The notes under the pieces are model-generated. The model did not search any database and had not been told where the DNA came from. It saw only the letters and a list, made by a program, of their open reading frames with translations. 64,000 nt of DNA from Petrimonas sp. GTDB lineage: Bacteria > Bacteroidota > Bacteroidia > Bacteroidales > Dysgonomonadaceae. Location of the stretch: positions 248,001 to 312,000 of the forward strand of contig DUNG01000023.1 in NCBI GenBank assembly GCA_012839475.1, written 5' to 3'. Within the stretch, counting starts at the first letter, position 1. Each line of letters starts with the position of its first letter. Made by a program: the position numbers and the translations under genes. Below, in pieces: positions 1-64,000 of this stretch.

Positions 1-598
1 GGTCTTCCCCATATGGGTTATATCTTGCCTTGAGGCTGTTCCCGAAGATGCTGGCGAATAGGTTGTAGCTCCACGCTTTAAGGCTTCCCATGAATGCATC
101 TATGATATGATAGGAGGAGGAGCTGGTCTCCCGGTCAACAAGCTTGATTAGTAGTTGACCTTGTGATCGGGTCAGTTTCTTCATCTTCGGGGTGTATGCC
201 TCCAGAAGGTATTTCTCCATCTTGTTCAAGTGTCTCTGACGAGCCCTGTCATCGGGCAGGGTCTCCATGTACTCGTACGTTTCGGTGATGATATGCGCGA
301 TCTCTTTCGCGTAGGGCAGGGTGCGTTTCACATCGCGAACCAACTTTGTGTAGGCCGCCCTCTCTTTAGCGTTACGAAATGTAAGGGGTGAGTACTTGAT
401 GAAATCGGTGAACCACATGCAGGTGATGGTGTCACCATCTTCGGCAATAATGGCTGAGACGTTCGGTATAAGGTAAAACGTGGAGAAGGTACTGCCACTT
501 CCCGGATTCACATTCGAGGCATAATACCCTTGAGCCTTTACCGAAATAGGTAAAAGAGCAATGAGAAGGGTAAGGATTATGTGAACACGTCTTTTCAT
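1..598 (-). CDS. DUF4294 family protein, C-terminus cut by window edge
   Basis: Reading the minus strand from an ATG at 596-598 gives 199 codons that run off the left edge of the window. The N-terminus is a signal peptide (MKRRVHIILTLLIALLPISV, then KAQG), so the protein is exported. The body contains the features of the Bacteroidetes-specific DUF4294 family: the stretch FADE-like IIAEDGDTI, then AKEIAHIITETYEYMETLP, a KYLLEAYTPKMKKLT segment and a conserved DRETSSSSYHII segment. The function of this family is unknown. The start is supported by a promoter -7 element only 8 bases upstream. The family assignment comes from memory of its conserved motifs and is fairly secure. Confidence 0.8.
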   Translation of the reverse strand, partial: MKRRVHIILTLLIALLPISVKAQGYYASNVNPGSGSTFSTFYLIPNVSAIIAEDGDTITCMWFTDFIKYSPLTFRNAKERAAYTKLVRDVKRTLPYAKEIAHIITETYEYMETLPDDRARQRHLNKMEKYLLEAYTPKMKKLTRSQGQLLIKLVDRETSSSSYHIIDAFMGSLKAWSYNLFASIFGNSLKARYNPYGED

Positions 599-605
599 AA
601 CGATA

Positions 606-613
606 CAAAGATA
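606..613 (-). promoter_or_regulatory. Bacteroidetes -7 element of the DUF4294 gene
   Basis: The minus strand reads TATCTTTG, an exact match to the TAnnTTTG -7 consensus of the Bacteroidetes primary sigma factor. It lies 8 bases before the ATG, so the transcript would be almost leaderless. No well-spaced TTG -33 element is visible. Confidence 0.55.
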
Positions 614-759
614 ATCGCTCGCTCTCAAAATGAAGCAGAAAATCTCGTTAAGTCTCGTTAATTAACTTCCCTGTTGATAGAATGTTAAGATAAAAAAACG
701 GAAACGTGGGCCGATTGCCGGCAAATAAATGTAATTTCGCGATGTAAAATTGTGAAGCA

Positions 760-2562
760 ATGGCAAATTATCATTTGGGAGAACTCATTCACGAGCAGGC
801 AAAAAAGTATGGTAGCCGGACGGCGTTGAAATACCAAGACGAACGAGGAGCGTGGGTGAATATGGCGTGGACCCTCTTCTCCGAACGGGTCATGAAAGCG
901 GCACGGGCATTGGCCGAAATGGGGGTGAAGACGGGCGATAACGTGGGCGTATACTCCCAGAACATGGAACAGTACCTGGTAACCGACTTCGCGGCATTCG
1001 CGAACCGGGCGGTAGTGGTGCCGATGTATGCTACCTCTTCGCCTGAACAGGTTAACTACATCGTGAATGATGCCAGCATAAAAATCCTTTTTGTGGGGGA
1101 GCAGTTCCAGTATAATAACGCGTACAAGGTACAACAGGAGCGTGAGATACTGCAGAAGCTCATCGTGTTTGATCGGCAGGTGGTCTTCCAACCAGAGGAT
1201 ACCACCTCGGTTTACTTCGATGACTTTATCGCTACTGGTGAGAACTCGAGGTCGCTGGCCCTGGTGAATGCACGTCTCAAGCAGTTGAAAATGGACGACT
1301 TGGCGGCGATTATCTACACTTCGGGAACCACCGGGGAGCCCAAGGGGGTGATGCTCACGCACGCCAATTTCATCGCGGCCTTCAGGATTCATGACGTGCG
1401 ATTGACCTTTTTTTCTGAAAAGGACGTGTCGATGTGCTTCCTTCCGTTAACCCATATATTCGAGAAAGCGTGGACCTACTACTGCCTATACAAGGGGGCG
1501 CTGGTGGTCGTGAACAGGGATCCCAAAGAGATAAGGGAGACCATCAAACGGGTGCGGCCTACCGTGATGAGTAATGTGCCGCGGTTTTGGGAGAAGGTGT
1601 ACGAAGGTGTGAAGGAGACGATGGAGAGCGTATCGTGGCCTTTGAAGTGGTTGTTTCAGGATGCGGTCAAGACGGGGCGACGCCACAACCTGGATTATGT
1701 GAACCAGGGGAAACGAGCTCCCTTTGGTAACCGGTTGAAGTTCCTCTTGTACCGGCATACTCTGTTTTACCTGGTGAAGCGGGTGGTGGGTATTGAGCGG
1801 GGCAACTTCTTCCCAGTGGCGGGTGCTCCGCTGTCGGACACCATCAATGAGTTCATGCAGTCAATTGACGTTCCCATCATCTACGGTTACGGGCTTACCG
1901 AAACGACGGCCACGGTAAGCTGCTTTGTTGAGCCTGGATTCACCATCGGCACCGTGGGAACAGTGATGCCGGAGGTAGAGGTGAAGATTGGTGATAACAA
2001 CGAGATCATGGTACGTGGGGGAACCGTGATGAGGGGCTATTACAACAAGCCCGAGGCCACCAAGGAGGCGTTTACCGACGATGGCTTTTTCAAGACCGGT
2101 GACGCGGGACGCCTTACTGCACGAAACGAGGTTGTGCTCACCGAGCGAATCAAAGACTTGTATAAAACGTCCAATGGGAAGTATATCGCACCCCAAGCCA
2201 TCGAAACGCGGATTGAGGAGGATAAGTATATCGACCAGGTGGCGGTGATAGGCGACGAACGTAAGTTCGTGAGTGCGCTCGTCGTGCCCAACTTCCCCGC
2301 GTTGGAGGCGTACGCCCGTAAGCAGGGTATTCGCTTCAACAGCACGAAAGAGTTGGTGGAGAACCAGCTCGTACATGACTTCATCTTCGGGAGGATCGAA
2401 TTGTTACAGTCTAGGTTCACCAACTACGAGAAGATTAAACGGTTCGCCCTTCTTCCCGAGCCCTTTCAAATGGAGAAAGGAGAGCTAACCAACACGTTGA
2501 AGCTGCGGAGGAAGGTTATTCTGGAGCGGTATGCGAGCATCATCGAGCAGCTATACGCTTGA
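760..2562 (+). CDS. Long-chain acyl-CoA synthetase (AMP-forming)
   Basis: This 600-residue protein is an ANL-superfamily adenylating enzyme that would activate fatty acids to acyl-AMP and then acyl-CoA at the inner face of the membrane. The phosphate-binding motif YTSGTTGEPKGVMLTH is at about residues 186-201. The YGYGLTETTAT motif and the TGDAGRL and ERIKDLYKTSNGKYI motifs near the hinge follow in the normal order. Length and layout match the FadD15-like long-chain group common in Bacteroidetes. The ATG follows a weak -7-like TAATTTCG at 732-739. It stands alone upstream of leuS, with about 100 bases between. The exact chain length preference cannot be read from the sequence. Confidence 0.9.
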   Translation: MANYHLGELIHEQAKKYGSRTALKYQDERGAWVNMAWTLFSERVMKAARALAEMGVKTGDNVGVYSQNMEQYLVTDFAAFANRAVVVPMYATSSPEQVNYIVNDASIKILFVGEQFQYNNAYKVQQEREILQKLIVFDRQVVFQPEDTTSVYFDDFIATGENSRSLALVNARLKQLKMDDLAAIIYTSGTTGEPKGVMLTHANFIAAFRIHDVRLTFFSEKDVSMCFLPLTHIFEKAWTYYCLYKGALVVVNRDPKEIRETIKRVRPTVMSNVPRFWEKVYEGVKETMESVSWPLKWLFQDAVKTGRRHNLDYVNQGKRAPFGNRLKFLLYRHTLFYLVKRVVGIERGNFFPVAGAPLSDTINEFMQSIDVPIIYGYGLTETTATVSCFVEPGFTIGTVGTVMPEVEVKIGDNNEIMVRGGTVMRGYYNKPEATKEAFTDDGFFKTGDAGRLTARNEVVLTERIKDLYKTSNGKYIAPQAIETRIEEDKYIDQVAVIGDERKFVSALVVPNFPALEAYARKQGIRFNSTKELVENQLVHDFIFGRIELLQSRFTNYEKIKRFALLPEPFQMEKGELTNTLKLRRKVILERYASIIEQLYA

Positions 2563-2632
2563 TTTAACAATCTTCTTGGATCAGGTATTCCACGGCCCTC
2601 AGGCTGAAACGGATTTATTTGCGTAAAATCAC

Positions 2633-2640
2633 TATCTTTG
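2633..2640 (+). promoter_or_regulatory. -7 element of the leuS promoter
   Basis: TATCTTTG matches TAnnTTTG exactly. It overlaps a TTG that could be read as an upstream start for leuS and so argues for the ATG at 2665 as the true start. No clear TTG -33 element lies at the usual spacing. Confidence 0.55.
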
Positions 2641-2664
2641 CAACGTTTAAAAAGTAAGGAAGCG

Positions 2665-5418
2665 ATGGATTATAACTTCAAAGAGATAGAAAAACGGTGG
2701 CAACAGTACTGGATAGACCATCAAACGTACAAGGTAACTGAAGATAACTCGAAGCCCAAGTATTATGTGCTGGATATGTTCCCCTACCCGTCGGGTGCTG
2801 GGTTACACGTGGGACATCCCCTTGGTTACATCGCTTCCGACATCTACGCTAGATACAAGCGGCTTCAGGGGTTTAACGTGTTACATCCCATGGGGTACGA
2901 CGCGTACGGACTACCAGCTGAGCAGTACGCGATCCAGACCGGGCAACACCCTGCCATCACCACGGAGCAAAATATTCAGCGGTACCGAGAACAGCTCGAC
3001 AAGATGGGGTTTTCATACGATTGGAGCCGGGAGGTTCGCACGTGCGATCCCGAATACTACAAGTGGACGCAGTGGGCGTTCGTCCGGATGTTCCATTCCT
3101 ACTACTGCAACCAGTCGAAAAAGGCGCGGCCAATAGAGGAGCTGGTGGAGTCCTTTACCCAACAGGGTACGAAAGGGCTTGATGCGGCATGCAACGAACC
3201 ATTGGAATTCACCGCTGATGAATGGAGCCGGAAATCTGAAAAGCAGAAGCAGGAGGTGCTGATGAACTACCGCCTGGCTTACTTGGGAGACACCATGGTT
3301 AATTGGTGTGCCGAGTTGGGGACGGTACTCGCGAACGATGAGGTGAGCGAGGGATTTTCCATACGGGGAGGATACCCGGTGGTACAGAAAAGAATGCGGC
3401 AGTGGTGCTTACGGGTGTCGGCCTACGCGCAGCGGTTGCTCGATGGGTTGGAGGAGATCGACTGGAGCGACTCCCTTAAGGAGACACAGCGCAACTGGAT
3501 TGGCCGCAGTGAGGGGGCAGTCATGCACTTTGCTACATCGGAAGGGATGGGGTTCGATATTTTCACCACCCGCGCTGATACCATCTTCGGGGTCACCTTC
3601 ATGGTGCTGGCCCCGGAGAGCGATCTCGCGGAGCAGCTGACGACCGATGAGCAGAGGGAGGAGGTGCAGGAGTACATCGAGCGAAGCAAGATGAAGACAG
3701 AGCGTGAGAGGATGGCCGACAAGTCGGTATCGGGGGTTTTTACCGGATCGTACGCTACTCATCCTTTCACGGGAGAACCCCTCCCGATATGGGTGTCGGA
3801 CTATGTGCTGGCGGGGTACGGAACCGGTGCCATTATGGCGGTGCCGGCACATGACAGCCGTGACTACGCGTTCGCGAAGCATTTCGACCTGTCAATCGTC
3901 CCGTTAATCGAGGGGTGCGACATCTCGGAGGAGAGCTTCGACGCGAAAGAGGGGGTCATGATGAACTCCCACTTTTTGGATGGGATGACAGTGGAACAGG
4001 CTATCCCCGCGGCGATTGACGAGGTAGAGAAACGGGGGGTAGGGTACCGGAAGGTGAACTACCGCCTGCGCGATGCCATCTTCTCACGTCAACGTTACTG
4101 GGGTGAACCTTTTCCCATTTACTACAAGGAGGGAATGCCTTATACCCTGCCTGAAAATGAACTGCCACTCGAGCTACCGGAGGTGGACAAGTACCTTCCT
4201 ACCGAGACAGGTGAGCCACCGCTGGGACGCGCCAAGAATTGGAAGACCATGGAGGGGTACCCGCTTGAAATGAATACCATGCCAGGATTCGCAGGCTCAT
4301 CGGCTTACTACTTGAGATATATGGACCCGCGTAACGAGGAGGCACTTGTCTCAAAAGAGGCGAATGGTTACTGGCGTGACGTGGACCTCTACATCGGTGG
4401 GACGGAACACGCAACCGGGCACCTAATCTACAGCCGTTTTTGGAATAAGTTCCTGTATGACCTGGGTGTTTCGTGTGAAAAGGAGCCATTTAAGAAGTTG
4501 GTGAATCAGGGAATGATACAGGGGAGGAGCAATTTTGTTTTCCGTGTACAGGGTACCAACTGTTTCGTTTCGTATAACTTGAAAGAGGGGTACGATGTGA
4601 CACCGATTCACGTGGATGTGAATATCGTGCATAACGACGTGCTGGATATCGAGGCGTTCCGCAACTGGAATCCCGAGTACCAGGATGCTGAGTTTATCCT
4701 TGAAAATGGCAAGTACATATGTGGGTGGGCCATCGAGAAGATGTCGAAGTCGATGTTCAACGTGGTCAACCCTGACGATATCATCGACAGGTACGGGGCA
4801 GACACGTTGCGTCTCTACGAGATGTTTCTCGGGCCGCTTGAACAGTCTAAGCCGTGGGACACCAACGGGATTGATGGGGTGCACCGTTTCCTGAGGAAAA
4901 CCTGGAGTCTATTCTACAAGGGCGGCAAGCTCCTCGTGTCCGATGACGAGCCGACTAAGGAGGAGTTGAAAGCGGTGCACAAGTTGATCAAGAAGGTGTC
5001 GCACGATATCGAACATTTCTCGTTCAATACATCGGTGTCGGCGTTCATGATTTGCGTGAATGAGCTTGGCGCGTTGAAGTGCCATAAACGATCCGTTTTA
5101 AGCGAATTGGTGGTCTGTTTGGCACCTTTCGCACCCCATATCGCGGAAGAGTTGTGGTACGCCCTGGGGAACCAAACCACCGTGTGTGATGCCCGGTGGC
5201 CGGTATGGAATGAAGAGTTTTTAAAGGAAGACGCGTTCCCTTACGCCATATCGTTCAACGGCAAGTCGAGGTTCGTACTGGAGTTCCCAGCCGATGCGAC
5301 CCGAGAGGAGATCGAGCAGGTGGTTCTGGATCATGAGAACTCGAAGCGATGGATAGGGGATAAGACGGTGAAGAAGGTAATCGTGGTGCCGAAGAAAATT
5401 GTAAACGTGGTGATATAA
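2665..5418 (+). CDS. leuS: Leucyl-tRNA synthetase
   Basis: This class I aminoacyl-tRNA synthetase attaches leucine to tRNA-Leu in the cytoplasm. The HIGH-type motif appears within [16 protein letters not shown] near the N-terminus. The KMSKS motif appears in [17 protein letters not shown]. The editing (CP1) domain lies between them, with the typical threonine-rich [13 protein letters not shown] and the [12 protein letters not shown] segment. I chose ATG 2665 ([16 protein letters not shown]) because the in-frame TTG at 2638 falls inside the promoter -7 element. That gives 917 residues, normal for Bacteroidetes LeuS. The large insertion between the HIGH motif and the editing domain, containing ARPIEELV, is typical for the phylum. 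Confidence 0.97.
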
Positions 5419-5443
5419 ACGGTTATAATCGGGGTCGACAACT

Positions 5444-6316
5444 ATGGGAAATTTACCCGAATTCAGTTTGAAGAAGTTCTACTGGAAGGATTACATGATT
5501 ATCTTCCTGGGAACCTTTATGTACGCCTTGGGGGTTACACAATTCATTATGCCTCATCAGTTCGTGATGGGCGGGCTTACCGGTTTGGCCGTGCTGTTGA
5601 ACTACGCTTTTTCGTTGCCAGTTTCTATCATGGTCTTCCTGATGAACGGGCTGCTACTATTGATGGCGTTTCGGCTGCTGGGGTCGGAGTTCCTGGTGAA
5701 GACCATTGTCGGTGTTGGGGCGTTGACCCTCTTCATTGGCATGTTTGAATGGCTGCAGCTACCGATTATCTTGACGGAAGAGCCATTGATAGCCGGGCTT
5801 ATCGGTTCCATCGTGGCCGGTGCCGGGGTGGGGCTCGTCATGTCGGTGAACGGGAGTAGTGGGGGTACGGACATTATCGTGCTGGTGATTAACAAATACC
5901 GCCATATTACCCCGGGGCGCACCATGTTGATCGTTGACCTTATCATCGTGGGCTCCTCCTTCTTCGTGTTCAAGAGCGTGGAGACCATCCTGTTCGGTAT
6001 CATCATCATCGCGGTGATGTCTACCTCGGTCGATTGGGTGTTGAATGGTATCCGGCAGTCGGTTCAGTTCTTTATCTTCTCCAGCCAGTACGAGGAGATT
6101 GCCACCCAGATTAACCTGCAGCTCCATCGGGGATGCACGGTGCTGGACGGGATGGGGTGGTATACCCAACAACCCCAAAAGGTACTGTTGGTTTTGGCCA
6201 AGAGAAGCGAGTCGACCTCCATCTTCCGTCTCGTGAAGAAGATCGATAAGCACGCGTTTATCTCTCAGAGCAACGTGGTGGGGGTTTACGGTGAAGGGTT
6301 CGACCGGATGAAGTAA
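5444..6316 (+). CDS. YitT family integral membrane protein (DUF161/DUF2179)
   Basis: This 290-residue protein has five or six hydrophobic segments, including IFLGTFMYALGVTQFIM and a glycine-rich VNGSSGGTDIIVLVINK stretch that is the hallmark of YitT proteins. The C-terminal soluble part (about residues 205-290) matches the DUF2179 domain with GCTVLDGMGWYTQQPQKVLL. The function of the family is not firmly known; transport has been proposed. It starts 25 bases after leuS and is probably read in the same transcript. Confidence 0.88.
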   Translation: MGNLPEFSLKKFYWKDYMIIFLGTFMYALGVTQFIMPHQFVMGGLTGLAVLLNYAFSLPVSIMVFLMNGLLLLMAFRLLGSEFLVKTIVGVGALTLFIGMFEWLQLPIILTEEPLIAGLIGSIVAGAGVGLVMSVNGSSGGTDIIVLVINKYRHITPGRTMLIVDLIIVGSSFFVFKSVETILFGIIIIAVMSTSVDWVLNGIRQSVQFFIFSSQYEEIATQINLQLHRGCTVLDGMGWYTQQPQKVLLVLAKRSESTSIFRLVKKIDKHAFISQSNVVGVYGEGFDRMK

Positions 6317-6492
6317 ATTCTTAGGAGCTGTTTTTATCCTGATCGCCCCTGTTTCACCCCGATTTTCCCCGGAACTTGCCCCGGATGATTGGTGTTACAT
6401 TGCCTTGAGAAAAGGGTATAAGCAAGCCAGGGCAGCATGTCCCAATAGTGAGTCACGCCGCCCTGAGTTAGGGTTGTAGTAATAAAACGAAA

Positions 6493-6690
6493 TTAGTTCA
6501 ACGAAACGAAGATCTCTTTCTCTTCCACTTCGATGTTTATTTTACCCTCTCTGGCTAGCCACCCAAGGGCAGAATAGAGTTTCTTGTCGGTAAACTTCGT
6601 TGCTTTCTTCACGTCTTTCAAGTTCTGACGTCCTGTTTCGTTCAACAGGGACCATATGATCCCCGCGTTTACACCAAATTTTTCAATCAT
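6493..6690 (-). CDS. Small winged-helix DNA-binding protein (DUF2582-like)
   Basis: This 65-residue protein is a compact winged helix-turn-helix. It opens with AGIIWSLLNETGRQNLKDVK, continues with a recognition-helix-like KKLYSALGWLAREGKI, and ends in a beta wing. Single-domain proteins of this size and pattern are common in Bacteroidetes and their targets are unknown. The gene stands alone between yitT and coaE on the strand opposite yitT. The upstream region is very AT rich. Confidence 0.75.
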   Translation of the reverse strand: MIEKFGVNAGIIWSLLNETGRQNLKDVKKATKFTDKKLYSALGWLAREGKINIEVEEKEIFVSLN

Positions 6691-6789
6691 TTTTTCTGTT
6701 TTTTTTTGATTAATACTATTTATAAAGTTTAATTTTGATTTTACTGTTGTTTTGTACTTTTAAAGTGTGGACCTTAGCCTATTGGGAAT

Positions 6790-7392
6790 TTATCCCGCAT
6801 CATACTCGTTAAAAAAAGACAACTTGGCCAGTAAATCGGTCACTTGAACGATGAGCGAATGGCGGCCATCGTTACAAATCACGTGGTTGGCCCGCTTTAG
6901 CTTCTCCTCCTCCGGAAGTTGGCTTTGCATCCGGGCTTCCACCTTCTCTCGATCGACCTGATCGCGCTCCATCACCCGCTTCACCCGAAGTTCTTTCGGT
7001 GAGTAGACCACGACAACGGTGTCCACGTGTGCATCAAAACCGGCCTCAAACAGCACGGGAGCATCGATGGCCACGTGCGTAAAGCGGCTTTGGGCAGAGC
7101 ACCAGTCGTTAAACCGTTTGGCCAATGCGGGGTGGATTATACCGTTTGCTATCGCGAGGTTCTGCTTATCGTTGAAGATAAGCTTCGCGAACTGTTGCCG
7201 GTTAAGCCTGTCTCCTTCATAGAGGTCCTTTCCAAAGTGGCGGGTAAGCGCCTTTCTCACCCCTGCCGAGGTGTCGTTAAGCCGCTTCGCCTCTATGTCG
7301 GCATTGAACACGGGGATACCGTGAAGATGCAGCAGGCTGCAAACCACTGACTTGCCGCTTCCTATTCCCCCGGTTACCCCTATCCTTACCAT
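6790..7392 (-). CDS. coaE: Dephospho-CoA kinase
   Basis: This kinase phosphorylates the 3'-OH of dephospho-CoA, the last step of coenzyme A synthesis. The P-loop GVTGGIGSGKS is at residues 5-15. The D-A-P-V-LFEAGFD motif that contacts CoA is near residue 110, and the arginine-rich lid MERDQVDREKVEARM follows. At 200 residues it has the normal length. It is the last gene of the minus-strand group nusB-yajC-ybbR-coaE, an order that is common in Bacteroidales. Confidence 0.96.
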   Translation of the reverse strand: MVRIGVTGGIGSGKSVVCSLLHLHGIPVFNADIEAKRLNDTSAGVRKALTRHFGKDLYEGDRLNRQQFAKLIFNDKQNLAIANGIIHPALAKRFNDWCSAQSRFTHVAIDAPVLFEAGFDAHVDTVVVVYSPKELRVKRVMERDQVDREKVEARMQSQLPEEEKLKRANHVICNDGRHSLIVQVTDLLAKLSFFNEYDAG

Positions 7393-7453
7393 GCTTGACC
7401 CTCTATCTCAGTTCATCATTTCACCAAGCCCGTTTCTCTTACCATCGCGATAA

Positions 7454-8446
7454 TCAGGGAAGCTTACTCTCGAAGAGGAACTCCACCGACGTAGGAGAGA
7501 GACGCGGGTTGACGACGGTCGACGGGCTATTGGTTAGCTCGACTGCTACACGCCCATCTTCATTGTCGTGGAACGTTCGGTAATCGAGGTTAACCTCGAA
7601 ATCTTCCGGGGCGATTTTCTTGTACTCTTCGAGCGTAACGGAGAAGGTGACGGTGACCCTTGACGGGAAAAACTTCACATCCATGTCCTTCGGCAGGTGC
7701 GTTGCGACAATGGGTACTTCGAAAACACGCTCCGTGTACTCCTCGATAGGGATAAAAGCCTCTACCTGGTCAGGTGAAAATTTCACCCCTTCCACGGGGT
7801 TGATTCGGACTGGAAGTTGCGAAGTGGCCTTCAGGTTTTTAAAGAGCGTGTACTCAGTGGCTGCACTTTCTAGCTGGTTGAGAGACTCTCTTGATCCGTA
7901 AGCCATTACCGTTTCTGGTATGAAGAGTACGCTATCGACTACCAGGTTTGCCCGGTTAGTGGTGATCTCTCCGTCAAACACTACTGTCAACTGCTTGCTC
8001 TCCAGTTTGGAGGTGGCCAACGAGATGTTCATCGGGTAATACCCACGGATGGCACTGCTTGGTGAGAGTCTCGAAAGGATAAGTTGCCGGTATTGGTCAC
8101 CCTGTAATACCGTGCTGCCTCCCTCGGTGAGGGTAGGCACATCGATCTCCAGCGAGTCCCGACGGGTAACATCCAGCTTAAAGATTTCAGAACCCTTGTC
8201 GGCGACAGTTACCTCGATGAACTTGGGTAGCTCGTTGTCGAAAACCACGTCCTCAGGTACATTAGTATATTTCAAGGGGACGCGGTATGTGCCCTCCACG
8301 TTCTCCTTCTGGAAAAAAAGCATCAACCAGAAAATGAAAGCCAACACCATAAAGAGGAGGAAAGAGAGCATGTTTCTCCACTGGAAAGTAGAGAAAAAAC
8401 CCTCTAACTTGGCCCGCCATTCACGGAAGATAGCTTTTACATCCAT
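7454..8446 (-). CDS. YbbR-like domain membrane protein
   Basis: This 330-residue protein has one N-terminal membrane segment (FLLFMVLAFIFWLMLFF) after a short cytoplasmic tail. The rest is extracytoplasmic and built from YbbR-like repeats, for example the domain around YTNVPEDVVFDNELPKFIEV. In Firmicutes the related CdaR regulates cyclic-di-AMP synthesis, but in Bacteroidetes the role of the single-pass YbbR protein is not established and no cdaA gene is seen here. It sits between yajC and coaE in one operon. Confidence 0.85.
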   Translation of the reverse strand: MDVKAIFREWRAKLEGFFSTFQWRNMLSFLLFMVLAFIFWLMLFFQKENVEGTYRVPLKYTNVPEDVVFDNELPKFIEVTVADKGSEIFKLDVTRRDSLEIDVPTLTEGGSTVLQGDQYRQLILSRLSPSSAIRGYYPMNISLATSKLESKQLTVVFDGEITTNRANLVVDSVLFIPETVMAYGSRESLNQLESAATEYTLFKNLKATSQLPVRINPVEGVKFSPDQVEAFIPIEEYTERVFEVPIVATHLPKDMDVKFFPSRVTVTFSVTLEEYKKIAPEDFEVNLDYRTFHDNEDGRVAVELTNSPSTVVNPRLSPTSVEFLFESKLP

Positions 8447-8473
8447 TGATCGTGTGAGAGAGTGTAGAACGGA

Positions 8474-8785
8474 TTAATTGGCTGCGGCGTCCGCCGTGGA
8501 GGCGTAAACGGAGGTCTTCTCGATTTTAATCCTCACCCCATCTGATATCTCCACGATGAACCAGGTGTCACCTACTTCTCGTATCTTCCCATGGATACCC
8601 CCGGCGGTAACCACCTTATCACCGTTCTTCATTGCTTCACGGCTTTTCTGCAACTCTTTCTGTTTTTTTTGTTGCGGACGAATCATGAAGAAATAGAAGA
8701 TGGCGAAAATAGCGATTAGCATGAACAACATACCGCCCATGCCACTTCCACCTGTGCCGGTGGCTGCTTGCAACAAGATACTCAT
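8474..8785 (-). CDS. yajC: Preprotein translocase subunit YajC
   Basis: This 103-residue protein has one membrane segment (MLFMLIAIFAIFYFFMI) followed by RPQQKKQKELQKSREAMKNG and the conserved GDKVVTAGGIHGKI motif, which define YajC. It is an accessory part of the Sec translocon with SecD and SecF. It lies 27 bases before ybbR and 22 bases after nusB, in one operon. Confidence 0.95.
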   Translation of the reverse strand: MSILLQAATGTGGSGMGGMLFMLIAIFAIFYFFMIRPQQKKQKELQKSREAMKNGDKVVTAGGIHGKIREVGDTWFIVEISDGVRIKIEKTSVYASTADAAAN

Positions 8786-8807
8786 ACTTAATGATGTTTA
8801 TAGTTAA

Positions 8808-9734
8808 TTAATGTTTGAAAATCTGATTTTTCTCTATTGATTCCTGCACGATGGCATCAAGGACCCCGTTGATAAAGGTGCCACTTTTCGGGGTGCTATA
8901 CCCTTTGGCAATCTCGATGTACTCGTTCAGAGAGACGCTCGTGGGGATTGACTCGAAGGTGAAGATCTCTGACAAGGCCACCTGCATAATTACCATATCC
9001 ATGAAAGCGATGCGGTCAAAATCCCACTTTTCGGTATGCTTCTCAATGAGGGTTCTGTACTTTTTCTCGTTGAGGATGGTGTCGTGAAGCAATTTCAAGG
9101 AGTACTGTTTGTCCTCATCATCTCGGAACATGGGGAGGAGCGGTTGTTCGGCACCATTTTCCTCCGAAAACTGACGGATGCTCTTTAGTACAAACGATTG
9201 AACGATCTCCACATCGTCATTCCAGTAGATACACTCGTCCTCCAGCAGGTTGTCCAGCTCTTCGTTAACGTAGATAAAGCTCCTAAAGGTTTTTCGCCAG
9301 AACTCCTTGTCTTCATCGTAGGTGGGTGAGTCGATCTGGGCGTACTCCAGATAGATGTCCGACTCCAATACCTTATCGAGCAGGTTCCTCACAAAGGTTT
9401 CATGCTCTTCCCACGACATGGGACGTTCGTTCAACTGCTTTCTAAACTGGCGGTTTTCTTTAAGTTGGTGAATGAACTTGTTCTGTATCAAGTTAAGATT
9501 AGGATTCAAATCCTCTTCCGTCGGTAAGAACTTGTTCCTTTTTGTTTCTATCCGGAACTCGTGTACCCGAGTTAGTTCCACCATCAAGAGCAGCATGTAA
9601 TAGTAAAGATCGTATGACTTTTGTAGTCCGAACATCAACTCTTTCTCGGCTTCGCGTAAATTTTTGTTCCTATTTTGGTACCACGAGTAGATGATCTGGA
9701 CAACCCTTATACGTATTAAGTTTCTATTTATCAT
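8808..9734 (-). CDS. nusB: Transcription antitermination protein NusB
   Basis: NusB binds boxA RNA with NusE and supports antitermination of rRNA transcription. The N-terminus has the RIRVVQIIYSWYQN signature. The C-terminal region FDRIAFMDMVIMQVALSEI, followed by SVSLNEYIEIAKGYS and SGTFINGVLDAI, is the typical NusB core. At 308 residues it is the long Bacteroidetes form, with an acidic insertion in the middle. I chose the ATG at 9732-9734 (MINRNLIRIR) rather than the longer reading frame, because the extra 38 codons would be encoded by a 79-bp tandem repeat. Confidence 0.93.
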   Translation of the reverse strand: MINRNLIRIRVVQIIYSWYQNRNKNLREAEKELMFGLQKSYDLYYYMLLLMVELTRVHEFRIETKRNKFLPTEEDLNPNLNLIQNKFIHQLKENRQFRKQLNERPMSWEEHETFVRNLLDKVLESDIYLEYAQIDSPTYDEDKEFWRKTFRSFIYVNEELDNLLEDECIYWNDDVEIVQSFVLKSIRQFSEENGAEQPLLPMFRDDEDKQYSLKLLHDTILNEKKYRTLIEKHTEKWDFDRIAFMDMVIMQVALSEIFTFESIPTSVSLNEYIEIAKGYSTPKSGTFINGVLDAIVQESIEKNQIFKH

Positions 9735-9818
9735 CGCTTTAGCACACTGTTCGCACTGCGCCACGTAAGCGGGCCTGTCTTTCTTAACCCCTAGTGTCCG
9801 GCGAACCTTAAAATTAAA

Positions 9819-9988
9819 ATGAACTATTTCGATAAGCCAAACGAGCAAAGGGCAAGTTCACTTGTACTTTGCCGTGGCGAGAAATAGTCTAACGTTAATG
9901 AACTATTTCGATAAGCCAAACGAGCAGAGGACAAGTTCACTTGTACTTTGCCGTGGCGAGAAATAGTCTAATTTCAATGAACTATTTT
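9819..9988. repeat. 79-bp tandem palindromic repeat, about 2.1 copies
   Basis: Two near-identical units begin at 9819 and 9898, and a third starts at 9977 and breaks off after about 11 bases. The period is exactly 79. Each unit is itself an imperfect palindrome: outer arms ACTATTTC (9823-9830) and GAAATAGT (9881-9888), and an inner hairpin CAAGT-TC-ACTTG (9853-9864). The two full copies differ at only a few bases. The element lies in the leader region of nusB and resembles a REP-type or small mobile repeat. Confidence 0.85.
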
Positions 9989-9995
9989 AGAACTG

Positions 9996-10003
9996 CAAAA
10001 GTA
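9996..10003 (-). promoter_or_regulatory. -7 element of the nusB operon
   Basis: The minus strand reads TACTTTTG, which fits TAnnTTTG. A start just downstream would place the whole 79-bp tandem repeat in a leader of about 250 bases before nusB. A matching -33 element is not evident. Confidence 0.45.
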
Positions 10004-10076
10004 GTTATTTTTTCGGTATTCTGGCTATAAAATCTTGAAAAATAGCCATTCCGTGGAAAAGAACCAGTCTCTACGG

Positions 10077-10107
10077 TTGCGTGGTAACGAGAAAATCATT
10101 AACTTTG
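10077..10107 (+). promoter_or_regulatory. Promoter of rplY
   Basis: TTG at 10077-10079 and TAACTTTG at 10100-10107 are separated by 20 bases, which is the ideal spacing of a Bacteroidetes housekeeping promoter. The leader before rplY would be about 75 bases. Confidence 0.7.
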
Positions 10108-10188
10108 CGCCGCTTTTTTTTAGGAGCTCCCGTGTGATGGGAAATAAAGAGATCACTTTATTTTGAGTAACACAAACAAATTTCAACA

Positions 10189-10785
10189 ATGAAGACATTT
10201 GAATTAAAAGGCGAGATCAGAGATGGTTTCGGGAAGAAAGCGGCTCGGGCTTACCGCCGCGAAGGGCTTGTGCCATGCGTGGTGTATGGTGGCCATGATG
10301 CAGAAAACGTGAACTTCGTGGTTAAGCAGGGCGACGTGCGTAACCTTATTTACACCCCAGAGGTCTATTTGGTAAACCTTGATTTGGGGAAGAAGAAGGT
10401 GATGTCGATGATGAAGGACGCGCAATTTCACCCTGTAACGGACGATGTACTGCATATCGATTTCTTATATGTTCATGAGGATAAGCCTACGGTGATTGAT
10501 GTTCCGGTTCAGCTGCAAGGCCTTGCTGCTGGTGTGAAATCGGGTGGTAAGCTTTCGCTCGATAAGCGGAAGCTGAAGGTGAAGGCACTACCGGCCGACT
10601 TACCTGAGAGGCTGGTGGTGGATGTAACCAAGCTGGAGCTTGGTAAATCTATTCAAGTGGGCGATTTGAGCTTCGAGGGGCTGGAACTGCTCGATGCCAA
10701 AAACGTGGTGGTATGCCGTGTGCAACTTACGCGTGCCGCTCGTGGTGCTGCAGCGAAAGCTGAAGGAACCGAAGAAGAGGAATAG
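10189..10785 (+). CDS. rplY: 50S ribosomal protein L25/general stress protein Ctc
   Basis: This protein binds 5S rRNA in the large ribosomal subunit. The N-terminal L25 domain (LKGEIRDGFGKKAARAYRREG, slightly shortened here in sense) is followed by a TL5/CTC C-terminal beta domain with FLYVHEDKPTVIDVPVQLQG. The 198-residue length is normal for the Ctc form. The last residues are a charged tail, AAAKAEGTEEEE. It is followed after 14 bases by pth, the usual gene order in many bacteria. Confidence 0.95.
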   Translation: MKTFELKGEIRDGFGKKAARAYRREGLVPCVVYGGHDAENVNFVVKQGDVRNLIYTPEVYLVNLDLGKKKVMSMMKDAQFHPVTDDVLHIDFLYVHEDKPTVIDVPVQLQGLAAGVKSGGKLSLDKRKLKVKALPADLPERLVVDVTKLELGKSIQVGDLSFEGLELLDAKNVVVCRVQLTRAARGAAAKAEGTEEEE

Positions 10786-10799
10786 TAAACGGATAACGG

Positions 10800-11438
10800 A
10801 TGAAATACCTGATCGCGGGACTGGGCAACATCGGGCCCGATTACGACCAAACCCGCCACAATATCGGTTTTATGGTGTTGGACGCTTTCGCGAAGGCGTC
10901 CAATGCTGTTTTTGAGGACAGGAGGTATGGCTTCGTGGCGACTACCCGTCTCAAGAACAGGTCACTTGTCTTGCTCAAGCCTTCCACCTTTATGAACCTG
11001 AGTGGCAACGCCATCCGTTACTGGTTGCAGAAAGAGAAGATAGAGACGCGGAACCTACTGGTGGTGGTGGACGATTTGGCGTTACCCTTTGGGACATTGC
11101 GCATGAAAGCGAAGGGGAGCGATGCCGGCCACAACGGGCTGAAGCATATACAGGACCTGATTGGCACGAATTACCCCCGCTTGCGGTTTGGTATAGGGAG
11201 TGACTTCCCAAGGGGGGCACAGGTAGATTACGTGCTGGACGAGTTCTCGGACGAGGAGAAAGCGGCGCTCCCGGAGCGGATTGACATCGCGGGGGAGATG
11301 ATTCGCAGCTTTTGTCTCGCGGGCATCGATGAGACGATGAACCTATATAACAAGCGTGCGAATCGGAAAGAACAAGCGGCACCCAAGGAGGGGAGTGATT
11401 CTTTGCCCGTGGTGGACCCATGCGACAACAACAAGTAG
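10800..11438 (+). CDS. pth: Peptidyl-tRNA hydrolase
   Basis: This enzyme releases peptides from prematurely dropped peptidyl-tRNA. The N-terminal [20 protein letters not shown] contains the catalytic histidine and the conserved asparagine. The [13 protein letters not shown] and [29 protein letters not shown] motifs are in the normal places, the second written here only in part. The 212 residues are slightly longer than usual because of a hydrophilic tail ending in DPCDNNK. It sits between rplY and an S4 protein, with its stop next to the start of the latter. Confidence 0.95.
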
Positions 11439-11843
11439 ATGGAGGAGGTACGGGTAGATAAATGGTTGTGGGCGGTGCGTATCTTTAAGACGCGTACCAT
11501 TGCTGCCGATGCCTGTAAGAAAGGGAGGGTGATGATCGACCAGGTGGCCGTGAAGCCTTCACGGAATATAAGGGTGGGCGATGTGATTGAGGTGCGTAAG
11601 GCACCCATTACCTTCTCGTTCAAAGTGCTGGCTTTAGCCGATAAGCGGATGGGGGCCAAGCTTGTTTCCCAGTTCATGGAAAATATAACTCCCCCCGAAC
11701 AGTATGAGATACTGGAGCTAAACAAGATCAGCGGGTTTGTCGATCGGCAACGGGGAACGGGACGGCCCACCAAGAAGGAGCGCCGCGATTTGGAGCAGTT
11801 CACACGATCGTTTGATGTTGATGATTTTGATTGGAGTGAATAA
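11439..11843 (+). CDS. S4-domain RNA-binding protein (Hsp15-like)
   Basis: This 134-residue protein begins with the S4 fold: VRVDKWLWAVRIFKTRTIA-type start (MEEVRVDKWLWAVRIFKTR), then DACKKGRVMIDQVAVKPS and VGDVIEVRK. Hsp15 (HslR) binds 50S subunits carrying stalled nascent chains. The tail GRPTKKERRDLEQF is also typical of this family. It follows pth directly, so the two are almost certainly co-transcribed. Confidence 0.88.
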   Translation: MEEVRVDKWLWAVRIFKTRTIAADACKKGRVMIDQVAVKPSRNIRVGDVIEVRKAPITFSFKVLALADKRMGAKLVSQFMENITPPEQYEILELNKISGFVDRQRGTGRPTKKERRDLEQFTRSFDVDDFDWSE

Positions 11844-11852
11844 CAGGGCGGC

Positions 11853-12569
11853 TTAGCGCGACACGATTATTTTTTTCGTTTTTTTATCGTACACGGGAAC
11901 CACGGAGGCGCTGTTCTCTTTCAAACAATACTCGGCATCGCTTTTCACCCCGTTCGCGATTAATCGGTAGTAATGTTCTGTGCTTTTCAAGTACTCCAAC
12001 GGGTTCTCTTTAGCCGATTGCCATAGCTCCAACGCCATTTTAACCGCGTCTGATTTTAGAGTCACCGTGGTTTTTTCTGACAACTTTTCAGCGAAACGCC
12101 CTCCAAACAGGGTGTCTTCCACGTTTGCCCGGTTGTTCCATCCCGCGCAAAGAATAACCACTCTTTCGCCTACTTCCACAGACTTTTGTATTAAAGCTTC
12201 GAGGTTTGAAAATGTTCCCACGAACAGCTGCTTCGCGCTTTTCGCGGCATCAATAGCCTGGGTACCGTTGGTCGTGGTAAACACCACTTCTTTACCCGCC
12301 ACCTTTTCTCGCGTGTAATCGAAAGGTGAGTTCCCGAAATCGGCAAAGTCGCATTGCCGGGCGTTTCGTTCCGCGCCAACCAAAAAACCGCGCGATTTAT
12401 ATCGCTTGGCCTCTTCAATGTCCGCCACGGAGATAACCGCTGTCGCTCCATTTGCCAGCATGGTGCACATGGTTGCCGACGCGCGAAATACATCCACGAC
12501 GATGACCGTGTCGTTCTCTTTCCGATAAAAAGGGTAGAGCACGGGAGAAAAACAGATATCAATTTCCAT
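11853..12569 (-). CDS. comB: 2-phosphosulfolactate phosphatase family protein (ComB)
   Basis: ComB hydrolyses 2-phosphosulfolactate to sulfolactate, which in archaea is a step of coenzyme M synthesis. The 238-residue protein has the family motifs: VIVVDVFRASATMCTMLANG near the N-terminus, a GAERNARQCDFADFGNSPF segment, and VFTTTNGTQAID. Many non-methanogenic bacteria carry the family and its role there is unclear. I chose the ATG at 12567-12569 (MEIDICFSPV), which matches the family start. It is divergent from maf with 81 bases between, and no other coenzyme M genes are nearby. Confidence 0.88.
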   Translation of the reverse strand: MEIDICFSPVLYPFYRKENDTVIVVDVFRASATMCTMLANGATAVISVADIEEAKRYKSRGFLVGAERNARQCDFADFGNSPFDYTREKVAGKEVVFTTTNGTQAIDAAKSAKQLFVGTFSNLEALIQKSVEVGERVVILCAGWNNRANVEDTLFGGRFAEKLSEKTTVTLKSDAVKMALELWQSAKENPLEYLKSTEHYYRLIANGVKSDAEYCLKENSASVVPVYDKKTKKIIVSR

Positions 12570-12586
12570 ACTTTTTACTTTGGTGG

Positions 12587-12594
12587 CAAATCTA
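12587..12594 (-). promoter_or_regulatory. -7 element of comB
   Basis: The minus strand reads TAGATTTG, a match to TAnnTTTG, 17 bases before the comB ATG. No clear -33 element accompanies it. Confidence 0.45.
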
Positions 12595-12650
12595 ACAAAA
12601 TATGCGCTTTTTTCCGTATCTTTCGCCGAAATATAAAGATAAACAGTCGT

Positions 12651-13247
12651 ATGAAACTGACCGACTACCATATAATCCTTGCCTCTAATTCGCCTCGCAG
12701 GAAAGAGTTGCTTTCGGGAATTGATGTCGATTACACGATAAAAACACTTCGCGGTGTGGATGAGTCTTATCCCGATTCTATTCCAAACGAAGAGATAGCC
12801 GAATTTATCTCACAACGAAAAGCATCGGCTTACCTACCGGAGTTGAAAGAAAATGAGTTGCTTATTACTGCCGACACCGTGGTGCTTTTGAATAACACGA
12901 TTTTAGGGAAACCTGTCAATAAAGCCGATGCTAAGCGGATGTTACAAATGCTTTCGGGAAAAACGCACCGGGTTATTACCGGGGTGTGCATGGCAACACG
13001 AAAAAAAGAGGTGAGTTTTTCCGACACCACTTTTGTCACCTTCGCAAAATTAACTGATGCAGAGATGGACTATTACGTGGAAAAATACCTCCCGCTGGAT
13101 AAAGCCGGCGCGTACGGTATCCAAGAATGGATTGGATACGCGGCGGTGGAGCGCATCGAGGGCTCCTATTTTAACGTGATGGGGTTGCCTATTTATAAGG
13201 TGTATTGCGCATTGCTCGAGCATTTCGGGATGCCGATCACGGGTTAA
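12651..13247 (+). CDS. maf: Maf family nucleotide pyrophosphatase
   Basis: Maf proteins hydrolyse non-canonical or methylated nucleoside triphosphates such as dTTP and UTP. The signature ILASNSPRRKELL is at about residues 8-20. The catalytic D in LITADTVV and the KAGAYGIQEW motif are present. The 198-residue length is normal. I chose ATG 12651 (MKLTDYHIILASNS) because the upstream extension would overlap comB on the other strand. The function is inferred from the family. Confidence 0.93.
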   Translation: MKLTDYHIILASNSPRRKELLSGIDVDYTIKTLRGVDESYPDSIPNEEIAEFISQRKASAYLPELKENELLITADTVVLLNNTILGKPVNKADAKRMLQMLSGKTHRVITGVCMATRKKEVSFSDTTFVTFAKLTDAEMDYYVEKYLPLDKAGAYGIQEWIGYAAVERIEGSYFNVMGLPIYKVYCALLEHFGMPITG

Positions 13248-13291
13248 AGGGGAATGTTTTTTATTCGTACTTGAATCTAAGGCTTTGTCGA

Positions 13292-13575
13292 TTAATCTAC
13301 TTTTTGGGGGCGGCACATGATTTCAAAACATCCGTAATTTTCATCGTTCACGAAAACTTCAATATCTTCTCGATAATTGTTCAAAACAGCAGCAATTTCC
13401 GGAATTTTAAGATTTCCCGTACGAATCCAAATTATTTTTCGGGGAAAGCCGTAAAGAGAATTTAAGTCGTTAAAATCAGAGTCTTGAGTTACAATTATAA
13501 AATCATTCTTTTTAGCGAAATTCCAAATCTCCAAGTCGGTAACATTCATTAGTTTCTCTTGCTTAACAGCTTCAT
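13292..13575 (-). pseudogene. DUF5615 (PIN-like) toxin with internal deletion and frameshift
   Basis: The 85 codons from 13549 encode the C-terminal part of a DUF5615 toxin, a PIN-like putative nuclease: VTDLEIWNFAKKNDF, IIVTQDSDFNDL and PRKIIWIRTGN. Family members are about 110 residues and start with MKxLxDxxL followed by some 30 residues before TDLEIW. Here an ATG at 13573-13575 overlaps the antitoxin stop as ATGA, exactly where the toxin should start, but it reads MKLLSKRN and then stops. The start and the conserved part are 26 bases apart and out of frame. I infer that about 80-100 bases were lost. The remaining open frame could still be translated from 13549, but it would lack the first acidic residue of the PIN-like site. 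Confidence 0.62.
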
Positions 13576-13799
13576 ACTGCTATTTGGCAAGTTTTGTTTT
13601 CCTTGTTCGCGGCATAGCTCAATGCTGCATAGATATCGGTTTCAGTTAATTCGTCAAAATCCGACAGGATCTCAGGAATGGTCATTCCTGATGCCAGCCA
13701 CATGAGAACATCACCTACGGTAATCCGCATGCCTCTTATCGTGGGTTTTCCCCCGCGTTTACCGGGTTCTATTGTTATTATTTCTTTGTAATCAACCAT
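13572..13799 (-). CDS. DUF433 family antitoxin
   Basis: This 75-residue protein matches DUF433, a small helix-turn-helix protein of the VapB-type antitoxins that pair with DUF5615. The motif GKPTIRGMRITVGDVLMWLA is at residues 17-36, and SDFDELTETDIYAALSYAA follows. It would bind the toxin and repress the operon. Its stop codon overlaps the original toxin start as ATGA, the normal arrangement of the pair. The antitoxin looks intact while the partner is damaged. Confidence 0.88.
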   Translation of the reverse strand: MVDYKEIITIEPGKRGGKPTIRGMRITVGDVLMWLASGMTIPEILSDFDELTETDIYAALSYAANKENKTCQIAV

Positions 13800-13859
13800 G
13801 TTATGGTATTGAATTTCTCGCGATTTACGTTATTTTCCCCATACTACAAAAAAAATCCC

Positions 13860-13867
13860 TACATTTG
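13860..13867 (+). promoter_or_regulatory. -7 element of the aspartokinase gene
   Basis: TACATTTG matches TAnnTTTG exactly and lies 53 bases before the ATG at 13921. A -33 TTG is not clear. The leader contains a stretch resembling the 79-bp repeat at 9819. Confidence 0.5.
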
Positions 13868-13920
13868 CAGTCACGATAATAAATATTTCGATAAACCAAA
13901 TGTACATCATATCCTAAGCT

Positions 13921-15300
13921 ATGCTGACAGTGGAGAAAATCGGGGGCACCTCGATGTCGCAGTTTCAAGACGTGCTGCAAAATATTATCATAGGGAACCG
14001 CTCGGGCGACGAGCTGTACAACCGTATCTTCGTGGTTTCCGCTTACAACAACGTTACCAACTGGTTGTTGGAACATAAGACTACCGGTGAGCCGGGCATC
14101 TACAACAAGTTCCTTAACGGTGAGGATTATAGCAGCGCACTCGACCTCTTTTGTCAGCGGTTGTTGTTGATCAATGACGGGTTTGCCGATTGGGGGCTGG
14201 ACCTGAAAGAGGCGCGTGACTTTATCCGCTTTCGGGTGGATCAGTCTAAAACGGTGCTTTACAGCCTGGGCAAGGTGCTGGCGTCGGGCTACGTTAACAG
14301 CACCGATATCCACCTGGCTGCCCGCGAGATCCTGGCCTCCATTGGCGAGGCTCATTCCGGCTGGAACTCGGTGAATATCCTCAATAATAATGGTATCAGT
14401 GCTCGTTTTATTGATCTTTGCGGCTATAACGACAACGAACCGCTTACTATCGATGAGCGGATCCATAAGGAGTTCAGCGGGATCGACTTTAGCAAGGTGC
14501 TCTGCGTGGCTACCGGATACACCAAAGGCACGGAGGGAATCATGAGGGCGTTCGACAGGGGTTACAGCGAGGTAACCTTCAGTAAGATCGCGGTGGAGGT
14601 GAAGGCCGACGAGGCGGTCATCCACAAGGAGTACCACCTTTCGAGCGCTGACCCCAAGATCGTGGGGGTGGAGAACAGTATCCCCGTGGGACACACTAAT
14701 TACATCATTGCCGATCAACTGGCCGATATCGGTATGGAGGCGATTCACCCCAAGGCGGCCAAGCCGCTGGAGTTGGCTGGCATCAATATCCGCATAAAAA
14801 ACACTTTCGAGCCCAACCACCCCGGCACGCTTATCTCACGTGATTATATCTCCCCTGAACCTAGGGTGGAGATCGTTTCTGGTTCTCGCAAGGTAATCGC
14901 TATCGAGGTACACGATCCCATGATGGTAGGTGAAGTGGGGTTTGATGGGCGTATCATGGCTTACTTTGTGAAGCATGGAGTGAGCTACATATTGAAATCC
15001 ACCAATGCCAACTCCATCACCATGGTTGTGTGGGATAACCCGAAAAGCTGGGCGCTGATTGACGTTCTTAAAGAGGTGTTTTACCAGGTGAACGCAAAGC
15101 CGATGGCCCTTGTCTGCGCGATGGGGAGTAATATCGCCATGCCCGGTTTCCTCTATCTGGCCACCAAGGCACTGTATGAGCATGGAATCAACGTGGAGAG
15201 CTTCGCGCAGTCCCTGATGCAGGTGAACATGCAGTTTGTTATCCAACGGGACCAGTACGAGGAGGCGGTGACCGCCTTAAACGCGGCGCTCTGCCATTGA
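13921..15300 (+). CDS. Aspartate kinase (monofunctional)
   Basis: Aspartokinase phosphorylates aspartate as the first step to lysine, threonine and methionine. The N-terminal KIGGTSM motif is at residues 6-12. The substrate and ATP segments VATGYTKGTEGIMRAF and MEAIHPKAAKPLELAGI are in place, and the C-terminal part (from about residue 310) contains two ACT-type repeats. The 459 residues resemble the Ask_Ect-like class of short monofunctional aspartokinases. No ectoine or lysine genes are adjacent, so the end product is not shown by the context. Confidence 0.9.
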   Translation: MLTVEKIGGTSMSQFQDVLQNIIIGNRSGDELYNRIFVVSAYNNVTNWLLEHKTTGEPGIYNKFLNGEDYSSALDLFCQRLLLINDGFADWGLDLKEARDFIRFRVDQSKTVLYSLGKVLASGYVNSTDIHLAAREILASIGEAHSGWNSVNILNNNGISARFIDLCGYNDNEPLTIDERIHKEFSGIDFSKVLCVATGYTKGTEGIMRAFDRGYSEVTFSKIAVEVKADEAVIHKEYHLSSADPKIVGVENSIPVGHTNYIIADQLADIGMEAIHPKAAKPLELAGINIRIKNTFEPNHPGTLISRDYISPEPRVEIVSGSRKVIAIEVHDPMMVGEVGFDGRIMAYFVKHGVSYILKSTNANSITMVVWDNPKSWALIDVLKEVFYQVNAKPMALVCAMGSNIAMPGFLYLATKALYEHGINVESFAQSLMQVNMQFVIQRDQYEEAVTALNAALCH

Positions 15301-15410
15301 ATTTCCTCTTTTTCGCCTTTACATCAACTCTACATGTTTCATGTGGAGAAGGAGCTTCTTGTTAATTAGCCTATACGTTAATTTTTTAGTCGCCTGATTT
15401 AGAGAGTGTA

Positions 15411-15444
15411 AAAAAACAGACAAGCTATACGGAATCGGCTTGTC
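15411..15444 (-). terminator. Orphan minus-strand terminator-like hairpin
   Basis: The minus strand reads GACAAGC, a 12-base loop, GCTTGTC and then TG and seven T. This is a good intrinsic terminator, but there is no minus-strand gene to its right to terminate. It sits in the 243-base gap before the phosphate cluster. A short RNA running antisense to the leader of the DUF47 gene would explain it; without the T run on the plus strand it is not a terminator for the aspartokinase. Confidence 0.45.
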
Positions 15445-15544
15445 CACGAATTCCCCAAAACTGTTATTTTACACGATGGGAGCGTCGTCTCGAAGAAAAT
15501 CTTTTGTAATATTGCAAAAAATGAATTTAACTATTTAATAAGAT

Positions 15545-16189
15545 ATGTTTTTTAGCCGTACTAAAAAATCGATCGAGCTCATTGACGCGTTTCTAAACTG
15601 CGTGGATCAGGGCTTGCTCCTCTTCAAGGAGGGGGTGAAAAACTACCTCTACAACAATATGGAGCACTTCAATAACGACATCGTGCAGTTGGCCAACACC
15701 GAGAGGGAGTCTGACAAGCTTCGCCGGGAGATAGAAACCACCCTCTACATGCAATCGTTGATGCCCCAAGTGCGGGGGGATGTCATGCAGCTGCTGGAGG
15801 AGATGGACAACTTGATTGACCAGGCGAAAAAGAACCTGTTTCAGTTCGAGGTGGAGACGCCTCACATCCCTGCCGAGTTGATCTCTGACTTCATCCGTCT
15901 TACCCAGACATCGGTTTCGGCCGCCGAATCCACCATCCCCGCCGCTAAGTCCTACTTCAACGAGCCGGTCAACGTGAGCGAGAAGATTCACCGGGTCTAC
16001 TTCTACGAGAAGGAGACCGATATGCTGGCTGATATCATTCGTCGAAAGATTTTCAAGGAGATTCCCGGTTTAAGGCTCAGCGAAAAATTTCACCTGAGGT
16101 ATTTCACGCTGCATATCGAGAATATCTCAGACACCGCGGAGAAGGTAGCCGACCTGCTCTCCATCATGGCCATCAAACGAATCGTGTAA
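15545..16189 (+). CDS. DUF47 family PhoU-like phosphate transport accessory protein
   Basis: This 214-residue all-helical protein belongs to the TIGR00153/DUF47 family of PhoU-like proteins, which accompany PiT transporters. It has the pattern of short helices with acidic metal-binding motifs, for example ANTERESDKLRREIETTLY and FYEKETDMLADIIRRKIF, seen twice as in PhoU repeats. It would regulate the transporter encoded 10 bases downstream. No membrane segment is present. Confidence 0.9.
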   Translation: MFFSRTKKSIELIDAFLNCVDQGLLLFKEGVKNYLYNNMEHFNNDIVQLANTERESDKLRREIETTLYMQSLMPQVRGDVMQLLEEMDNLIDQAKKNLFQFEVETPHIPAELISDFIRLTQTSVSAAESTIPAAKSYFNEPVNVSEKIHRVYFYEKETDMLADIIRRKIFKEIPGLRLSEKFHLRYFTLHIENISDTAEKVADLLSIMAIKRIV

Positions 16190-16199
16190 AAAGTTAGCT

Positions 16200-17957
16200 A
16201 TGTTCGGGTATCTGTTTCTGATAAGTGGGTTGTTCTTGGGGTGGTCGTTGGGTGCGAACGACGCCTCCAACATCTTTGGAACGGCCGTAGGTACCCGGAT
16301 GGTTAAGTTCAGAACGGCCGCTATTATCGCGAGTATATTCGTGATACTGGGGGCGGTTATTCAAGGGTCTGGCACCACTGAAACATTGTCGCGGCTTGGC
16401 TCCGTGGATGCCGTGGGTGGTGCCTTCACGGTGGCCCTGTGCGCGGGCATCATCGTTACCTTCATGACTAAGTACCGCCTACCGGTCTCCACTGGACAGG
16501 CTATCGTGGGAGCCATTATCGGGTGGTGTTTTTACACGGCGACCCCCGTTGATTATAGCGTGCTGGTGAAGATACTGGGCTCTTGGGTTTTTGGCCCTAT
16601 TCTGGGCATGCTGTTCGGTTATGTCTTGTATATCCTCTTGCGTAAGTACATCCGTTCATCACGCATCCATATGCTGAAGATGGAGTCGATTATCCGGACC
16701 TCGTTAATCGTGGTCGGTGCATTTGCCGCGTACAGTCTGGGGGCTAACAACATCGCGAACGTGATGGGGGTCTTCGTCAATTCGTTTAACGTTTCTTTTA
16801 CCATTGGTTCGTTATACATCTCTTCTACCCGACTGCTCTTCTTCATCGGCTCCCTGGCCATTGCCCTGGGGATTTGCACCTACAGTAAAAAGGTGATCGA
16901 TACCGTGGGTAATGGTGTGTTGGCCATGACCCCCGAGATGGCCATCGTGGTGGTCTTGGCCCAAGCGCTGGTGCTGTTTGTCTTCTCCTCTACCTCCCTC
17001 TCTAACGCCCTGATGAGCATCGGCTTGCCAGCTATCCCACTGGTTCCCGTCTCCAGTACGCAGGTGTTAATTGGTGCCATAATCGGGGTGGGTTTGGTCA
17101 AGGGGGTGCAGGAACTTAAGCTGAAGATGGTGGGTGGCATCATGCTTGGCTGGATAACTACCCCCGTGCTCTCTGGTCTTTTTACCTTTATCAGTCTCTT
17201 TTTTGTCGAGAGGGTTTTCGGCATGCAAGTATCCATGAGAGAGACAGCCCTGGAATCGCTAGGGCAAGCCGAATCTTCGTTCGCATCTGTCGAGTACCAC
17301 ATGCCAACGACCAACGTCAACACCTTTTTCTTGGTTGCGACCATCGTCTTGCTGATCGGGCTACTCCTTTACACCTTTTTTGCACGTAAGAAGGCGTTAG
17401 AGAAGGCGCGGGCGGAAGGGCACCGCGAAGCCAAGAAGAAGTTGTTTAGTGACTACCAGAACGCTTTGAAAGAGATAGAGGTGAACACGGTGCAGCTGGA
17501 GAATACCACCTTGGCTACCCGGTTGGAGGAGAGGAAGAACCAACTAGTGACCTACTCGCTCAGTATAGGGGAGCAGCGCAAGTACCTGGAGAGCATCTCG
17601 GAGTCGATTGAGCAGGCCATCAAGGCCCCTACCCTTCAAGAGAAGAACCGGGTACTTAAAAACCAATTGACGGAGATTAAACAGCGGATGAGTTTCAAGG
17701 GTGAGGTGGACGAAATCTATCGCCAAGCGGAACAGGTCTACATGGAGTTCGTTGAAAAACTCGATAAAACCTTCCCGAAACTGACAAGCCGGGAGAAGGA
17801 GATCTTGGTCTTGTTGCGAATTGGCTTATCGTCGAAAGAGATGGCCCCCCTGCTCAATATATCCACCAAGAGCGTTGAGATTGCCCGTTACAGGTTACGT
17901 GCCAAGTTGGGCGTATCCAAGGACGAGACCCTAACTGATTTTATTAAATCGATGTAA
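16200..17957 (+). CDS. PiT inorganic phosphate transporter fused to a LuxR-type DNA-binding domain
   Basis: Residues 1 to about 395 form a PiT-family phosphate permease with the paired signatures GANDASN (18-24) and GANNIANVMG (181-190), the PVSTGQ and PVSSTQ motifs, and roughly ten membrane segments ending in TIVLLIGLLLYTFF. Residues about 396-520 are charged, helical and probably coiled. Residues about 526-585 are a LuxR/GerE helix-turn-helix: LTSREKEILVLLRIGLSSKE, then LLNISTKSVEIARYRLRAKL. Ordinary PiT proteins lack such a domain. The linker and HTH resemble the C-terminal module of the TPR-HTH regulators found in Bacteroidetes. I infer a membrane-bound protein that both carries phosphate and contacts DNA. 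There is no frameshift or stop between the two parts. Confidence 0.88.
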   Translation: MFGYLFLISGLFLGWSLGANDASNIFGTAVGTRMVKFRTAAIIASIFVILGAVIQGSGTTETLSRLGSVDAVGGAFTVALCAGIIVTFMTKYRLPVSTGQAIVGAIIGWCFYTATPVDYSVLVKILGSWVFGPILGMLFGYVLYILLRKYIRSSRIHMLKMESIIRTSLIVVGAFAAYSLGANNIANVMGVFVNSFNVSFTIGSLYISSTRLLFFIGSLAIALGICTYSKKVIDTVGNGVLAMTPEMAIVVVLAQALVLFVFSSTSLSNALMSIGLPAIPLVPVSSTQVLIGAIIGVGLVKGVQELKLKMVGGIMLGWITTPVLSGLFTFISLFFVERVFGMQVSMRETALESLGQAESSFASVEYHMPTTNVNTFFLVATIVLLIGLLLYTFFARKKALEKARAEGHREAKKKLFSDYQNALKEIEVNTVQLENTTLATRLEERKNQLVTYSLSIGEQRKYLESISESIEQAIKAPTLQEKNRVLKNQLTEIKQRMSFKGEVDEIYRQAEQVYMEFVEKLDKTFPKLTSREKEILVLLRIGLSSKEMAPLLNISTKSVEIARYRLRAKLGVSKDETLTDFIKSM

Positions 17958-17985
17958 CATGTTTAATTTTTAAATAGTTGTACGA

Positions 17986-19362
17986 ATGAGAAGAATGAAA
18001 ATGTTTCTGTTTCTGGTGCTTTTTGCCACGGGTTCCGTGTTAGCACAGGAGAAGGAGGTAAAGTACGACCAGTATGGTATGGAGGTGAAGTGGACCGACC
18101 TGAAGGCTGAAATGCAAGATGGGAGGCTCGTTTTCGAGACGGAGGATGGCAACTACAAGTTGTGGTACGATGTCCGCATACAAGCTGATTTTGCCAGTTT
18201 CTTCGGAATCGATAAGGATTACGATCCCATTGGGAATGGGGCGAGTATCCGTCGTGCTCGCTTTGCGGTAAAGGCGCAACTGACTCCCGACTGGTATGGT
18301 GAGATTGATATTGACATGGCTAACGGGTTTCCCGAGCTGAAAGATGCGGTGCTTCGTTACGACGGGATCAAGAACGTGGAGATACAGGTGGGTAATTTCA
18401 AGGAGAACTTCTCGATGCAGAGGAACACTTCCTCCCGTTTCCTCCAGTTCATGGAGAGGCCGATGGTGACCTACCTGGCACCCTCCCGGCACCTAGGCGC
18501 TAATATTAAGTACTGTGTTCCAGTCTTCTGGGCATCCGGAGGTCTCTTTTTTCAGGAGGTGGCGGGAATCGAAGAGATTGAGAACGTGCAGGACAACAAC
18601 AAGGATTACGGTCGTGGACCGGGTTATTCGCTTACCGGTAAGATGGTCTTGCGTCCCTTTAACAAGCGCATTGACCGCGGGTTGCATATAGGGGGAGCTA
18701 TCTCCTACCGGACCCCAAAGTCGCACGATGCACCAAGTGACTTTGGGGGCATGCGGTTCAGTACCCGGAATTCCACCTCCATTAACCGAAAGAAGTATCT
18801 CGATACCGACGTGGTGAAAGGGGTGGACCACTCTCTCCTTTACACCGCCGAATTGGCGGGTCACTATAAGGGGCTGCGTGTGGAGACAGCCTATATAGGG
18901 ACTACCCTCTACATGAAAGATGATGCCCCGGGTAACCTGAACAACAAGCACTTTGGAGGCTGGTACGCGCAAGCGGGTTACCTGCTGTTCGGAGGTACGC
19001 AACGGTACGATTACTGGGGAGCCAAGTACAACCGGGCCGAGCGAGGCAAGAAGTGGGGTGACGTGGAATTGACCGCCCGGTATGAATGTCTTAACCTGAA
19101 TGACTTTGACGGGGGCGTGTACGGTGGCGCCGGAGAGGCATTTGCCGTGGGGCTGAACTACTGGGTGAACAACAACGTCAAGTTCATGCTCAACTATCAG
19201 TATAACAATAACGATCGTTATGCCAACGGTAAAGGTAAGCACTTTATCGGACACGACGCTGCCGGTAATCCGACAAAAGATTACACGCAGGCGGTGGAAG
19301 CAAAAGGGAAGGGCGGAGCAGACCATAGCATGGTGGCCCTGCGTTGTGAAGTGGTATTTTAG
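17986..19362 (+). CDS. Phosphate-selective porin O/P (OprP-like)
   Basis: This 458-residue protein has a signal peptide ending in GSVLAQ and then a beta-barrel rich in aromatic and charged strands. The pattern ASIRRARFAVKAQLTPDWYG, VGNFKENFSMQ and SSRFLQFMERPMV is typical of the porin O/P family that passes phosphate or polyphosphate across the outer membrane. The C-terminus ends in a phenylalanine (LRCEVVF), as expected for BAM-assembled barrels. It lies 28 bases after the transporter, which supports phosphate as the substrate. Confidence 0.88.
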   Translation: MRRMKMFLFLVLFATGSVLAQEKEVKYDQYGMEVKWTDLKAEMQDGRLVFETEDGNYKLWYDVRIQADFASFFGIDKDYDPIGNGASIRRARFAVKAQLTPDWYGEIDIDMANGFPELKDAVLRYDGIKNVEIQVGNFKENFSMQRNTSSRFLQFMERPMVTYLAPSRHLGANIKYCVPVFWASGGLFFQEVAGIEEIENVQDNNKDYGRGPGYSLTGKMVLRPFNKRIDRGLHIGGAISYRTPKSHDAPSDFGGMRFSTRNSTSINRKKYLDTDVVKGVDHSLLYTAELAGHYKGLRVETAYIGTTLYMKDDAPGNLNNKHFGGWYAQAGYLLFGGTQRYDYWGAKYNRAERGKKWGDVELTARYECLNLNDFDGGVYGGAGEAFAVGLNYWVNNNVKFMLNYQYNNNDRYANGKGKHFIGHDAAGNPTKDYTQAVEAKGKGGADHSMVALRCEVVF

Positions 19363-19393
19363 ACTTGTTTAAACCTATCAAAAAGAATAATTT

Positions 19394-20233
19394 ATGAAAA
19401 CTAAGATAATAACAGCAATCGCTCTCGCGCTTGTGCTGCTGGGCGTATCGTGCGTTGAAGACGAAATGTACCGTGGCCCGGCAAACATATCAAAAATTGA
19501 GTTTACGCCTTCAGCCGTAACGACTGCCGACGATGTGACCGTGGTGGTGACCGTAACCGACTTGCAGGGTGTTACCTCCGTGAAACTTCAATATAAGGTG
19601 AATGGTGGCTCACAAACCGAGCTGAATATGACAAAGGGGAGTGGCGATACTTACTCCGCCGTTATCCCGAAACAGGCTGATAAAGCGGTCGTTACGTTCG
19701 TCGTGGTAGCCAATAACGAGGTGGGTATTCCCGCTACATCCAGCGAGCAGTCCTACACGGTGGGGGCTGCCCCGGTGGACTTCGCGAACCTGGTGTTGAA
19801 CGAGATTGACGGCAACAGTAAGTCGATTGAGCTCTACAACAAGGGAACGGTACCCATTCCGCTCGAAGGGGTAAAGTTGATTAAGGATAATAACGACGAT
19901 AGTAACCCCTGGTGGCAGGGCGTTGCAGAAAACGGCTCGATACCCGCCGATGGCTATATCGTGATCATACAAAACAACCCGGACAACCCTCTCTTGTCGG
20001 GTAATGCAGGTATATCCGCGAAGAAGTGCTTGAGGTTCGAGTTGAAATCGGCTGCCGGTGTCAGCTTAGGTGTCTTCTTGCGCGGTGATGAGGCGAATCT
20101 AGGCAAGAATATCAGTGATACGGCGCCCAAATCGTTCCAGAGGATACCCAACGGGACGGGCGACTGGAAGTTAGCCGATCCGACTAACGGGAGCAAGAAT
20201 CCGGATACGGGCGACCCCATTCCTCAGGAGTAA
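19394..20233 (+). CDS. Lipoprotein with lamin-tail domain
   Basis: This 279-residue protein has a lipoprotein signal (LLGVSC, cysteine at about residue 20). A beta-sandwich of the Ig type follows (residues about 30-125). A lamin-tail domain comes next, recognisable by VLNEIDGNSKSIELYNKG, a PLEGVKLI strand and ADGYIVII. Lamin-tail domains in bacteria occur in secreted nucleases and surface proteins and probably bind ligands or DNA. It closes the phosphate cluster, so capture of a phosphate-bearing polymer is a possible role, but this is inference. Confidence 0.82.
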   Translation: MKTKIITAIALALVLLGVSCVEDEMYRGPANISKIEFTPSAVTTADDVTVVVTVTDLQGVTSVKLQYKVNGGSQTELNMTKGSGDTYSAVIPKQADKAVVTFVVVANNEVGIPATSSEQSYTVGAAPVDFANLVLNEIDGNSKSIELYNKGTVPIPLEGVKLIKDNNDDSNPWWQGVAENGSIPADGYIVIIQNNPDNPLLSGNAGISAKKCLRFELKSAAGVSLGVFLRGDEANLGKNISDTAPKSFQRIPNGTGDWKLADPTNGSKNPDTGDPIPQE

Positions 20234-20257
20234 TCGCGAGGTTGAGTTTTTTATCGA

Positions 20258-20308
20258 GGGGAGACCGGGCTTTGTAAGCCCCTATCGGGATGTAACGCCC
20301 AGTCTCCC
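20258..20308 (+). terminator. Long hairpin after the phosphate cluster
   Basis: GGGAGAC-c-GGGC (20259-20270) pairs with GCCC-a-GTCTCCC (20297-20308), giving an 11-pair stem around a 26-base loop that contains a small CCC-tatc-GGG hairpin. No T run follows, so it is either a processing or stability element or a protein-bound structure rather than a standard terminator. Confidence 0.45.
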
Positions 20309-20461
20309 GCTTGGTTTTCGTGATACTTTGGCGGTAAGCGGAACCAAAACTATTGACATTAAATGTGATGCTGCTTTAGCGTGACGCTACTGTACGTAAC
20401 GTGCTACCGTATACCACCATCAAAATGCGACAAGATTATAAACCAAAAAAATGCAGGCGAT

Positions 20462-21106
20462 ATGAGTAATGAGAAATTGGAGATCGGCCAAATATCGAAA
20501 CCCAGGTTCGAGTTTCGCTCGTTTGGGCGTTGCTTTCGTGATGCGGCAGCGAGGATGGCTCGTCTTTCCGTCCCTGTACCGGAAGCGGTATGGGAGCGGC
20601 ACAGTAGCGAGATCTACATCGTGAGCCGTACTAACGATGTGAATAACACCAAGATACGCGATGGCAAAATGGATATCAAGACGTACGTGCAGACGGTGGA
20701 TGGCCTTGAGCAATGGAACCCACTGATGAAGGGCGACTTCCCCATGGCGGCCAGTGTGCTCAGCGAAAAGGTGTTCCCTGCTTTCATGGTGGATAACCTA
20801 CCCAAGTTAACCCAGGAGCGTTACACCTTGGAGGAGTTCCTGGAGATGGTGGAGCAGCATCCCGACCTGCAGGCGGTGGTGGTGGAAAAGGTGCGGTACG
20901 GCTACATGGTTAACGATACCATCTGCGAAACGGGTGAGGTCTACATTAACGGGGCTATGGTGAAAACCATCAACTCAGAGTCGACCGAGGTTGAGGATGT
21001 GCTAAAGACCATCAGGGAGGTGGGACTCGAAGGGGTTGAGAACATAAACTACCTGCAAGTGATCAAGCGGGTGATAGGAATGATCAACAAACCGCTGGCA
21101 AATTAA
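20462..21106 (+). CDS. Uncharacterised protein, probably a divergent CYTH-like fold
   Basis: This 214-residue protein has no membrane segment or signal peptide. I do not recognise a named family with certainty. Several parts recall the CYTH tunnel fold: an N-terminal FEFRSFG strand, EIYIVSRTNDVNNTKIRDGK followed by MDIKTYV, and a second half with EKVRYGYMVN and EVYING. These resemble the R-x-R and K-rich strands of triphosphate tunnel enzymes. It lies 6 bases before a clear CYTH gene, which fits a related origin. I chose ATG 20462 (MSNEKLEIGQ) because the longer frame starts in non-conserved sequence. Function is unknown. Confidence 0.6.
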   Translation: MSNEKLEIGQISKPRFEFRSFGRCFRDAAARMARLSVPVPEAVWERHSSEIYIVSRTNDVNNTKIRDGKMDIKTYVQTVDGLEQWNPLMKGDFPMAASVLSEKVFPAFMVDNLPKLTQERYTLEEFLEMVEQHPDLQAVVVEKVRYGYMVNDTICETGEVYINGAMVKTINSESTEVEDVLKTIREVGLEGVENINYLQVIKRVIGMINKPLAN

Positions 21107-21112
21107 TAGGCT

Positions 21113-21595
21113 ATGGCATTAGAGATTGAGAGAAAATTTCTGGTCAATTCCGGGGCTTTCAAGCAGGAGGCGGCTAGGCAAACGCGTATCGTACAGGGTT
21201 ACTTGTCATCGGTACCGGAGCGTACCGTAAGGGTGCGGGTGAAAGACGATAAAGGGTTCCTCACCATAAAGGGGATGGGGAGCGCGAGCGGAGCATCCCG
21301 CTACGAGTGGGAGAAAGAGATCCCCTTGGTTGAGGCGGAGGAACTGTTGGCTATCTGTGAACCGGGTGTGATCGATAAAACCCGTTACGAGGTTGAATCG
21401 GGTCCCTTCACCTTTGAAGTGGACGAGTTTTATGGTGACAACGAGGGCTTGATACTCGCCGAAATAGAACTGCCGAGTGAGGACACATCGTTTGACAGAC
21501 CTGAATGGTTGGGACGCGAGGTGACCGGTGACCCCAGCTACTACAATTCGATGTTGATGAAACATCCCTACAGCCAATGGGAACAGACCAAATGA
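21113..21595 (+). CDS. CYTH domain protein (triphosphate tunnel metalloenzyme)
   Basis: This 160-residue protein starts with MALEIERKFLV, containing the ExExK metal-binding motif of CYTH proteins. The basic strands ERTVRVRVKDDKGFLTIKG and DKTRYEV and the acidic strand FEVDEFYGDNEGLILAEIEL complete the tunnel. Single-domain bacterial CYTH proteins of this kind hydrolyse tripolyphosphate or nucleoside triphosphates. Its stop overlaps the start of the downstream permease by four bases (ATGA), which shows translational coupling. Confidence 0.92.
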   Translation: MALEIERKFLVNSGAFKQEAARQTRIVQGYLSSVPERTVRVRVKDDKGFLTIKGMGSASGASRYEWEKEIPLVEAEELLAICEPGVIDKTRYEVESGPFTFEVDEFYGDNEGLILAEIELPSEDTSFDRPEWLGREVTGDPSYYNSMLMKHPYSQWEQTK

Positions 21596-23196
21596 ACGAG
21601 ATGAAGAGAGAGAAGCATTTCGATCCGCTCGATATGAACAATTACCGCATCGAGCGGTTGCCGACGTTAAAAAAGTCAGGTTTCGAGCGATGGATGTCTA
21701 TCATTGGTATTCCCCTCGCCATTTTCGCTTTCGTTTATATCTATTGGTTCGCCCAGATCCCTTTCCTCGACACCTTTGATGTGTCACTGTTGGGGAAAGA
21801 GTCGGCTTCACGGTTCACCGAGCTAGGTGCCGAGGGCTTCTCCAGGATTAATTACGCGATGTTGGCCATCTTCGCTGCTTCCATAATTCTGTGGATTACC
21901 GAGCCCATCCCCAACTACCTCACCTCTTTGGTGTTGATTCTCGCTGTGGTGCTTACCGGCGTAACTACTGAGCGGACAGCCTACGCGCAATTGGGGCACC
22001 CGGTGATGTGGCTTAATATCCTCTCCTTCGTGTTGGCGAGCATGCTGGTAAAAACGCAGGTGGCCAAACGGTTTGCCTTGTGGTTCGTGATCAGGTTCGG
22101 GAAAAACGCGACTATGATCATCTTCAGTTTCATGGTCATTAATATCGTCCTATCGGCGTTTATCTCGGCTACCACGGCCAAGGCCACCATCCTGCTTCCC
22201 ATTTTCATGGTTATCGCGGCCATCTACGGGGCAACGGGTGGCGATAATCGCAACAACTTCGGGCGTAACCTGGTCCTTCAAAACCTGTTCCAAATCAATA
22301 TTGGCGCATCGGGTTTCATCACCGGGTCGGGGGCCAATCTACTGGCTGGAGCTTTGATTGCCGGGGCTATGGGGTGGGGTGTTTTCAGCTACCAGGACTG
22401 GTTCGTGGCTGCCTTCCCGTTGGCTATCATATTGATGGTAATCGGATGGTTCGTCGGTACTAAGCTGATCTTCCCACTTAAAAAGGGCGAGGATCGTCCC
22501 CAGATTGAGGGGGGTATCGACCGCTTAAAGGAGGAGTTGGCCAAGCTGGGTAAGATGAAGCCGGAGGAGTTCAAGGCGATTGCCATTTTCGTGGCGGTCC
22601 TTGCGCTGTGGGCTACCGATAAGCAGCATGGTATTAGTCAGACCGCTGTCGCATTCCTGGGGGCCGTGGTGGCCCTGCTCCCCAAGGTGGGTATCGTGAA
22701 GTGGAATGACGTGGATATTCCCTGGCACTTGCTGCTCTTCTCGGCGGGCGCGTACACGTTGGGTGCCGGGTTGGATGCTACCAACCTGCCGGGTACGATG
22801 ATCGATGCCCTTTTCACCCGTTTAGGGATCACCGTGGATACCCCCTACTGGGTGCTCTTCTTTATTCTTACCGGCACCATGCTCTTCTCGGCACTGATCT
22901 TCCAGAGCAAGACGATGCGGACGCTTATCTTCGTGCCGATAGCGATAGGGGTGGCCCAGCGTTTCAACCTACCGATACTGAGTCTCGCTTTCCCCGTGGC
23001 CCTGTTGATCGAGCACGTGTACGTGTTGCCGTTTAATAGCAAGCCCGCGGCCCTGTTGTACGCTACCGACCACTATAGTTGGAGTGACACCTTTAAGTTC
23101 GGTATTACTATGATGTTGATAGGCTGGGTGATGATCATGGTATGGGGCGAGACAGTGCTCAAATGGTTGGGTTACACGAGTGGGGTCTTTTTCTAA
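21592..23196 (+). CDS. SLC13/DASS family anion permease
   Basis: This permease has about 12 hydrophobic segments after a soluble N-terminus of about 40 residues. The DASS family moves sulfate, phosphate or di- and tricarboxylates with sodium. The paired sodium-site motifs appear as SATTAKATILLPIF and, near the C-terminus, LPFNSKPAALLYATD. I chose ATG 21592, which overlaps the CYTH stop as ATGA, giving 534 residues. The neighbouring CYTH and phosphate genes suggest phosphate or polyphosphate-linked anions, but the substrate cannot be read from the sequence. Confidence 0.87.
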   Translation: MNEMKREKHFDPLDMNNYRIERLPTLKKSGFERWMSIIGIPLAIFAFVYIYWFAQIPFLDTFDVSLLGKESASRFTELGAEGFSRINYAMLAIFAASIILWITEPIPNYLTSLVLILAVVLTGVTTERTAYAQLGHPVMWLNILSFVLASMLVKTQVAKRFALWFVIRFGKNATMIIFSFMVINIVLSAFISATTAKATILLPIFMVIAAIYGATGGDNRNNFGRNLVLQNLFQINIGASGFITGSGANLLAGALIAGAMGWGVFSYQDWFVAAFPLAIILMVIGWFVGTKLIFPLKKGEDRPQIEGGIDRLKEELAKLGKMKPEEFKAIAIFVAVLALWATDKQHGISQTAVAFLGAVVALLPKVGIVKWNDVDIPWHLLLFSAGAYTLGAGLDATNLPGTMIDALFTRLGITVDTPYWVLFFILTGTMLFSALIFQSKTMRTLIFVPIAIGVAQRFNLPILSLAFPVALLIEHVYVLPFNSKPAALLYATDHYSWSDTFKFGITMMLIGWVMIMVWGETVLKWLGYTSGVFF

Positions 23197-23333
23197 GGTA
23201 GCGCCTATGGTAACTGTTATTTGACTTACGTTTTCCCGGTTCACGGTTTTCGGTTCGTTGAATACCGTTGTACCGGAAACTGAATGTCATGTGTTGTGCG
23301 GCGTGTACTGAAAGCTGTCTGGGTCCATTGCCT

Positions 23334-24560
23334 CTATTCGTTCTCGTCGTACGTTTGGTATAGGAAGTCGTTGTAAGGGAAGCGGGTGACATGGATCTCC
23401 TTTACCTTCTCGTAGAGCATCTCTTTGAGGGCATCGATATTCTCCCTTTCGAGGGCTGATATGAAGACGCTCTCCTCCCTCATTTTGGCAGGCCACGATT
23501 GCTTAAGCTCTTCAATGGAGTAGTTCTCCCTTCGTTTCGGCGATAGGTCGTCCTCCTCTTTTTCAACGTGCGTGAAGGCGTCTATCTTGTTGAAAACGAG
23601 GATGGTCGGTTTTTCTGTCTCGTCGATCTCGTGGAGTGTTTCCTCCACTACCTGGATTTGCTCTTCGAAAGCGGGGTGCGAGATATCCACCACGTGTAGC
23701 AGGATATCGGCCTCCCGTACCTCGTCGAGGGTCGACTTGAACGACTCTACCAGGTGGGTCGGCAGCTTCCGGATAAAGCCCACCGTGTCGGTCAGCAGAA
23801 ACGGCAGGTTCTCGATGGTCATTTTCCTAACCGTGGTGTCAAGCGTGGCGAAGAGCTTGTCTTCCGCGAACACCTCGCTCTTGGTGAGCAGCGTCATCAG
23901 GGTCGATTTCCCCACGTTGGTATAGCCTACCAGGGCTACCCGCACCAGCTTCCCTCGGTTCTTTCGCTGGACGCTTTTCTGTTTATCGATCTTCTCCAAC
24001 TCCTTCTTGAGTCGCGCTATCTTGTCGAGGATCAGCCGGCGGTCGGTCTCCAGCTGTGTTTCACCCGGGCCGCGCATGATGGTGCCCCCTCCGCCCCGCT
24101 GCCTCTCGAGGTGCGTCCACATGCGGGTGAGCCTAGGGAGTAGGTACTGGTATTGGGCCAGCTCCACCTGCGCCTTCGCGTGGGAGGTCTTCGCCCGCAT
24201 CGCGAAGATATCGAGGATCAGGCTGGTCCGGTCCATGATGCGTACCTTGAGCTCCCTTTCGATATTGCGCAGTTGGCGGGCCGATAGCTCGTCATCGAAG
24301 ATTACCACCCCCACTTCGTTCTCCTCATCCACCACGTGCTGCTCGATCTCTTCCAGCTTCCCTTTGCCTACGAACGTGGCGGTGTTGGGCGTATCGAGTC
24401 GCTGGATGAACCGTTCACACGGGATTAGCCCGGCCGTCTCGGCCAGGAATGCCAGCTCGTCGAGGTACTCGTTCACCGTCTCTTCGCTCTGTTCCTGCGT
24501 AACGAGTCCCACCAGGACGGCGTTATCACTCTTTATGTCGTATTGTATAAAATCTTTCAT
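23334..24560 (-). CDS. hflX: GTPase HflX
   Basis: HflX is a ribosome-splitting GTPase. The 408-residue protein has an N-terminal HflX domain with ARQLRNIERELKVRIMDRT and a glycine-rich RQRGGGGTIMRGPGETQLE segment. The G domain carries GYTNVGKSTL (G1), DTVGFI (G3) and NKIDAF (G4). Length and order are normal. It ends close to the convergent DASS gene, with 137 bases between. Confidence 0.95.
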   Translation of the reverse strand: MKDFIQYDIKSDNAVLVGLVTQEQSEETVNEYLDELAFLAETAGLIPCERFIQRLDTPNTATFVGKGKLEEIEQHVVDEENEVGVVIFDDELSARQLRNIERELKVRIMDRTSLILDIFAMRAKTSHAKAQVELAQYQYLLPRLTRMWTHLERQRGGGGTIMRGPGETQLETDRRLILDKIARLKKELEKIDKQKSVQRKNRGKLVRVALVGYTNVGKSTLMTLLTKSEVFAEDKLFATLDTTVRKMTIENLPFLLTDTVGFIRKLPTHLVESFKSTLDEVREADILLHVVDISHPAFEEQIQVVEETLHEIDETEKPTILVFNKIDAFTHVEKEEDDLSPKRRENYSIEELKQSWPAKMREESVFISALERENIDALKEMLYEKVKEIHVTRFPYNDFLYQTYDENE

Positions 24561-24633
24561 GCGTCTTTCCCTATCTCATATTTCACCGTGCAACCCGCTT
24601 TTATCCTTTTCCATTGCACACCTTGTTTTTTGT

Positions 24634-24660
24634 ACGTGCACCATTTTTTTGTTTGCACGT
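24634..24660. repeat. Inverted repeat between hflX and the upstream outer-membrane gene
   Basis: ACGTGCA (24634-24640) and TGCACGT (24654-24660) pair around a T-rich loop. On the minus strand no T run follows, so it is not a clear terminator for the outer-membrane gene. It may be a protein-binding site upstream of hflX. Confidence 0.35.
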
Positions 24661-24690
24661 GGGGTACTTGATCACGTCACTCTCTTGAAC

Positions 24691-25200
24691 TTAAAACCAA
24701 AAACCGAATCCTGCCGTAAAAAGCAGTTGCGAGTGGTCACGGATAAATTGGTATTTTAGCTCGTAGTTCGCCCTTACCCGGTAAGTTATATCGTGTTGCC
24801 ACCCTAAGCCGAGGTTGGCCCCCAGTCGCCGCTCCCTTCGTGCAGGAACGATCTCCTGGTCTACCGTCGTTTCATCGTACGACCACTGGGAGTAGTTGAG
24901 ACCGGCGATCGGGTAGAGCGATAGCGCAACCGATACCGGCAGGATATAGTGCGCATCGGTCTCTACCATCCACATGTCGGTACCTTTCCGCTCGATAAAG
25001 CGGGTGAACGAGGGGGCGAACCGCAGCTCGTTGGTATAGTAGTAGTGCAGGTGTACACCCCCGCCAACGCTCTTGATGTCGCTACCGTAACCAGCCTGTA
25101 CGCCAACCCCGAAGGTGCCCTCGAACTGCGCGAAGCCGTTGGTGAGGGAGAGGAGCCCGAAAAGGGCAGAAAGTGACATCCGGATTAAAAATCGTCTCAT
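24691..25200 (-). CDS. Outer-membrane beta-barrel protein
   Basis: This 169-residue protein begins with a signal peptide (MRRFLIRMSLSALFGLLSLT, cleaved near GFAQF). The rest alternates hydrophobic and polar residues in eight or so strands: GVGVQAGYGSDIKSVGGGVH, ELRFAPSFTRFIE, LSLYPIAGLNYSQW and RVRANYELKYQFI. It ends in FGFWF, a typical barrel terminus. This fits a small OmpA/OmpX-like porin-family barrel. No specific function can be assigned. It lies between mnmA and hflX on the same strand. Confidence 0.75.
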   Translation of the reverse strand: MRRFLIRMSLSALFGLLSLTNGFAQFEGTFGVGVQAGYGSDIKSVGGGVHLHYYYTNELRFAPSFTRFIERKGTDMWMVETDAHYILPVSVALSLYPIAGLNYSQWSYDETTVDQEIVPARRERRLGANLGLGWQHDITYRVRANYELKYQFIRDHSQLLFTAGFGFWF

Positions 25201-25287
25201 TCGCGAAATGTATTCAATATGCTATATTGTTTTTTTGCTCTCACTTGTTGCAAATAGTTTACGTCAGTCGAGCCTGCAAGCAACAGC

Positions 25288-26352
25288 TCATACAATCACT
25301 CCACTGCCGATACATAAGCGGGCATCGTTATCGTACACCACTCCGAACTGCCCCGACGCGATGCCCTGCTGCGGCTCACTGGAGTGTAGCCGGTAGAGGT
25401 CGCCCACGCGGGAGAGCCTCCCCTTGGTGAACTCCGGTGTGTGCCTTATCTTGAAGGTGACCTCCTTCTCGCCATCAAACTCCCCCCAGGGATCCATCGT
25501 GATGAAGTGGAACCCCTGCAGGTCAACTATTTCCCCGTATTGCTGCTTCGTGTCGTACCCCTTGGAGACGTAGACGATGTTGCGGTTCACGTCTTTCTTG
25601 ATCACGAACCAGGGCCCCCCGCTCAAGCCCAGCCCTTTCCGCTGGCCAATGGTGTGAAACCAGAACCCCTGGTGCTTCCCCAGGATGTTGCCGGTCTCCA
25701 GCTCCACGATCAGCCCCTCTTTTTTCCCTAAGTAGCGTTCGATGAAGTCGTTGTAGTTCACCTTCCCGAGGAAGCAGATACCCTGGCTGTCTTTCCGTTG
25801 GGCCGAGGGGAGCTTTTCCCGCGCCGCGATGGCCCGCACTTCCGATTTAAGCAGATGCCCGATGGGGAACATCAGCTTGGCTACCTGTACACGGTTCAGC
25901 TGCCCCAGGAAGTAGGTCTGGTCCTTCACCTTGTCTTTCGCGGTGGAGAGCCATGCGCGGCCATCCCGCTCGGCAGTAGTGGCGTAGTGACCGGTAGCGA
26001 TCTTATCGAACTGGTGGCCCCACCTCTCCTCGAACACCCCGAACTTGATCAGCTTGTTGCACATCATATCAGGGTTTGGGGTCAAGCCCCGCTTTACCGA
26101 ATCGATGGTGTACTGCACCACCGTATCCCAGTACTCCTCGTGCAGCGATACCACCTCAAATTGGCAACCGTATCTTTTGGCGATGAAGGAGACCATCTCG
26201 ATATCCTCTTCCGATGGGCAGTCGATGTAGCCCTCCTCATCCTCCATCCCTATCTGGATGTAAAAGATGACGGGGTCGTGGCCCATCTCCTTGAGCTGGT
26301 GTACCACGACGGAGCTGTCGACTCCTCCTGAAACCAATGCCGCTACGTTCAT
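25288..26352 (-). CDS. mnmA: tRNA 2-thiouridine(34) synthase
   Basis: MnmA transfers sulfur to uridine 34 in tRNAs for Lys, Glu and Gln. The PP-loop [13 protein letters not shown] is at residues 3-15. The catalytic cysteines appear in [13 protein letters not shown] (first) and [12 protein letters not shown] (second). The 354 residues from ATG 26352 have the normal length. I rejected the 19-codon upstream extension because it has no family similarity and overlaps the promoter -7 element at 26371. Confidence 0.94.
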
Positions 26353-26370
26353 GCTTGATAATTGAATAGA

Positions 26371-26378
26371 CAAAGGTA
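26371..26378 (-). promoter_or_regulatory. -7 element of mnmA
   Basis: The minus strand reads TACCTTTG, an exact match to TAnnTTTG, 18 bases before the mnmA ATG. Confidence 0.5.
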
Positions 26379-26437
26379 CGCGTTTGTCGCGACTTCCGGA
26401 AAAATGCAAATTTAAAATCTATTTACACGATAAATGG

Positions 26438-26466
26438 TTGAAAACAAAAAAATAGTAGTATCTTTA
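26438..26466 (+). promoter_or_regulatory. Promoter of recJ
   Basis: TTG at 26438-26440 and TATCTTTA at 26459-26466 are 18 bases apart. The -7 element differs from the consensus only in its last base. The expected start point near 26473 coincides with the first base of the leader hairpin. Confidence 0.5.
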
Positions 26467-26472
26467 CAAATT

Positions 26473-26598
26473 GGAAGCGGTATATGGTGTCGCGTGGAGC
26501 GCCGCGCATCCCCCAGCGGGCTTTTTGTTCACCGCTTCCCTGATAAGGGTTTCCCCTCTCGCAGAAAGGGGTTTACCCTTCCCGATATCAATTTCGGG
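26473..26598 (+). ncRNA. Structured leader RNA of recJ, three successive stem-loops
   Basis: Three hairpins follow each other. GGAAGCGGT (26473-26481) pairs perfectly with ACCGCTTCC (26531-26539) and encloses a GC-rich 49-base loop. AAGGGT (26545-26550) pairs with ACCCTT (26575-26580), with an inner stem CCCCT (26553-26557) to AGGGG (26567-26571). CCCGA (26581-26585) pairs with TCGGG (26594-26598). The structure ends 31 bases before the recJ ATG. I do not recognise a known riboswitch class. It could be a cis-regulatory RNA or a genomic repeat element. Confidence 0.5.
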
Positions 26599-26629
26599 GG
26601 CTTCGAGAGAAAGAAAAAAAACGATATAA

Positions 26630-28345
26630 ATGACGTACAGATGGAATTATTCAACCCTATCACCCGACCAAAAAGATAAAAAAGATGCATTAGCGAAAGA
26701 ATTAAATTTAGATCCCGTATTAGTAGAACTGCTCTTGAACAAAGGGATAGAGACGGAAGAAGAGGCAAGGAAGTTCCTATACCCAAGCCTGGAAGACCTG
26801 CACGACCCTTTCCTCTTACCCGATATGGACAAGGCGATTCGTCGAATCGAGAAGGCCCTTGGCGATAAGGAGCGGATACTCGTGTACGGAGATTACGATG
26901 TGGATGGCACGACTGCGGTCGCTTTAGTCTACAAGTTCTTTCGAAGGATAACGAACAACATCGATTATTATATTCCAGACCGGTACGATGAAGGGTATGG
27001 CATTTCGTTTCAAGGAATCGATTATGCCGTGGAGACGGGCGTCACGCTCATTATTTCTCTCGATTGTGGCATAAAGGCCGTGAGCAAGGTGGCCTACGCC
27101 AAAGAAAAAGGCATTGATTTTATCATTTGTGATCACCACATGCCTGACGATAAGCTACCCGACGCGGTGGCGGTGGTCGATGCGAAGCGTGTGGACTCGA
27201 TCTACCCGTACGATGAGCTATCGGGGTGTGGCGTTGGCTTCAAATTGGTGCAAGCTTTTTCGGAGCGCAACGGGTTTCCCTTTTCTGATATCGAGCCGCT
27301 GCTCGATTTGGTGGCGGTCAGCATCGCTTCCGACATCGTTCCCCTTATGGGCGAGAACCGGGTGATGATCCATTATGGTTTGAAGCAGCTCAACTCCAAT
27401 CCCAGCTTCGGGTTGAGGGGGATTATCGAGATTTGTGGTTTACAACGGAAGAAGATTACCGTGAGCGACATTGTCTTTAAGATAGGTCCCCGGATTAACG
27501 CCTCGGGCAGGATGATGAACGGGAAAGAGGCGGTGGATCTGATGTTGGCCAACGACATGGTCACTGCTCGAGAGAAGAGTAAGAATATCGATAAGTACAA
27601 CGAGGATCGCCGCGAACTCGACAAGAAAATTACCGAAGAGGCGATCGAGTACATCGAAAACCACCTCGATATTGAAAACCAGAAGAGCGTGGTACTTTAC
27701 AACGAAACGTGGCACAAGGGTATCGTGGGTATCGTTGCTTCAAGGCTTACGGAGAGGTATTACCGGCCTGCCGTGGTGTTGACGAAGTCTAACGGCTTTA
27801 TCTCTGGCTCGGCCCGTTCCGTTCCCGGGTTTGACGTCTACAAGGCCATCGAATCGTGCCGCGATATCCTGGAAAACTTTGGTGGGCACACCTACGCCGC
27901 GGGGCTGACCCTCCGGGAGGAGAACCTGCAGGAGTTTCGCGAGCGGTTCAACTCCCTCTCCTTCGATAAGGTGGAGAGCCGCATGATGTCTCCCCAGATC
28001 ACGGTAGACGCTCACCTCTCCTTTTCTGATATCACTCAAGAGTTGGTCGAGGGGCTTTCGCTCTTTAGCCCGTATGGGCCAGAAAATGAGAACCCGGTGT
28101 TTCTTACCCGTGGGGTGTACGATGCGGGCGGCAGCAAACTGGTGGGGAGGGGTAACCGCCATATCAAGCTGGAGTTGCTTGACGGAACCGTGACCACCCC
28201 CGTGCAGGGTATCGCCTTTTCTCAGAAAGATCATTTTGCCCGCCTCAAAGAGGGGCTTCCCGTGGATATCTGTTATTCGATCGAGCAAAACAAGCGCGGG
28301 AACCGGACATTCACCCAGTTGATGGTAAAGGATATCCGCGTATAG
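26630..28345 (+). CDS. recJ: Single-stranded-DNA-specific exonuclease RecJ
   Basis: RecJ digests single-stranded DNA 5' to 3' in recombination and repair. The DHH phosphoesterase motifs are visible: VYGDYDVDGTTAVALVY (motif I), ISLDCGI (motif II) and ICDHHMPDD (motif III, DHH). The DHHA1 domain includes WHKGIVGIVASRL and the FGGHTYAAGL motif, and an OB-fold domain closes the 571 residues. It is followed after 19 bases by recQ, which makes a resection pair in one operon. Confidence 0.96.
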   Translation: MTYRWNYSTLSPDQKDKKDALAKELNLDPVLVELLLNKGIETEEEARKFLYPSLEDLHDPFLLPDMDKAIRRIEKALGDKERILVYGDYDVDGTTAVALVYKFFRRITNNIDYYIPDRYDEGYGISFQGIDYAVETGVTLIISLDCGIKAVSKVAYAKEKGIDFIICDHHMPDDKLPDAVAVVDAKRVDSIYPYDELSGCGVGFKLVQAFSERNGFPFSDIEPLLDLVAVSIASDIVPLMGENRVMIHYGLKQLNSNPSFGLRGIIEICGLQRKKITVSDIVFKIGPRINASGRMMNGKEAVDLMLANDMVTAREKSKNIDKYNEDRRELDKKITEEAIEYIENHLDIENQKSVVLYNETWHKGIVGIVASRLTERYYRPAVVLTKSNGFISGSARSVPGFDVYKAIESCRDILENFGGHTYAAGLTLREENLQEFRERFNSLSFDKVESRMMSPQITVDAHLSFSDITQELVEGLSLFSPYGPENENPVFLTRGVYDAGGSKLVGRGNRHIKLELLDGTVTTPVQGIAFSQKDHFARLKEGLPVDICYSIEQNKRGNRTFTQLMVKDIRV

Positions 28346-28364
28346 CCCTGATAAGCGCTCGCCT

Positions 28365-30422
28365 ATGCCATCGGGACTGTTCCATACGATACTGCAGGAG
28401 TACTGGGGCTACGACTCTTTTCGGCCCCTGCAGGAGGAGATCATGCAGTCGGTATGGGAGGGGAGGGATACCCTTGGGCTGATGCCTACCGGTGGCGGGA
28501 AGTCGCTCACGTTTCAGGTGCCGGTGATGGGCATGGAGGGGATATGCCTCGTGGTGACCCCCCTGATCGCATTGATGAAGGACCAGGTGGACAACCTGCG
28601 GGAGCGGGGCATCAAGGCGGCCGCCGTCTATTCCGGGATGTCGCGCGACGAGATCGTAGCCACCCTTGAGAACTGCATCTTTGGCGACTACAAGTTCCTC
28701 TACGTCTCCCCGGAGAGACTCTCTTCTGATATTTTCCGTATTAAGCTTCAAGCGATGAACGTCTGCCTCCTGGTGGTAGATGAATCGCACTGTATCTCGC
28801 AGTGGGGGTACGATTTTCGTCCCTCCTACTTGAAAATCGCCGAGATCCGCCAATTGCTGGAGGGGGTGCCGCTGTTGGCCCTCACGGCCACCGCGACGGC
28901 CGGCGTGGTGGAGGATATCCAGGAGAAACTGCTCTTCAAGGAGCGAAACGTGTTTCGGATGAGCTTTGCCCGTGACAACCTCTCGTACGTGGTACGGAGG
29001 GTAGAAAACAAGATGGCCGAGCTGATCCATATCCTTCAGTCGGTTCCCGGTTCGGTCATCGTCTACGTGCGCAGCCGCCGCGAGACCAGGGAGGTGGCTC
29101 GCGGGTTAAACAGAGCGGGTATATCGGCCGACTTTTTTCACGCGGGGCTTTCGCGGGAGGAGAAGGTGTTCAAGCAGAACGCGTGGCGCTTTAACGAGCG
29201 GCGGGTGATGGTGGCGACCAATGCGTTCGGGATGGGGATCGATAAACCGGACGTCCGTGTTGTCATTCACCTGGATCTCCCCAATTCGCTGGAGGAGTAC
29301 TTCCAGGAGGCTGGTCGTGCGGGCAGGGATGGTGAACGCTCCTACGCTGCCCTCCTTTACACCAAGGCGGATAGTGGCAAGTTAAAAAAGTGTATCACCG
29401 ACTCCTTCCCAAAGCGCGACTTTATTATCCGGGTGTACGAGGCGCTGGGCAACTACTACCAAGTAGCGGTAGGGGCAGGCTATAACGACGTGTATGATTT
29501 TAACCTCTACGATTTTTGCATGCCTTACCGATTGCCGATGCTACAGACGCACCACGCACTCAAGATACTGGAGTTGGCCGGCTACATCGAGTACACCGAG
29601 GAGATCGATACCCGCTCGCGCGTGAGGATGCTGGTTTACCGGGACGAGCTTTACTCCCTTCATATGAACAGCGAGACGGAGGAGTTGCTGCACGCGCTTC
29701 TTCGAACTTACACTGGTCTGTTCACGGACGACGTCTACATTGACGAGTCTCTACTGGCATCCCGGATAGGGAAAGAGCGGCAAGAGGTCTGCGAGATGTT
29801 GATTTCCCTGTCGCGGGCACGCTACATACGTTACATCCCTCGAAAGAAAACCCCCTACATCGTCTTTACCACCTCCCGGGAGGATACCCGTTTCGTCTCC
29901 ATCCCACGGGCCGTGTACGAGGAGCGGAAGCGGCGGTTTGAGAAACGTATCCACGCGATGATTGATTACGCGGAGCGGAACGATGTTTGCCGCTCGCGGG
30001 TGCTGCTGATCTACTTCGACGAGGAGGGTGCAAGCGATTGCGGCAGCTGCGATGTCTGCCTCGCCAAAAACGAGACGGGTCTTTCGAACTTCGAGTTTGG
30101 CCAAATTAAGCAGGCCGTGAAAGAGGTGTTGCGCAAGAAGGGCTCCCTTCGCGTTCATGAGCTTATCGTCTGCATACTGGGTGGCGGGGAGAAATTTGTT
30201 GAGAACGTCAATAAGGTGGAGGATGCGGTTAGCGAAAAAGTTGGTAATGTAGCTGGTAGTGAGGTTGTTGAGCCAGATGTAAAGATGAGCGGGGAGGAGC
30301 CCATTTCGAAGGCGGTGACTGGCAACAAGGAGGATGAAAAAATTATTGATGTTGTCCGTTTTTTGGTTGATACTGGGGAGTTAGCGCTGGAAGACGATTT
30401 GATTTCGCTGGTCGAGGAGTAA
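28365..30422 (+). CDS. recQ: RecQ family ATP-dependent DNA helicase
   Basis: RecQ unwinds DNA 3' to 5' and works with RecJ. Motif I is MPTGGGKSLTFQVP, motif II is VVDESHCISQWGYDFRPSYL, and motif VI is QEAGRAGRDG. A zinc-binding RQC part appears as SDCGSCDVCLAKN. Residues about 603-650 (NKVEDAVSEKVGNVAGSEVV onward) look like an unstructured insertion in a normally conserved C-terminal helical domain. No HRDC domain is obvious. The 685 residues make it slightly longer than the usual Bacteroidetes paralog. Confidence 0.93.
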   Translation: MPSGLFHTILQEYWGYDSFRPLQEEIMQSVWEGRDTLGLMPTGGGKSLTFQVPVMGMEGICLVVTPLIALMKDQVDNLRERGIKAAAVYSGMSRDEIVATLENCIFGDYKFLYVSPERLSSDIFRIKLQAMNVCLLVVDESHCISQWGYDFRPSYLKIAEIRQLLEGVPLLALTATATAGVVEDIQEKLLFKERNVFRMSFARDNLSYVVRRVENKMAELIHILQSVPGSVIVYVRSRRETREVARGLNRAGISADFFHAGLSREEKVFKQNAWRFNERRVMVATNAFGMGIDKPDVRVVIHLDLPNSLEEYFQEAGRAGRDGERSYAALLYTKADSGKLKKCITDSFPKRDFIIRVYEALGNYYQVAVGAGYNDVYDFNLYDFCMPYRLPMLQTHHALKILELAGYIEYTEEIDTRSRVRMLVYRDELYSLHMNSETEELLHALLRTYTGLFTDDVYIDESLLASRIGKERQEVCEMLISLSRARYIRYIPRKKTPYIVFTTSREDTRFVSIPRAVYEERKRRFEKRIHAMIDYAERNDVCRSRVLLIYFDEEGASDCGSCDVCLAKNETGLSNFEFGQIKQAVKEVLRKKGSLRVHELIVCILGGGEKFVENVNKVEDAVSEKVGNVAGSEVVEPDVKMSGEEPISKAVTGNKEDEKIIDVVRFLVDTGELALEDDLISLVEE

Positions 30423-30492
30423 AATGCTTAGCTGCGAGGTAGTGAAGGGTTAAGGGTGTGATCACTAGGAGGGGTGATTTTCAGGAGCAGAA

Positions 30493-30527
30493 GAAAAAAG
30501 CGCCCGCGAAAGGATTTCGCAAGCGCC
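30493..30527 (-). terminator. Intrinsic terminator of the tRNA-Arg gene
   Basis: On the minus strand GCGCTTGCGAAA pairs with TTTCGCGGGCGC across a three-base loop, allowing two G-T pairs, and six T follow. It lies 13 bases after the tRNA. The same stem may also end recQ transcripts from the other strand. Confidence 0.85.
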
Positions 30528-30539
30528 TGTACATTAAAG

Positions 30540-30613
30540 TGACTCCGACAGGATTCAAACCTGTAACCTTCTGATCCGTAGTCAGATGCTCTATTCAGTT
30601 AAGCTACGGAGCC
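30540..30613 (-). tRNA. tRNA-Arg (anticodon ACG)
   Basis: The minus strand folds into a full cloverleaf. The acceptor stem GGCTCCG pairs with CGGAGTC with one G-T pair. The anticodon stem TCTGA/TCAGA encloses the loop CTACGGA, giving the anticodon ACG (read as ICG for CGN). The T arm is ACAGG-TTTGAAT-CCTGT. The 3' CCA is not encoded and must be added after transcription. Confidence 0.95.
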
Positions 30614-30745
30614 CTAATTTGCGGATGCAAAGATACACTATTTTCCTTAATTTACAAACGGTCTGTCCATATTTTCTTCTTGAAAAGCTTCTTGGGTGAA
30701 AAAAATGTCGGTCGTTTTCCTTGAAAAGAAAATCACGGCAATTCC

Positions 30746-30776
30746 TTTGTTAATAATCTGAATTATTGTAACTTTG
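30746..30776 (+). promoter_or_regulatory. Promoter of the rplM-rpsI operon
   Basis: TTTG at 30746-30749 and TAACTTTG at 30769-30776 with 19 bases between form an almost ideal Bacteroidetes promoter. Confidence 0.8.
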
Positions 30777-30782
30777 CAGTCC

Positions 30783-30917
30783 GATTATTAGTTTTTATTC
30801 ATTAAGAGTTTGATTTTAAGCTTTTTATTTGCCTATTTCGTCCCTTAGCAAGACAAAAAAGGAGCAAGGAAAATCGACTTCGCATCATTAACTTATTAAA
30901 AACAGGTTAGAATTAGA
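30783..30917 (+). promoter_or_regulatory. Long leader of rplM, possible ribosomal-protein autoregulation site
   Basis: About 135 bases separate the predicted start point from the rplM ATG. The leader is AT rich, with a purine-rich part near 30856-30870 that can pair with CCTT at 30843-30846. L13 leaders have been described in Bacteroidia, but I could not confirm the consensus structure by eye. Confidence 0.3.
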
Positions 30918-31373
30918 ATGGACACGTTGAGTTATAAAACCCTTTACGTTAATAAAGAGACGGCAAAGAAGGAGTGGGTTGAGATTGATGCCACGGGGCA
31001 GTCGTTGGGGCGTCTCTGTTCCAAGGTAGCCAAGTTGCTGAGGGGGAAATATAAGCCGAGCTTTACTCCTCACGTGGACTGCGGGGATAACGTGATTATC
31101 GTGAATGCCGACAAGGTGGTGCTGACCGGTAAAAAGTGGACCGATCGTATTTACCTGCGCTACTCGGGTTACCCCGGGGGGCAAAAAACATCGACCCCGG
31201 CCGACTTGATGGCCAAGGGACCCGACCGTCTTTTCCGAAAGGTGGTCAAGGGCATGTTGCCAAAGAACAGGCTGGGTGCCGCGATATTAAACAACCTGTA
31301 TGTCTACGCGAGCGAAACGCACCCGCACCAGGCACAGAAACCCAAGAAAATTGACATCAACACATTAAAGTAA
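30918..31373 (+). CDS. rplM: 50S ribosomal protein L13
   Basis: L13 is an early assembly protein of the large subunit. The 151-residue protein has WVEIDATGQSLGRLCSKVAK near the start and the conserved YSGYPGGQK segment followed by the KGMLPKNRLG motif. It is followed by rpsI after one base, the universal order. Confidence 0.97.
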   Translation: MDTLSYKTLYVNKETAKKEWVEIDATGQSLGRLCSKVAKLLRGKYKPSFTPHVDCGDNVIIVNADKVVLTGKKWTDRIYLRYSGYPGGQKTSTPADLMAKGPDRLFRKVVKGMLPKNRLGAAILNNLYVYASETHPHQAQKPKKIDINTLK

Positions 31374-31374
31374 T

Positions 31375-31761
31375 ATGGAAGTAGTAAACGCAATAGGAAG
31401 GCGCAAGGCAGCCGTTGCCCGTGTTTTCGTAACGGAAGGAACCGGTAAGATCGTGATTAACAAACGCGGATTAGAGGATTACTTCCCATCGTCCATCCTT
31501 CAGTTCATCGTCAAGCAGCCGTTGAACAAGCTGGAGGTATTGGAGAAGTACGATATCCGGATCAACATGCAAGGGGGCGGCTATAAAGGACAAGCAGAGG
31601 CAGCCCGCCTGGGTATCGCCCGCGCCTTAGTTAAAATCAACCCCGATGATAAGCCCGCCTTGAGGGCGGAAGGCTTCATCACCCGCGATCCCCGCGTGGT
31701 AGAACGGAAGAAGCCGGGACAACCGGGAGCCAGGAAGAAATTCCAATTCTCGAAACGTTAA
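31375..31761 (+). CDS. rpsI: 30S ribosomal protein S9
   Basis: S9 is a small-subunit protein whose C-terminal tail reaches the P site. The protein has AIGRRKAAVARVF at the start, a GGGYKGQAEAARLGIARAL motif and the typical basic end RKKFQFSKR. The 128 residues are normal. It follows rplM directly. Confidence 0.97.
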   Translation: MEVVNAIGRRKAAVARVFVTEGTGKIVINKRGLEDYFPSSILQFIVKQPLNKLEVLEKYDIRINMQGGGYKGQAEAARLGIARALVKINPDDKPALRAEGFITRDPRVVERKKPGQPGARKKFQFSKR

Positions 31762-31815
31762 TTTCCCGAACCCGCCCAGTTCCTGTACTGTGGCTGCTCG
31801 GTGAGTATAAAAAAA

Positions 31816-31832
31816 GGTCGTTGCAACCGACC
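31816..31832 (+). promoter_or_regulatory. Short hairpin in the rpsB leader
   Basis: GGTCG (31816-31820) pairs with CGACC (31828-31832), with TTG and CAA able to extend the stem. It lies about 100 bases before the rpsB ATG. It may be part of an S2 leader structure, but nothing proves this. Confidence 0.3.
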
Positions 31833-31930
31833 AGCCGTTTAGTATCTAAATCGCCAGGATGCTGTATAACAAGCCTACCTCGCGATTCGGTTTAGAAAAA
31901 GAAAGTAAACGAACAATTTATCAAACAGAC

Positions 31931-32794
31931 ATGGCAAAATTAGAATTTGATCAACTTTTAGAAGCCGGAGCGCATTTCGGCCACCTGAAAAGGAAGTGGA
32001 ACCCCGCGATGGCTCCCTATATCTTTATGGAACGGAACGGGATTCATATCATTGACCTGCATAAGACGATCGTGATGGCTGAAGAGGCTGCTACCGCGTT
32101 AAAAAAGATCGCCAAATCGGGCAAGAAAATCCTTTTCGTGGCCACCAAGAAACAGGCAAAGCCCGTGGTTGAGGCGTGCGCGCAGAGTGTAAATATGCCC
32201 TACGTGGTAGAGCGCTGGCCAGGCGGTATGCTAACCAACTTCCCCACTATCCGCAAGGCGGTGAAAAAGATGGGTAACATCGATAAGATGATGAAGGACG
32301 GCACGTTCGACACCCTGTCGAAGCGCGAGAAGCTACAGGTAACCCGTCAACGGGCAAAACTGGAGAGGATGTTGGGCTCTATTGAAGACCTAACTCGTCT
32401 CCCAGCGGCTCTATTCATCGTGGACGTGATGAAGGAGCAGATTGCTGTTAGGGAGGCTGAGCGCCTCGGTATACCGGTGTTCGCGATAGTAGATACCAAC
32501 TCCGATCCATCGAACATCGATTTCGTTATCCCGGCTAACGATGACGCCGCGAAATCGGTCGAGATAATCGTTGAGTATATCACCGAGGCTATCAAGGAAG
32601 GATTGGAAGAGCGCAAGGTGGAGAGAGCTGACGCTGCTGCTGCTGAACAACAGCACGATGAGGAGGGTGCACCCCAACGCCGTGAGCGTAAAACCCGGGC
32701 AGCCCGCAAGGAGCGTGTTAAGAAGGAGGATTCCGAGGCCATGAAAGCGGCGGTAGTGAGTAAATTCACGAAAGATGAGGACGTGGACGAATAA
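31931..32794 (+). CDS. rpsB: 30S ribosomal protein S2
   Basis: S2 binds the small subunit with S1. The N-terminus is FDQLLEAGAHFGHLKRKWNP and the middle has YVVERWPGGMLTNFPTI and FAIVDTNSDPSNIDFVIPAN. I chose ATG 31931 (MAKLEFDQLL), the family start, over the 24-codon upstream extension. The 287 residues include a charged C-terminal tail (EQQHDEEGAPQRRERKTRAA) that is longer than in E. coli, as is common in Bacteroidetes. It is followed by tsf. Confidence 0.96.
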   Translation: MAKLEFDQLLEAGAHFGHLKRKWNPAMAPYIFMERNGIHIIDLHKTIVMAEEAATALKKIAKSGKKILFVATKKQAKPVVEACAQSVNMPYVVERWPGGMLTNFPTIRKAVKKMGNIDKMMKDGTFDTLSKREKLQVTRQRAKLERMLGSIEDLTRLPAALFIVDVMKEQIAVREAERLGIPVFAIVDTNSDPSNIDFVIPANDDAAKSVEIIVEYITEAIKEGLEERKVERADAAAAEQQHDEEGAPQRRERKTRAARKERVKKEDSEAMKAAVVSKFTKDEDVDE

Positions 32795-32829
32795 TAATAC
32801 GGTAATATTAAGGAAAAAACAGAGATAGT

Positions 32830-33648
32830 ATGGCAGTAACAATAGCAGATATCCAGCACTTGCGTAAAATGACGGGTGCAGGGATGATGGATTGCAAGAA
32901 CGCTTTGACTGAGGCGAATGGCGACTTCGATAAGGCGGTGGAGATCATTCGCAAGAAAGGACAAGCCGTGGCAGCCAAGCGCGAAGATCGTGATGCATCG
33001 GAAGGGTGCGTGCTGGCGAAGACCGAGGGCGGTTTCGCCGCCGTGGTAGCTTTGCAGTGTGAAACAGATTTCGTGGCTAAGAACGAGGATTACATTGCGC
33101 TCACGCGACAGATTCTCGATGCGGCTATTAAACATAAGCCCACAACGCGGGAGGAGCTGTTGGCGATTGAACTTCCCGGTGGTACCGTGTCGGAACTGAT
33201 CACCGATAAGATGGCGTCAACGGGTGAAAAAATGGAGTTGGGCTATTACGAGCAGATTACCGCTCCTTTTGTTACCTCCTACGTTCACATGGGCAACAAG
33301 CTGGCCTCTATCGTTGGCTTTAATAAGGTGGCCGACGAGCAGGTGGCTAAGGATGTGGCCATGCAGGTGGCCGCGATGAACCCCATCGCGGTGACTCCCG
33401 AGGGGATACCGGCCGACGTGAAGGAGAAAGAGTTGAACATTGCTCGTGAGAAAGCGCGCGAAGCAGGCCGACCAGAGAACTTGCTGGATCGGATTGCTGA
33501 AGGAGCGTTGCAGAAGTTCTACAAGGAGTATACGCTACTTCTGCAGGAGTACGTGAAAGAGCCCAAGAAGAGCATAGAGGAGTTCTTGAAAGAGCAGGAT
33601 AAAGAGCTTTTGGTCGTAACGTTCAAACGGGTCTCGTTGAGCGTGTAA
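32830..33648 (+). CDS. tsf: Elongation factor Ts
   Basis: EF-Ts exchanges GDP for GTP on EF-Tu. The TDFVAKNEDY-type motif appears as CETDFVAKNEDYI, and the N-terminal MTGAGMMDCKNALTEANGD is the UBA-like part. The 272 residues are normal. It follows rpsB by 35 bases in the usual order, and a terminator follows it. Confidence 0.97.
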   Translation: MAVTIADIQHLRKMTGAGMMDCKNALTEANGDFDKAVEIIRKKGQAVAAKREDRDASEGCVLAKTEGGFAAVVALQCETDFVAKNEDYIALTRQILDAAIKHKPTTREELLAIELPGGTVSELITDKMASTGEKMELGYYEQITAPFVTSYVHMGNKLASIVGFNKVADEQVAKDVAMQVAAMNPIAVTPEGIPADVKEKELNIAREKAREAGRPENLLDRIAEGALQKFYKEYTLLLQEYVKEPKKSIEEFLKEQDKELLVVTFKRVSLSV

Positions 33649-33680
33649 CATTCGCTGCTCACACGAAATTAAGAAGATAA

Positions 33681-33707
33681 AAACGCCCCAATAATGGGGC
33701 GTTTTTT
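33681..33707 (+). terminator. Intrinsic terminator after tsf
   Basis: AACGCCCC pairs with GGGGCGTT across an AATAAT loop and six T follow. It closes the ribosomal-protein group. Confidence 0.92.
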
Positions 33708-33785
33708 GGTATGAAATCTCTTAGGAGCGCATAGTATGTTTTTAGCTTTTGATCTTTCACTTTTCCGTTCGGTGAAGTTTTGTGT

Positions 33786-34439
33786 TCATCCATCGTTGGC
33801 GACCTTTTCGAAACCTACGGTCCATGTGAGGACGTAGTTGTCGTGTACCTCGTAGTGTACCGTGAAACGGCGAGTTCCACCGGTTTTGCTTTCCATGGCG
33901 GTGATGGTTCCCTTATCGCGTGGAGTGAACGGGTGCAGGAAGAGATGCTCTTTAAAGTCAACCTCCCTCAGGTTGAGCCGCTTGAAGAGGGTCTCCTTGG
34001 CCGACCAGTGTAAGAGTTGGTGCAGCACCTTGTTGGTGGGGTCAATGTACTCTTTCTCGGAGATGAACTTGCTCGCGACTCTCTTTACCCGTTCCGACCG
34101 TTCCTCAATATCGATCCCTATCGGCAGGGAGTTATGTAACAGTAGTGCGGCGTAATCCCTCGTATGGCTTATGCTAATGAGGTGGCTACGGTCCGACAGA
34201 TAGGGGCGTCCATCAGGGTAGTTTAGTATCGACTTATCATCACCTGCCAGAACGAACAGCATCGCACGGGTGGCAAGCCACTCCATGGAGCGTCGGCTAG
34301 AGCGCACGCTCTTAATGTAGTCGATGGCTTCTGTTCTTAGCGATTCCGGGAAGTAGTTCAGTAACTCCTCGTGTGTCTCTTCCATCTTCCAGATTCCCAG
34401 TAGCCCGTCTGAATTGATATGTTCCCGTCTAATCAGCAT
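33786..34439 (-). CDS. 4'-phosphopantetheinyl transferase superfamily protein
   Basis: This enzyme type transfers phosphopantetheine from CoA to a serine of a carrier protein. The magnesium-binding IGIDIEERSERV motif and the WSAKETLFKRL motif are both present, and SISHTRDYAALLL precedes them as in the Sfp-type fold. I chose ATG 34439 (MLIRREHINS), which overlaps the end of gldE by 11 bases. An upstream ATG at 34469 is the alternative. The gldE-transferase pair is common in Bacteroidetes. Confidence 0.87.
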   Translation of the reverse strand: MLIRREHINSDGLLGIWKMEETHEELLNYFPESLRTEAIDYIKSVRSSRRSMEWLATRAMLFVLAGDDKSILNYPDGRPYLSDRSHLISISHTRDYAALLLHNSLPIGIDIEERSERVKRVASKFISEKEYIDPTNKVLHQLLHWSAKETLFKRLNLREVDFKEHLFLHPFTPRDKGTITAMESKTGGTRRFTVHYEVHDNYVLTWTVGFEKVANDG

Positions 34440-35769
34440 CTGTTTTAATGGTACGTTTCGGAACCACATACCTCACTTTCACGATCCGTTTTTTACTCAT
34501 CTCCTCGGCTATAAACGTGTATTTCTTGTAGGTAAAACTCTCTTTCCGCTTTGGGAAGTCGCCTTTCAGTTCCAGCAGAAGACCAGCCAAGGTGTCTACC
34601 TCTTCCGCCATCTCTTCAAAATCTCTCTCTTCTACACCGGTGATTTTCACGAAGTCCTCCAGCGGCGTCTTACCCTCGAATATGTAGGAGCCGTCGGCCG
34701 CTATCGAGTAGAGTGGTTGCTCCTCATCGTACTCGTCACTGATATCGCCCACTATCTCTTCCAGGATATCCTCCATAGTGACCAGTCCCGAGGTGCCCCC
34801 GTACTCGTCTACCACGATAGCCATGTGGTTCTTGTTGGCACGGAACTCCTCCAGCAGGTCGTCAATCCGTTTTGTACCAGGCACGAAGTAGGCTGGTCGA
34901 ATGAGCGATTGCCAATTGAACGAGGGTTGTTGCCCTAGGTGCGGCAACAGGTCTTTCACGTAGAGGATCCCCTGGATGTTGTCGGGGGTATCATCGAAGA
35001 TGGGAATGCGCGAATAGCCGGCGTCCACGATGAAGTCGATCACCACGTTAAAAGGGGTGCGCACGTCGATTACTACCATATCGCTTCTCGATACTAGTAT
35101 GTCGTCCACTGTTTTGTCCTTGAAGCGGATAATTCCCTCCAACATCTCCTTCTCCTGCTCCCTGGTAATCTCGTTTGAGGTGATTTCCAGTGCTTTTGAG
35201 AGGTCGTCAACCGAGATGTCGTGTCTTTGCTGGAGAGTCGACAGGGTAATGGATGCTGAACCCCTAACCAGGAAGGTGGAGAGGGGAGACATTAACTTGT
35301 GCAGAGCTCCGATAAACCGAGAGTACCTTATCGCGAAACGATAAGGGGCGTGCGAGGCGTACATTTTGGGTAGGATGTCAACGAAAAGGAGGATTATCCC
35401 TATCGCGATCCCAATCTCCAGGAGCCACTTTCCAGCGCGGTTCCCCATGAAGTAGGGGATTCTGTTCAGGAGGTAGATAATCAGTACGGCAAGGGTGACG
35501 TTAAGCAGGCCATATGCAATACCGATGGACGCATGTAGTTTTTCCGGTTTCTCCAGCAGCCGGTTTACTCGATCCTTTGCTACTTCGTTCCCGGTGTGGA
35601 GTTCATCGGATTGTCTCTTCCCGATGGTAAAAAAAGCAACCTCCGATCCGGATATGATCGCGTTTATCACGAGTATGAGCAGCAGAAGCGCTATAAGAAA
35701 ATAGTCTGACGCCACAGGCGCAGATGCCCGTAGTAACAGGTGAGACAACGGGAAAGGGTCAGGATCCAA
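34429..35769 (-). CDS. gldE: Gliding-motility-associated protein GldE (CorC/HlyC family)
   Basis: This 446-residue membrane protein has an N-terminal DUF21 domain with three or four membrane segments, two CBS domains (residues about 215-330) and a C-terminal CorC transporter-associated domain ending after KYTFIAEEM. In Flavobacteria GldE supports gliding, but non-gliding Bacteroidales also carry it, so its role here is open. The start is a TTG at 35767-35769; the resulting MDPDP start matches the family. A promoter sits across the end of ssb. Confidence 0.88.
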   Translation of the reverse strand: MDPDPFPLSHLLLRASAPVASDYFLIALLLLILVINAIISGSEVAFFTIGKRQSDELHTGNEVAKDRVNRLLEKPEKLHASIGIAYGLLNVTLAVLIIYLLNRIPYFMGNRAGKWLLEIGIAIGIILLFVDILPKMYASHAPYRFAIRYSRFIGALHKLMSPLSTFLVRGSASITLSTLQQRHDISVDDLSKALEITSNEITREQEKEMLEGIIRFKDKTVDDILVSRSDMVVIDVRTPFNVVIDFIVDAGYSRIPIFDDTPDNIQGILYVKDLLPHLGQQPSFNWQSLIRPAYFVPGTKRIDDLLEEFRANKNHMAIVVDEYGGTSGLVTMEDILEEIVGDISDEYDEEQPLYSIAADGSYIFEGKTPLEDFVKITGVEERDFEEMAEEVDTLAGLLLELKGDFPKRKESFTYKKYTFIAEEMSKKRIVKVRYVVPKRTIKTDAD

Positions 35770-35800
35770 TGGGTGATAGTTTAGTGAAACATTCTCGCTA

Positions 35801-35831
35801 CAAAAGTAACCTGTTTAATTTAGAATGGCAA
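35801..35831 (-). promoter_or_regulatory. Promoter of gldE
   Basis: On the minus strand TTG (35829-35831) and TACTTTTG (35801-35808) are 20 bases apart. The -33 element lies inside the last codons of ssb, so gldE can be read separately from ssb. Confidence 0.6.
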
Positions 35832-36251
35832 ATCGTCCACCTCTGAGCTTGTATCGTCAACGCTGTCGATCGGATCGTTGGGTTCTGCAGCAGATCCCAT
35901 GGTATCGTTCTCCTGCACTCGCCGCCCCAACAGCTCCAGGTTATCGGCAACAATTTCGGTAATGTACCGTTTAACCCCGTTCTGGTCGTCGTACGAGCGA
36001 GAACGGATTTTTCCCTCGATATAGAGTAGTGTTCCTTTTTTTACGAACCTTTCTGCTATTTGTGCCAATCCTCTCCAGCAAACGATGTTATGCCATTCCG
36101 TTCGTTCGGGAACCTGTGTCCCGCTGGAGGTGGTATATCCTCTCTCACTGGTTGCCAGTGAAAAGCTAGCCTTGGCCACATCGTTATCAAAATACCTCAT
36201 CTCCGGGTCTCTCCCCACGTTTCCTACTAAAATTACTTTGTTCACCGACAT
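35820..36251 (-). CDS. ssb: Single-stranded DNA-binding protein
   Basis: SSB coats single-stranded DNA during replication and repair. The OB fold starts with SVNKVILVGNVGRDPEMRYF and includes TEWHNIVCWRGLAQIAERFV and KGTLLYIEGKIRSRSYDDQN. The acidic C-terminal tip ends in DDLPF, which recruits partner proteins. I chose ATG 36251 (MSVNKVIL), giving 143 residues. It lies between mutY and gldE. Confidence 0.96.
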   Translation of the reverse strand: MSVNKVILVGNVGRDPEMRYFDNDVAKASFSLATSERGYTTSSGTQVPERTEWHNIVCWRGLAQIAERFVKKGTLLYIEGKIRSRSYDDQNGVKRYITEIVADNLELLGRRVQENDTMGSAAEPNDPIDSVDDTSSEVDDLPF

Positions 36252-36294
36252 AATGTAAAAAATTATTGAATTGAAAATGATCTGTCTATCCAAA

Positions 36295-36325
36295 CAAAAA
36301 TAACTGTTTTTTTTACAATATCCAA
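36295..36325 (-). promoter_or_regulatory. Promoter of ssb
   Basis: On the minus strand TTG (36323-36325) and TATTTTTG (36295-36302) are 20 bases apart. The leader before ssb would be about 38 bases. Confidence 0.6.
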
Positions 36326-37423
36326 CTATTCATTGCTGTTAGTTTCAATATATTTATGCATGAGTCTTGAAATAGGGTAACGCTCTATCTCCTCCTCGAC
36401 AATTTGCTTGTATTGATCCATGAACGCGTGAACAGCCCCTTTTTCCATTGTTAACCTGTAGAAGTTGGCGTGGATTTGCTGGTGTGTGAGCTGATGTTTG
36501 TAGGTGAAGGGACCATCGATGGCAAGCAAAGTGGTTTCACGAAACAACTGGTTGTACTCATCGTTTTGCAACAGCTCTTCAATCTCTATCGGTTTGTCAG
36601 TTTCTATAAGTGGGAACTCGTAAAGGTTTCTCCATATATCGTTGTCCGTGCGCCTCCGAATATAGGTATTTCCATTTTGTCGGATATGGAGGTAGGTGAA
36701 GTAGCGCCTCCTCGTTTTTTTCTTCTTTATCCTGATGGGTAACTCTTCGGTTCGTCCGGTAGCGTACACCATGCAGGAGTTTGCTAGCGGACAGTCGCCA
36801 CATCTGGGTTGGCGGGGTATACAGATTAGGGAACCCAAGTCCATGATAGCCTGGTTGAAGGCACCTGGTCGTTCTTCTGGTAGTAACTCTTTGGTAAGTT
36901 CCTTCACGATCCGTTTGCCCTTGGTCGACTGGACGGGCTCTTCAACTTCGAATAGCCGGGCGATGACCCTCAAGACGTTTCCGTCGACCGCCACGTGCGG
37001 CTCGTTGAAGGCGATGGACGAGATAGCGGCGGCGGTGTATTCACCAATCCCTTTTAGTGACAGGATGTCAGTGTGGCTGGTCGGGAACTTCCCGTTAAAA
37101 CGACTTACGATATCCTTTGCAGCCGCGTGCATGTTTCTGGCCCTTGAGTAGTAGCCCAGCCCCTGCCATAGCTTCAACACCTCTTCTTCGTTTGCGTTCG
37201 CGAGTGATGCCACATTCGGGAAGCGGCGGATGAACCGCACGTAGTAATCCCATCCTTGTGAGACCCTTGTCTGTTGCAGGATGATTTCAGAAACCCAGAC
37301 GAGGTAAGGATCATCCGTTCCTCGCCAGGGCAGGTCACGCTTGTTCTCATCGTACCAGCTCAACAGCTGTTGCGTTATTTGATGACGTGTAGTTTGCTGT
37401 CGTTTCATGCGATGATGCGGCAT
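36326..37423 (-). CDS. mutY: A/G-specific adenine glycosylase
   Basis: MutY removes adenine paired with 8-oxoguanine. The helix-hairpin-helix LSLKGIGEYTAAAISSIAF and the 4Fe-4S cysteines in CIPRQPRCGDCPLANSC are present. The catalytic region ILQQTRVSQGWDYY precedes them, and a Nudix-like C-terminal domain follows. I chose ATG 37423 because a purine-rich AAGAAAGAG lies just before it and the TTG at 37456 overlaps a -7-like TATATTCG. ATG 37408 is also possible. Confidence 0.93.
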   Translation of the reverse strand: MPHHRMKRQQTTRHQITQQLLSWYDENKRDLPWRGTDDPYLVWVSEIILQQTRVSQGWDYYVRFIRRFPNVASLANANEEEVLKLWQGLGYYSRARNMHAAAKDIVSRFNGKFPTSHTDILSLKGIGEYTAAAISSIAFNEPHVAVDGNVLRVIARLFEVEEPVQSTKGKRIVKELTKELLPEERPGAFNQAIMDLGSLICIPRQPRCGDCPLANSCMVYATGRTEELPIRIKKKKTRRRYFTYLHIRQNGNTYIRRRTDNDIWRNLYEFPLIETDKPIEIEELLQNDEYNQLFRETTLLAIDGPFTYKHQLTHQQIHANFYRLTMEKGAVHAFMDQYKQIVEEEIERYPISRLMHKYIETNSNE

Positions 37424-37504
37424 ATCTCTTTCTTTTTTAGTTGCGCGAATATACAAAAAAAGAAAAAATAGACCCTTTTATTTCACCCATTGGGAAAAAA
37501 GCTA

Positions 37505-37512
37505 TATATTTG
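37505..37512 (+). promoter_or_regulatory. -7 element of the HU gene
   Basis: TATATTTG matches TAnnTTTG exactly and lies about 60 bases before the HU ATG. The -33 element is weak. Confidence 0.55.
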
Positions 37513-37572
37513 CATTCCAAAATTTTACTAAACGTATTCTACAATATTATTAATAACTAAAACAGAGATAAA

Positions 37573-37857
37573 ATGACTAAAGCAGACATTGTAAACGAGA
37601 TTGCAAAAAACACTGGAGTGGATAAGGCTTCCGTGCTGGCAACGGTAGAGTCTTTCATGGATGTGGTAAGGAACTCATTGGCCAACAATGAGAATGTTTA
37701 TTTGAGAGGTTTCGGTAGCTTTATCGTGAAAAAACGGGCTCAGAAGACGGCACGCAACATCTCCAAGAACACCACCATCATTATACCAGAGCACAATATA
37801 CCTGCCTTCAAACCGGCTAAGTCCTTTGTAGCCATGGTGAAAGAGGCTGATTTTTAA
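37573..37857 (+). CDS. HU/IHF family DNA-binding protein
   Basis: This 94-residue protein is a small nucleoid protein. It begins with MTKADIVNEIAKNTGVDKAS and has the beta-arm signature region NVYLRGFGSFIVKKRAQKTAR followed by IPAFKPAKSF. It would bind and bend DNA as a dimer. It is followed by a tiny basic peptide gene and then rng. Confidence 0.95.
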   Translation: MTKADIVNEIAKNTGVDKASVLATVESFMDVVRNSLANNENVYLRGFGSFIVKKRAQKTARNISKNTTIIIPEHNIPAFKPAKSFVAMVKEADF

Positions 37858-37877
37858 TTTTTTTAAAATAGACGAAA

Positions 37878-37970
37878 ATGCCAAGCGGAAAGAAAAGAAA
37901 ACGGCATAAGATGGCTGTTCATAAACGTAAAAAAAGACTTAGGAAAAATAGGCATAAGAAGAAGAAATAG
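37878..37970 (+). CDS. AURKAIP1/COX24-domain small basic protein (bS22/mS38-like)
   Basis: A 30-residue peptide starts MPSGKKRKRHKMAVHKRKKR and ends RKNRHKKKK. It is almost entirely lysine, arginine and histidine. It matches the Bacteroidetes proteins annotated with the AURKAIP1/COX24 C-terminal domain, related to mitochondrial mS38 and mycobacterial bS22, which bind the small ribosomal subunit at the decoding region. It lies 20 bases after the HU gene. Because it is so short it is often missed by gene finders. Confidence 0.88.
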   Translation: MPSGKKRKRHKMAVHKRKKRLRKNRHKKKK

Positions 37971-38000
37971 GCCCGTAGCATTTTTTTACAGCATATACAG

Positions 38001-38047
38001 GAACAAACTTAAAGAAAACCGATCGGGCTTTAAGTTTGTTCTTTGTC
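38001..38047 (+). terminator. Terminator-like hairpin before rng
   Basis: GAACAAACTTAAAG (38001-38014) pairs perfectly with CTTTAAGTTTGTTC (38028-38041) around a 13-base loop, followed by TTTGTCTATTTTTG. It would end the HU/bS22-like transcript, or act as an attenuator in the rng leader. Confidence 0.75.
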
Positions 38048-38139
38048 TATTTTTGAAACGGTTCTAGCGAGAACGTTTCTTTCTGTTGTGACGACAGAAT
38101 CCCTTTTTTAATATTTAATCATTTTAAAAACAAACCATT

Positions 38140-39708
38140 GTGATAAGCGAACTTGTTGTAGATGTTCAACCTAAAGAGATAACGATCGCGGTTCTAGAGG
38201 ATAAAAAGCTGGTAGAGCTGCAACAAGAAAGTCAAGATGAGTCTTTTTCGGTTGGAAATATCTACCTGGGCAAGGTGAAAAAACTGATGCCCGCCCTAAA
38301 TGCGGCATTCGTAAATGTGGGGCATAAAAAGGACGCTTTTCTTCACTATTTGGATTTAGGGGTTGCCTTCAACTCGGTTCTGGCGTTTCAGAAACATGTT
38401 GAAGACAAAAAAAGGATCCCACAGCTTCAGAAGATGAAGCTACAGCCTGATATCGATAAAGAGGGGACTATCACCGACATTTTAAAAGTCGGGCAGGAGC
38501 TACTCGTACAGATTGCTAAAGAACCCATATCGACCAAGGGTCCCAGGTTAAGTGCAGAGATATCTTTCGCGGGACGCTTCATGGTGTTGATACCCTTTAT
38601 TAATCGGGTATCGGTATCGCAAAAGATCAAGTCGCGCGAGGAACGTGCCCGTTTGCGGAAGTTGATTCAGAGCATCAAGCCCAAGAATTTCGGCGTAATC
38701 ATCAGGACAAACGCTCAAGGGAAACAGTCGGCCGAACTCGATGCGGAGTTAAAAGTACTTGTTAAGCGTTGGGAAGACAATATCGGGAAAATCTTGAAAG
38801 CAAAAGCCCCTTCGCTCATCTTCGAGGAGACGGGACGGACGGTAGCCCTTTTGCGCGATATTTTTAATCCCTCTTTTGAACAGATACATGTAAACGACAA
38901 GAGCGTGGCGCAGCAAGTGGCCGAGTACGTCAGCCTCATCGCACCAGATTGGAAGAACGTCGTGAGGCAATATAAGGGTGCACTGCCTATCCTGGATAAC
39001 TTCGGCGTAACGAAGCAGGTAAAATCACTTTTCGGGAAAACGGTAACGTTCAAGAATGGCGCCTACCTTATTATCGAGCACACTGAGGCATTGCACGTGA
39101 TAGACGTGAATAGCGGAAATCGCCACAAGTCGAAGCTGAGTCAAGAGGATAGTGCTTTTGAAGTGAACGTGGCGGCTGCTGAGGAGATCGCGCGCCAGCT
39201 GCGTTTGAGGGATATGGGGGGTATTATCGTGATCGACTTCATCGATATGAACAAGGGAGAGCACAGGAACAAGCTTCTCTCCACGATGCAAGAGCTGATG
39301 TCGAAAGATCGCGCCAAGCATAATATCCTACCATTAAGTAAGTTCGGGTTAATGCAGATCACACGTCAACGTGTGCGTCCCGAGATGGAAATTGCCACGA
39401 GCGAAGTATGCCCCACTTGCTTTGGCAAGGGAAAGATAAAATCGTCGTTCCTTTTCACCGATACGCTGGAGAGGAAGATCGGTTACTTAGTGAAGAAGCT
39501 AAAAGTGAAGAAATTCAGCCTGCACATACATCCGTATGTCGCGTCGTATGTTCAGCAAGGTCTGTTTTCATTGAAGTATAAATGGAGAAAAAAGTACAAC
39601 GCCGGGATCCGGATAATTCCCGATCAAAAGCTGGGGTTCCTGCAGTACCTGTTCTATGACAAGGATGGAAACGAGATTGACCTGAAAGAAGAGATTGAGA
39701 TAAAGTAG
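38140..39708 (+). CDS. rng: Ribonuclease E/G
   Basis: This endoribonuclease matures rRNA and degrades mRNA. The S1-like part near SVGNIYLGKVKKLMPALNAA is followed by the catalytic DNase I-like domain with the magnesium aspartates in HVIDVNSG and IIVIDFIDM. The zinc-link cysteines appear as CPTCFGKG. The 522-residue length fits RNase G rather than the long RNase E. The start is a GTG at 38140, in agreement with relatives. It follows the HU gene and the basic peptide. Confidence 0.94.
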   Translation: MISELVVDVQPKEITIAVLEDKKLVELQQESQDESFSVGNIYLGKVKKLMPALNAAFVNVGHKKDAFLHYLDLGVAFNSVLAFQKHVEDKKRIPQLQKMKLQPDIDKEGTITDILKVGQELLVQIAKEPISTKGPRLSAEISFAGRFMVLIPFINRVSVSQKIKSREERARLRKLIQSIKPKNFGVIIRTNAQGKQSAELDAELKVLVKRWEDNIGKILKAKAPSLIFEETGRTVALLRDIFNPSFEQIHVNDKSVAQQVAEYVSLIAPDWKNVVRQYKGALPILDNFGVTKQVKSLFGKTVTFKNGAYLIIEHTEALHVIDVNSGNRHKSKLSQEDSAFEVNVAAAEEIARQLRLRDMGGIIVIDFIDMNKGEHRNKLLSTMQELMSKDRAKHNILPLSKFGLMQITRQRVRPEMEIATSEVCPTCFGKGKIKSSFLFTDTLERKIGYLVKKLKVKKFSLHIHPYVASYVQQGLFSLKYKWRKKYNAGIRIIPDQKLGFLQYLFYDKDGNEIDLKEEIEIK

Positions 39709-39741
39709 AGTCGCCTTGAGCGATTTTCTAATTGGGTTAAG

Positions 39742-39772
39742 ACCGGTATTTCGAGAGAGGTACCGGTTTTTT
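39742..39772 (+). terminator. Intrinsic terminator after rng
   Basis: ACCGGTA (39742-39748) pairs with TACCGGT (39761-39767) and six T follow. It separates rng from the convergent priA. Confidence 0.85.
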
Positions 39773-39773
39773 A

Positions 39774-42101
39774 TTACACGGGGTCCACGTCGTAGTATAG
39801 GGTCACGTACCGGAACCGTTGATCCGCCCGCAGCTCTTCCTCCGTTTTCTTTAACAAATCCCGCACCGGTTGGAGGGGCAGCTCGTTTTCTAACTTTAAC
39901 AGCACTTCCCGAATATGGTGTTGTTGTACACGGTTCACCACGGGGATGTTAGGACCCAGTACCCGCTCGTGAAGCGCCCTTTTTACCCGTTGGGCGAACC
40001 GGCTGGCCGCGGCATCGGCAATAGATTCACTCTTATGTTTGAAGATTATTCTAATGAGGCGGCCGAACGGTGGGTAGTTAAACAGCTTCCGTTCTTGGAG
40101 TTGTAGATGGTAGAACCCCTCGATGTCCCCTTCCCGGATGAAGGTGTAGATGGGTTGCCCCGGGTCGTTGCTCTGGATGATCACGCGGGTTTTACCATGT
40201 TCCCTTGCCGCTCGCCCCACTGCTTGCACCATGAGTTGAAATCCCCGTTCGTGCGACCGGAAGTCGGGGTAGTTCAACAGGGAGTCGGCCGCCACGATTC
40301 CGATGACCCGAACGTTTTCGAAGTCGAACCCTTTCGAGAGCATTTGTGTGCCGACCACTATTTGAACCTCGTTTTCCCGGAAGCGATCTATTACCCGTTC
40401 CAGCTTCCCTTTGCCGCCGGTGGTATCTGCATCTACGCGGGCTACTGTCGCTTCGGGAAATAGCTGCTTGACTTCCTCCTCGATACGTTCCGTCCCGATG
40501 CCCAAGGGTTTAAGCTCTTCGTTATTGCATTTGGGGCAGGTGTGTGGCAGGGGGTACGCCCCGTTGCAGTAGTGGCAGACGAGTTGACCCCTACGCTTGT
40601 GGTAGGTGAGCGCCACTTCACATCGCGTGCATTTTGAAACCCACCCGCAGTTCTTGCACTCCACCCATGAGGCGAACCCTCGCCGGTTACGAAATAGAAT
40701 GACCTGTTCGCCGTCTGCCATTGCCTCGGTTATCGCCTCTATCAACGAGGGTGCCAAAAGCGACTTCATCTTCTTTCGCTTTCTCAGATCGTGCGTGTCC
40801 TCAATTAGCACCTCCGGTATTGTCAGGTGGTTGTACGTTGTCTTTAGCTCGACCAGTCCGAACTTCCCCTTCTTTGCGTTGTGGTACGATTCCATAGAGG
40901 GCGTGGCTGATCCCAACAACGTTTTGGCTCCGGCAATGTGTGCCAGTATGATGGCCGTGTCACGTGCGTGGTACCGTGGGGATGGATCCTGTTGCTTGTA
41001 GCTGGTTTCATGCTCCTCGTCCACCACGATTAGCCCGAGCTGTTTGTATGGCAGGAAGAGCGAGGAGCGCACCCCTAAGATAAGCTGATAGGGTTCGTCT
41101 GATTGCATCTTGTTCCATACCTCCACCCGTTCTCTTTCGCTCATCTCCGAGTGGTAGAGGGCCATTTTGTTCCCAAAGGCCGCTTTAAGTCGCTTGGTAA
41201 GCCGCGTGGTCAGTGCGATTTCCGGCATCAGGTAAAGTACTTGTTGTCCCCTTTCTATGTACTCTTTCGCAAGGTGCATGTATAGTTTTGTTTTGCCGCT
41301 TCCAGCTACCCCGTGTAGTAGACACGTTGGCCGTTCTTTAAGGCACCTTTTAATCGCTTCCAATGCATGAAGCTGCGGCTCGTTAAGTGGGGTGAGCTCT
41401 TGGAAGGGGAGATCTTTCTCTTTTTTGGCTACCTCGACTTCGTATGTTTCTAAAATGCCCTTGGCTATCAGTCCGTTTAGTACCGATGGCGAGTAGTTGT
41501 TAAACTCCATTACCCGCTTTTTGGTGATCCCATCCCGTTTTTGTTGTTCGTTCGGCTTTTCATCTCTCACCGGCTTTTTGGGATAGGGTCTCTTCCTGAT
41601 GCCTTCAGTTGTTACCGTTTCGTGAAGATTATCCACGAAACATTTGATCTCCTTAAAGAGTGCAAGCTGTTTTTTTGCCCTTCCGATGCACGTTGTCACC
41701 TCCTCTTCGGTAGCTTTTTTCACTTTCGGGTTAAGTCGGATATAGGTTTCCGTGCGGGGTTTGAGTTCCCCCTTTAGGTCCTCCGGCTTCATTGGTGGGG
41801 GGAGGGCCGCTTTGTAGACATCTCCCAGCGGCGACAAATAGTAAAAGGAGATCCACTCCCACAGTTTTATCTGCTGCTCGTCCACCACCGGGTGTGAATC
41901 GATGGAGGAGTGGATCTCCTTTGTCTCAAAATGTTGGGGTGGCTCGTCATGCAACCTCATCACGATGCCCGTGTAATGTTTCCTGCTACCGAACGGTACG
42001 ACTACCCGATACCCTCTCCCGATCGTTTGTTCCATCTCTTTTGGGACGGAGTATGTGAACAGATCGGGCAATGGAAGCGGCAGGATGACATCGGCAAACA
42101 T
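39774..42101 (-). CDS. priA: Primosomal protein N' (replication restart helicase PriA)
   Basis: PriA reloads the replisome at stalled forks. The Walker A motif is HGVAGSGKTKLYMHLAKEY and Walker B is LIVVDEEHETSYKQ. Two zinc-binding sites are formed by CKNCGWVSKCTRCEVAL and CHYCNGAYPLPHTCPKCN. The N-terminal 3' DNA-binding domain and the C-terminal domain complete the 775 residues. The gene starts 28 bases after an outer-membrane protein gene, so the two may share a transcript. Confidence 0.95.
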   Translation of the reverse strand: MFADVILPLPLPDLFTYSVPKEMEQTIGRGYRVVVPFGSRKHYTGIVMRLHDEPPQHFETKEIHSSIDSHPVVDEQQIKLWEWISFYYLSPLGDVYKAALPPPMKPEDLKGELKPRTETYIRLNPKVKKATEEEVTTCIGRAKKQLALFKEIKCFVDNLHETVTTEGIRKRPYPKKPVRDEKPNEQQKRDGITKKRVMEFNNYSPSVLNGLIAKGILETYEVEVAKKEKDLPFQELTPLNEPQLHALEAIKRCLKERPTCLLHGVAGSGKTKLYMHLAKEYIERGQQVLYLMPEIALTTRLTKRLKAAFGNKMALYHSEMSERERVEVWNKMQSDEPYQLILGVRSSLFLPYKQLGLIVVDEEHETSYKQQDPSPRYHARDTAIILAHIAGAKTLLGSATPSMESYHNAKKGKFGLVELKTTYNHLTIPEVLIEDTHDLRKRKKMKSLLAPSLIEAITEAMADGEQVILFRNRRGFASWVECKNCGWVSKCTRCEVALTYHKRRGQLVCHYCNGAYPLPHTCPKCNNEELKPLGIGTERIEEEVKQLFPEATVARVDADTTGGKGKLERVIDRFRENEVQIVVGTQMLSKGFDFENVRVIGIVAADSLLNYPDFRSHERGFQLMVQAVGRAAREHGKTRVIIQSNDPGQPIYTFIREGDIEGFYHLQLQERKLFNYPPFGRLIRIIFKHKSESIADAAASRFAQRVKRALHERVLGPNIPVVNRVQQHHIREVLLKLENELPLQPVRDLLKKTEEELRADQRFRYVTLYYDVDPV

Positions 42102-42129
42102 GTACTAGAGGCTGGGCAGCGAGCGAATA

Positions 42130-42768
42130 TTAGAAATAGAGGGAGGCCGTAATACTCCAGCTATCCGATTTGCCGTTCAACGGATCCCGCCAATTGGGCG
42201 TATCTATCGAGTAATTGTCAGTGAGTTTTACGTTGTAGTTCACCCCCACCTGTACCATACCCAGTATTTCCAACCCGGCACCGATATTGGCTCCCGCCTG
42301 GAAGGATTTCGCCTTTATATCATCACTCATGCTTTGGAAGTCGATTTTGTCTCCCGAGATTAGGTACCCGATATAGGGGCCTGCACTGCCGTATAGTTTG
42401 AGCGGTAATCCGCCCAGCCCCAGTTTGGCCTTAACGTTCACCGGCAGATTCAGGTAGCGGTTCGATACCTCGATCTTTTCACCGTTGTTATTTCCTGTGA
42501 GGTTGGCAACCGACATGCGGTTGTCGTTATAAAGTAGGGAGAGATCAAACCCGACATCCACCGCCGTTAAGGGTAAAAGTGCTTCTACCGAAGGTCCAAT
42601 GCTGTAAGAGGTCATGTTTTCCACCTTAAGCGCTTCAGTGCTGAAAGTGGGGTTGTTCAACCCGACGTCTGCTTTCACCCCGAATTTAATCTGTGAGAAG
42701 ACTGGGGTACTTAAAAGTGCTAACAGCAGCAAAATCACGCTGCCTCGAATCATTGTTTTTGTTTTCAT
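42130..42768 (-). CDS. Outer-membrane beta-barrel protein (PorT/porin family type)
   Basis: This 212-residue protein has a signal peptide (MIRGSVILLLLALLSTPVFS, then QIKFG) and a barrel pattern starting with IKFGVKADVGLNNPTF and ending in SWSITASLYF. The strands KAKLGLGGLPLKLYGSAGPY and QAGANIGAGLEILGMVQVGV are typical of the Bacteroidetes outer-membrane beta-barrel domain. Its function is unknown. It lies just upstream of priA on the same strand. Confidence 0.82.
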   Translation of the reverse strand: MKTKTMIRGSVILLLLALLSTPVFSQIKFGVKADVGLNNPTFSTEALKVENMTSYSIGPSVEALLPLTAVDVGFDLSLLYNDNRMSVANLTGNNNGEKIEVSNRYLNLPVNVKAKLGLGGLPLKLYGSAGPYIGYLISGDKIDFQSMSDDIKAKSFQAGANIGAGLEILGMVQVGVNYNVKLTDNYSIDTPNWRDPLNGKSDSWSITASLYF

Positions 42769-42898
42769 TGTTTACGCGTTTTAAGTTATTACTCTACGTA
42801 ATGTATGATGACTTTTCAGTGAAAAAGATTGAAAGCTGATTGTTAAATAACCGTAACGTACAAGTTTCCCGTTTGACGTGATGTTGCGAATCAGTTTT

Positions 42899-42939
42899 AA
42901 AAAGCGTTCCGCTTCTCTTTGAGATGGGGAACGCTTTTT
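42899..42939 (-). terminator. Terminator of the frdCAB operon
   Basis: AAAAAGCGTTCC pairs with GGAACGCTTTTT around a 17-base loop. It works on both strands by sequence, but only frdB ends towards it; the gene to its left starts away from it. Confidence 0.8.
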
Positions 42940-42989
42940 ACGATATGCTTGGCAAATCGCGCCGAGCGAACTGCCTTATTTGTAGCGTG

Positions 42990-43745
42990 TTAGTCTTTTA
43001 GTTTCGCTTTCAGGAACTCGCGGTTGAGACGTGCGATGTTGCTGATAGAGATATTCTTCGGACATTCCACCTCGCATGCACCGATGTTGGTACAGTTGCC
43101 AAAGCCCAACTCGTCCATCTTGGCCACCATCGATTTGGCACGCCTGGCTGCTTCCGGTTTCCCTTGGGGCAGTAGGGCCAGTTGGCTCACCTTTGCCGCG
43201 ACGAACAACATGGCAGACCCATTCTTACAAGCGGCCACGCAGGCGCCGCACCCGATGCAGGCTGCCGCGTCCATGGCTAATTCCGCTTTATCCCTTGGTA
43301 TGGGTATCGCATTGGCATCGGGGATGCCCCCCGTGTTGACCGACACGTACCCGCCCGCTTGCATGATTTTTTCAAATGCGGTCCTATCCACCACCAGGTC
43401 CTTGATAATCGGGAACCCGGCCGAGCGCCACGGCTCAATCGTGATGGTGTCTCCCTCGTCAAACGAACGCATGTGCAGCTGACAGGTAGTAATCTCCCCG
43501 TCGGGCCCGTGGGGATGTCCGTTGATGTAGAGGCTACACATTCCGCAAATCCCTTCACGACAATCGTGGTCGAAGGCCACGGGTATCTTCCCATCGTTGA
43601 CAAGCTGCTCATTTAGGATGTCGAGCATCTCCAGGAATGAGCTTCCCTGCGATATGTTCTTCAATTCGTACGTTTCGAAACGTCCTTTCTCTTTCGGTCC
43701 GTTCTGGCGCCAAACTTTTACTTTTATATTGATATCTTTATCCAT
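42990..43745 (-). CDS. frdB: Succinate dehydrogenase/fumarate reductase iron-sulfur subunit
   Basis: This subunit carries electrons between the quinone site and the flavin. The 2Fe-2S ligands are in [18 protein letters not shown]. The 4Fe-4S and 3Fe-4S ligands are in [16 protein letters not shown] and [15 protein letters not shown]. The 251-residue protein is the third gene of the operon. Bacteroidales use this complex mainly as fumarate reductase in anaerobic energy metabolism; succinate oxidation is possible. Confidence 0.95.
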
Positions 43746-43756
43746 GATAGTTGTTA

Positions 43757-45709
43757 TTACGACTTATAGTTTCTTTGTTCACGAACCACGAACTCGTATT
43801 CGAGGGTTTCCTTGTACATTACCGGTGCCTTATCTTCTCCCCGGTATTCCCAGATAGAAACGTACGCGAACTTGTCATCGTGACGTAACGTGTCGCCCTC
43901 TTCCGTTTGATGTTCTATGCGGAAATGGCCCCCGCAAGACTCTTCCCGATCTAGCGCGTCGTGTGCCATTAACTCGCCGATCTCTATGAAATCGGCGAGC
44001 CGCAATGCCTTCTCGAGCTCCATGTTGAAGTCATCCCTCTTACCCGGTATCCTCACGTTGGTCCAGAAGTCTTCCTTCACCTCTTTCAGCTTCACAATCG
44101 CTTCCTTGAGGCCTTTCTCATCGCGTGTCATACCCACCAGCTCCCACATCACGTGCCCAAGCTTTTTATGGATGGAATCGACCGAGTGCTTCCCTTGGAT
44201 GCTCATCAGTCGGTTGACGCGGTCGCTAAGCTCCTTCTCGGCCTGCTCGAACTCCGGCAGGTCGGTGCTAAACCGCTTCACGCTAATCTGGTCCGCAAGG
44301 TAGTTTTGTATGGTATAGGGCAGGATAAAGTAGCCGTCGGCCAGTCCTTGCATCAGTGCAGACGCTCCCAGCCGGTTGGCACCGTGGTCCGAGAAGTTGG
44401 CCTCGCCAATCGCGAAGAGGCCCGGTATGTTCGTCATTAGCTCGTAATCCACCCACAGTCCCCCCATCGTGTAGTGGATGGCCGGGTAGATCATCATAGG
44501 CGTCTCGTACGGGTTGTGGTCCACGATCTTCTCGTACATCTGGAACAGGTTGCCGTAGCGTTCTTCCACAACCTCTTTACCCAGCCGCTCTATCGCCTCA
44601 GAAAAGTCGAGGTAAACGCCCAACCCGCTTGGTTCCACGCCGTAGCCCGCATCGCACCGTTCCTTCGCGGCCCTTGACGCCACGTCGCGCGGTACCAGGT
44701 TCCCGAACGCGGGGTACCTTCTCTCCAGGTAGTAGTCGCGATCCTCCTCTTTTATCTGGGTGGGTTTCAGCTTTCCGGCCCGAATGGCTTCCGCATCCTC
44801 CATCTTTTTCGGTACCCAGATGCGTCCGTCGTTACGCAACGACTCCGACATCAGGGTCAGTTTCGATTGGAACTCCCCGTGTACCGGGATGCAGGTCGGG
44901 TGAATCTGTGCCATACACGGGTTCCCGAACCAGGCCCCTTTCTTGTAGCACTGCCATGCAGCAGACCCATTGGAGGTCATCGCGTTGGTCGACAAGAAGA
45001 AGGCGTTCCCGTACCCGCCAGTAGCGATTACCACCGCGTGGGCAGCGAATCGTTCCAGTTTGCCGGTCACCAGATTCCGGGCAATGATACCCCTTGCGCG
45101 GCCATCGATCATCACCAGGTCTAACATCTCGTAGCGGGTGTATAACTTCACCTGCTTGCGGTTTATTGCGCGACACAGGGCCGAGTAGGCACCTAGCAGC
45201 AGCTGTTGGCCAGTTTGTCCCCGGGCGTAGAAGGTGCGTGACACCTGCGATCCGCCGAATGAACGGTTGGCGAGCAACCCGCCGTATTCTCGAGCGAATG
45301 GCACACCTTGTGCCACGCACTGGTCGATGATGCTGTTCGACACTTCGGCCAGTCTGTATACGTTGGCCTCGCGAGCCCGGTAGTCACCCCCCTTTATCGT
45401 ATCGTAAAACAGGCGATACACAGAGTCGCCGTCGTTCGGATAATTCTTGGCCGCGTTGATTCCACCTTGCGCGGCAATGGAGTGTGCACGTCGCGGTGAA
45501 TCCTGAATACAAAAGTTGAGCACGTTAAAGCCCAGCTCTCCCAGCGTGGCAGCGGCCGATGCTCCTGCCAGCCCGGTCCCCACCACGATAACATCGAGGC
45601 GTCGCTTATTGGCCGGGTTCACCAGCTTCTGGCTATTTTTGTAATTGGTCCATTTCTCAGCTAATGGCCCTTTGGGTACTTTCGAGTCTATCTTTTTCAT
45701 AATGTTCAT
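43757..45709 (-). CDS. frdA: Succinate dehydrogenase/fumarate reductase flavoprotein subunit
   Basis: This 650-residue subunit holds covalent FAD and the dicarboxylate site. The FAD-binding [20 protein letters not shown] is near the N-terminus, followed by [20 protein letters not shown], where the histidine is the expected FAD attachment. The catalytic arginine region includes [18 protein letters not shown] 45709 and ATG 45700 are both possible starts. It sits between frdC and frdB with only short gaps. Confidence 0.95.
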
Positions 45710-45718
45710 TTTCTTATG

Positions 45719-46393
45719 TTATGCTAACAGGTTGGAGTATCCGAAGTGCACGGCAATAGCCACTACGATGAATCCAAGGACGATAAGGGTTGAGACAAAG
45801 TAACCCAGCCTTTTCAGCCTTTTCATCCAAATATCGTTGTTCCACCCTACCGAGTGGAGTGCACTCCAGAAGCCGTGGTTCAAGTGGAACCAGAGGGCAA
45901 TGAACGCCACCACGTAGGCAATCAGTACCCACGTTTGAGAAAGTACATCCACCACCAGTTGGGCACCATCGTGACGTACCCCCTCCATGCCAAATAGATC
46001 CTTGAACTGCATCTGGTACCACATCTGGTACATGTGGACGATGAGGAACAGGGCAATGAACACCCCTAACACGAACATGTTCTTGGACGACCAGGCTACC
46101 GGCGTTTTGCTCTTGGATGCGTACCGGTCTCTGCCCCGTGCCTTCCAGTTTTGCAGCGTCAGGATGATAGCGTAAATGATGTGTACCCCAACTCCGAGTC
46201 CTATGATCAGTGTACCCACTATGGCCCACCAGTTTGCACCCAGTATCTCGTTGGCCAGGAAGTCATACGTCTCGTGGCTAAAAATCAGCACCACGTTCAT
46301 CGACATGTGGAACAGCAAGAACAGAATCAGGAATAGGCCGGAAATACTTTGAATTACTTTCCGTCCAATTGATGATTTGATTAACCAACTCAT
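45719..46393 (-). CDS. frdC: Succinate dehydrogenase/fumarate reductase cytochrome b subunit
   Basis: This 224-residue membrane subunit has five hydrophobic segments and histidines placed to bind two hemes, for example LFHMSMNVVLIFSHETYDF and FLIVHMYQMWYQMQF and ALWFHLNHGFWSAL. It anchors FrdA and FrdB and oxidises menaquinol. It is the first gene of frdCAB, the order used in Bacteroides and in Wolinella-type enzymes. Confidence 0.94.
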   Translation of the reverse strand: MSWLIKSSIGRKVIQSISGLFLILFLLFHMSMNVVLIFSHETYDFLANEILGANWWAIVGTLIIGLGVGVHIIYAIILTLQNWKARGRDRYASKSKTPVAWSSKNMFVLGVFIALFLIVHMYQMWYQMQFKDLFGMEGVRHDGAQLVVDVLSQTWVLIAYVVAFIALWFHLNHGFWSALHSVGWNNDIWMKRLKRLGYFVSTLIVLGFIVVAIAVHFGYSNLLA

Positions 46394-46492
46394 AAGTTCT
46401 TTTTTTAAATTTATAGTGAATGTATTGTTCTATTTTCTTCTTATTCGAGAACAAGTAAAGAGGAAAATCCCCCTTGGATCCTTTTGAGTGCC

Positions 46493-46521
46493 CAAAGATA
46501 TACCTTTTTATCAATTATCAA
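46493..46521 (-). promoter_or_regulatory. Promoter of frdCAB
   Basis: On the minus strand TTG (46519-46521) and TATCTTTG (46493-46500) are 18 bases apart. The leader before frdC would be about 95 bases. Confidence 0.6.
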
Positions 46522-46554
46522 CGAAAATATAGCAAAATATTATTTAGTGAAAGA

Positions 46555-46983
46555 TTAAGGGTAGTTGACTTTCCACTCCAGTCTCTGCAGATCTTTCAGG
46601 TTTAGGATGTACTCTTTCTTGTAGTTGTTCCTCGCTGTCAACCAGTCGGTATTTTTGTCTTCAAGGTATTCAGCATCGTACACGTAGATATAGAGGTAGC
46701 CGCCTGTCTGCTCCAGCGTCTGCTCCCAGCATTGCAGCGTGATACCGATCTTCACTTTTATGGTTTTACCTGGCCGTACTTTGAAGTCGGCCGCGTACTC
46801 CTCGTTGGTGGGGTCGAAGTTAAAGAACCCTTTCTTAAGCGTGCTGACGGCGTAGATGGGCTTGTCGCTGTTGTTCGTGAAGTAGATGGTATTGTGGCAG
46901 TCGTCAAATCCACCGTTGCAGTACGGTAGGGTGAGTATGACGAGCAGAAGCACTACAACAAGGTGGGTGCGTGCACATTTCAT
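46555..46983 (-). CDS. Uncharacterised exported protein, possible lipoprotein
   Basis: This 142-residue protein begins with a hydrophobic signal (LVVVLLLVILTLPYC); the cysteine at about residue 22 could be a lipobox, though the residues after it (NGGFDDC) are unusual. The body is mostly beta: NTIYFTNNSDKPIYAVST, then a lysine-rich GKTIKVKIGI strand, CWEQTLEQTGGYLYIYVYDA and a C-terminal WKVNYP. Three cysteines remain after cleavage, so a disulfide is possible. I do not recognise a family. It has its own promoter and lies between frdCAB and the SusCD locus. Confidence 0.65.
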   Translation of the reverse strand: MKCARTHLVVVLLLVILTLPYCNGGFDDCHNTIYFTNNSDKPIYAVSTLKKGFFNFDPTNEEYAADFKVRPGKTIKVKIGITLQCWEQTLEQTGGYLYIYVYDAEYLEDKNTDWLTARNNYKKEYILNLKDLQRLEWKVNYP

Positions 46984-47015
46984 TATCTTGTGGATTTTTA
47001 CGTTTTACTTCCTTG

Positions 47016-47046
47016 CAAAGGTACATGAAAAAACCACTCTTCACAA
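47016..47046 (-). promoter_or_regulatory. Promoter of the exported protein gene at 46555-46983
   Basis: On the minus strand TTG (47044-47046) and TACCTTTG (47016-47023) are exactly 20 bases apart. Confidence 0.65.
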
Positions 47047-47186
47047 GTGCGAGAGATAAAAATCGAAGAGAATGAAAGAGAGGTAAAATCAGAAATAGAT
47101 TGAAAATTCGAGCAAATATAGATGGCTGATAAAGGGGTGGGAAGCGTTAAAATCGTTTTATTTTTTTTTAAAACCTAAAAAAATGT

Positions 47187-47194
47187 TATGTTTG
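47187..47194 (+). promoter_or_regulatory. -7 element of the SusCD operon
   Basis: TATGTTTG matches TAnnTTTG and is preceded by a T- and A-rich stretch. A clear -33 TTG is missing, which would fit an activated promoter. Confidence 0.5.
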
Positions 47195-47356
47195 CGGAGT
47201 TGGTTAAATGCTTTAGTGTTAAAAAACGATTGCATACAGGCACACGTGACCGTGTTGCCGGATCGAATTCCATATCATGTGAGAGTGAAAGTGATTATAT
47301 GTAAGCGCGTTATTAAGCCAATAAGGGTGATGCGCATTTATTAAAAAAAGAGTTTT

Positions 47357-50300
47357 ATGGTCGAAAGGAAAAGTCGGAAACAGTGGAAGCTTGTTTTCCT
47401 GTTACTTGTGGGGATGATGCTATCCCCGCTTAATTCAGAAGCACGAGACCATCTCCTGGCTATAGGGGAGGTAGGCTCTGTGCAGCAGAGCCGAAGATCC
47501 GTTAGCGGGGTTGTGGTCGACGGTGACAACAACCCCCTCCCAGGTGTAACCGTGCAGGTTGTAACCCGTGAGGGTGGGGTGATCACCGATGCTGATGGAG
47601 CCTACTCGATTCAAGCCGCGACGGGCGAGGAACTTCGCTTCCAGTTTCTCGGCATGAAGACCGTGATCGTGGAGGTTGGCGCTGGTTCCATCTACAACGT
47701 GCAGTTGGTAGAGGACGTGGAGATGTTGGACGAGGTGACCGTTACCGCGTTTGCCACCCAAAGGCGCGAGAGCGTGGTCTCCTCCATCGAAACGATCAAC
47801 CCGAGGGAGCTTAAGGTTCCTTCATCCAATCTGACTACCGCGTTGGCTGGTCGTTTGGCTGGTGTAATCTCTTACCAACGGAGTGGTGAACCGGGTGCCG
47901 ATAACGCCCAGTTCTTCGTGCGGGGTGTGACCACCTTTGGTTATGCTAGCAGCCCGCTGATCTTGCTCGATGGGTTTGAGGTGGACGCCAATGACTTGGC
48001 GCGTGTTGATCCCGATAACATCGCCTCTTTCTCCGTGTTGAAAGATGCCACCTCGGCCGCGCTCTACGGTTCTAAGGGTGCGAACGGGGTCATCATGGTG
48101 ACCACCAAAAAGGGGCAAGCGGGTTCACCCAAGATCTCGTTCAGGGCAGAGGCCCGTGTCTCTGCTCCCACCAAGATTCAAGAGACGGTGGACGGGGTGA
48201 CCTACATGAACTTGTACAACCAGGCACAGTTCAACGATAACCCTTTGCTGGAGCCTTACTACAGTGCTCAGAAGATTCAGAACACCATTGACGGCCTTAA
48301 CGAGTACGCGTTCCCGAACATCGACTGGTACAGGGAGATGTTCAAGTCGAAAGCGATTAACCAGTACTATAACTTCAACGTCTCCGGTGGGGGGTCGGTA
48401 GTGCGGTATTACATGGCGGTGGCCTACAACAAGGAGGAAGGGATCCTTCGGGATAACCGGTTGAACAACTTCAAGAACAACATCAATATCGACCGGTTTA
48501 ACCTGTTAACGAATATCACGATGGATTTAACCCCCACCACCCGGTTCGATATCAATATGAACTCCATCTTCGAGAACTACACCGGCCCGGTAGACAATAC
48601 CACCGACATATTCAGGAGCGTGATGAACTCCAACCCGGTAGAGTTCCCCAAGTTTTTCTTACCTGACGAGGAGCATGCGTACGTGAAGCACACCCTCTTC
48701 GGGTCGAACGAGACCGGCTCCATGCTCAACCCCTTTGGTGAGATGGTGCGGGGCTACAAAGATGGCTCCAACGGGCGAATTACCTCCCAGTTCTCGTTAG
48801 ACCAGAACCTTGATGCCTTAACCAAAGGGTTGATGGCGCGGGCTAAGGTGTCAATCAAGAGCGATTCGTTCCATGAGAGTCGCCGTTCCTATACCCCTTA
48901 TTTTTACCATATAAAGAGTTATGATGAGTTCTCGGATACCTATGTGTTGCAAGAGGTACGTCGGGGGACCGATGCTTTGGGCGACCCGGACCAAAGGCGC
49001 GATGGGCAGTTCCGGATCTACCTCGAGGGAGGGTTGACCTACGCGCGTACCTTCAACGACCTGCACGATGTGAGCGGGCTATTGATCTACACGCAAGAGG
49101 AGATAAAGAACACCAGTGGTAATCCCGGTAGGATCCAGCAGACGCTCCCGCAGCGCTTACAAGGGATGAGGGCACGGGTCAACTACGGGTTCGACAACCG
49201 CTACCTGGTCGAGATGAGCTTGACCTACACCGGCTCGGAGAAGTTTGCACGGGACCACCGATGGGGTGTCTTCCCCGCGATGGGCATGGGTTACATGCTT
49301 TCAAACGAAGCCTACTGGGATAGGCTTAAAGATATCATTCCTCAGTTTAAGTTGAAGTACTCGCTAGGGCAGGTGGGGAACGACCAGATTGCCGGTCCAC
49401 AAGATAGGTTCTTCTTCCTATCAGACATAGACCCGGGTTCGTGGGGCTATTCCTGGGGTAAGAACTTCTATTCCAACTATGGCGGATTCAACATTAACCG
49501 GTACGCGAACCCCCATATCACCTGGGAAATCGCCGTTAAGCAGAACATCGGCTTCGAACTGGACCTCTTCAAGAACCGGGCGATCAAGCTAATCCTCGAG
49601 TACTTTACGGAGAACCGTAAACAGATTTACCAGGCGAGAGCCAACTTGCCCGAGACCATGGGGCTGACCAGCAACGTGTATGGTAACGTGGGAGAGGTGA
49701 AGAGCGGTGGATGGGACGGCTCCCTTGACCTGAACCACTCGTTTAACGACGACGCGTGGATTAGCGGGCGTTTCAACTTCACCTTTGCCCAGAACGAGGT
49801 CATCGAGAATGAAGAGCCCGAATACCGCTGGTCTTACCTCAGCAACATCGGGTGGCCCATTAACACCTGGAAGGGATACATTGCCGAGCGCCTTTTCATT
49901 GACGATGCTGATGTGGCCAACTCGCCTCTGCAGGAGTTGGGGGGCAAGGTGCAAGCTGGAGATATCAAGTATAAGGATATAAACGGTGATGGGCGGGTCA
50001 ACTCGAATGACCAGGTACACATCGGCTACCCAATCGTGCCGGAGGTGACTTACGGGTTTGGGCTTTCGGCCGGTTACAAGAACTTCGATCTCTCTTTCTT
50101 CATGCAGGGACAAGATAGGGTGTCGTTCTTTATCAACCCCAACAACATTGCCCCCTTCGCCAACCAGCGGAACGCGATGAAATATATCGCCGACGACCAC
50201 TGGAACCCGAACAACCCGGTGGCCAAGGCGTTTTGGCCTCGCCTCTCCGCTTCGTTTAACGAGAACAACAATGTCTCTAACTCGACGTGGTGGTTAAGGA

Positions 50301-50518
50301 ATGGTCGTTTTTTGAGGATGAAGACCATGGAGGTTGGTTACACTTTCCCGAAAAGCTTGTTTGCAAGTACCGGAATCAATTCAGTGAGGTTCTATCTTTC
50401 CGGTCAAAACCTTTTCAACATCACCTCTTTCAAGTTGTGGGATCCGGAGATGGGTGGTGAAGGCTTTAACTATCCCCTTCAAAGGGTGTACAGTGCCGGG
50501 TTAAACGTGTCATTCTAA
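47357..50518 (+). CDS. SusC/RagA-type TonB-linked outer-membrane transporter
   Basis: This 1053-residue protein imports polymers or peptides across the outer membrane with the SusD partner. After the signal peptide comes a carboxypeptidase-like regulatory domain (GVVVDGDNNPLPGVTVQVV), then the plug with the ALAGRLAGVISYQRSGEPG and GANGVIMVTTKKG motifs, and a 22-strand barrel ending in AGLNVSF. No extra N-terminal sigma-signalling domain is seen, so anti-sigma control is unlikely. The next gene starts 28 bases later. Confidence 0.95.
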   Translation: MVERKSRKQWKLVFLLLVGMMLSPLNSEARDHLLAIGEVGSVQQSRRSVSGVVVDGDNNPLPGVTVQVVTREGGVITDADGAYSIQAATGEELRFQFLGMKTVIVEVGAGSIYNVQLVEDVEMLDEVTVTAFATQRRESVVSSIETINPRELKVPSSNLTTALAGRLAGVISYQRSGEPGADNAQFFVRGVTTFGYASSPLILLDGFEVDANDLARVDPDNIASFSVLKDATSAALYGSKGANGVIMVTTKKGQAGSPKISFRAEARVSAPTKIQETVDGVTYMNLYNQAQFNDNPLLEPYYSAQKIQNTIDGLNEYAFPNIDWYREMFKSKAINQYYNFNVSGGGSVVRYYMAVAYNKEEGILRDNRLNNFKNNINIDRFNLLTNITMDLTPTTRFDINMNSIFENYTGPVDNTTDIFRSVMNSNPVEFPKFFLPDEEHAYVKHTLFGSNETGSMLNPFGEMVRGYKDGSNGRITSQFSLDQNLDALTKGLMARAKVSIKSDSFHESRRSYTPYFYHIKSYDEFSDTYVLQEVRRGTDALGDPDQRRDGQFRIYLEGGLTYARTFNDLHDVSGLLIYTQEEIKNTSGNPGRIQQTLPQRLQGMRARVNYGFDNRYLVEMSLTYTGSEKFARDHRWGVFPAMGMGYMLSNEAYWDRLKDIIPQFKLKYSLGQVGNDQIAGPQDRFFFLSDIDPGSWGYSWGKNFYSNYGGFNINRYANPHITWEIAVKQNIGFELDLFKNRAIKLILEYFTENRKQIYQARANLPETMGLTSNVYGNVGEVKSGGWDGSLDLNHSFNDDAWISGRFNFTFAQNEVIENEEPEYRWSYLSNIGWPINTWKGYIAERLFIDDADVANSPLQELGGKVQAGDIKYKDINGDGRVNSNDQVHIGYPIVPEVTYGFGLSAGYKNFDLSFFMQGQDRVSFFINPNNIAPFANQRNAMKYIADDHWNPNNPVAKAFWPRLSASFNENNNVSNSTWWLRNGRFLRMKTMEVGYTFPKSLFASTGINSVRFYLSGQNLFNITSFKLWDPEMGGEGFNYPLQRVYSAGLNVSF

Positions 50519-50546
50519 CGCTGATCAATTATAAAAAAGAACCATT

Positions 50547-52487
50547 ATGAAATATAAGATAGTTACCATTTGTTTAATAACCCTCTCGATACTCTTTACA
50601 AGTTGCAATTTCTTGGACATAGTGCCGGATAACACGGTAGAGGTGGGGAGTCTCTTTGAGAACAGGGATAAGGCACTGAATGCGCTGTCCACCTGTTACC
50701 GTTACATGCCCAATTATGAGAAGCTTCATCAATCGATGTCGCTGGCGGGCGACGAGTGGGTGGGTCGCCTTGATGCTGGGTACGCTGGCGACCGGGGTAT
50801 TAACCGCGGTATCAAGTTGATGCGGGGTTGGAATAACTCCAACGACCCCATTCTCAACTACTGGGCAGGAGGTGGTGGTGCGGAGAGCCTCTACGAAGGT
50901 ATCCGCGTCTGCAACATCTTCTTCCAAAACATCGAGAATGTGCCCGACCTCACCCCCTTGGAGAGGGAGGACTGGATTGCCCAAGTGAAGGTGCTCAAGG
51001 CGTTCTATCACTACTACCTGATTCGGCTTTACGGCCCCATCGTGATCGTTGATAAGAACCTGGAGCCCTACTCGTCGGTAGAAGAGGTAAGGCAGGAGAG
51101 GCAGACGGTGGACTCCTGCTTCAATTACGTCTTGGGCCTTATTGATGAGGTGATCGAGGAGGGAGACTTGGCTGTCGAGAGAGGTGCATCGTTCATGGGG
51201 CAGGTAGATCTTCAGATTGCCAAAGCCATCAAGGCCGAGGTGCTGCTAACCCGGGCGAGTCCGCTCTTTAACGGCAACATCGAGTTTTACAGTAACTTCA
51301 AGGGAAAAAACGGTGAGCTCTTGTTCCCGATAAATTACGATAAAGAAAAATGGAAAGACGCACTGGATGCTATTGAAGAGGCTATCGCGGAGGCGGAACG
51401 TAACGGCAAAAAGTTGTACGTGTACGACAAGCAACCCCGCTTCTGGGATGTGGATAACTTCGAGAAGTCGGAGATCATTCAGTACGCCTATAACAACCGC
51501 TTCTCTATTGTTGAGTCGTGGAACGATGAGGTGATCTGGGGTTATTCGGGCCTCGACTTTACCGGACAAGGCGGCTTTGCGCATGCGACCAACATGCGCT
51601 CGGTGGCCGACCCCACCACGCCTGAATACGCTTGGCAGTGGCTTGGTGCTGACTTCCGGATGGTGGAACGTTACTACTCCAAGAACGGTGTTCCCATCAG
51701 TGAGGATATCACCTACGATTACGAAAACAGGTATGAGCTGGCTACCATACCCGATGACAACTATCACAAAGGGTATATGCAGCCGGGTGAGCGGACCGTG
51801 AAGTTGCACCTGGATAGGGAACCCCGCTTTTACGCGTGGCTTGCGGTGGACCGCTGCGTCTGGAGGACCCACGACGTGGCCAACGACGTGAAAATGAGGT
51901 ATAACGAGTTCCCGGGCGGTAGGGGGGCACACCACAACACCGACTTCTATTGGACTGGCGTGGGTGTTAAGAAGCTGGTCCACCCGGAATCGGGTACGGG
52001 CCACTGGGCGCGCGTGGTGAAATTTCCTTATCCCATCATCCGGTTGGCCGATCTTTACCTGATGTATGCCGAGGCGTACAACGAGTATAATGGACCGGGT
52101 CAACCTGCGTACGATGCACTCAATAAGGTGCGCAGCCGAGCCGGTTTGAAGAATGTTGAAGTGGTGTGGAGTGACGCGGAAGTGGTGAGAAACATGGGTA
52201 AGCACCTCACCCAAGAGGGGCTGCGCGAAATCATCCGCACCGAGCGTTCTATTGAGTTAAGTTTTGAAGGGAAACGTTTCTTTGACGTTACCCGGTGGAA
52301 GGAGGGGAGTCGATTCTTTACCCTACCCGCTAGGGGGTGGAACACAACCGGTGTTGACCCGGAACAGTTCTATAACCTGATGACCTTGCAACAGCGCTCA
52401 TGGCAGACACCCCGTGACTACCTGATGCCCATCCCGCTGTGGGACCTGAACCGGAACCCCAACCTGGTGCAAAACCCCGGATGGTAA
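50547..52487 (+). CDS. SusD/RagB-type nutrient-binding lipoprotein
   Basis: This 646-residue surface lipoprotein caps the SusC barrel and binds its ligand. The lipobox is LFTSC with the cysteine at about residue 20. The TPR-like N-terminal half includes DKALNALSTCYRYMP and AFYHYYLIRLYGPIVIV. The C-terminal SusD domain has YPIIRLADLYLMYAEAYNEY and the RTERSIELSFEGKRFFDVTRW motif. It is followed by two accessory lipoproteins. Confidence 0.95.
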   Translation: MKYKIVTICLITLSILFTSCNFLDIVPDNTVEVGSLFENRDKALNALSTCYRYMPNYEKLHQSMSLAGDEWVGRLDAGYAGDRGINRGIKLMRGWNNSNDPILNYWAGGGGAESLYEGIRVCNIFFQNIENVPDLTPLEREDWIAQVKVLKAFYHYYLIRLYGPIVIVDKNLEPYSSVEEVRQERQTVDSCFNYVLGLIDEVIEEGDLAVERGASFMGQVDLQIAKAIKAEVLLTRASPLFNGNIEFYSNFKGKNGELLFPINYDKEKWKDALDAIEEAIAEAERNGKKLYVYDKQPRFWDVDNFEKSEIIQYAYNNRFSIVESWNDEVIWGYSGLDFTGQGGFAHATNMRSVADPTTPEYAWQWLGADFRMVERYYSKNGVPISEDITYDYENRYELATIPDDNYHKGYMQPGERTVKLHLDREPRFYAWLAVDRCVWRTHDVANDVKMRYNEFPGGRGAHHNTDFYWTGVGVKKLVHPESGTGHWARVVKFPYPIIRLADLYLMYAEAYNEYNGPGQPAYDALNKVRSRAGLKNVEVVWSDAEVVRNMGKHLTQEGLREIIRTERSIELSFEGKRFFDVTRWKEGSRFFTLPARGWNTTGVDPEQFYNLMTLQQRSWQTPRDYLMPIPLWDLNRNPNLVQNPGW

Positions 52488-52524
52488 AAAGAAAATAACG
52501 ATCAAAATCAATAAACTGAATCAC

Positions 52525-53862
52525 ATGAAATATAGTAGATATATCGCGATTGTTTTCTTGCTGGCGCTGCTTCCGTTTATGAATAGCTGTAAAGATGAAA
52601 CCGCCAGCCTGGACACCACTCCCCCCAAGCCAATCACGAACGTTGAGTTTACCGCGTTGAATGGGGGTGGGTATTTTACCTACACGATCCCTGAAGATGA
52701 GGATTTCCTCTACGTGCGCGGGGAGTACATGATTGATAACGGGAGTGTTATTTCAAAGACGAGCAGCGTTTACGCTGATACCCTTTTCATCGAGGGGTTG
52801 GGTCAAGTGAAGGAGTACGAGGTCAAGCTCTACTCGGTAGATAGGGACAACAACCATTCCCAGCCGGTTATTCAACGTATTACCCCCTTGTCGCCGGTTA
52901 CGGTGGCCATTTTAGAGACCGTACAGGTACAGCCTGGTTTTTCATCCATCGTGTTGGACTGGGAGAATGAACGCCGTTTGACCGTCCAGATTTTCGTCAG
53001 GATTACGGTGGGTGACCGAACGGTCAACCAGATCTACTCGTCCAATCTTCTTAAGGATCGGTTCATCATACCCAACTTGAAGGGGGTGCCGCACAAGGTG
53101 GCTGTACACGTACGCGACTCTTATGGTAACGAGACGGATGAGTTGGAAATTGGCGAGGTTACGCCACTGATTGACGCACCCATTTCAAAGCGCTCGTGGA
53201 GTTTCCTTCGCGACCAACTGCTGTTTGGCGACAAGTGGGATTATGACAGCGATCCCAACCCGTTTGAGCAGGTTCCTTACCCAGAGTACCAGCGGTTGCA
53301 CCAGCCCGATAGCTTTAAGAACGCTCCTATGTCGTTCGTAGAGGGTCGCATCGAGAAGTTCTGGGATAACGAGTATGACTACGAACCGGTGCAGAACCTT
53401 AACTACTTCAATACTGGGCAAGTGGGCTATCCCTTCTCTTACTACATTGATATGGGGCGCGAGATAGTGGCTAGCCGGTTTAAAATTTGGCAGCGCGAAG
53501 CGTGGGGTATGCTCTACACGGGCGAGAACGTGGAGATATTTGAACTTTGGATAAGCAACGACCCCGATCCCACCGATGGTGTTTTAGATGATTGGGAGTT
53601 CGTGGGACAGTACCGTATCAGGCTGCCATCATCCTACACCGAGGCGAGGAACGAGGTACGGGGTGGACATGAGTTTATGCTCTACCCCGAGAACCCGCGC
53701 TTTACCAGGCCGTTTAGATACTTGAGGTTCAAGGCCATTAAGCAGTTCGGTAACGGTAACTCCGGCTGTATGTCGGAAATCACCTTGTACGGCACGGAGG
53801 GAGACGGCTCTATCGTCGAGGACGAGAGCGTGTTGACGGGTGCGATCCCCGGGTGGGATTAG
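52525..53862 (+). CDS. DUF4959/DUF5126/DUF5000 domain lipoprotein
   Basis: This 445-residue protein has a lipobox at LPFMNSC (cysteine about residue 22). The N-terminal part (residues about 25-130) matches DUF4959, a fibronectin-like domain starting at PPKPITNVEFTALNGGG. A second sandwich with VVLDWENERRLTVQIFV-type sequence (here SIVLDWENERRL) fits DUF5126. The C-terminal part, with NYFNTGQVGYPFSYYIDMGR, fits DUF5000, a discoidin-like domain. Such proteins are typical third genes of SusCD loci and are thought to bind the ligand at the cell surface. Confidence 0.82.
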   Translation: MKYSRYIAIVFLLALLPFMNSCKDETASLDTTPPKPITNVEFTALNGGGYFTYTIPEDEDFLYVRGEYMIDNGSVISKTSSVYADTLFIEGLGQVKEYEVKLYSVDRDNNHSQPVIQRITPLSPVTVAILETVQVQPGFSSIVLDWENERRLTVQIFVRITVGDRTVNQIYSSNLLKDRFIIPNLKGVPHKVAVHVRDSYGNETDELEIGEVTPLIDAPISKRSWSFLRDQLLFGDKWDYDSDPNPFEQVPYPEYQRLHQPDSFKNAPMSFVEGRIEKFWDNEYDYEPVQNLNYFNTGQVGYPFSYYIDMGREIVASRFKIWQREAWGMLYTGENVEIFELWISNDPDPTDGVLDDWEFVGQYRIRLPSSYTEARNEVRGGHEFMLYPENPRFTRPFRYLRFKAIKQFGNGNSGCMSEITLYGTEGDGSIVEDESVLTGAIPGWD

Positions 53863-53887
53863 GTTTAACGAGTAAATAATAGTCATT

Positions 53888-55081
53888 ATGAAAATACGAT
53901 ATATACTTACCATCACGTTGGCGTCCCTCCTGGGTTTTTATGCCTGTGAAAGCATGGACGATAATTATAAGCAGTACCTTGGAGAGTACAACTACTCCGG
54001 GAAGATCGATAGCCTAAGGGTCTACCCCGGCTACGAGCGGGTGGTTCTCGCGTGGGATAACCCGAAGGATCAGAAATCAATCGCTATACGTATCCTTTAC
54101 GGTCCCGATAGCACCGAGGTTATCTATAACGAAATGGTGGACTCCGTCTCCATTGATGGATTGGAGGCAGGTACTGGTTACGAGTTTATCGTCTACACCA
54201 TGGACAAGCATGGGAACCTCTCCGTGCCCACCTCGGTAACTGCCTTCCCTATCTCCAGTAGCTTCGTGGATGCGCTCACGCCCCCTTCGCTCGTGATCGA
54301 GGTGAAGGATAATGAACAGGTCATCTCGCTGTTGGGCCTCTCGAACGTGATGATGCGCTTCTCGGGGAAGATTAAATACAAGGTGGAAGCCCCTGGTGGG
54401 TACACGTTTAACGGTTCGCTCGACCTATCTCACATGCTGAAAGTGACCAATCCCACCACTGGTGTTACTGAGTTCATCACCCTTCCGGAGGCTTCCCTAC
54501 CGGTTGCCGCCCTTGGGTTGGGGGTAGATTTCTTCCCCCCGGGGTCGTACAAGTTCTCTTATAGCGTGTCGGTTTGGCCCATTCAGGGGAACCAGGCCTC
54601 GATTGACGAGGTTTGGCTGGATCGAGAAACAACTGTTGAAGTACAGCCTATTATCATTAACGTGACCTCGCTGGGGGGTACCGTGTCAGATCAGCATAAT
54701 ACCACCGGTGGGGAAGGGATCTTGAAGCTGGTAGACGGGGATATTAACAGTAAGTACCTCTGCTGGAGCAATACCACATGGATGATGTTTAAAACGAACG
54801 AGCCCGCCATCGTGACCCGCTACTCGATGACCTCTGCTAATGATGCCTCTGGTAGAGATCCAAAGGATTGGGTTCTCGAGGCATCGAATGATGGCTCAAG
54901 CTGGGTGACGCTGGATGAACGGTCGAATATCACCTTCCCGATGCGATTCCAGACGCAAACCTTCGAAATAGCTGGTAATAGTACGCTTTACCAGTATTAC
55001 AGGTTGCGGGTTACCAGGAATAACGGGGCATCAATATTCCAGCTTGCGGAGTGGACTCTGTTTGGACCTAAGCTGAAGTAA
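53888..55081 (+). CDS. DUF4998 domain lipoprotein with discoidin-like C-terminus
   Basis: This 397-residue protein has a lipobox at LLGFYAC. Residues about 35-230 match DUF4998, starting with GKIDSLRVYPGYERVVLAWD and followed by SISIDGL-type strands. Residues about 275-395 form a discoidin-like (F5/8 type C) domain: LKLVDGDINSKYLCW, RYSMTSANDASGRDPKDWVL, EASNDGSSWVTLDE and the closing QLAEWTLFG. The same kind of domain occurs twice in the protease encoded downstream. Confidence 0.82.
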   Translation: MKIRYILTITLASLLGFYACESMDDNYKQYLGEYNYSGKIDSLRVYPGYERVVLAWDNPKDQKSIAIRILYGPDSTEVIYNEMVDSVSIDGLEAGTGYEFIVYTMDKHGNLSVPTSVTAFPISSSFVDALTPPSLVIEVKDNEQVISLLGLSNVMMRFSGKIKYKVEAPGGYTFNGSLDLSHMLKVTNPTTGVTEFITLPEASLPVAALGLGVDFFPPGSYKFSYSVSVWPIQGNQASIDEVWLDRETTVEVQPIIINVTSLGGTVSDQHNTTGGEGILKLVDGDINSKYLCWSNTTWMMFKTNEPAIVTRYSMTSANDASGRDPKDWVLEASNDGSSWVTLDERSNITFPMRFQTQTFEIAGNSTLYQYYRLRVTRNNGASIFQLAEWTLFGPKLK

Positions 55082-55110
55082 GGTGATTACAATTAGCAAT
55101 TTTCTTAGGA

Positions 55111-55235
55111 GCGAGAGCAGAGCTGAGCTTGCTCAAGCTTTGCCGAGTGACGACAGAAAAGGCGCGTCTGCGAATTTCAAGGGCGAGAGCAGAGCTGAGC
55201 TTGCTCAAGCTTTGCCGAGTGACGACAGAAAAGGC
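55111..55235 (+). repeat. Two identical 53-bp direct repeats with internal hairpin
   Basis: The units at 55111-55163 and 55183-55235 are identical over 53 bases and start 72 bases apart. Each contains the perfect inverted repeat AGCTTG-CT-CAAGCT (first copy 55126-55139). The spacer and the flank share short blocks (CTGCGAA, TTCAAG), so the real unit is probably about 72 bases. The repeat fills most of the gap between the DUF4998 gene and the calpain-like gene. It looks like a dispersed REP-like element. Confidence 0.88.
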
Positions 55236-55283
55236 TGCGAAGCAGAACGTTCAAGTGAAAATGTGCAATGAATTGGTAAGCGA

Positions 55284-57287
55284 ATGAAAACAACCGTTTT
55301 CAGGGCAGGAGTTAGAGCGCTATTATTCCTGTTTCTGATAACTTTTCATGCGCTGTTGATTACCTGTTCAAGTGAAGACCCCATCGTGGATGATAATAAT
55401 GGTGGGTCGCAGCAGGGGGAGGAGCCTTTACCTCCTCCTCCCTCTCCCTACTCAGCCGGGATAAGTTCCGGTAGCACCGGCTTACCCGGCGGGAGTGGGG
55501 TGATTACATCAGAGTTCTCTGATTTCGTCAACGGGAATGATGTGAGCCGGATGGCCGATCAGAATCCGAAGAGCATGATGGAGTTGCCCCACACCTCTTT
55601 CTACGTGATTTGGGCGGGCAGCAAGCCTTCTTTCGTGAATCAATACATGCTTACTTCGGGCGGAAGCTCCCGCGATGGCGATCCCACCCGATGGGCATTG
55701 TACGGCTCAAACGATAAGAAAGAGTGGAAGCTGCTGGATGAGCAGGGCAATCAGCACTTTTCTTCCGGGGGCGAGACGAAGGTCTATCCCATTTTGAATG
55801 AAGATCAGTACACCTTTTACAAGCTGGAAATTAAAGGGAACAGGGGAGGCAAGGTGACGCGCCTCGCCGAGTGGGCGATGAACATCTACACCGTGGAGAC
55901 TGAATGGGGTGAGTTGTTGCCCCAATTCGCCTTTCACGATAAGGGCAAAGGGGTGGAAAACATTATGGATGGAGACCCTAAAACCGTTTATTCTATCCCA
56001 TTCAGATCATTTCACGTGCAGTGGAACGTGAAGGAGCCGACCTATTATAACCACTATTTCATTATCTCCTCACCGGGCAGCCCTGAAAGCGATCCTTCGT
56101 CATGGGTTCTGCACGGCTCCGTGAACAACACGTACTGGGTGAAATTGGACGAGCAGGAGGGCCAGCGGTTCACCGAGCGGGGTGATACCCTGATTTTCCC
56201 GTTTGAAAACGATAACACGTTTAAGTTTTTCAAGCTGGAGGTTACCGGCAACCGAGGTGGCAAGCAGACCAGCATCGCCGAGTGGGGGCTACAGGTGATT
56301 TACACGGGGATTGAGGATCTGATGGTGCATTCATCGGGCTCTTCTTACTCCTCTCAAACGCCCATGGGCAACCATTACGCGAATCGGCACGTGACTACTG
56401 ACGCGGACAGGGTCTGGTTTCTTGATTCTTCTAACGAGCCGCCCGCCCCCGGGCATGTCTCGCACCTTCAACTGAAGGAGTTCCCCGTGACGCTCTACCC
56501 CTTTGGTGACCCGTCGCCTGCCGATGTCAACCAGCACGTCATCGGCAACTGCGGGGGCCTTGCGGCGTTGGCCTCCATGGCTTACGTCTATCCCAACTTC
56601 GTGAAGAGTTTGATTACCGATAACGGGAACAACAGTTACACCGTGAAGATGTTCGACCCGCAAGGGAAGCCGTTGCAGGTAACGGTGAGTAATAAATTCC
56701 TCACGGGGAACGGCCATAATATCGACGCGGTATCGGGCAAGAATAACACCGCCACGTGGGCAACTGTGTTGGAGAAGGCGATCATGAAGTACAACGTGAT
56801 TTACAAGGTGAACCCCGACATCGGGGGGATTGGGAGCGAACACGTGGTTCCCCTGTTTACCGGCGATGGCAATAGCTTCGCGTTCAGCCCCGGCAAGCTT
56901 ACCGCACGTGAATTGGCGCGGGTAGTTAACGTCTGCCTCGATCAGGGTAAACTCATGATTGGCGGCTTCAACCGCGCGGGACTTCCGGTAGACAACAGTG
57001 AAACCGTTAAGGCGCATGCCTATACCATTATGCTCTCTGCAGATAAGGGTGCCCTCTTCGCAATGCGTAACCCGTGGGGAGGTAATCCCAAGGTGGATGG
57101 ATCTCTGGATGGCGTGTTGAATATCCCTGATGACGGGGTCATACCGCCCACCATCGACTTCAGGATTGTTGACCCCGGTATCGCCGTGGAGTATGGCGAT
57201 AGTAAACCGGTGCCTTACGCGCCACCGGCATCGGCCTTGAGTGGTTCAGCCATAAAGATGAGGGTGGCGAGTTACCTGCTGGAGTAG
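55284..57287 (+). CDS. Calpain-like (family C2) cysteine protease lipoprotein with two discoidin-like domains
   Basis: This 667-residue surface lipoprotein has its lipobox cysteine at 28 (LLITC) and then a glycine- and proline-rich linker. Two discoidin-like domains follow: residues about 70-200, with RWALYGSNDKKEWKLLDEQG and the NRGGKVTRLAEW end, and residues about 215-340, with SWVLHGSVNNTYWVKLDEQE and NRGGKQTSIAEW. The C-terminal domain (about 365-640) fits the calpain fold: cysteine 423 in VIGNCGGLAALASM, histidine 578 in KAHAYTIML and asparagine 596 in RNPWGG. It would cleave proteins at the cell surface. The SusCD context suggests peptide or glycoprotein uptake, which is inference. Confidence 0.8.
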   Translation: MKTTVFRAGVRALLFLFLITFHALLITCSSEDPIVDDNNGGSQQGEEPLPPPPSPYSAGISSGSTGLPGGSGVITSEFSDFVNGNDVSRMADQNPKSMMELPHTSFYVIWAGSKPSFVNQYMLTSGGSSRDGDPTRWALYGSNDKKEWKLLDEQGNQHFSSGGETKVYPILNEDQYTFYKLEIKGNRGGKVTRLAEWAMNIYTVETEWGELLPQFAFHDKGKGVENIMDGDPKTVYSIPFRSFHVQWNVKEPTYYNHYFIISSPGSPESDPSSWVLHGSVNNTYWVKLDEQEGQRFTERGDTLIFPFENDNTFKFFKLEVTGNRGGKQTSIAEWGLQVIYTGIEDLMVHSSGSSYSSQTPMGNHYANRHVTTDADRVWFLDSSNEPPAPGHVSHLQLKEFPVTLYPFGDPSPADVNQHVIGNCGGLAALASMAYVYPNFVKSLITDNGNNSYTVKMFDPQGKPLQVTVSNKFLTGNGHNIDAVSGKNNTATWATVLEKAIMKYNVIYKVNPDIGGIGSEHVVPLFTGDGNSFAFSPGKLTARELARVVNVCLDQGKLMIGGFNRAGLPVDNSETVKAHAYTIMLSADKGALFAMRNPWGGNPKVDGSLDGVLNIPDDGVIPPTIDFRIVDPGIAVEYGDSKPVPYAPPASALSGSAIKMRVASYLLE

Positions 57288-57387
57288 GGATATACGTTAA
57301 GTGCAAATTTAAGTGTAGAATAGGGAAAGATGTCAGTTTTGATTTTCAATTAATATTTTCTTTTCAGGGAATACCCAAAGGGAATTA

Positions 57388-57422
57388 ATAGCTAACTAAT
57401 TCATTACAGAGTAGTTGGCTAT
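57388..57422. terminator. Hairpin between convergent genes
   Basis: ATAGCTAACTA (57388-57398) pairs with TAGTTGGCTAT (57412-57422), with one G-T pair, and TTTG follows on the plus strand. It probably ends the SusCD-protease transcript. The 238-base gap around it holds nothing else that I can see. Confidence 0.55.
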
Positions 57423-57525
57423 TTTGTTAACTGCTGATTTTCCGAACGTATTTTTTTCAATTCGATTTTCTTTGATATTTTCCAAAGCTGAGTAAACTAT
57501 AGAAAATCGTATAGACTGGGTTTAG

Positions 57526-58584
57526 TCAAACTATTATATCCGTTAGAATCTGTTTGATGTCAATGTGTTGTATGCATTTCATCGTTTTAGAATATCGAGC
57601 AACTAAACTTATCCAGTCGCTAATTTTACTTTCATCTGAGGTTGGTTCTTCCCAATACTCTGCAAGTTCAAATGCTGGGGTTTGCAGTAAAACTTCGCTA
57701 ATATGGTGGGCGTTTTCGTACAAGTTCCCGAAAATCTTCGGAACTTCATGAATTTCCCCTTCAATTTTCAGCTTTGCTCTTCCTCCTGCTGAGAATGAAT
57801 CGCGGACGTTTGGACAAACGACAGTTTTTCTGGTAGTTAGCCAAATAGCTAGACGTCCGTACTTTTTATTACTACTCCCAAAAAGTTCAGGAAAGTATGC
57901 CATCGCTTGATGTGTTAATTCCTGTCGTTCTGATGCTGCGAGGTTATTCCAAATTCTGATGATAATGTTGCTCGCTTTACTGGTATTCTCGACATCCATC
58001 CACCAAAGTTCTTCACCTGGCTTCAGTTTGCTTTTGTAATAGTTGACAATTGGTCTAATTGGATCATCCATTTTTCGCAGTTTATCATATGGCATATTGA
58101 TTTTGTTAAAAATGGTTTCACCATTCTTTAAATTCATATCTATTAAATAGCGGGGTGAGTGTGTTACAACAACCTCTGATAAAACTTCTTCATATGGGCG
58201 GCATCGAAATTCTATTGGGGTTGCTAATTTTGCAAACAACAAAAAAACACGTTCAACATTGTGTACTCTGGTTGTTTCTAAAACGCTATTTCCTGTTGAT
58301 TTCCAATGATTTTGTCGTGTTGTTTTAATTTCGATACCATAATAGTTTTTAGCAGTGATGTCTGGAAATTTCTGTCCGCCAATCAGTTTAATAGAGCCTT
58401 CAAATGGAGTATTCTTTGCCATTTCTTCCATTACATTCTTAACGAAAGGTTCCAAGTCCCTACCCGATAATTGGCTGACTTTTCTTGAATCATTTTGGGC
58501 AAGATAATTTAACCTTTCTATTGTCGAGTTCATTAGTGAATCAAAATCACTTCTGTTAGGTTCTGGGTTTATTGAGACTATCAT
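57526..58584 (-). CDS. Type II restriction endonuclease (PD-(D/E)XK-like)
   Basis: This 352-residue protein lies three bases after the methyltransferase gene. A nuclease core is visible at about residues 68-100: KFPDITAKNYYGIEIKTTRQ, where the aspartate and the E-x-K fit the PD-(D/E)XK active site. The rest has no clear motif. Together with the methyltransferase it makes a type II restriction-modification system. The recognition sequence cannot be deduced. The region is clearly more AT rich than the surrounding genes, which suggests transfer. Confidence 0.75.
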   Translation of the reverse strand: MIVSINPEPNRSDFDSLMNSTIERLNYLAQNDSRKVSQLSGRDLEPFVKNVMEEMAKNTPFEGSIKLIGGQKFPDITAKNYYGIEIKTTRQNHWKSTGNSVLETTRVHNVERVFLLFAKLATPIEFRCRPYEEVLSEVVVTHSPRYLIDMNLKNGETIFNKINMPYDKLRKMDDPIRPIVNYYKSKLKPGEELWWMDVENTSKASNIIIRIWNNLAASERQELTHQAMAYFPELFGSSNKKYGRLAIWLTTRKTVVCPNVRDSFSAGGRAKLKIEGEIHEVPKIFGNLYENAHHISEVLLQTPAFELAEYWEEPTSDESKISDWISLVARYSKTMKCIQHIDIKQILTDIIV

Positions 58585-58587
58585 TTT

Positions 58588-59919
58588 CTATTTCTTGAAA
58601 TATATATTCCAGACCTCCTCAATTCTTCTAGCCAAATGGTAGGCTAACAGGGGCGGTACAGCGTTGCCGATAATTTTATACGCTTGTGATGGGCTGACCA
58701 GGAAGGAGCCTTTTCTTCCCTTTTCGTTCTTGATCACGAAATCGTAGTCGGGCGGAAAGGTCTGTATTAAAGCACACTCCCTCACCGTTAGCCTTCTCTC
58801 TTTCATGCCTTTTTTTAGCTCAGAGTCGATGACACCCCCGTTCTCTTTGGAGAGCCTTCGAAACTCGATGTTCCCGTGATGTTCGGAGCGAATAGTTGGA
58901 GAGATCCCATCTGGATTGATTTCGATCTGTCCCTGGCAATGAGTGCCCATGAACTTCGCTCTTGAATAATGTTTTTGAGACAAATCGTTGGATAGCTCAG
59001 GTTCTTCTACATGCTTAAACAGCTCTTTTAGTGGCACGAAAGGCTTTAAATGTGCTCCTTTAGCCGTGAATGCATGCGTGGGGTTGGGGTATGGGTTGTA
59101 TCGTTCTGGCACCTTTTCCTTTTCCAACTCTTTTAAGGCTGTTTTTCGTAGCGAGGCTTTTTTTATGCCTATAAAAATCACCCTTTCCCTCGACTGGGGC
59201 ACCCCATAGTCAGCTGAGTGTAAGACCCGCGGGTCGAGCACGATATACCCGTTTTCACCGGCCGAGGAGAAATCGTTCTGAATGATTGTTTTCACATCCC
59301 CCAGGTTGACTAATCCCTTTACATTCTCTGCGATGAAGATTTTGGGTCGTGTGATCTCGATCACCTCTTTCATCCACATGTAGAGCTGTCCCCGAGTTTC
59401 CACGGAGGCCGTGTGGTCATCGACATGCTCGTTCAGGTGGTTTTTTTTGGAATGAAAACCATCGCGTTTGCCAGCGATGCTAAAGTCTTGGCAGGGGAAT
59501 CCCCCAGTCACAACATCTACCTCTTCAGGAAAAACAGGTTGACCGTTTCGGTGCATCTTGACCAAATCCACGATGCTTTCCTCGTGAAAGTTCTTAGGAT
59601 CGTGTCCCCGTTTAGAGAAATAGCTCACCCAAGCATTTCTTGCATCCTTCAAAATATCGTTGGCGAAGACGGTTTCAAACTTCGTATTTTCAAGCTGAAC
59701 AAACCCGTTATTTAAGTTTTTAGCTATGAAATGGGGGGTTAGTTTTTCGTTTATAGACTCTTCCAAGACGGCGAAACCGCCTTCAAAGCCTAAATCCATG
59801 CCACCACAACCTGAAAAAAGAGAAAGCACGCTCAATGTCTCTTTCCGTTTTGATTTTGTATTATTGTTCACCTGTTTTATAGTTTCAGTATCCCCTTTAG
59901 TAATCTTTTTCCACATCAC
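58588..59919 (-). CDS. DNA (cytosine-5-)-methyltransferase
   Basis: The enzyme methylates cytosine at C5 in its target sequence and protects host DNA from the adjacent nuclease. Motif I is SLFSGCGGMDLGFEGG, motif IV is TGGFPCQDFSIAG with catalytic cysteine 143, motif VI is IFIAENVKGL, motif VIII is GVPQSRERVIFIG and motif X is YKIIGNAVPPLLA. The 443 residues are in the normal range. ATG 59919 and ATG 59916 are adjacent alternatives. A separate promoter precedes it. Confidence 0.95.
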   Translation of the reverse strand: MMWKKITKGDTETIKQVNNNTKSKRKETLSVLSLFSGCGGMDLGFEGGFAVLEESINEKLTPHFIAKNLNNGFVQLENTKFETVFANDILKDARNAWVSYFSKRGHDPKNFHEESIVDLVKMHRNGQPVFPEEVDVVTGGFPCQDFSIAGKRDGFHSKKNHLNEHVDDHTASVETRGQLYMWMKEVIEITRPKIFIAENVKGLVNLGDVKTIIQNDFSSAGENGYIVLDPRVLHSADYGVPQSRERVIFIGIKKASLRKTALKELEKEKVPERYNPYPNPTHAFTAKGAHLKPFVPLKELFKHVEEPELSNDLSQKHYSRAKFMGTHCQGQIEINPDGISPTIRSEHHGNIEFRRLSKENGGVIDSELKKGMKERRLTVRECALIQTFPPDYDFVIKNEKGRKGSFLVSPSQAYKIIGNAVPPLLAYHLARRIEEVWNIYFKK

Positions 59920-59941
59920 TTACATTCTCGGTTTCGTACAT

Positions 59942-59972
59942 CAAATATACGTTCTCGTTTTGGATTCCACAA
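59942..59972 (-). promoter_or_regulatory. Promoter of the restriction-modification genes
   Basis: On the minus strand TTG (59970-59972) and TATATTTG (59942-59949) are 20 bases apart. The leader before the methyltransferase would be under 20 bases. This allows the restriction-modification genes to be read apart from the toxin-antitoxin pair. Confidence 0.65.
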
Positions 59973-59992
59973 GTCACGAGCTTCTTGGTGCT

Positions 59993-60988
59993 TTAAAAAA
60001 GCTTCAGGTTATAAGCATATTTATAGTCTATAGGTTGTGATTTTCGGTATATGTTCTCCGTCCACGCTTCTTCTTGATGGCTAAGCTCGATGATTTCACG
60101 AGTGGAAAGGTATTTCAATTTTTCCTTTACTTCGTGAAGCGTTTTGATCTCTTCCGGGGTGAATGAGGAATCGTTGAAATTTTTATTTAACGTGTACTTT
60201 TCACCGACTCCCCCACTGGGAAAGGCTGTAAAACTAACATTTAAAACACCCTCTTTTACTAGTTTCTCGTAGATGGTGCTGAAGTTGTCCGGTACCGGTC
60301 CCATGTCTATGGCACAGTACGTAGCACCACTTATCGATCTGCCGTGAAGTTTATAAAAGGCGAAGTCCGCGTAAAAAAGCAACTTGTTTAACTTCGTTTT
60401 CCAAACACCGTTTCCTGTGCTGAAAAAGAGAATCATTTCGGTGAACTTGTCAAAATCAGGTAGGGAGTAACCGGTATAACGAGTACGAACTTTCCTTCCA
60501 AAAATGTAGTCCTGAATCGCATCCATTCTGCTATCTTCCTGTTTGATGAGTTTTTCTGCATTCGCTATTGCCTTGTTTTTCGACCGCTCATCGTCTATAT
60601 CAGAAAGGTGTAACATCTCTAAGAATTTTTTCGGGTCTGCCGACATTTGAATTAATCGTCCATTGGCTTCGGTTGGTATTTCACCCGCTTCATACTGTCT
60701 ATAGGTATTATCACCTAATCCCAAAACCTTCGACATTTTTATGGCGGGCAGCTTGTACTGTTTTCGAATAGCCTTAATATCTTCGGGGAAAGGGATGTTG
60801 TGTTTTTCCCTGTATTGATTCACGACTTGGTTATAATTCAAGTTAGCGAACGAGTCGTCTTCAAACTCCTGTCCCGAGTCAACGCAACGCCAAGTGTGAA
60901 ACAACACGTCATACTCTTCTTTTCGAAAAGGTAACTTCTTCCATTCCTTGTTGATTACCATGTCTTTTCCTGTAGCCGGACTCTTCAT
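59993..60988 (-). CDS. MqsA-like/HTH/Panacea (SocA, DUF4065) antitoxin
   Basis: This 331-residue protein has three parts. Residues 1-60 resemble the MqsA zinc finger, but the first CxxC is replaced (SPATGKDM) and the second is CVDSG, so zinc binding is probably lost. Residues about 65-130 are an XRE-type helix-turn-helix: IKAIRKQYKLPAIKMSKVLG followed by YRQYEAGEIPTEANGRLI. Residues about 175-290 are the Panacea domain: KLNKLLFYADFAFYKLHGRS, then ISGATYCAIDMGPVPDNF and YEKLVKEG. Panacea is a promiscuous antitoxin domain. The protein would neutralise the toxin encoded 30 bases upstream and bind DNA at the promoter. Confidence 0.85.
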   Translation of the reverse strand: MKSPATGKDMVINKEWKKLPFRKEEYDVLFHTWRCVDSGQEFEDDSFANLNYNQVVNQYREKHNIPFPEDIKAIRKQYKLPAIKMSKVLGLGDNTYRQYEAGEIPTEANGRLIQMSADPKKFLEMLHLSDIDDERSKNKAIANAEKLIKQEDSRMDAIQDYIFGRKVRTRYTGYSLPDFDKFTEMILFFSTGNGVWKTKLNKLLFYADFAFYKLHGRSISGATYCAIDMGPVPDNFSTIYEKLVKEGVLNVSFTAFPSGGVGEKYTLNKNFNDSSFTPEEIKTLHEVKEKLKYLSTREIIELSHQEEAWTENIYRKSQPIDYKYAYNLKLF

Positions 60989-61018
60989 GACCGCAACGTT
61001 ATTTAATGAGTGAGTAAA

Positions 61019-61363
61019 TTACTTGTAAGGGTAAATAATCGGATATTCTGCCTTATGAAAAGAGATACATATCAAATTTTTGTCTGTAACACTGAATTTT
61101 ATATACACTTCTTTACCTTTCACTGTTTTCCCAAAAGAAAACATTTCAAATTGCTCAAGGTATTTCCCTTCTTCGACCCTGTAGAAATCCTCTGGTTGTA
61201 ATTTCATGATAATTTCGGTTCGTTTGTTTCCAGGGATTTCTAATTCGAGCAATGTGCGTGCGTTTTTTTCACGATCATTCAAGTACAGAATGTTTAAAAT
61301 ACCCGATTTCACCCTAATCTTGATATCTTCCAAGAACCTTTCAACTTCTTGTTTCGATTTCAT
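61019..61363 (-). CDS. MqsR-like toxin of the Panacea antitoxin
   Basis: This 114-residue protein precedes the antitoxin, the same order as mqsR-mqsA. Its second half resembles MqsR, an RNA interferase of the RelE fold: IIMKLQPEDFYRVEEGKYLE lines up with the DFYK region, and GKEVYIKFSVTDKNLICISF lines up with the GQVYLKITV and LIVSFK strands. The similarity is by eye and modest, so a different RelE-like toxin is possible. It starts at an ATG only 11 bases from its -7 element, so the message is nearly leaderless. Confidence 0.6.
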   Translation of the reverse strand: MKSKQEVERFLEDIKIRVKSGILNILYLNDREKNARTLLELEIPGNKRTEIIMKLQPEDFYRVEEGKYLEQFEMFSFGKTVKGKEVYIKFSVTDKNLICISFHKAEYPIIYPYK

Positions 61364-61374
61364 ATTATACGATG

Positions 61375-61405
61375 CAAAATTATAAAGAATAGTTTAATTA
61401 AACAA
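61375..61405 (-). promoter_or_regulatory. Promoter of the toxin-antitoxin operon
   Basis: On the minus strand TTG (61403-61405) and TAATTTTG (61375-61382) are 20 bases apart, an ideal arrangement. Confidence 0.65.
61392..61403. promoter_or_regulatory. Perfect 12-bp palindrome, likely antitoxin operator
   Basis: GTTTAATTAAAC is a perfect palindrome located between the -33 and -7 elements of the toxin-antitoxin promoter. A dimeric HTH antitoxin bound there would block RNA polymerase. The sequence differs from the E. coli MqsA operator. Confidence 0.6.
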
Positions 61406-61436
61406 CTGAAATGTTGAAATAATGAGAAAAATAGTC

Positions 61437-61462
61437 AAAAAAACGATTAAATCGTTTTTTAC
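61437..61462 (-). terminator. Terminator after the GH110 gene
   Basis: AAAAAACGAT pairs with ATCGTTTTTT around a three-base loop. It works on either strand by sequence; the gene that ends towards it is the minus-strand GH110 gene. Confidence 0.75.
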
Positions 61463-61515
61463 GCTTTGGTTGGTCAGATGTCTATCGCAATTCTAGTTCC
61501 ATTGTCGCGACTCGG

Positions 61516-63366
61516 TTACTTGACGGTTACAGCATCCGGTGAAGAGAGCTCTGTTCTGATATCCTTTTCGGGATCGAAAGGGAACCCATCTTCAAAGGTG
61601 TTGTTCTCGATAGTCACGTTGGCCACTTTTTCAAAAAAGAGGGGGTGGCTGTTCCAGTGGAACGGTTCAAATTCGCTGTTGGCCACCACGATGTTGTCGC
61701 GGAACAGCAGTCCATCGGTTGATTTGGCGTACACGAGGGGGCGATCGAACATGTTGAACCGGTTATTCTCGATCACGATGCCCGAATGGAAGAACTTCTG
61801 TTGCTCTTTCAGGTTGGGGATTTCGGGGTAGATGGAAATGACCGCGTTGGTAAATTGATAGGTCGCGGTGAGGGCGTTCACGAAGGTGTTGTTGCGGATC
61901 TGCACATCTCTACATGCTCCCGTCTCGTACCAGCCGTTACAGTCGCCGCACAACAAGATGGCCGTGCCGTGCGTGTGGTCGAACAGGTTGTTTTCGCACA
62001 CCACCCGTTTGGGCGTGCTAAACAGTGCACCGCGTGCCCGGTTGTTGCGGATGATGTTGTCGGTGAAAACCACCTCAGGTGTCCACGTCAGGTTCTCGAT
62101 ACCGTATTTTCCGGTTTCTGCAATCTCTCCGGGTAGCGTATCGGTAAAGGTTATCTCGAACTCCTTGGCACCGAACTCGGTCGGTTTGTCAATCGCTTTG
62201 ATCGTTTGTATGGTGGTAATGAACGGGTCACCCACCAACTCCATTTTCTCGCTCTCCACGAACTGCACGCTATCGCCCGGTTCGCCCCAAAGGAAGCCCC
62301 ACGCTTGCGGGTGCATGTAACGGGCTTGTAGCGTATGGTCGTCTACCCGCTTGGTCACCCGCAGGTAGGTCCCGTGCACGTTGATGGCATCGTCTGCCAT
62401 GCCTTCATACAGCCCGTTTTTAGATATAATTACCCCCTTGCAACCCGAAAAGTGGGTGGCATCGGCCTGTGCTGTGAAGTAGCGTGGGTCCCCTTCACCA
62501 CGGAGGCAGACGTTGAATCCGTCGAGCGTGATCTCCTCGCTCATCTGCGCCAGCAGCCCCATCCCCTCGGCGTAGTGCAGCGTCACGTTCTCAAGGGTTA
62601 CCTGGGAGCTCTCGCTCACGAAGATGCCCGGCGTGGGGCGGTGGTAGGAGCGTAGCGCATATCTTTCCCCCACGTTCACTTGCGCGGTTTGGCTCCAACC
62701 GGTTATCTTGAGCTTGTCCTCTCCAATCTTCTCCATCTTTTGACCATCGAAGCTGATATCCCCCCGCCGGTAGGTCAGCCTTCTATCTTCACGGAACCCC
62801 ATCGATACGAACAGCGGGTTTTCATACCCTTCGCCCATGGCGATAAGGCGATTTTCGTTGTCAATCCTATGATGCCCGGGTGGGTATATCTCCGCTTCTA
62901 CCTCGCCGCTCTCAGGGTTGACGGACAGGATGGTCAATTGGCGGAACGCCGGGATCTCGAAGTCGACCGAAAAGTTTTTCAGGGTGATGTTGCGGGAGTT
63001 AAGGATAGAGAAAGGGATCATTCGCCCGTGAAAGATAAATTCCGAGCCTTGCCCGTCGAGGGTCACGTTCTGCAGGTTCTCCAGAGCGAAGGCCACCGCT
63101 TTCGGGTTATCTTGATCGTGATTGGAGATGTAGTACTCGCGAGAGAACGCGCTGTCGGGGTAAAAGTGGTACTCCCCCTTGGGTATGGTAACGGTGACGT
63201 GTGCGGTGTCCGTCCGGGCTTGCAGCTGTTCGACCAGCTTAACGGCTCCCGACGATGCGTTTTCCCGCGTGTTGGGTTTCACGCCCAGCGAAAAGTGCGA
63301 CGGTTTGAAAGTGCAGCTTACCAGAAGCAGAGAGGCGATAAGGAGGAAAGAAATTTTTTTACGCAT
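61516..63366 (-). CDS. GH110 alpha-1,3-galactosidase-like lipoprotein
   Basis: This 616-residue protein has a lipobox at LLLVSC (cysteine 18). The rest is a right-handed parallel beta-helix of the GH110 type: VTIPKGEYHFYPDSAFSREY and NLQNVTLDGQGSEFIFHG near the N-terminus, then GMADDAINVHGTYLRV, whose acidic pair is the likely catalytic region, and the coils TDNIIRNNRARGALFSTPKR and IVIENNRFNMFDRPLVYAKS. GH110 enzymes remove terminal alpha-1,3-linked galactose from blood-group B or linear glycans. It stands alone between the toxin-antitoxin operon and a TetR gene. Confidence 0.85.
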   Translation of the reverse strand: MRKKISFLLIASLLLVSCTFKPSHFSLGVKPNTRENASSGAVKLVEQLQARTDTAHVTVTIPKGEYHFYPDSAFSREYYISNHDQDNPKAVAFALENLQNVTLDGQGSEFIFHGRMIPFSILNSRNITLKNFSVDFEIPAFRQLTILSVNPESGEVEAEIYPPGHHRIDNENRLIAMGEGYENPLFVSMGFREDRRLTYRRGDISFDGQKMEKIGEDKLKITGWSQTAQVNVGERYALRSYHRPTPGIFVSESSQVTLENVTLHYAEGMGLLAQMSEEITLDGFNVCLRGEGDPRYFTAQADATHFSGCKGVIISKNGLYEGMADDAINVHGTYLRVTKRVDDHTLQARYMHPQAWGFLWGEPGDSVQFVESEKMELVGDPFITTIQTIKAIDKPTEFGAKEFEITFTDTLPGEIAETGKYGIENLTWTPEVVFTDNIIRNNRARGALFSTPKRVVCENNLFDHTHGTAILLCGDCNGWYETGACRDVQIRNNTFVNALTATYQFTNAVISIYPEIPNLKEQQKFFHSGIVIENNRFNMFDRPLVYAKSTDGLLFRDNIVVANSEFEPFHWNSHPLFFEKVANVTIENNTFEDGFPFDPEKDIRTELSSPDAVTVK

Positions 63367-63446
63367 ATTTGTTGAACTTATTTTATACGTTTTCGTCGGT
63401 GTACTTATTCTCGTTTAATTTATTTGTATTGGACGGCAGCGGTTGT

Positions 63447-64000
63447 CTATACTCGCAGGCCTTGAAAAAGCAGGGTCAGTGCTTCTCGCTTGCGGTGGTC
63501 GACAAAGTCGGTGAGGTGGGATTGATCCAAATCGAGAAAATCCGTGATAATAGGAGCCATGAGGAACGAGAAAACCACCAGCGAGCCCACGTCCATAAGC
63601 AAATCCAATGGCTCTATATCGCGTATCACCCCCTGCGATATAGCTTTCTCTACTGACGCGCAAAACTGGTGGTAGACATCGTCCTGATGCGGCTTTTGCA
63701 TGAACAGCTCCCGAAGTTGCTTCCTTCGCCTGGGGTTGGTAATCAGTTCGTTGAAAATAAAGTAAGGGATCTTGGGGTTTTGTATCATGAAGTTGAAGTA
63801 GACGTCGACCATGTTTTCCAACTTAGAGAAAAAATCCGTCTCCCTTTCCAAGGGCACCTTGATTTGCTCGAACAGCTGTTTAAATTTGCCCAGGAAGACT
63901 TTTTGAAAAAGGTTCTCCTTGGTACGGAAATAGTAATGCACCAGGGCTTGGTTACAACCGGCATCCTTAGCAATCGCGGTGGTGGAGGTACCCTTGAATC
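63447..64000 (-). CDS. TetR/AcrR family regulator, N-terminus cut by window edge
   Basis: The open frame runs off the right edge, so the start is missing. The visible part begins with the end of the helix-turn-helix (TSTTAIAKDAGCNQALVHYY, then FRTKENLF), the hallmark of TetR proteins. The C-terminal helical ligand domain follows, ending in RKREALTLLFQGLRV. The target genes are unknown; the GH110 gene lies 80 bases downstream on the same strand. Confidence 0.9.
   Translation of the reverse strand, partial: FKGTSTTAIAKDAGCNQALVHYYFRTKENLFQKVFLGKFKQLFEQIKVPLERETDFFSKLENMVDVYFNFMIQNPKIPYFIFNELITNPRRRKQLRELFMQKPHQDDVYHQFCASVEKAISQGVIRDIEPLDLLMDVGSLVVFSFLMAPIITDFLDLDQSHLTDFVDHRKREALTLLFQGLRV

Follow-up and report, generated by a model that had tools for sequence, protein, structure and literature searches.

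Several bacterial transporters double as sensors. The published examples that we located signal through kinases or through partner proteins (PMC5764959, PMC13022988, PMC5936718). CbrA of Pseudomonas combines an SLC5 transporter, a STAC domain and a histidine kinase (PMC13022988, PMC7096432), and Ks-Amt5 joins an ammonium transporter domain to a histidine kinase, a re-use as sensor in which transport was lost (PMC5764959). In Escherichia coli, the membrane-bound, DNA-binding CadC activates its target operon under the control of the permease LysP (PMC5936718). In Staphylococcus aureus, the effect of a pitA mutation is gone once pitR is inactivated, and a two-hybrid contact between PitR and PitA was not seen (PMC11705898). 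Across the titles and opening parts of abstracts listed in searches of the open-access literature, a set that leaves subscription papers mostly outside, we found no PiT-LuxR fusion and no other transporter fused to a DNA-binding domain.

Here we describe such a fusion, encoded in a 64,000-nucleotide stretch of a Petrimonas sp. genome (the window; the genome is labelled G000). From comparison of related loci, we consider it probable that the protein is a one-polypeptide transceptor-regulator, which would sense phosphate or a related oxyanion and activate its own operon.

The fusion protein and its gene cluster

The initial annotation of the window described a PiT permease that continues without a stop into a LuxR-type helix-turn-helix (HTH), and this description holds. 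The reading frame is single and free of internal stops, and both domains score above the curated Pfam cut-offs: PHO4 at residues 18–328 (E 8.5e-64; 216.1 bits, cut-off 33.7) and GerE near the C-terminus (E 3.5e-10; 39.8 bits, cut-off 23.5). Paired signature motifs, which we take to be those of PiT proteins, occur in both PiT repeats (GANDASN, PVSTGQ, GANNIAN and PVSSTQ), and the longer GANNIANVMG can also be read. Transporter and putative output domain share one polypeptide, the architecture of a transceptor. Of six relatives scanned for GerE, L017 scores only 20.5, which is under the cut-off, and L032 gives no match.

The linker-HTH part aligns with the BT3442 family model NF053779 (residues 379–575; E 7.2e-5), at 21.7 bits against a cut-off of 940. 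As the initial annotation held, this module also ends other proteins, e.g., L009–L012 (open frames of 962–977 aa) and L088 (740 aa).

The fusion gene is the second of seven genes on the same strand, separated by gaps of 10, 28, 31, 228, 6 and -19 bp (Table 1). The LTD protein is ∼500–840 aa long in many relatives, where several LTDs are common, compared with 279 aa in the window; five that were scanned carry one to five LTD stretches. The 214-aa protein encoded at 20462–21106 is strongly conserved, with 69–83% identity in eight of 10 aligned relatives. A Pfam search with it gave nothing significant (best E 0.081, under the cut-off), and a role as second CYTH-type enzyme was dropped after profile comparison (probability 0.2%). 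It occurs in two tandem copies in G443 and G654, and diverged copies adjoin some PiT-only genes (G215b, G181 and G284).

Table 1. Features of the fusion locus, in window coordinates
Feature	Position	Strand	Description
Related copy 11 bp upstream of site A	15316-15325	+	CCTTTACATC; 11.4 bits
Candidate operator site A	15327-15336	+	ACTCTACATG; 14.5 bits
Candidate site B	15370-15379	+	CCTATACGTT; 43 bp past A; weak, 5.3 bits
Candidate site C	15424-15433	+	GCTATACGGA; 54 bp past B; weak, 3.0 bits
-7-box-like element	15507-15514	+	TAATATTG; one base off TAnnTTTG; 82 bp past site C
PhoU_div/DUF47 protein	15545-16189	+	First gene of cluster; 214 aa; PF01865, 9e-23
PiT-HTH fusion protein	16200-17957	+	585 aa; PF01384 and PF00196
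PiT core	16200-17216	+	Residues 1–339; ten membrane helices, assigned from model and loop charge
Added membrane helix	17316-17393	+	∼Residues 373–398, between core and cytoplasmic part
Charged helical linker	17394-17699	+	∼Residues 399–500; long predicted helices
LuxR/GerE HTH	17778-17939	+	Residues 527–580; PF00196; 1yio, 7vim and 3clo by profile
Porin_O_P outer-membrane porin	17986-19362	+	458 aa; PF07396, 5.1e-33
Lamin-tail-domain (LTD) protein	19394-20233	+	279 aa; LTD 33 bits, cut-off 34.3
Conserved protein, family not assigned	20462-21106	+	214 aa
CYTH-domain protein	21113-21595	+	160 aa; PF01928, 6.2e-15
DASS-family sodium:anion symporter	21577-23196	+	539 aa; PF00939, 9e-55; TIGR00785, 5.6e-62, above cut-off

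The best NCBIfam transporter model for the fusion is the CysP sulfate permease (73 bits, cut-off 400); PitA scores 23 bits (cut-off 800). Both scores lie far under their cut-offs, and we therefore deduce the substrate from the neighbouring genes. The same mechanism with another oxyanion, such as sulfate, would agree with the lead of CysP over PitA and with the DASS-family neighbour. However, neither score approaches its cut-off, and the PhoU_div, Porin_O_P and CYTH neighbours point by their family names to phosphate compounds. We therefore regard a different oxyanion as unlikely and favour phosphate as the putative ligand.

Distribution of the fusion

The fusion is real and old. First noted in one sequence, it recurs in five genomes of the window's genus and in many families of the order. 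Among 101 genomes of the family, full-length fusions are confined to those five, and four other genomes match by the linker-HTH part only. The four further genus proteins are 584–588 aa long and share 92, 93, 76 and 72% identity with the window protein; of the four genomes, G054 is assembled as one contig. When 39 genomes of the genus were searched with PF01384, five likewise had the fusion's PiT; of the other 34, 29 have other PHO4 genes (mostly in ∼750–790 aa frames) and five have no match. The window's genome also has a second PHO4 gene (L001–L003; G000:C13:5383-6762), with an open frame of 758 aa, the long type common in much of the genus.

At E 1e-30, a profile built from five fusions has matches in 42 of 393 genomes searched in the order. 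In 24 of them the match runs from the core through the HTH; G174, one of these 24, has an internal stop, its fusion gene (L022/L050) being split by a frame break. A search of 395 genomes of the class gave three matches: the window's own, a full-length fusion outside the order (G654) and a PiT-only protein (G624). The full set comprised 48 loci and reached into many further families of the order; the HTH module is present at 33 of them, decayed in one case, and missing from 15. Two of the genomes with the module, G054 and G322, consist of a single contig each. Since the loci were picked by profile matches to the fusion, these counts describe the sample and not natural frequencies; many of the genomes are in hundreds of contigs.

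On a tree of PiT core and PhoU_div sequences (48 rows), the HTH state changes eight times, compared with 13.7 times in shuffles. Within the genus the fusion is patchy (5 of 39 genomes), and G416, which belongs to another family, nests in the genus clade. Horizontal transfer involving G416 (L015/L044) is possible.

A candidate operator upstream of the cluster

The cluster opens with the PhoU_div gene, which is preceded by direct repeats of CWMTACAW, ∼43 and 54–56 bp apart. In this upstream region, the 32 fused loci have 53 forward copies of the word CWMTACA (4.5 expected; 27 of the 32 loci) and six reverse copies; the 14 unfused loci have one forward (0.6 expected) and two reverse occurrences. 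These counts are without G470 and G446, where the PhoU_div gene was not read, and keep G405 despite only 96 bp of upstream sequence. A 16-bp matrix built from 81 sites has the consensus taAaCTCTACATtaat. In four-fold cross-validation it recovered 72 held-out sites in 30 of the 32 fused loci (8.6 expected from single-base shuffles) and five sites in the 14 unfused loci. Sites above 10 bits have a density of 0.0069/bp upstream versus 0.00012/bp elsewhere in the same 32 loci.

The spacings between sites cluster at 42–43, 54–56 and 96–98 bp, with 11 bp in six cases. Of the 32 fused loci, 25 have pairs at these spacings (0.10 expected from shuffles; none on the reverse strand), compared with none of 14 unfused loci (0.03 expected). 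In the other seven fused loci (G000, G072, G185, G296, G322, G393 and G405), no two sites above 7 bits lie at these spacings. Both the matrix and the spacings were derived from the fused loci, and a split-half test by clade (31 fused loci, G393 left out; unsupervised seed) served as a check on that. Each half gave CTCTACA as its top word, spaced pairs were recovered in 8/16 and 10/15 held-out loci (0.03 and 0.04 expected), and the two matrices found a spaced pair in 1/14 and 0/14 unfused loci.

The window has a single strong match, site A. Sites B and C keep the spacing (43 and 54 bp) and end in TACG, and the A-B-C triple scores 22.9, compared with a maximum of -1.8 in 20 shuffles. The initial annotation had proposed the 15301–15544 region as a binding target; the conserved direct repeats of fused loci fall within it, which makes it a plausible one. 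By eye, site A lies in G054 and G071 inside an inverted repeat with a run of Ts after it (15316–15350 in the window), terminator-like for the upstream gene.

TAnnTTTG is the Bacteroides -7 consensus (as given in PMC7366714). It occurs within 100 bp of the start in 22/32 fused and 4/14 unfused loci. With one looser base and a site threshold of 3 bits, a -7-like box lies 58–82 bp beyond a site in 26 of 32 fused loci, at 58–59 bp in four, 65–69 bp in 16, 75 bp in one and 79–82 bp in five; these are raw counts, without shuffle control, from a search confined to distances of 55–85 bp. A position of the sites upstream of a putative promoter suggests an activator.

Another regulator (e.g., a PhoB-like protein) might bind these repeats instead, with the fused HTH having other targets or only a modulating role. 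In the genus clade, site A is a doublet at 11-bp spacing, as in PhoB-type boxes, which have this spacing, and binding of the repeats by the fused HTH is itself a predicted step. Against such a regulator, the motif is not supported as a general Pho box: around 10 PstS matches in seven genomes (two of them weak; flanks of ∼1.5 kb), none of the sites above 10 bits is both upstream and in gene orientation, and three single opposite-strand sites upstream of PstS (L103, L105 and L111) come close to the background rate. A search for the spaced triple in 32 fusion genomes gave six hits (four at this locus, two elsewhere) and two control hits; elsewhere it is thus no commoner than the control. Moreover, the repeats are absent from G116, which has the porin but no HTH, and from G393, with its decayed HTH. 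We consider a separate regulator rather improbable, and the fused HTH the better candidate for the protein that binds the repeats. The 11-bp doublet was also tried as a genome-wide site and rejected, with two hits versus six for the reversed pattern in 12 genomes; the pattern searched does not fit the window's own doublet.

Co-occurrence of HTH, repeats and porin

The porin gene downstream had been suggested as a possible target, and its distribution is consistent with this role. Among 44 loci, 29 have both HTH and porin, 13 have neither, and each is found alone once: the HTH, decayed, in G393, and the porin in G116. (Four loci at contig ends, G366, G244, G357 and G289, are left out, and absence of the porin in G446 and G480 is based on only ∼1.9 and 1.6 kb of downstream DNA.) In independent tree pairs, HTH and porin change in the same direction in 3.9/4 (none opposite; p 0.125), or in 4.8/5 (p 0.0625) if G393 is scored as HTH-negative. 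This trend is consistent but not significant by itself because the pairs are so few. The corresponding values for HTH and spaced pairs are 5/5 (p 0.0625) and, with G393 scored as HTH-negative, 5.8/6 (median p 0.031). All of these tree-based tests have few pairs and mostly miss p 0.05.

Separate decay of the two halves

In 26 of the 30 full-length fused proteins, conservation is higher in the PiT core than in the HTH (identity and charge tables are without G174, G357 and G470), and those 26 keep the four PiT motifs apart from small variants, e.g., GSNDA. In four lineages, the PiT part is altered while the HTH is intact and the seven-gene cluster is kept. Only G322 has lost all four motifs. It has no PHO4 match at E 0.01 in Pfam, and its GerE match stays at 8e-8; our own PiT profile still matches it (1.1e-21), and its structural model, guided by aligned fused proteins, resembles 6l85 (6.4e-6). 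In G416, G296 and G395, the first PiT motif is altered and the others are largely kept. The median ratio of PiT to HTH identity is 0.38 in G322, 0.84 in G395, 0.91 in G296 and 0.98 in G416, whereas it ranges from 1.08 to 1.36 in 25 further fusions and reaches 1.68 in G393. G416, G395 and G322 each keep two or more strong sites, and G296 keeps one; neither G322 nor G296 has a pair at the common spacings, the two sites of G322 being 33 bp apart. In G393, the HTH no longer matches GerE, and repeats and porin are absent. G116, with its porin but no HTH, lacks the repeats as well, and its first PiT motif is altered too.

That G322, G416, G296 and G395 keep HTH and operon despite lost or altered PiT motifs suggests that binding or conformation could suffice as the signal, with no need for transport. 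The PiT part of G322 is now probably a sensor or an anchor that no longer transports. The initial annotation had envisaged a sensor that couples phosphate flux to transcription. Genome comparison favours the one-protein sensor, acting on its own cluster, and suggests that the flux itself may be dispensable.

The PiT part could alternatively be a mere anchor or tether that brings the operon to the membrane, with no sensing role. The loss of all four motifs in G322, where HTH and gene cluster stay, would fit this, but a mere anchor would not need the kept motifs and the higher conservation of the core seen in 26 of 30 proteins. We think a pure anchor improbable, and a sensory PiT core the better reading of this conservation.

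For the whole set of loci, we are evenly divided on a wider interpretation: that an order-wide family of transporters acts directly as transcription factors on a multi-site operator of its own, and that it can be caught evolving from transporter to membrane sensor and, elsewhere, to plain transporter once the HTH is lost. The change from transporter to sensor, clear in G322 and begun in G416, G296 and G395, belongs to that interpretation, and may or may not be the right account of these lineages with about equal likelihood.

Fold and membrane topology

An AlphaFold2 model of the fusion (pLDDT 78.9, pTM 0.57) has a helical membrane core followed by a long helix from residue 373. Its best Foldseek match is PDB 6l85_A (E 1.9e-12; TM-score 0.47 by query and 0.67 by target), which is also the best PDB match by sequence profile (2.4e-37), in keeping with a PiT fold. 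We take this entry to be Thermotoga TmPiT, a PiT/SLC20 phosphate transporter.

As means over 30 fused proteins, the core loops 30–38, 89–97, 147–163, 226–245 and 300–309 have a positive net charge and the loops between them are negative or near zero; past the core the net charge is -1.0, and beyond the added helix it is +2.5. A hydrophobic segment lies between core and HTH in all 30 full-length fused proteins and in two of 14 readable unfused ones (G376 and G391). The alternating loop charge and the added helix together predict that the HTH is on the cytoplasmic side, and the added helix would be what makes this placement possible. With 11 assigned helices and a C-terminal LuxR-type HTH, the protein falls outside the ToxR-like membrane one-component class (bitopic, with periplasmic sensor and winged HTH); it would work like those regulators without being a member.

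Proteolysis that frees the HTH as a soluble factor would be compatible with the variable, low-confidence stretch at residues 350–373 of the model, ahead of the added helix. However, this stretch is predicted to be periplasmic, and CadC acts uncleaved (PMC5936718), so we hold release by proteolysis to be very improbable and a membrane-tethered HTH to be the better model.

A model for regulation

We propose that the inner-membrane PiT core reports phosphate, or a related oxyanion, through its conformation, and that the added membrane helix and the helical linker pass this state to the cytoplasmic LuxR-type HTH. The membrane-tethered HTH, probably dimeric, would bind the direct repeats ahead of PhoU_div and activate, rather than repress, the promoter of its own, presumably co-transcribed cluster (PhoU_div, PiT-HTH, porin, LTD, 214-aa, CYTH and DASS proteins), with any role of the PhoU_div protein conjectural. 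An artefact of assembly or frameshift, a doubt raised by the initial annotation, is refuted for practical purposes: one relative (G174) has a broken frame, but nothing comparable is seen in the window, whose frame is open, the fusion is full-length in four further genus genomes, and the HTH module is found in 33 loci, including those of the single-contig genomes G054 and G322.

Comparison with known systems

The fusion shares fold and motifs with PiT/SLC20 transporters (6l85), to which it adds a helix, a linker and an HTH. It shares the linker-HTH with BT3442-family regulators (NF053779) and differs from them in its N-terminal part.

Among transporter-sensors, Ks-Amt5 shows the re-use as sensor with loss of transport that we infer for G322, in an Amt-family protein with a kinase output, unlike the PiT-HTH (PMC5764959). 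The natural series of intact proteins, decayed PiT parts and decayed or lost HTHs provides built-in controls for telling a transport signal from one that needs binding alone.

CbrA likewise has transporter and signalling domain in one chain, but it signals through a kinase and a response regulator that is a separate protein, whereas the putative output of the fusion is its own DNA-binding domain, on a PiT-family transporter (PMC13022988, PMC7096432). CadC resembles the fusion, on the reading proposed here, as a membrane-bound DNA-binding activator under permease control. However, CadC and LysP are two proteins, whereas the fusion joins permease and HTH in one; and CadC crosses the membrane with a single helix, senses on the periplasmic side and has its winged HTH at the N-terminus, whereas the HTH of the fusion is C-terminal and of the LuxR type (PMC5936718). 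Sensing, membrane passage and DNA binding appear to be joined in one chain here, so that one protein together with one promoter would suffice for testing the connection between substrate and promoter.
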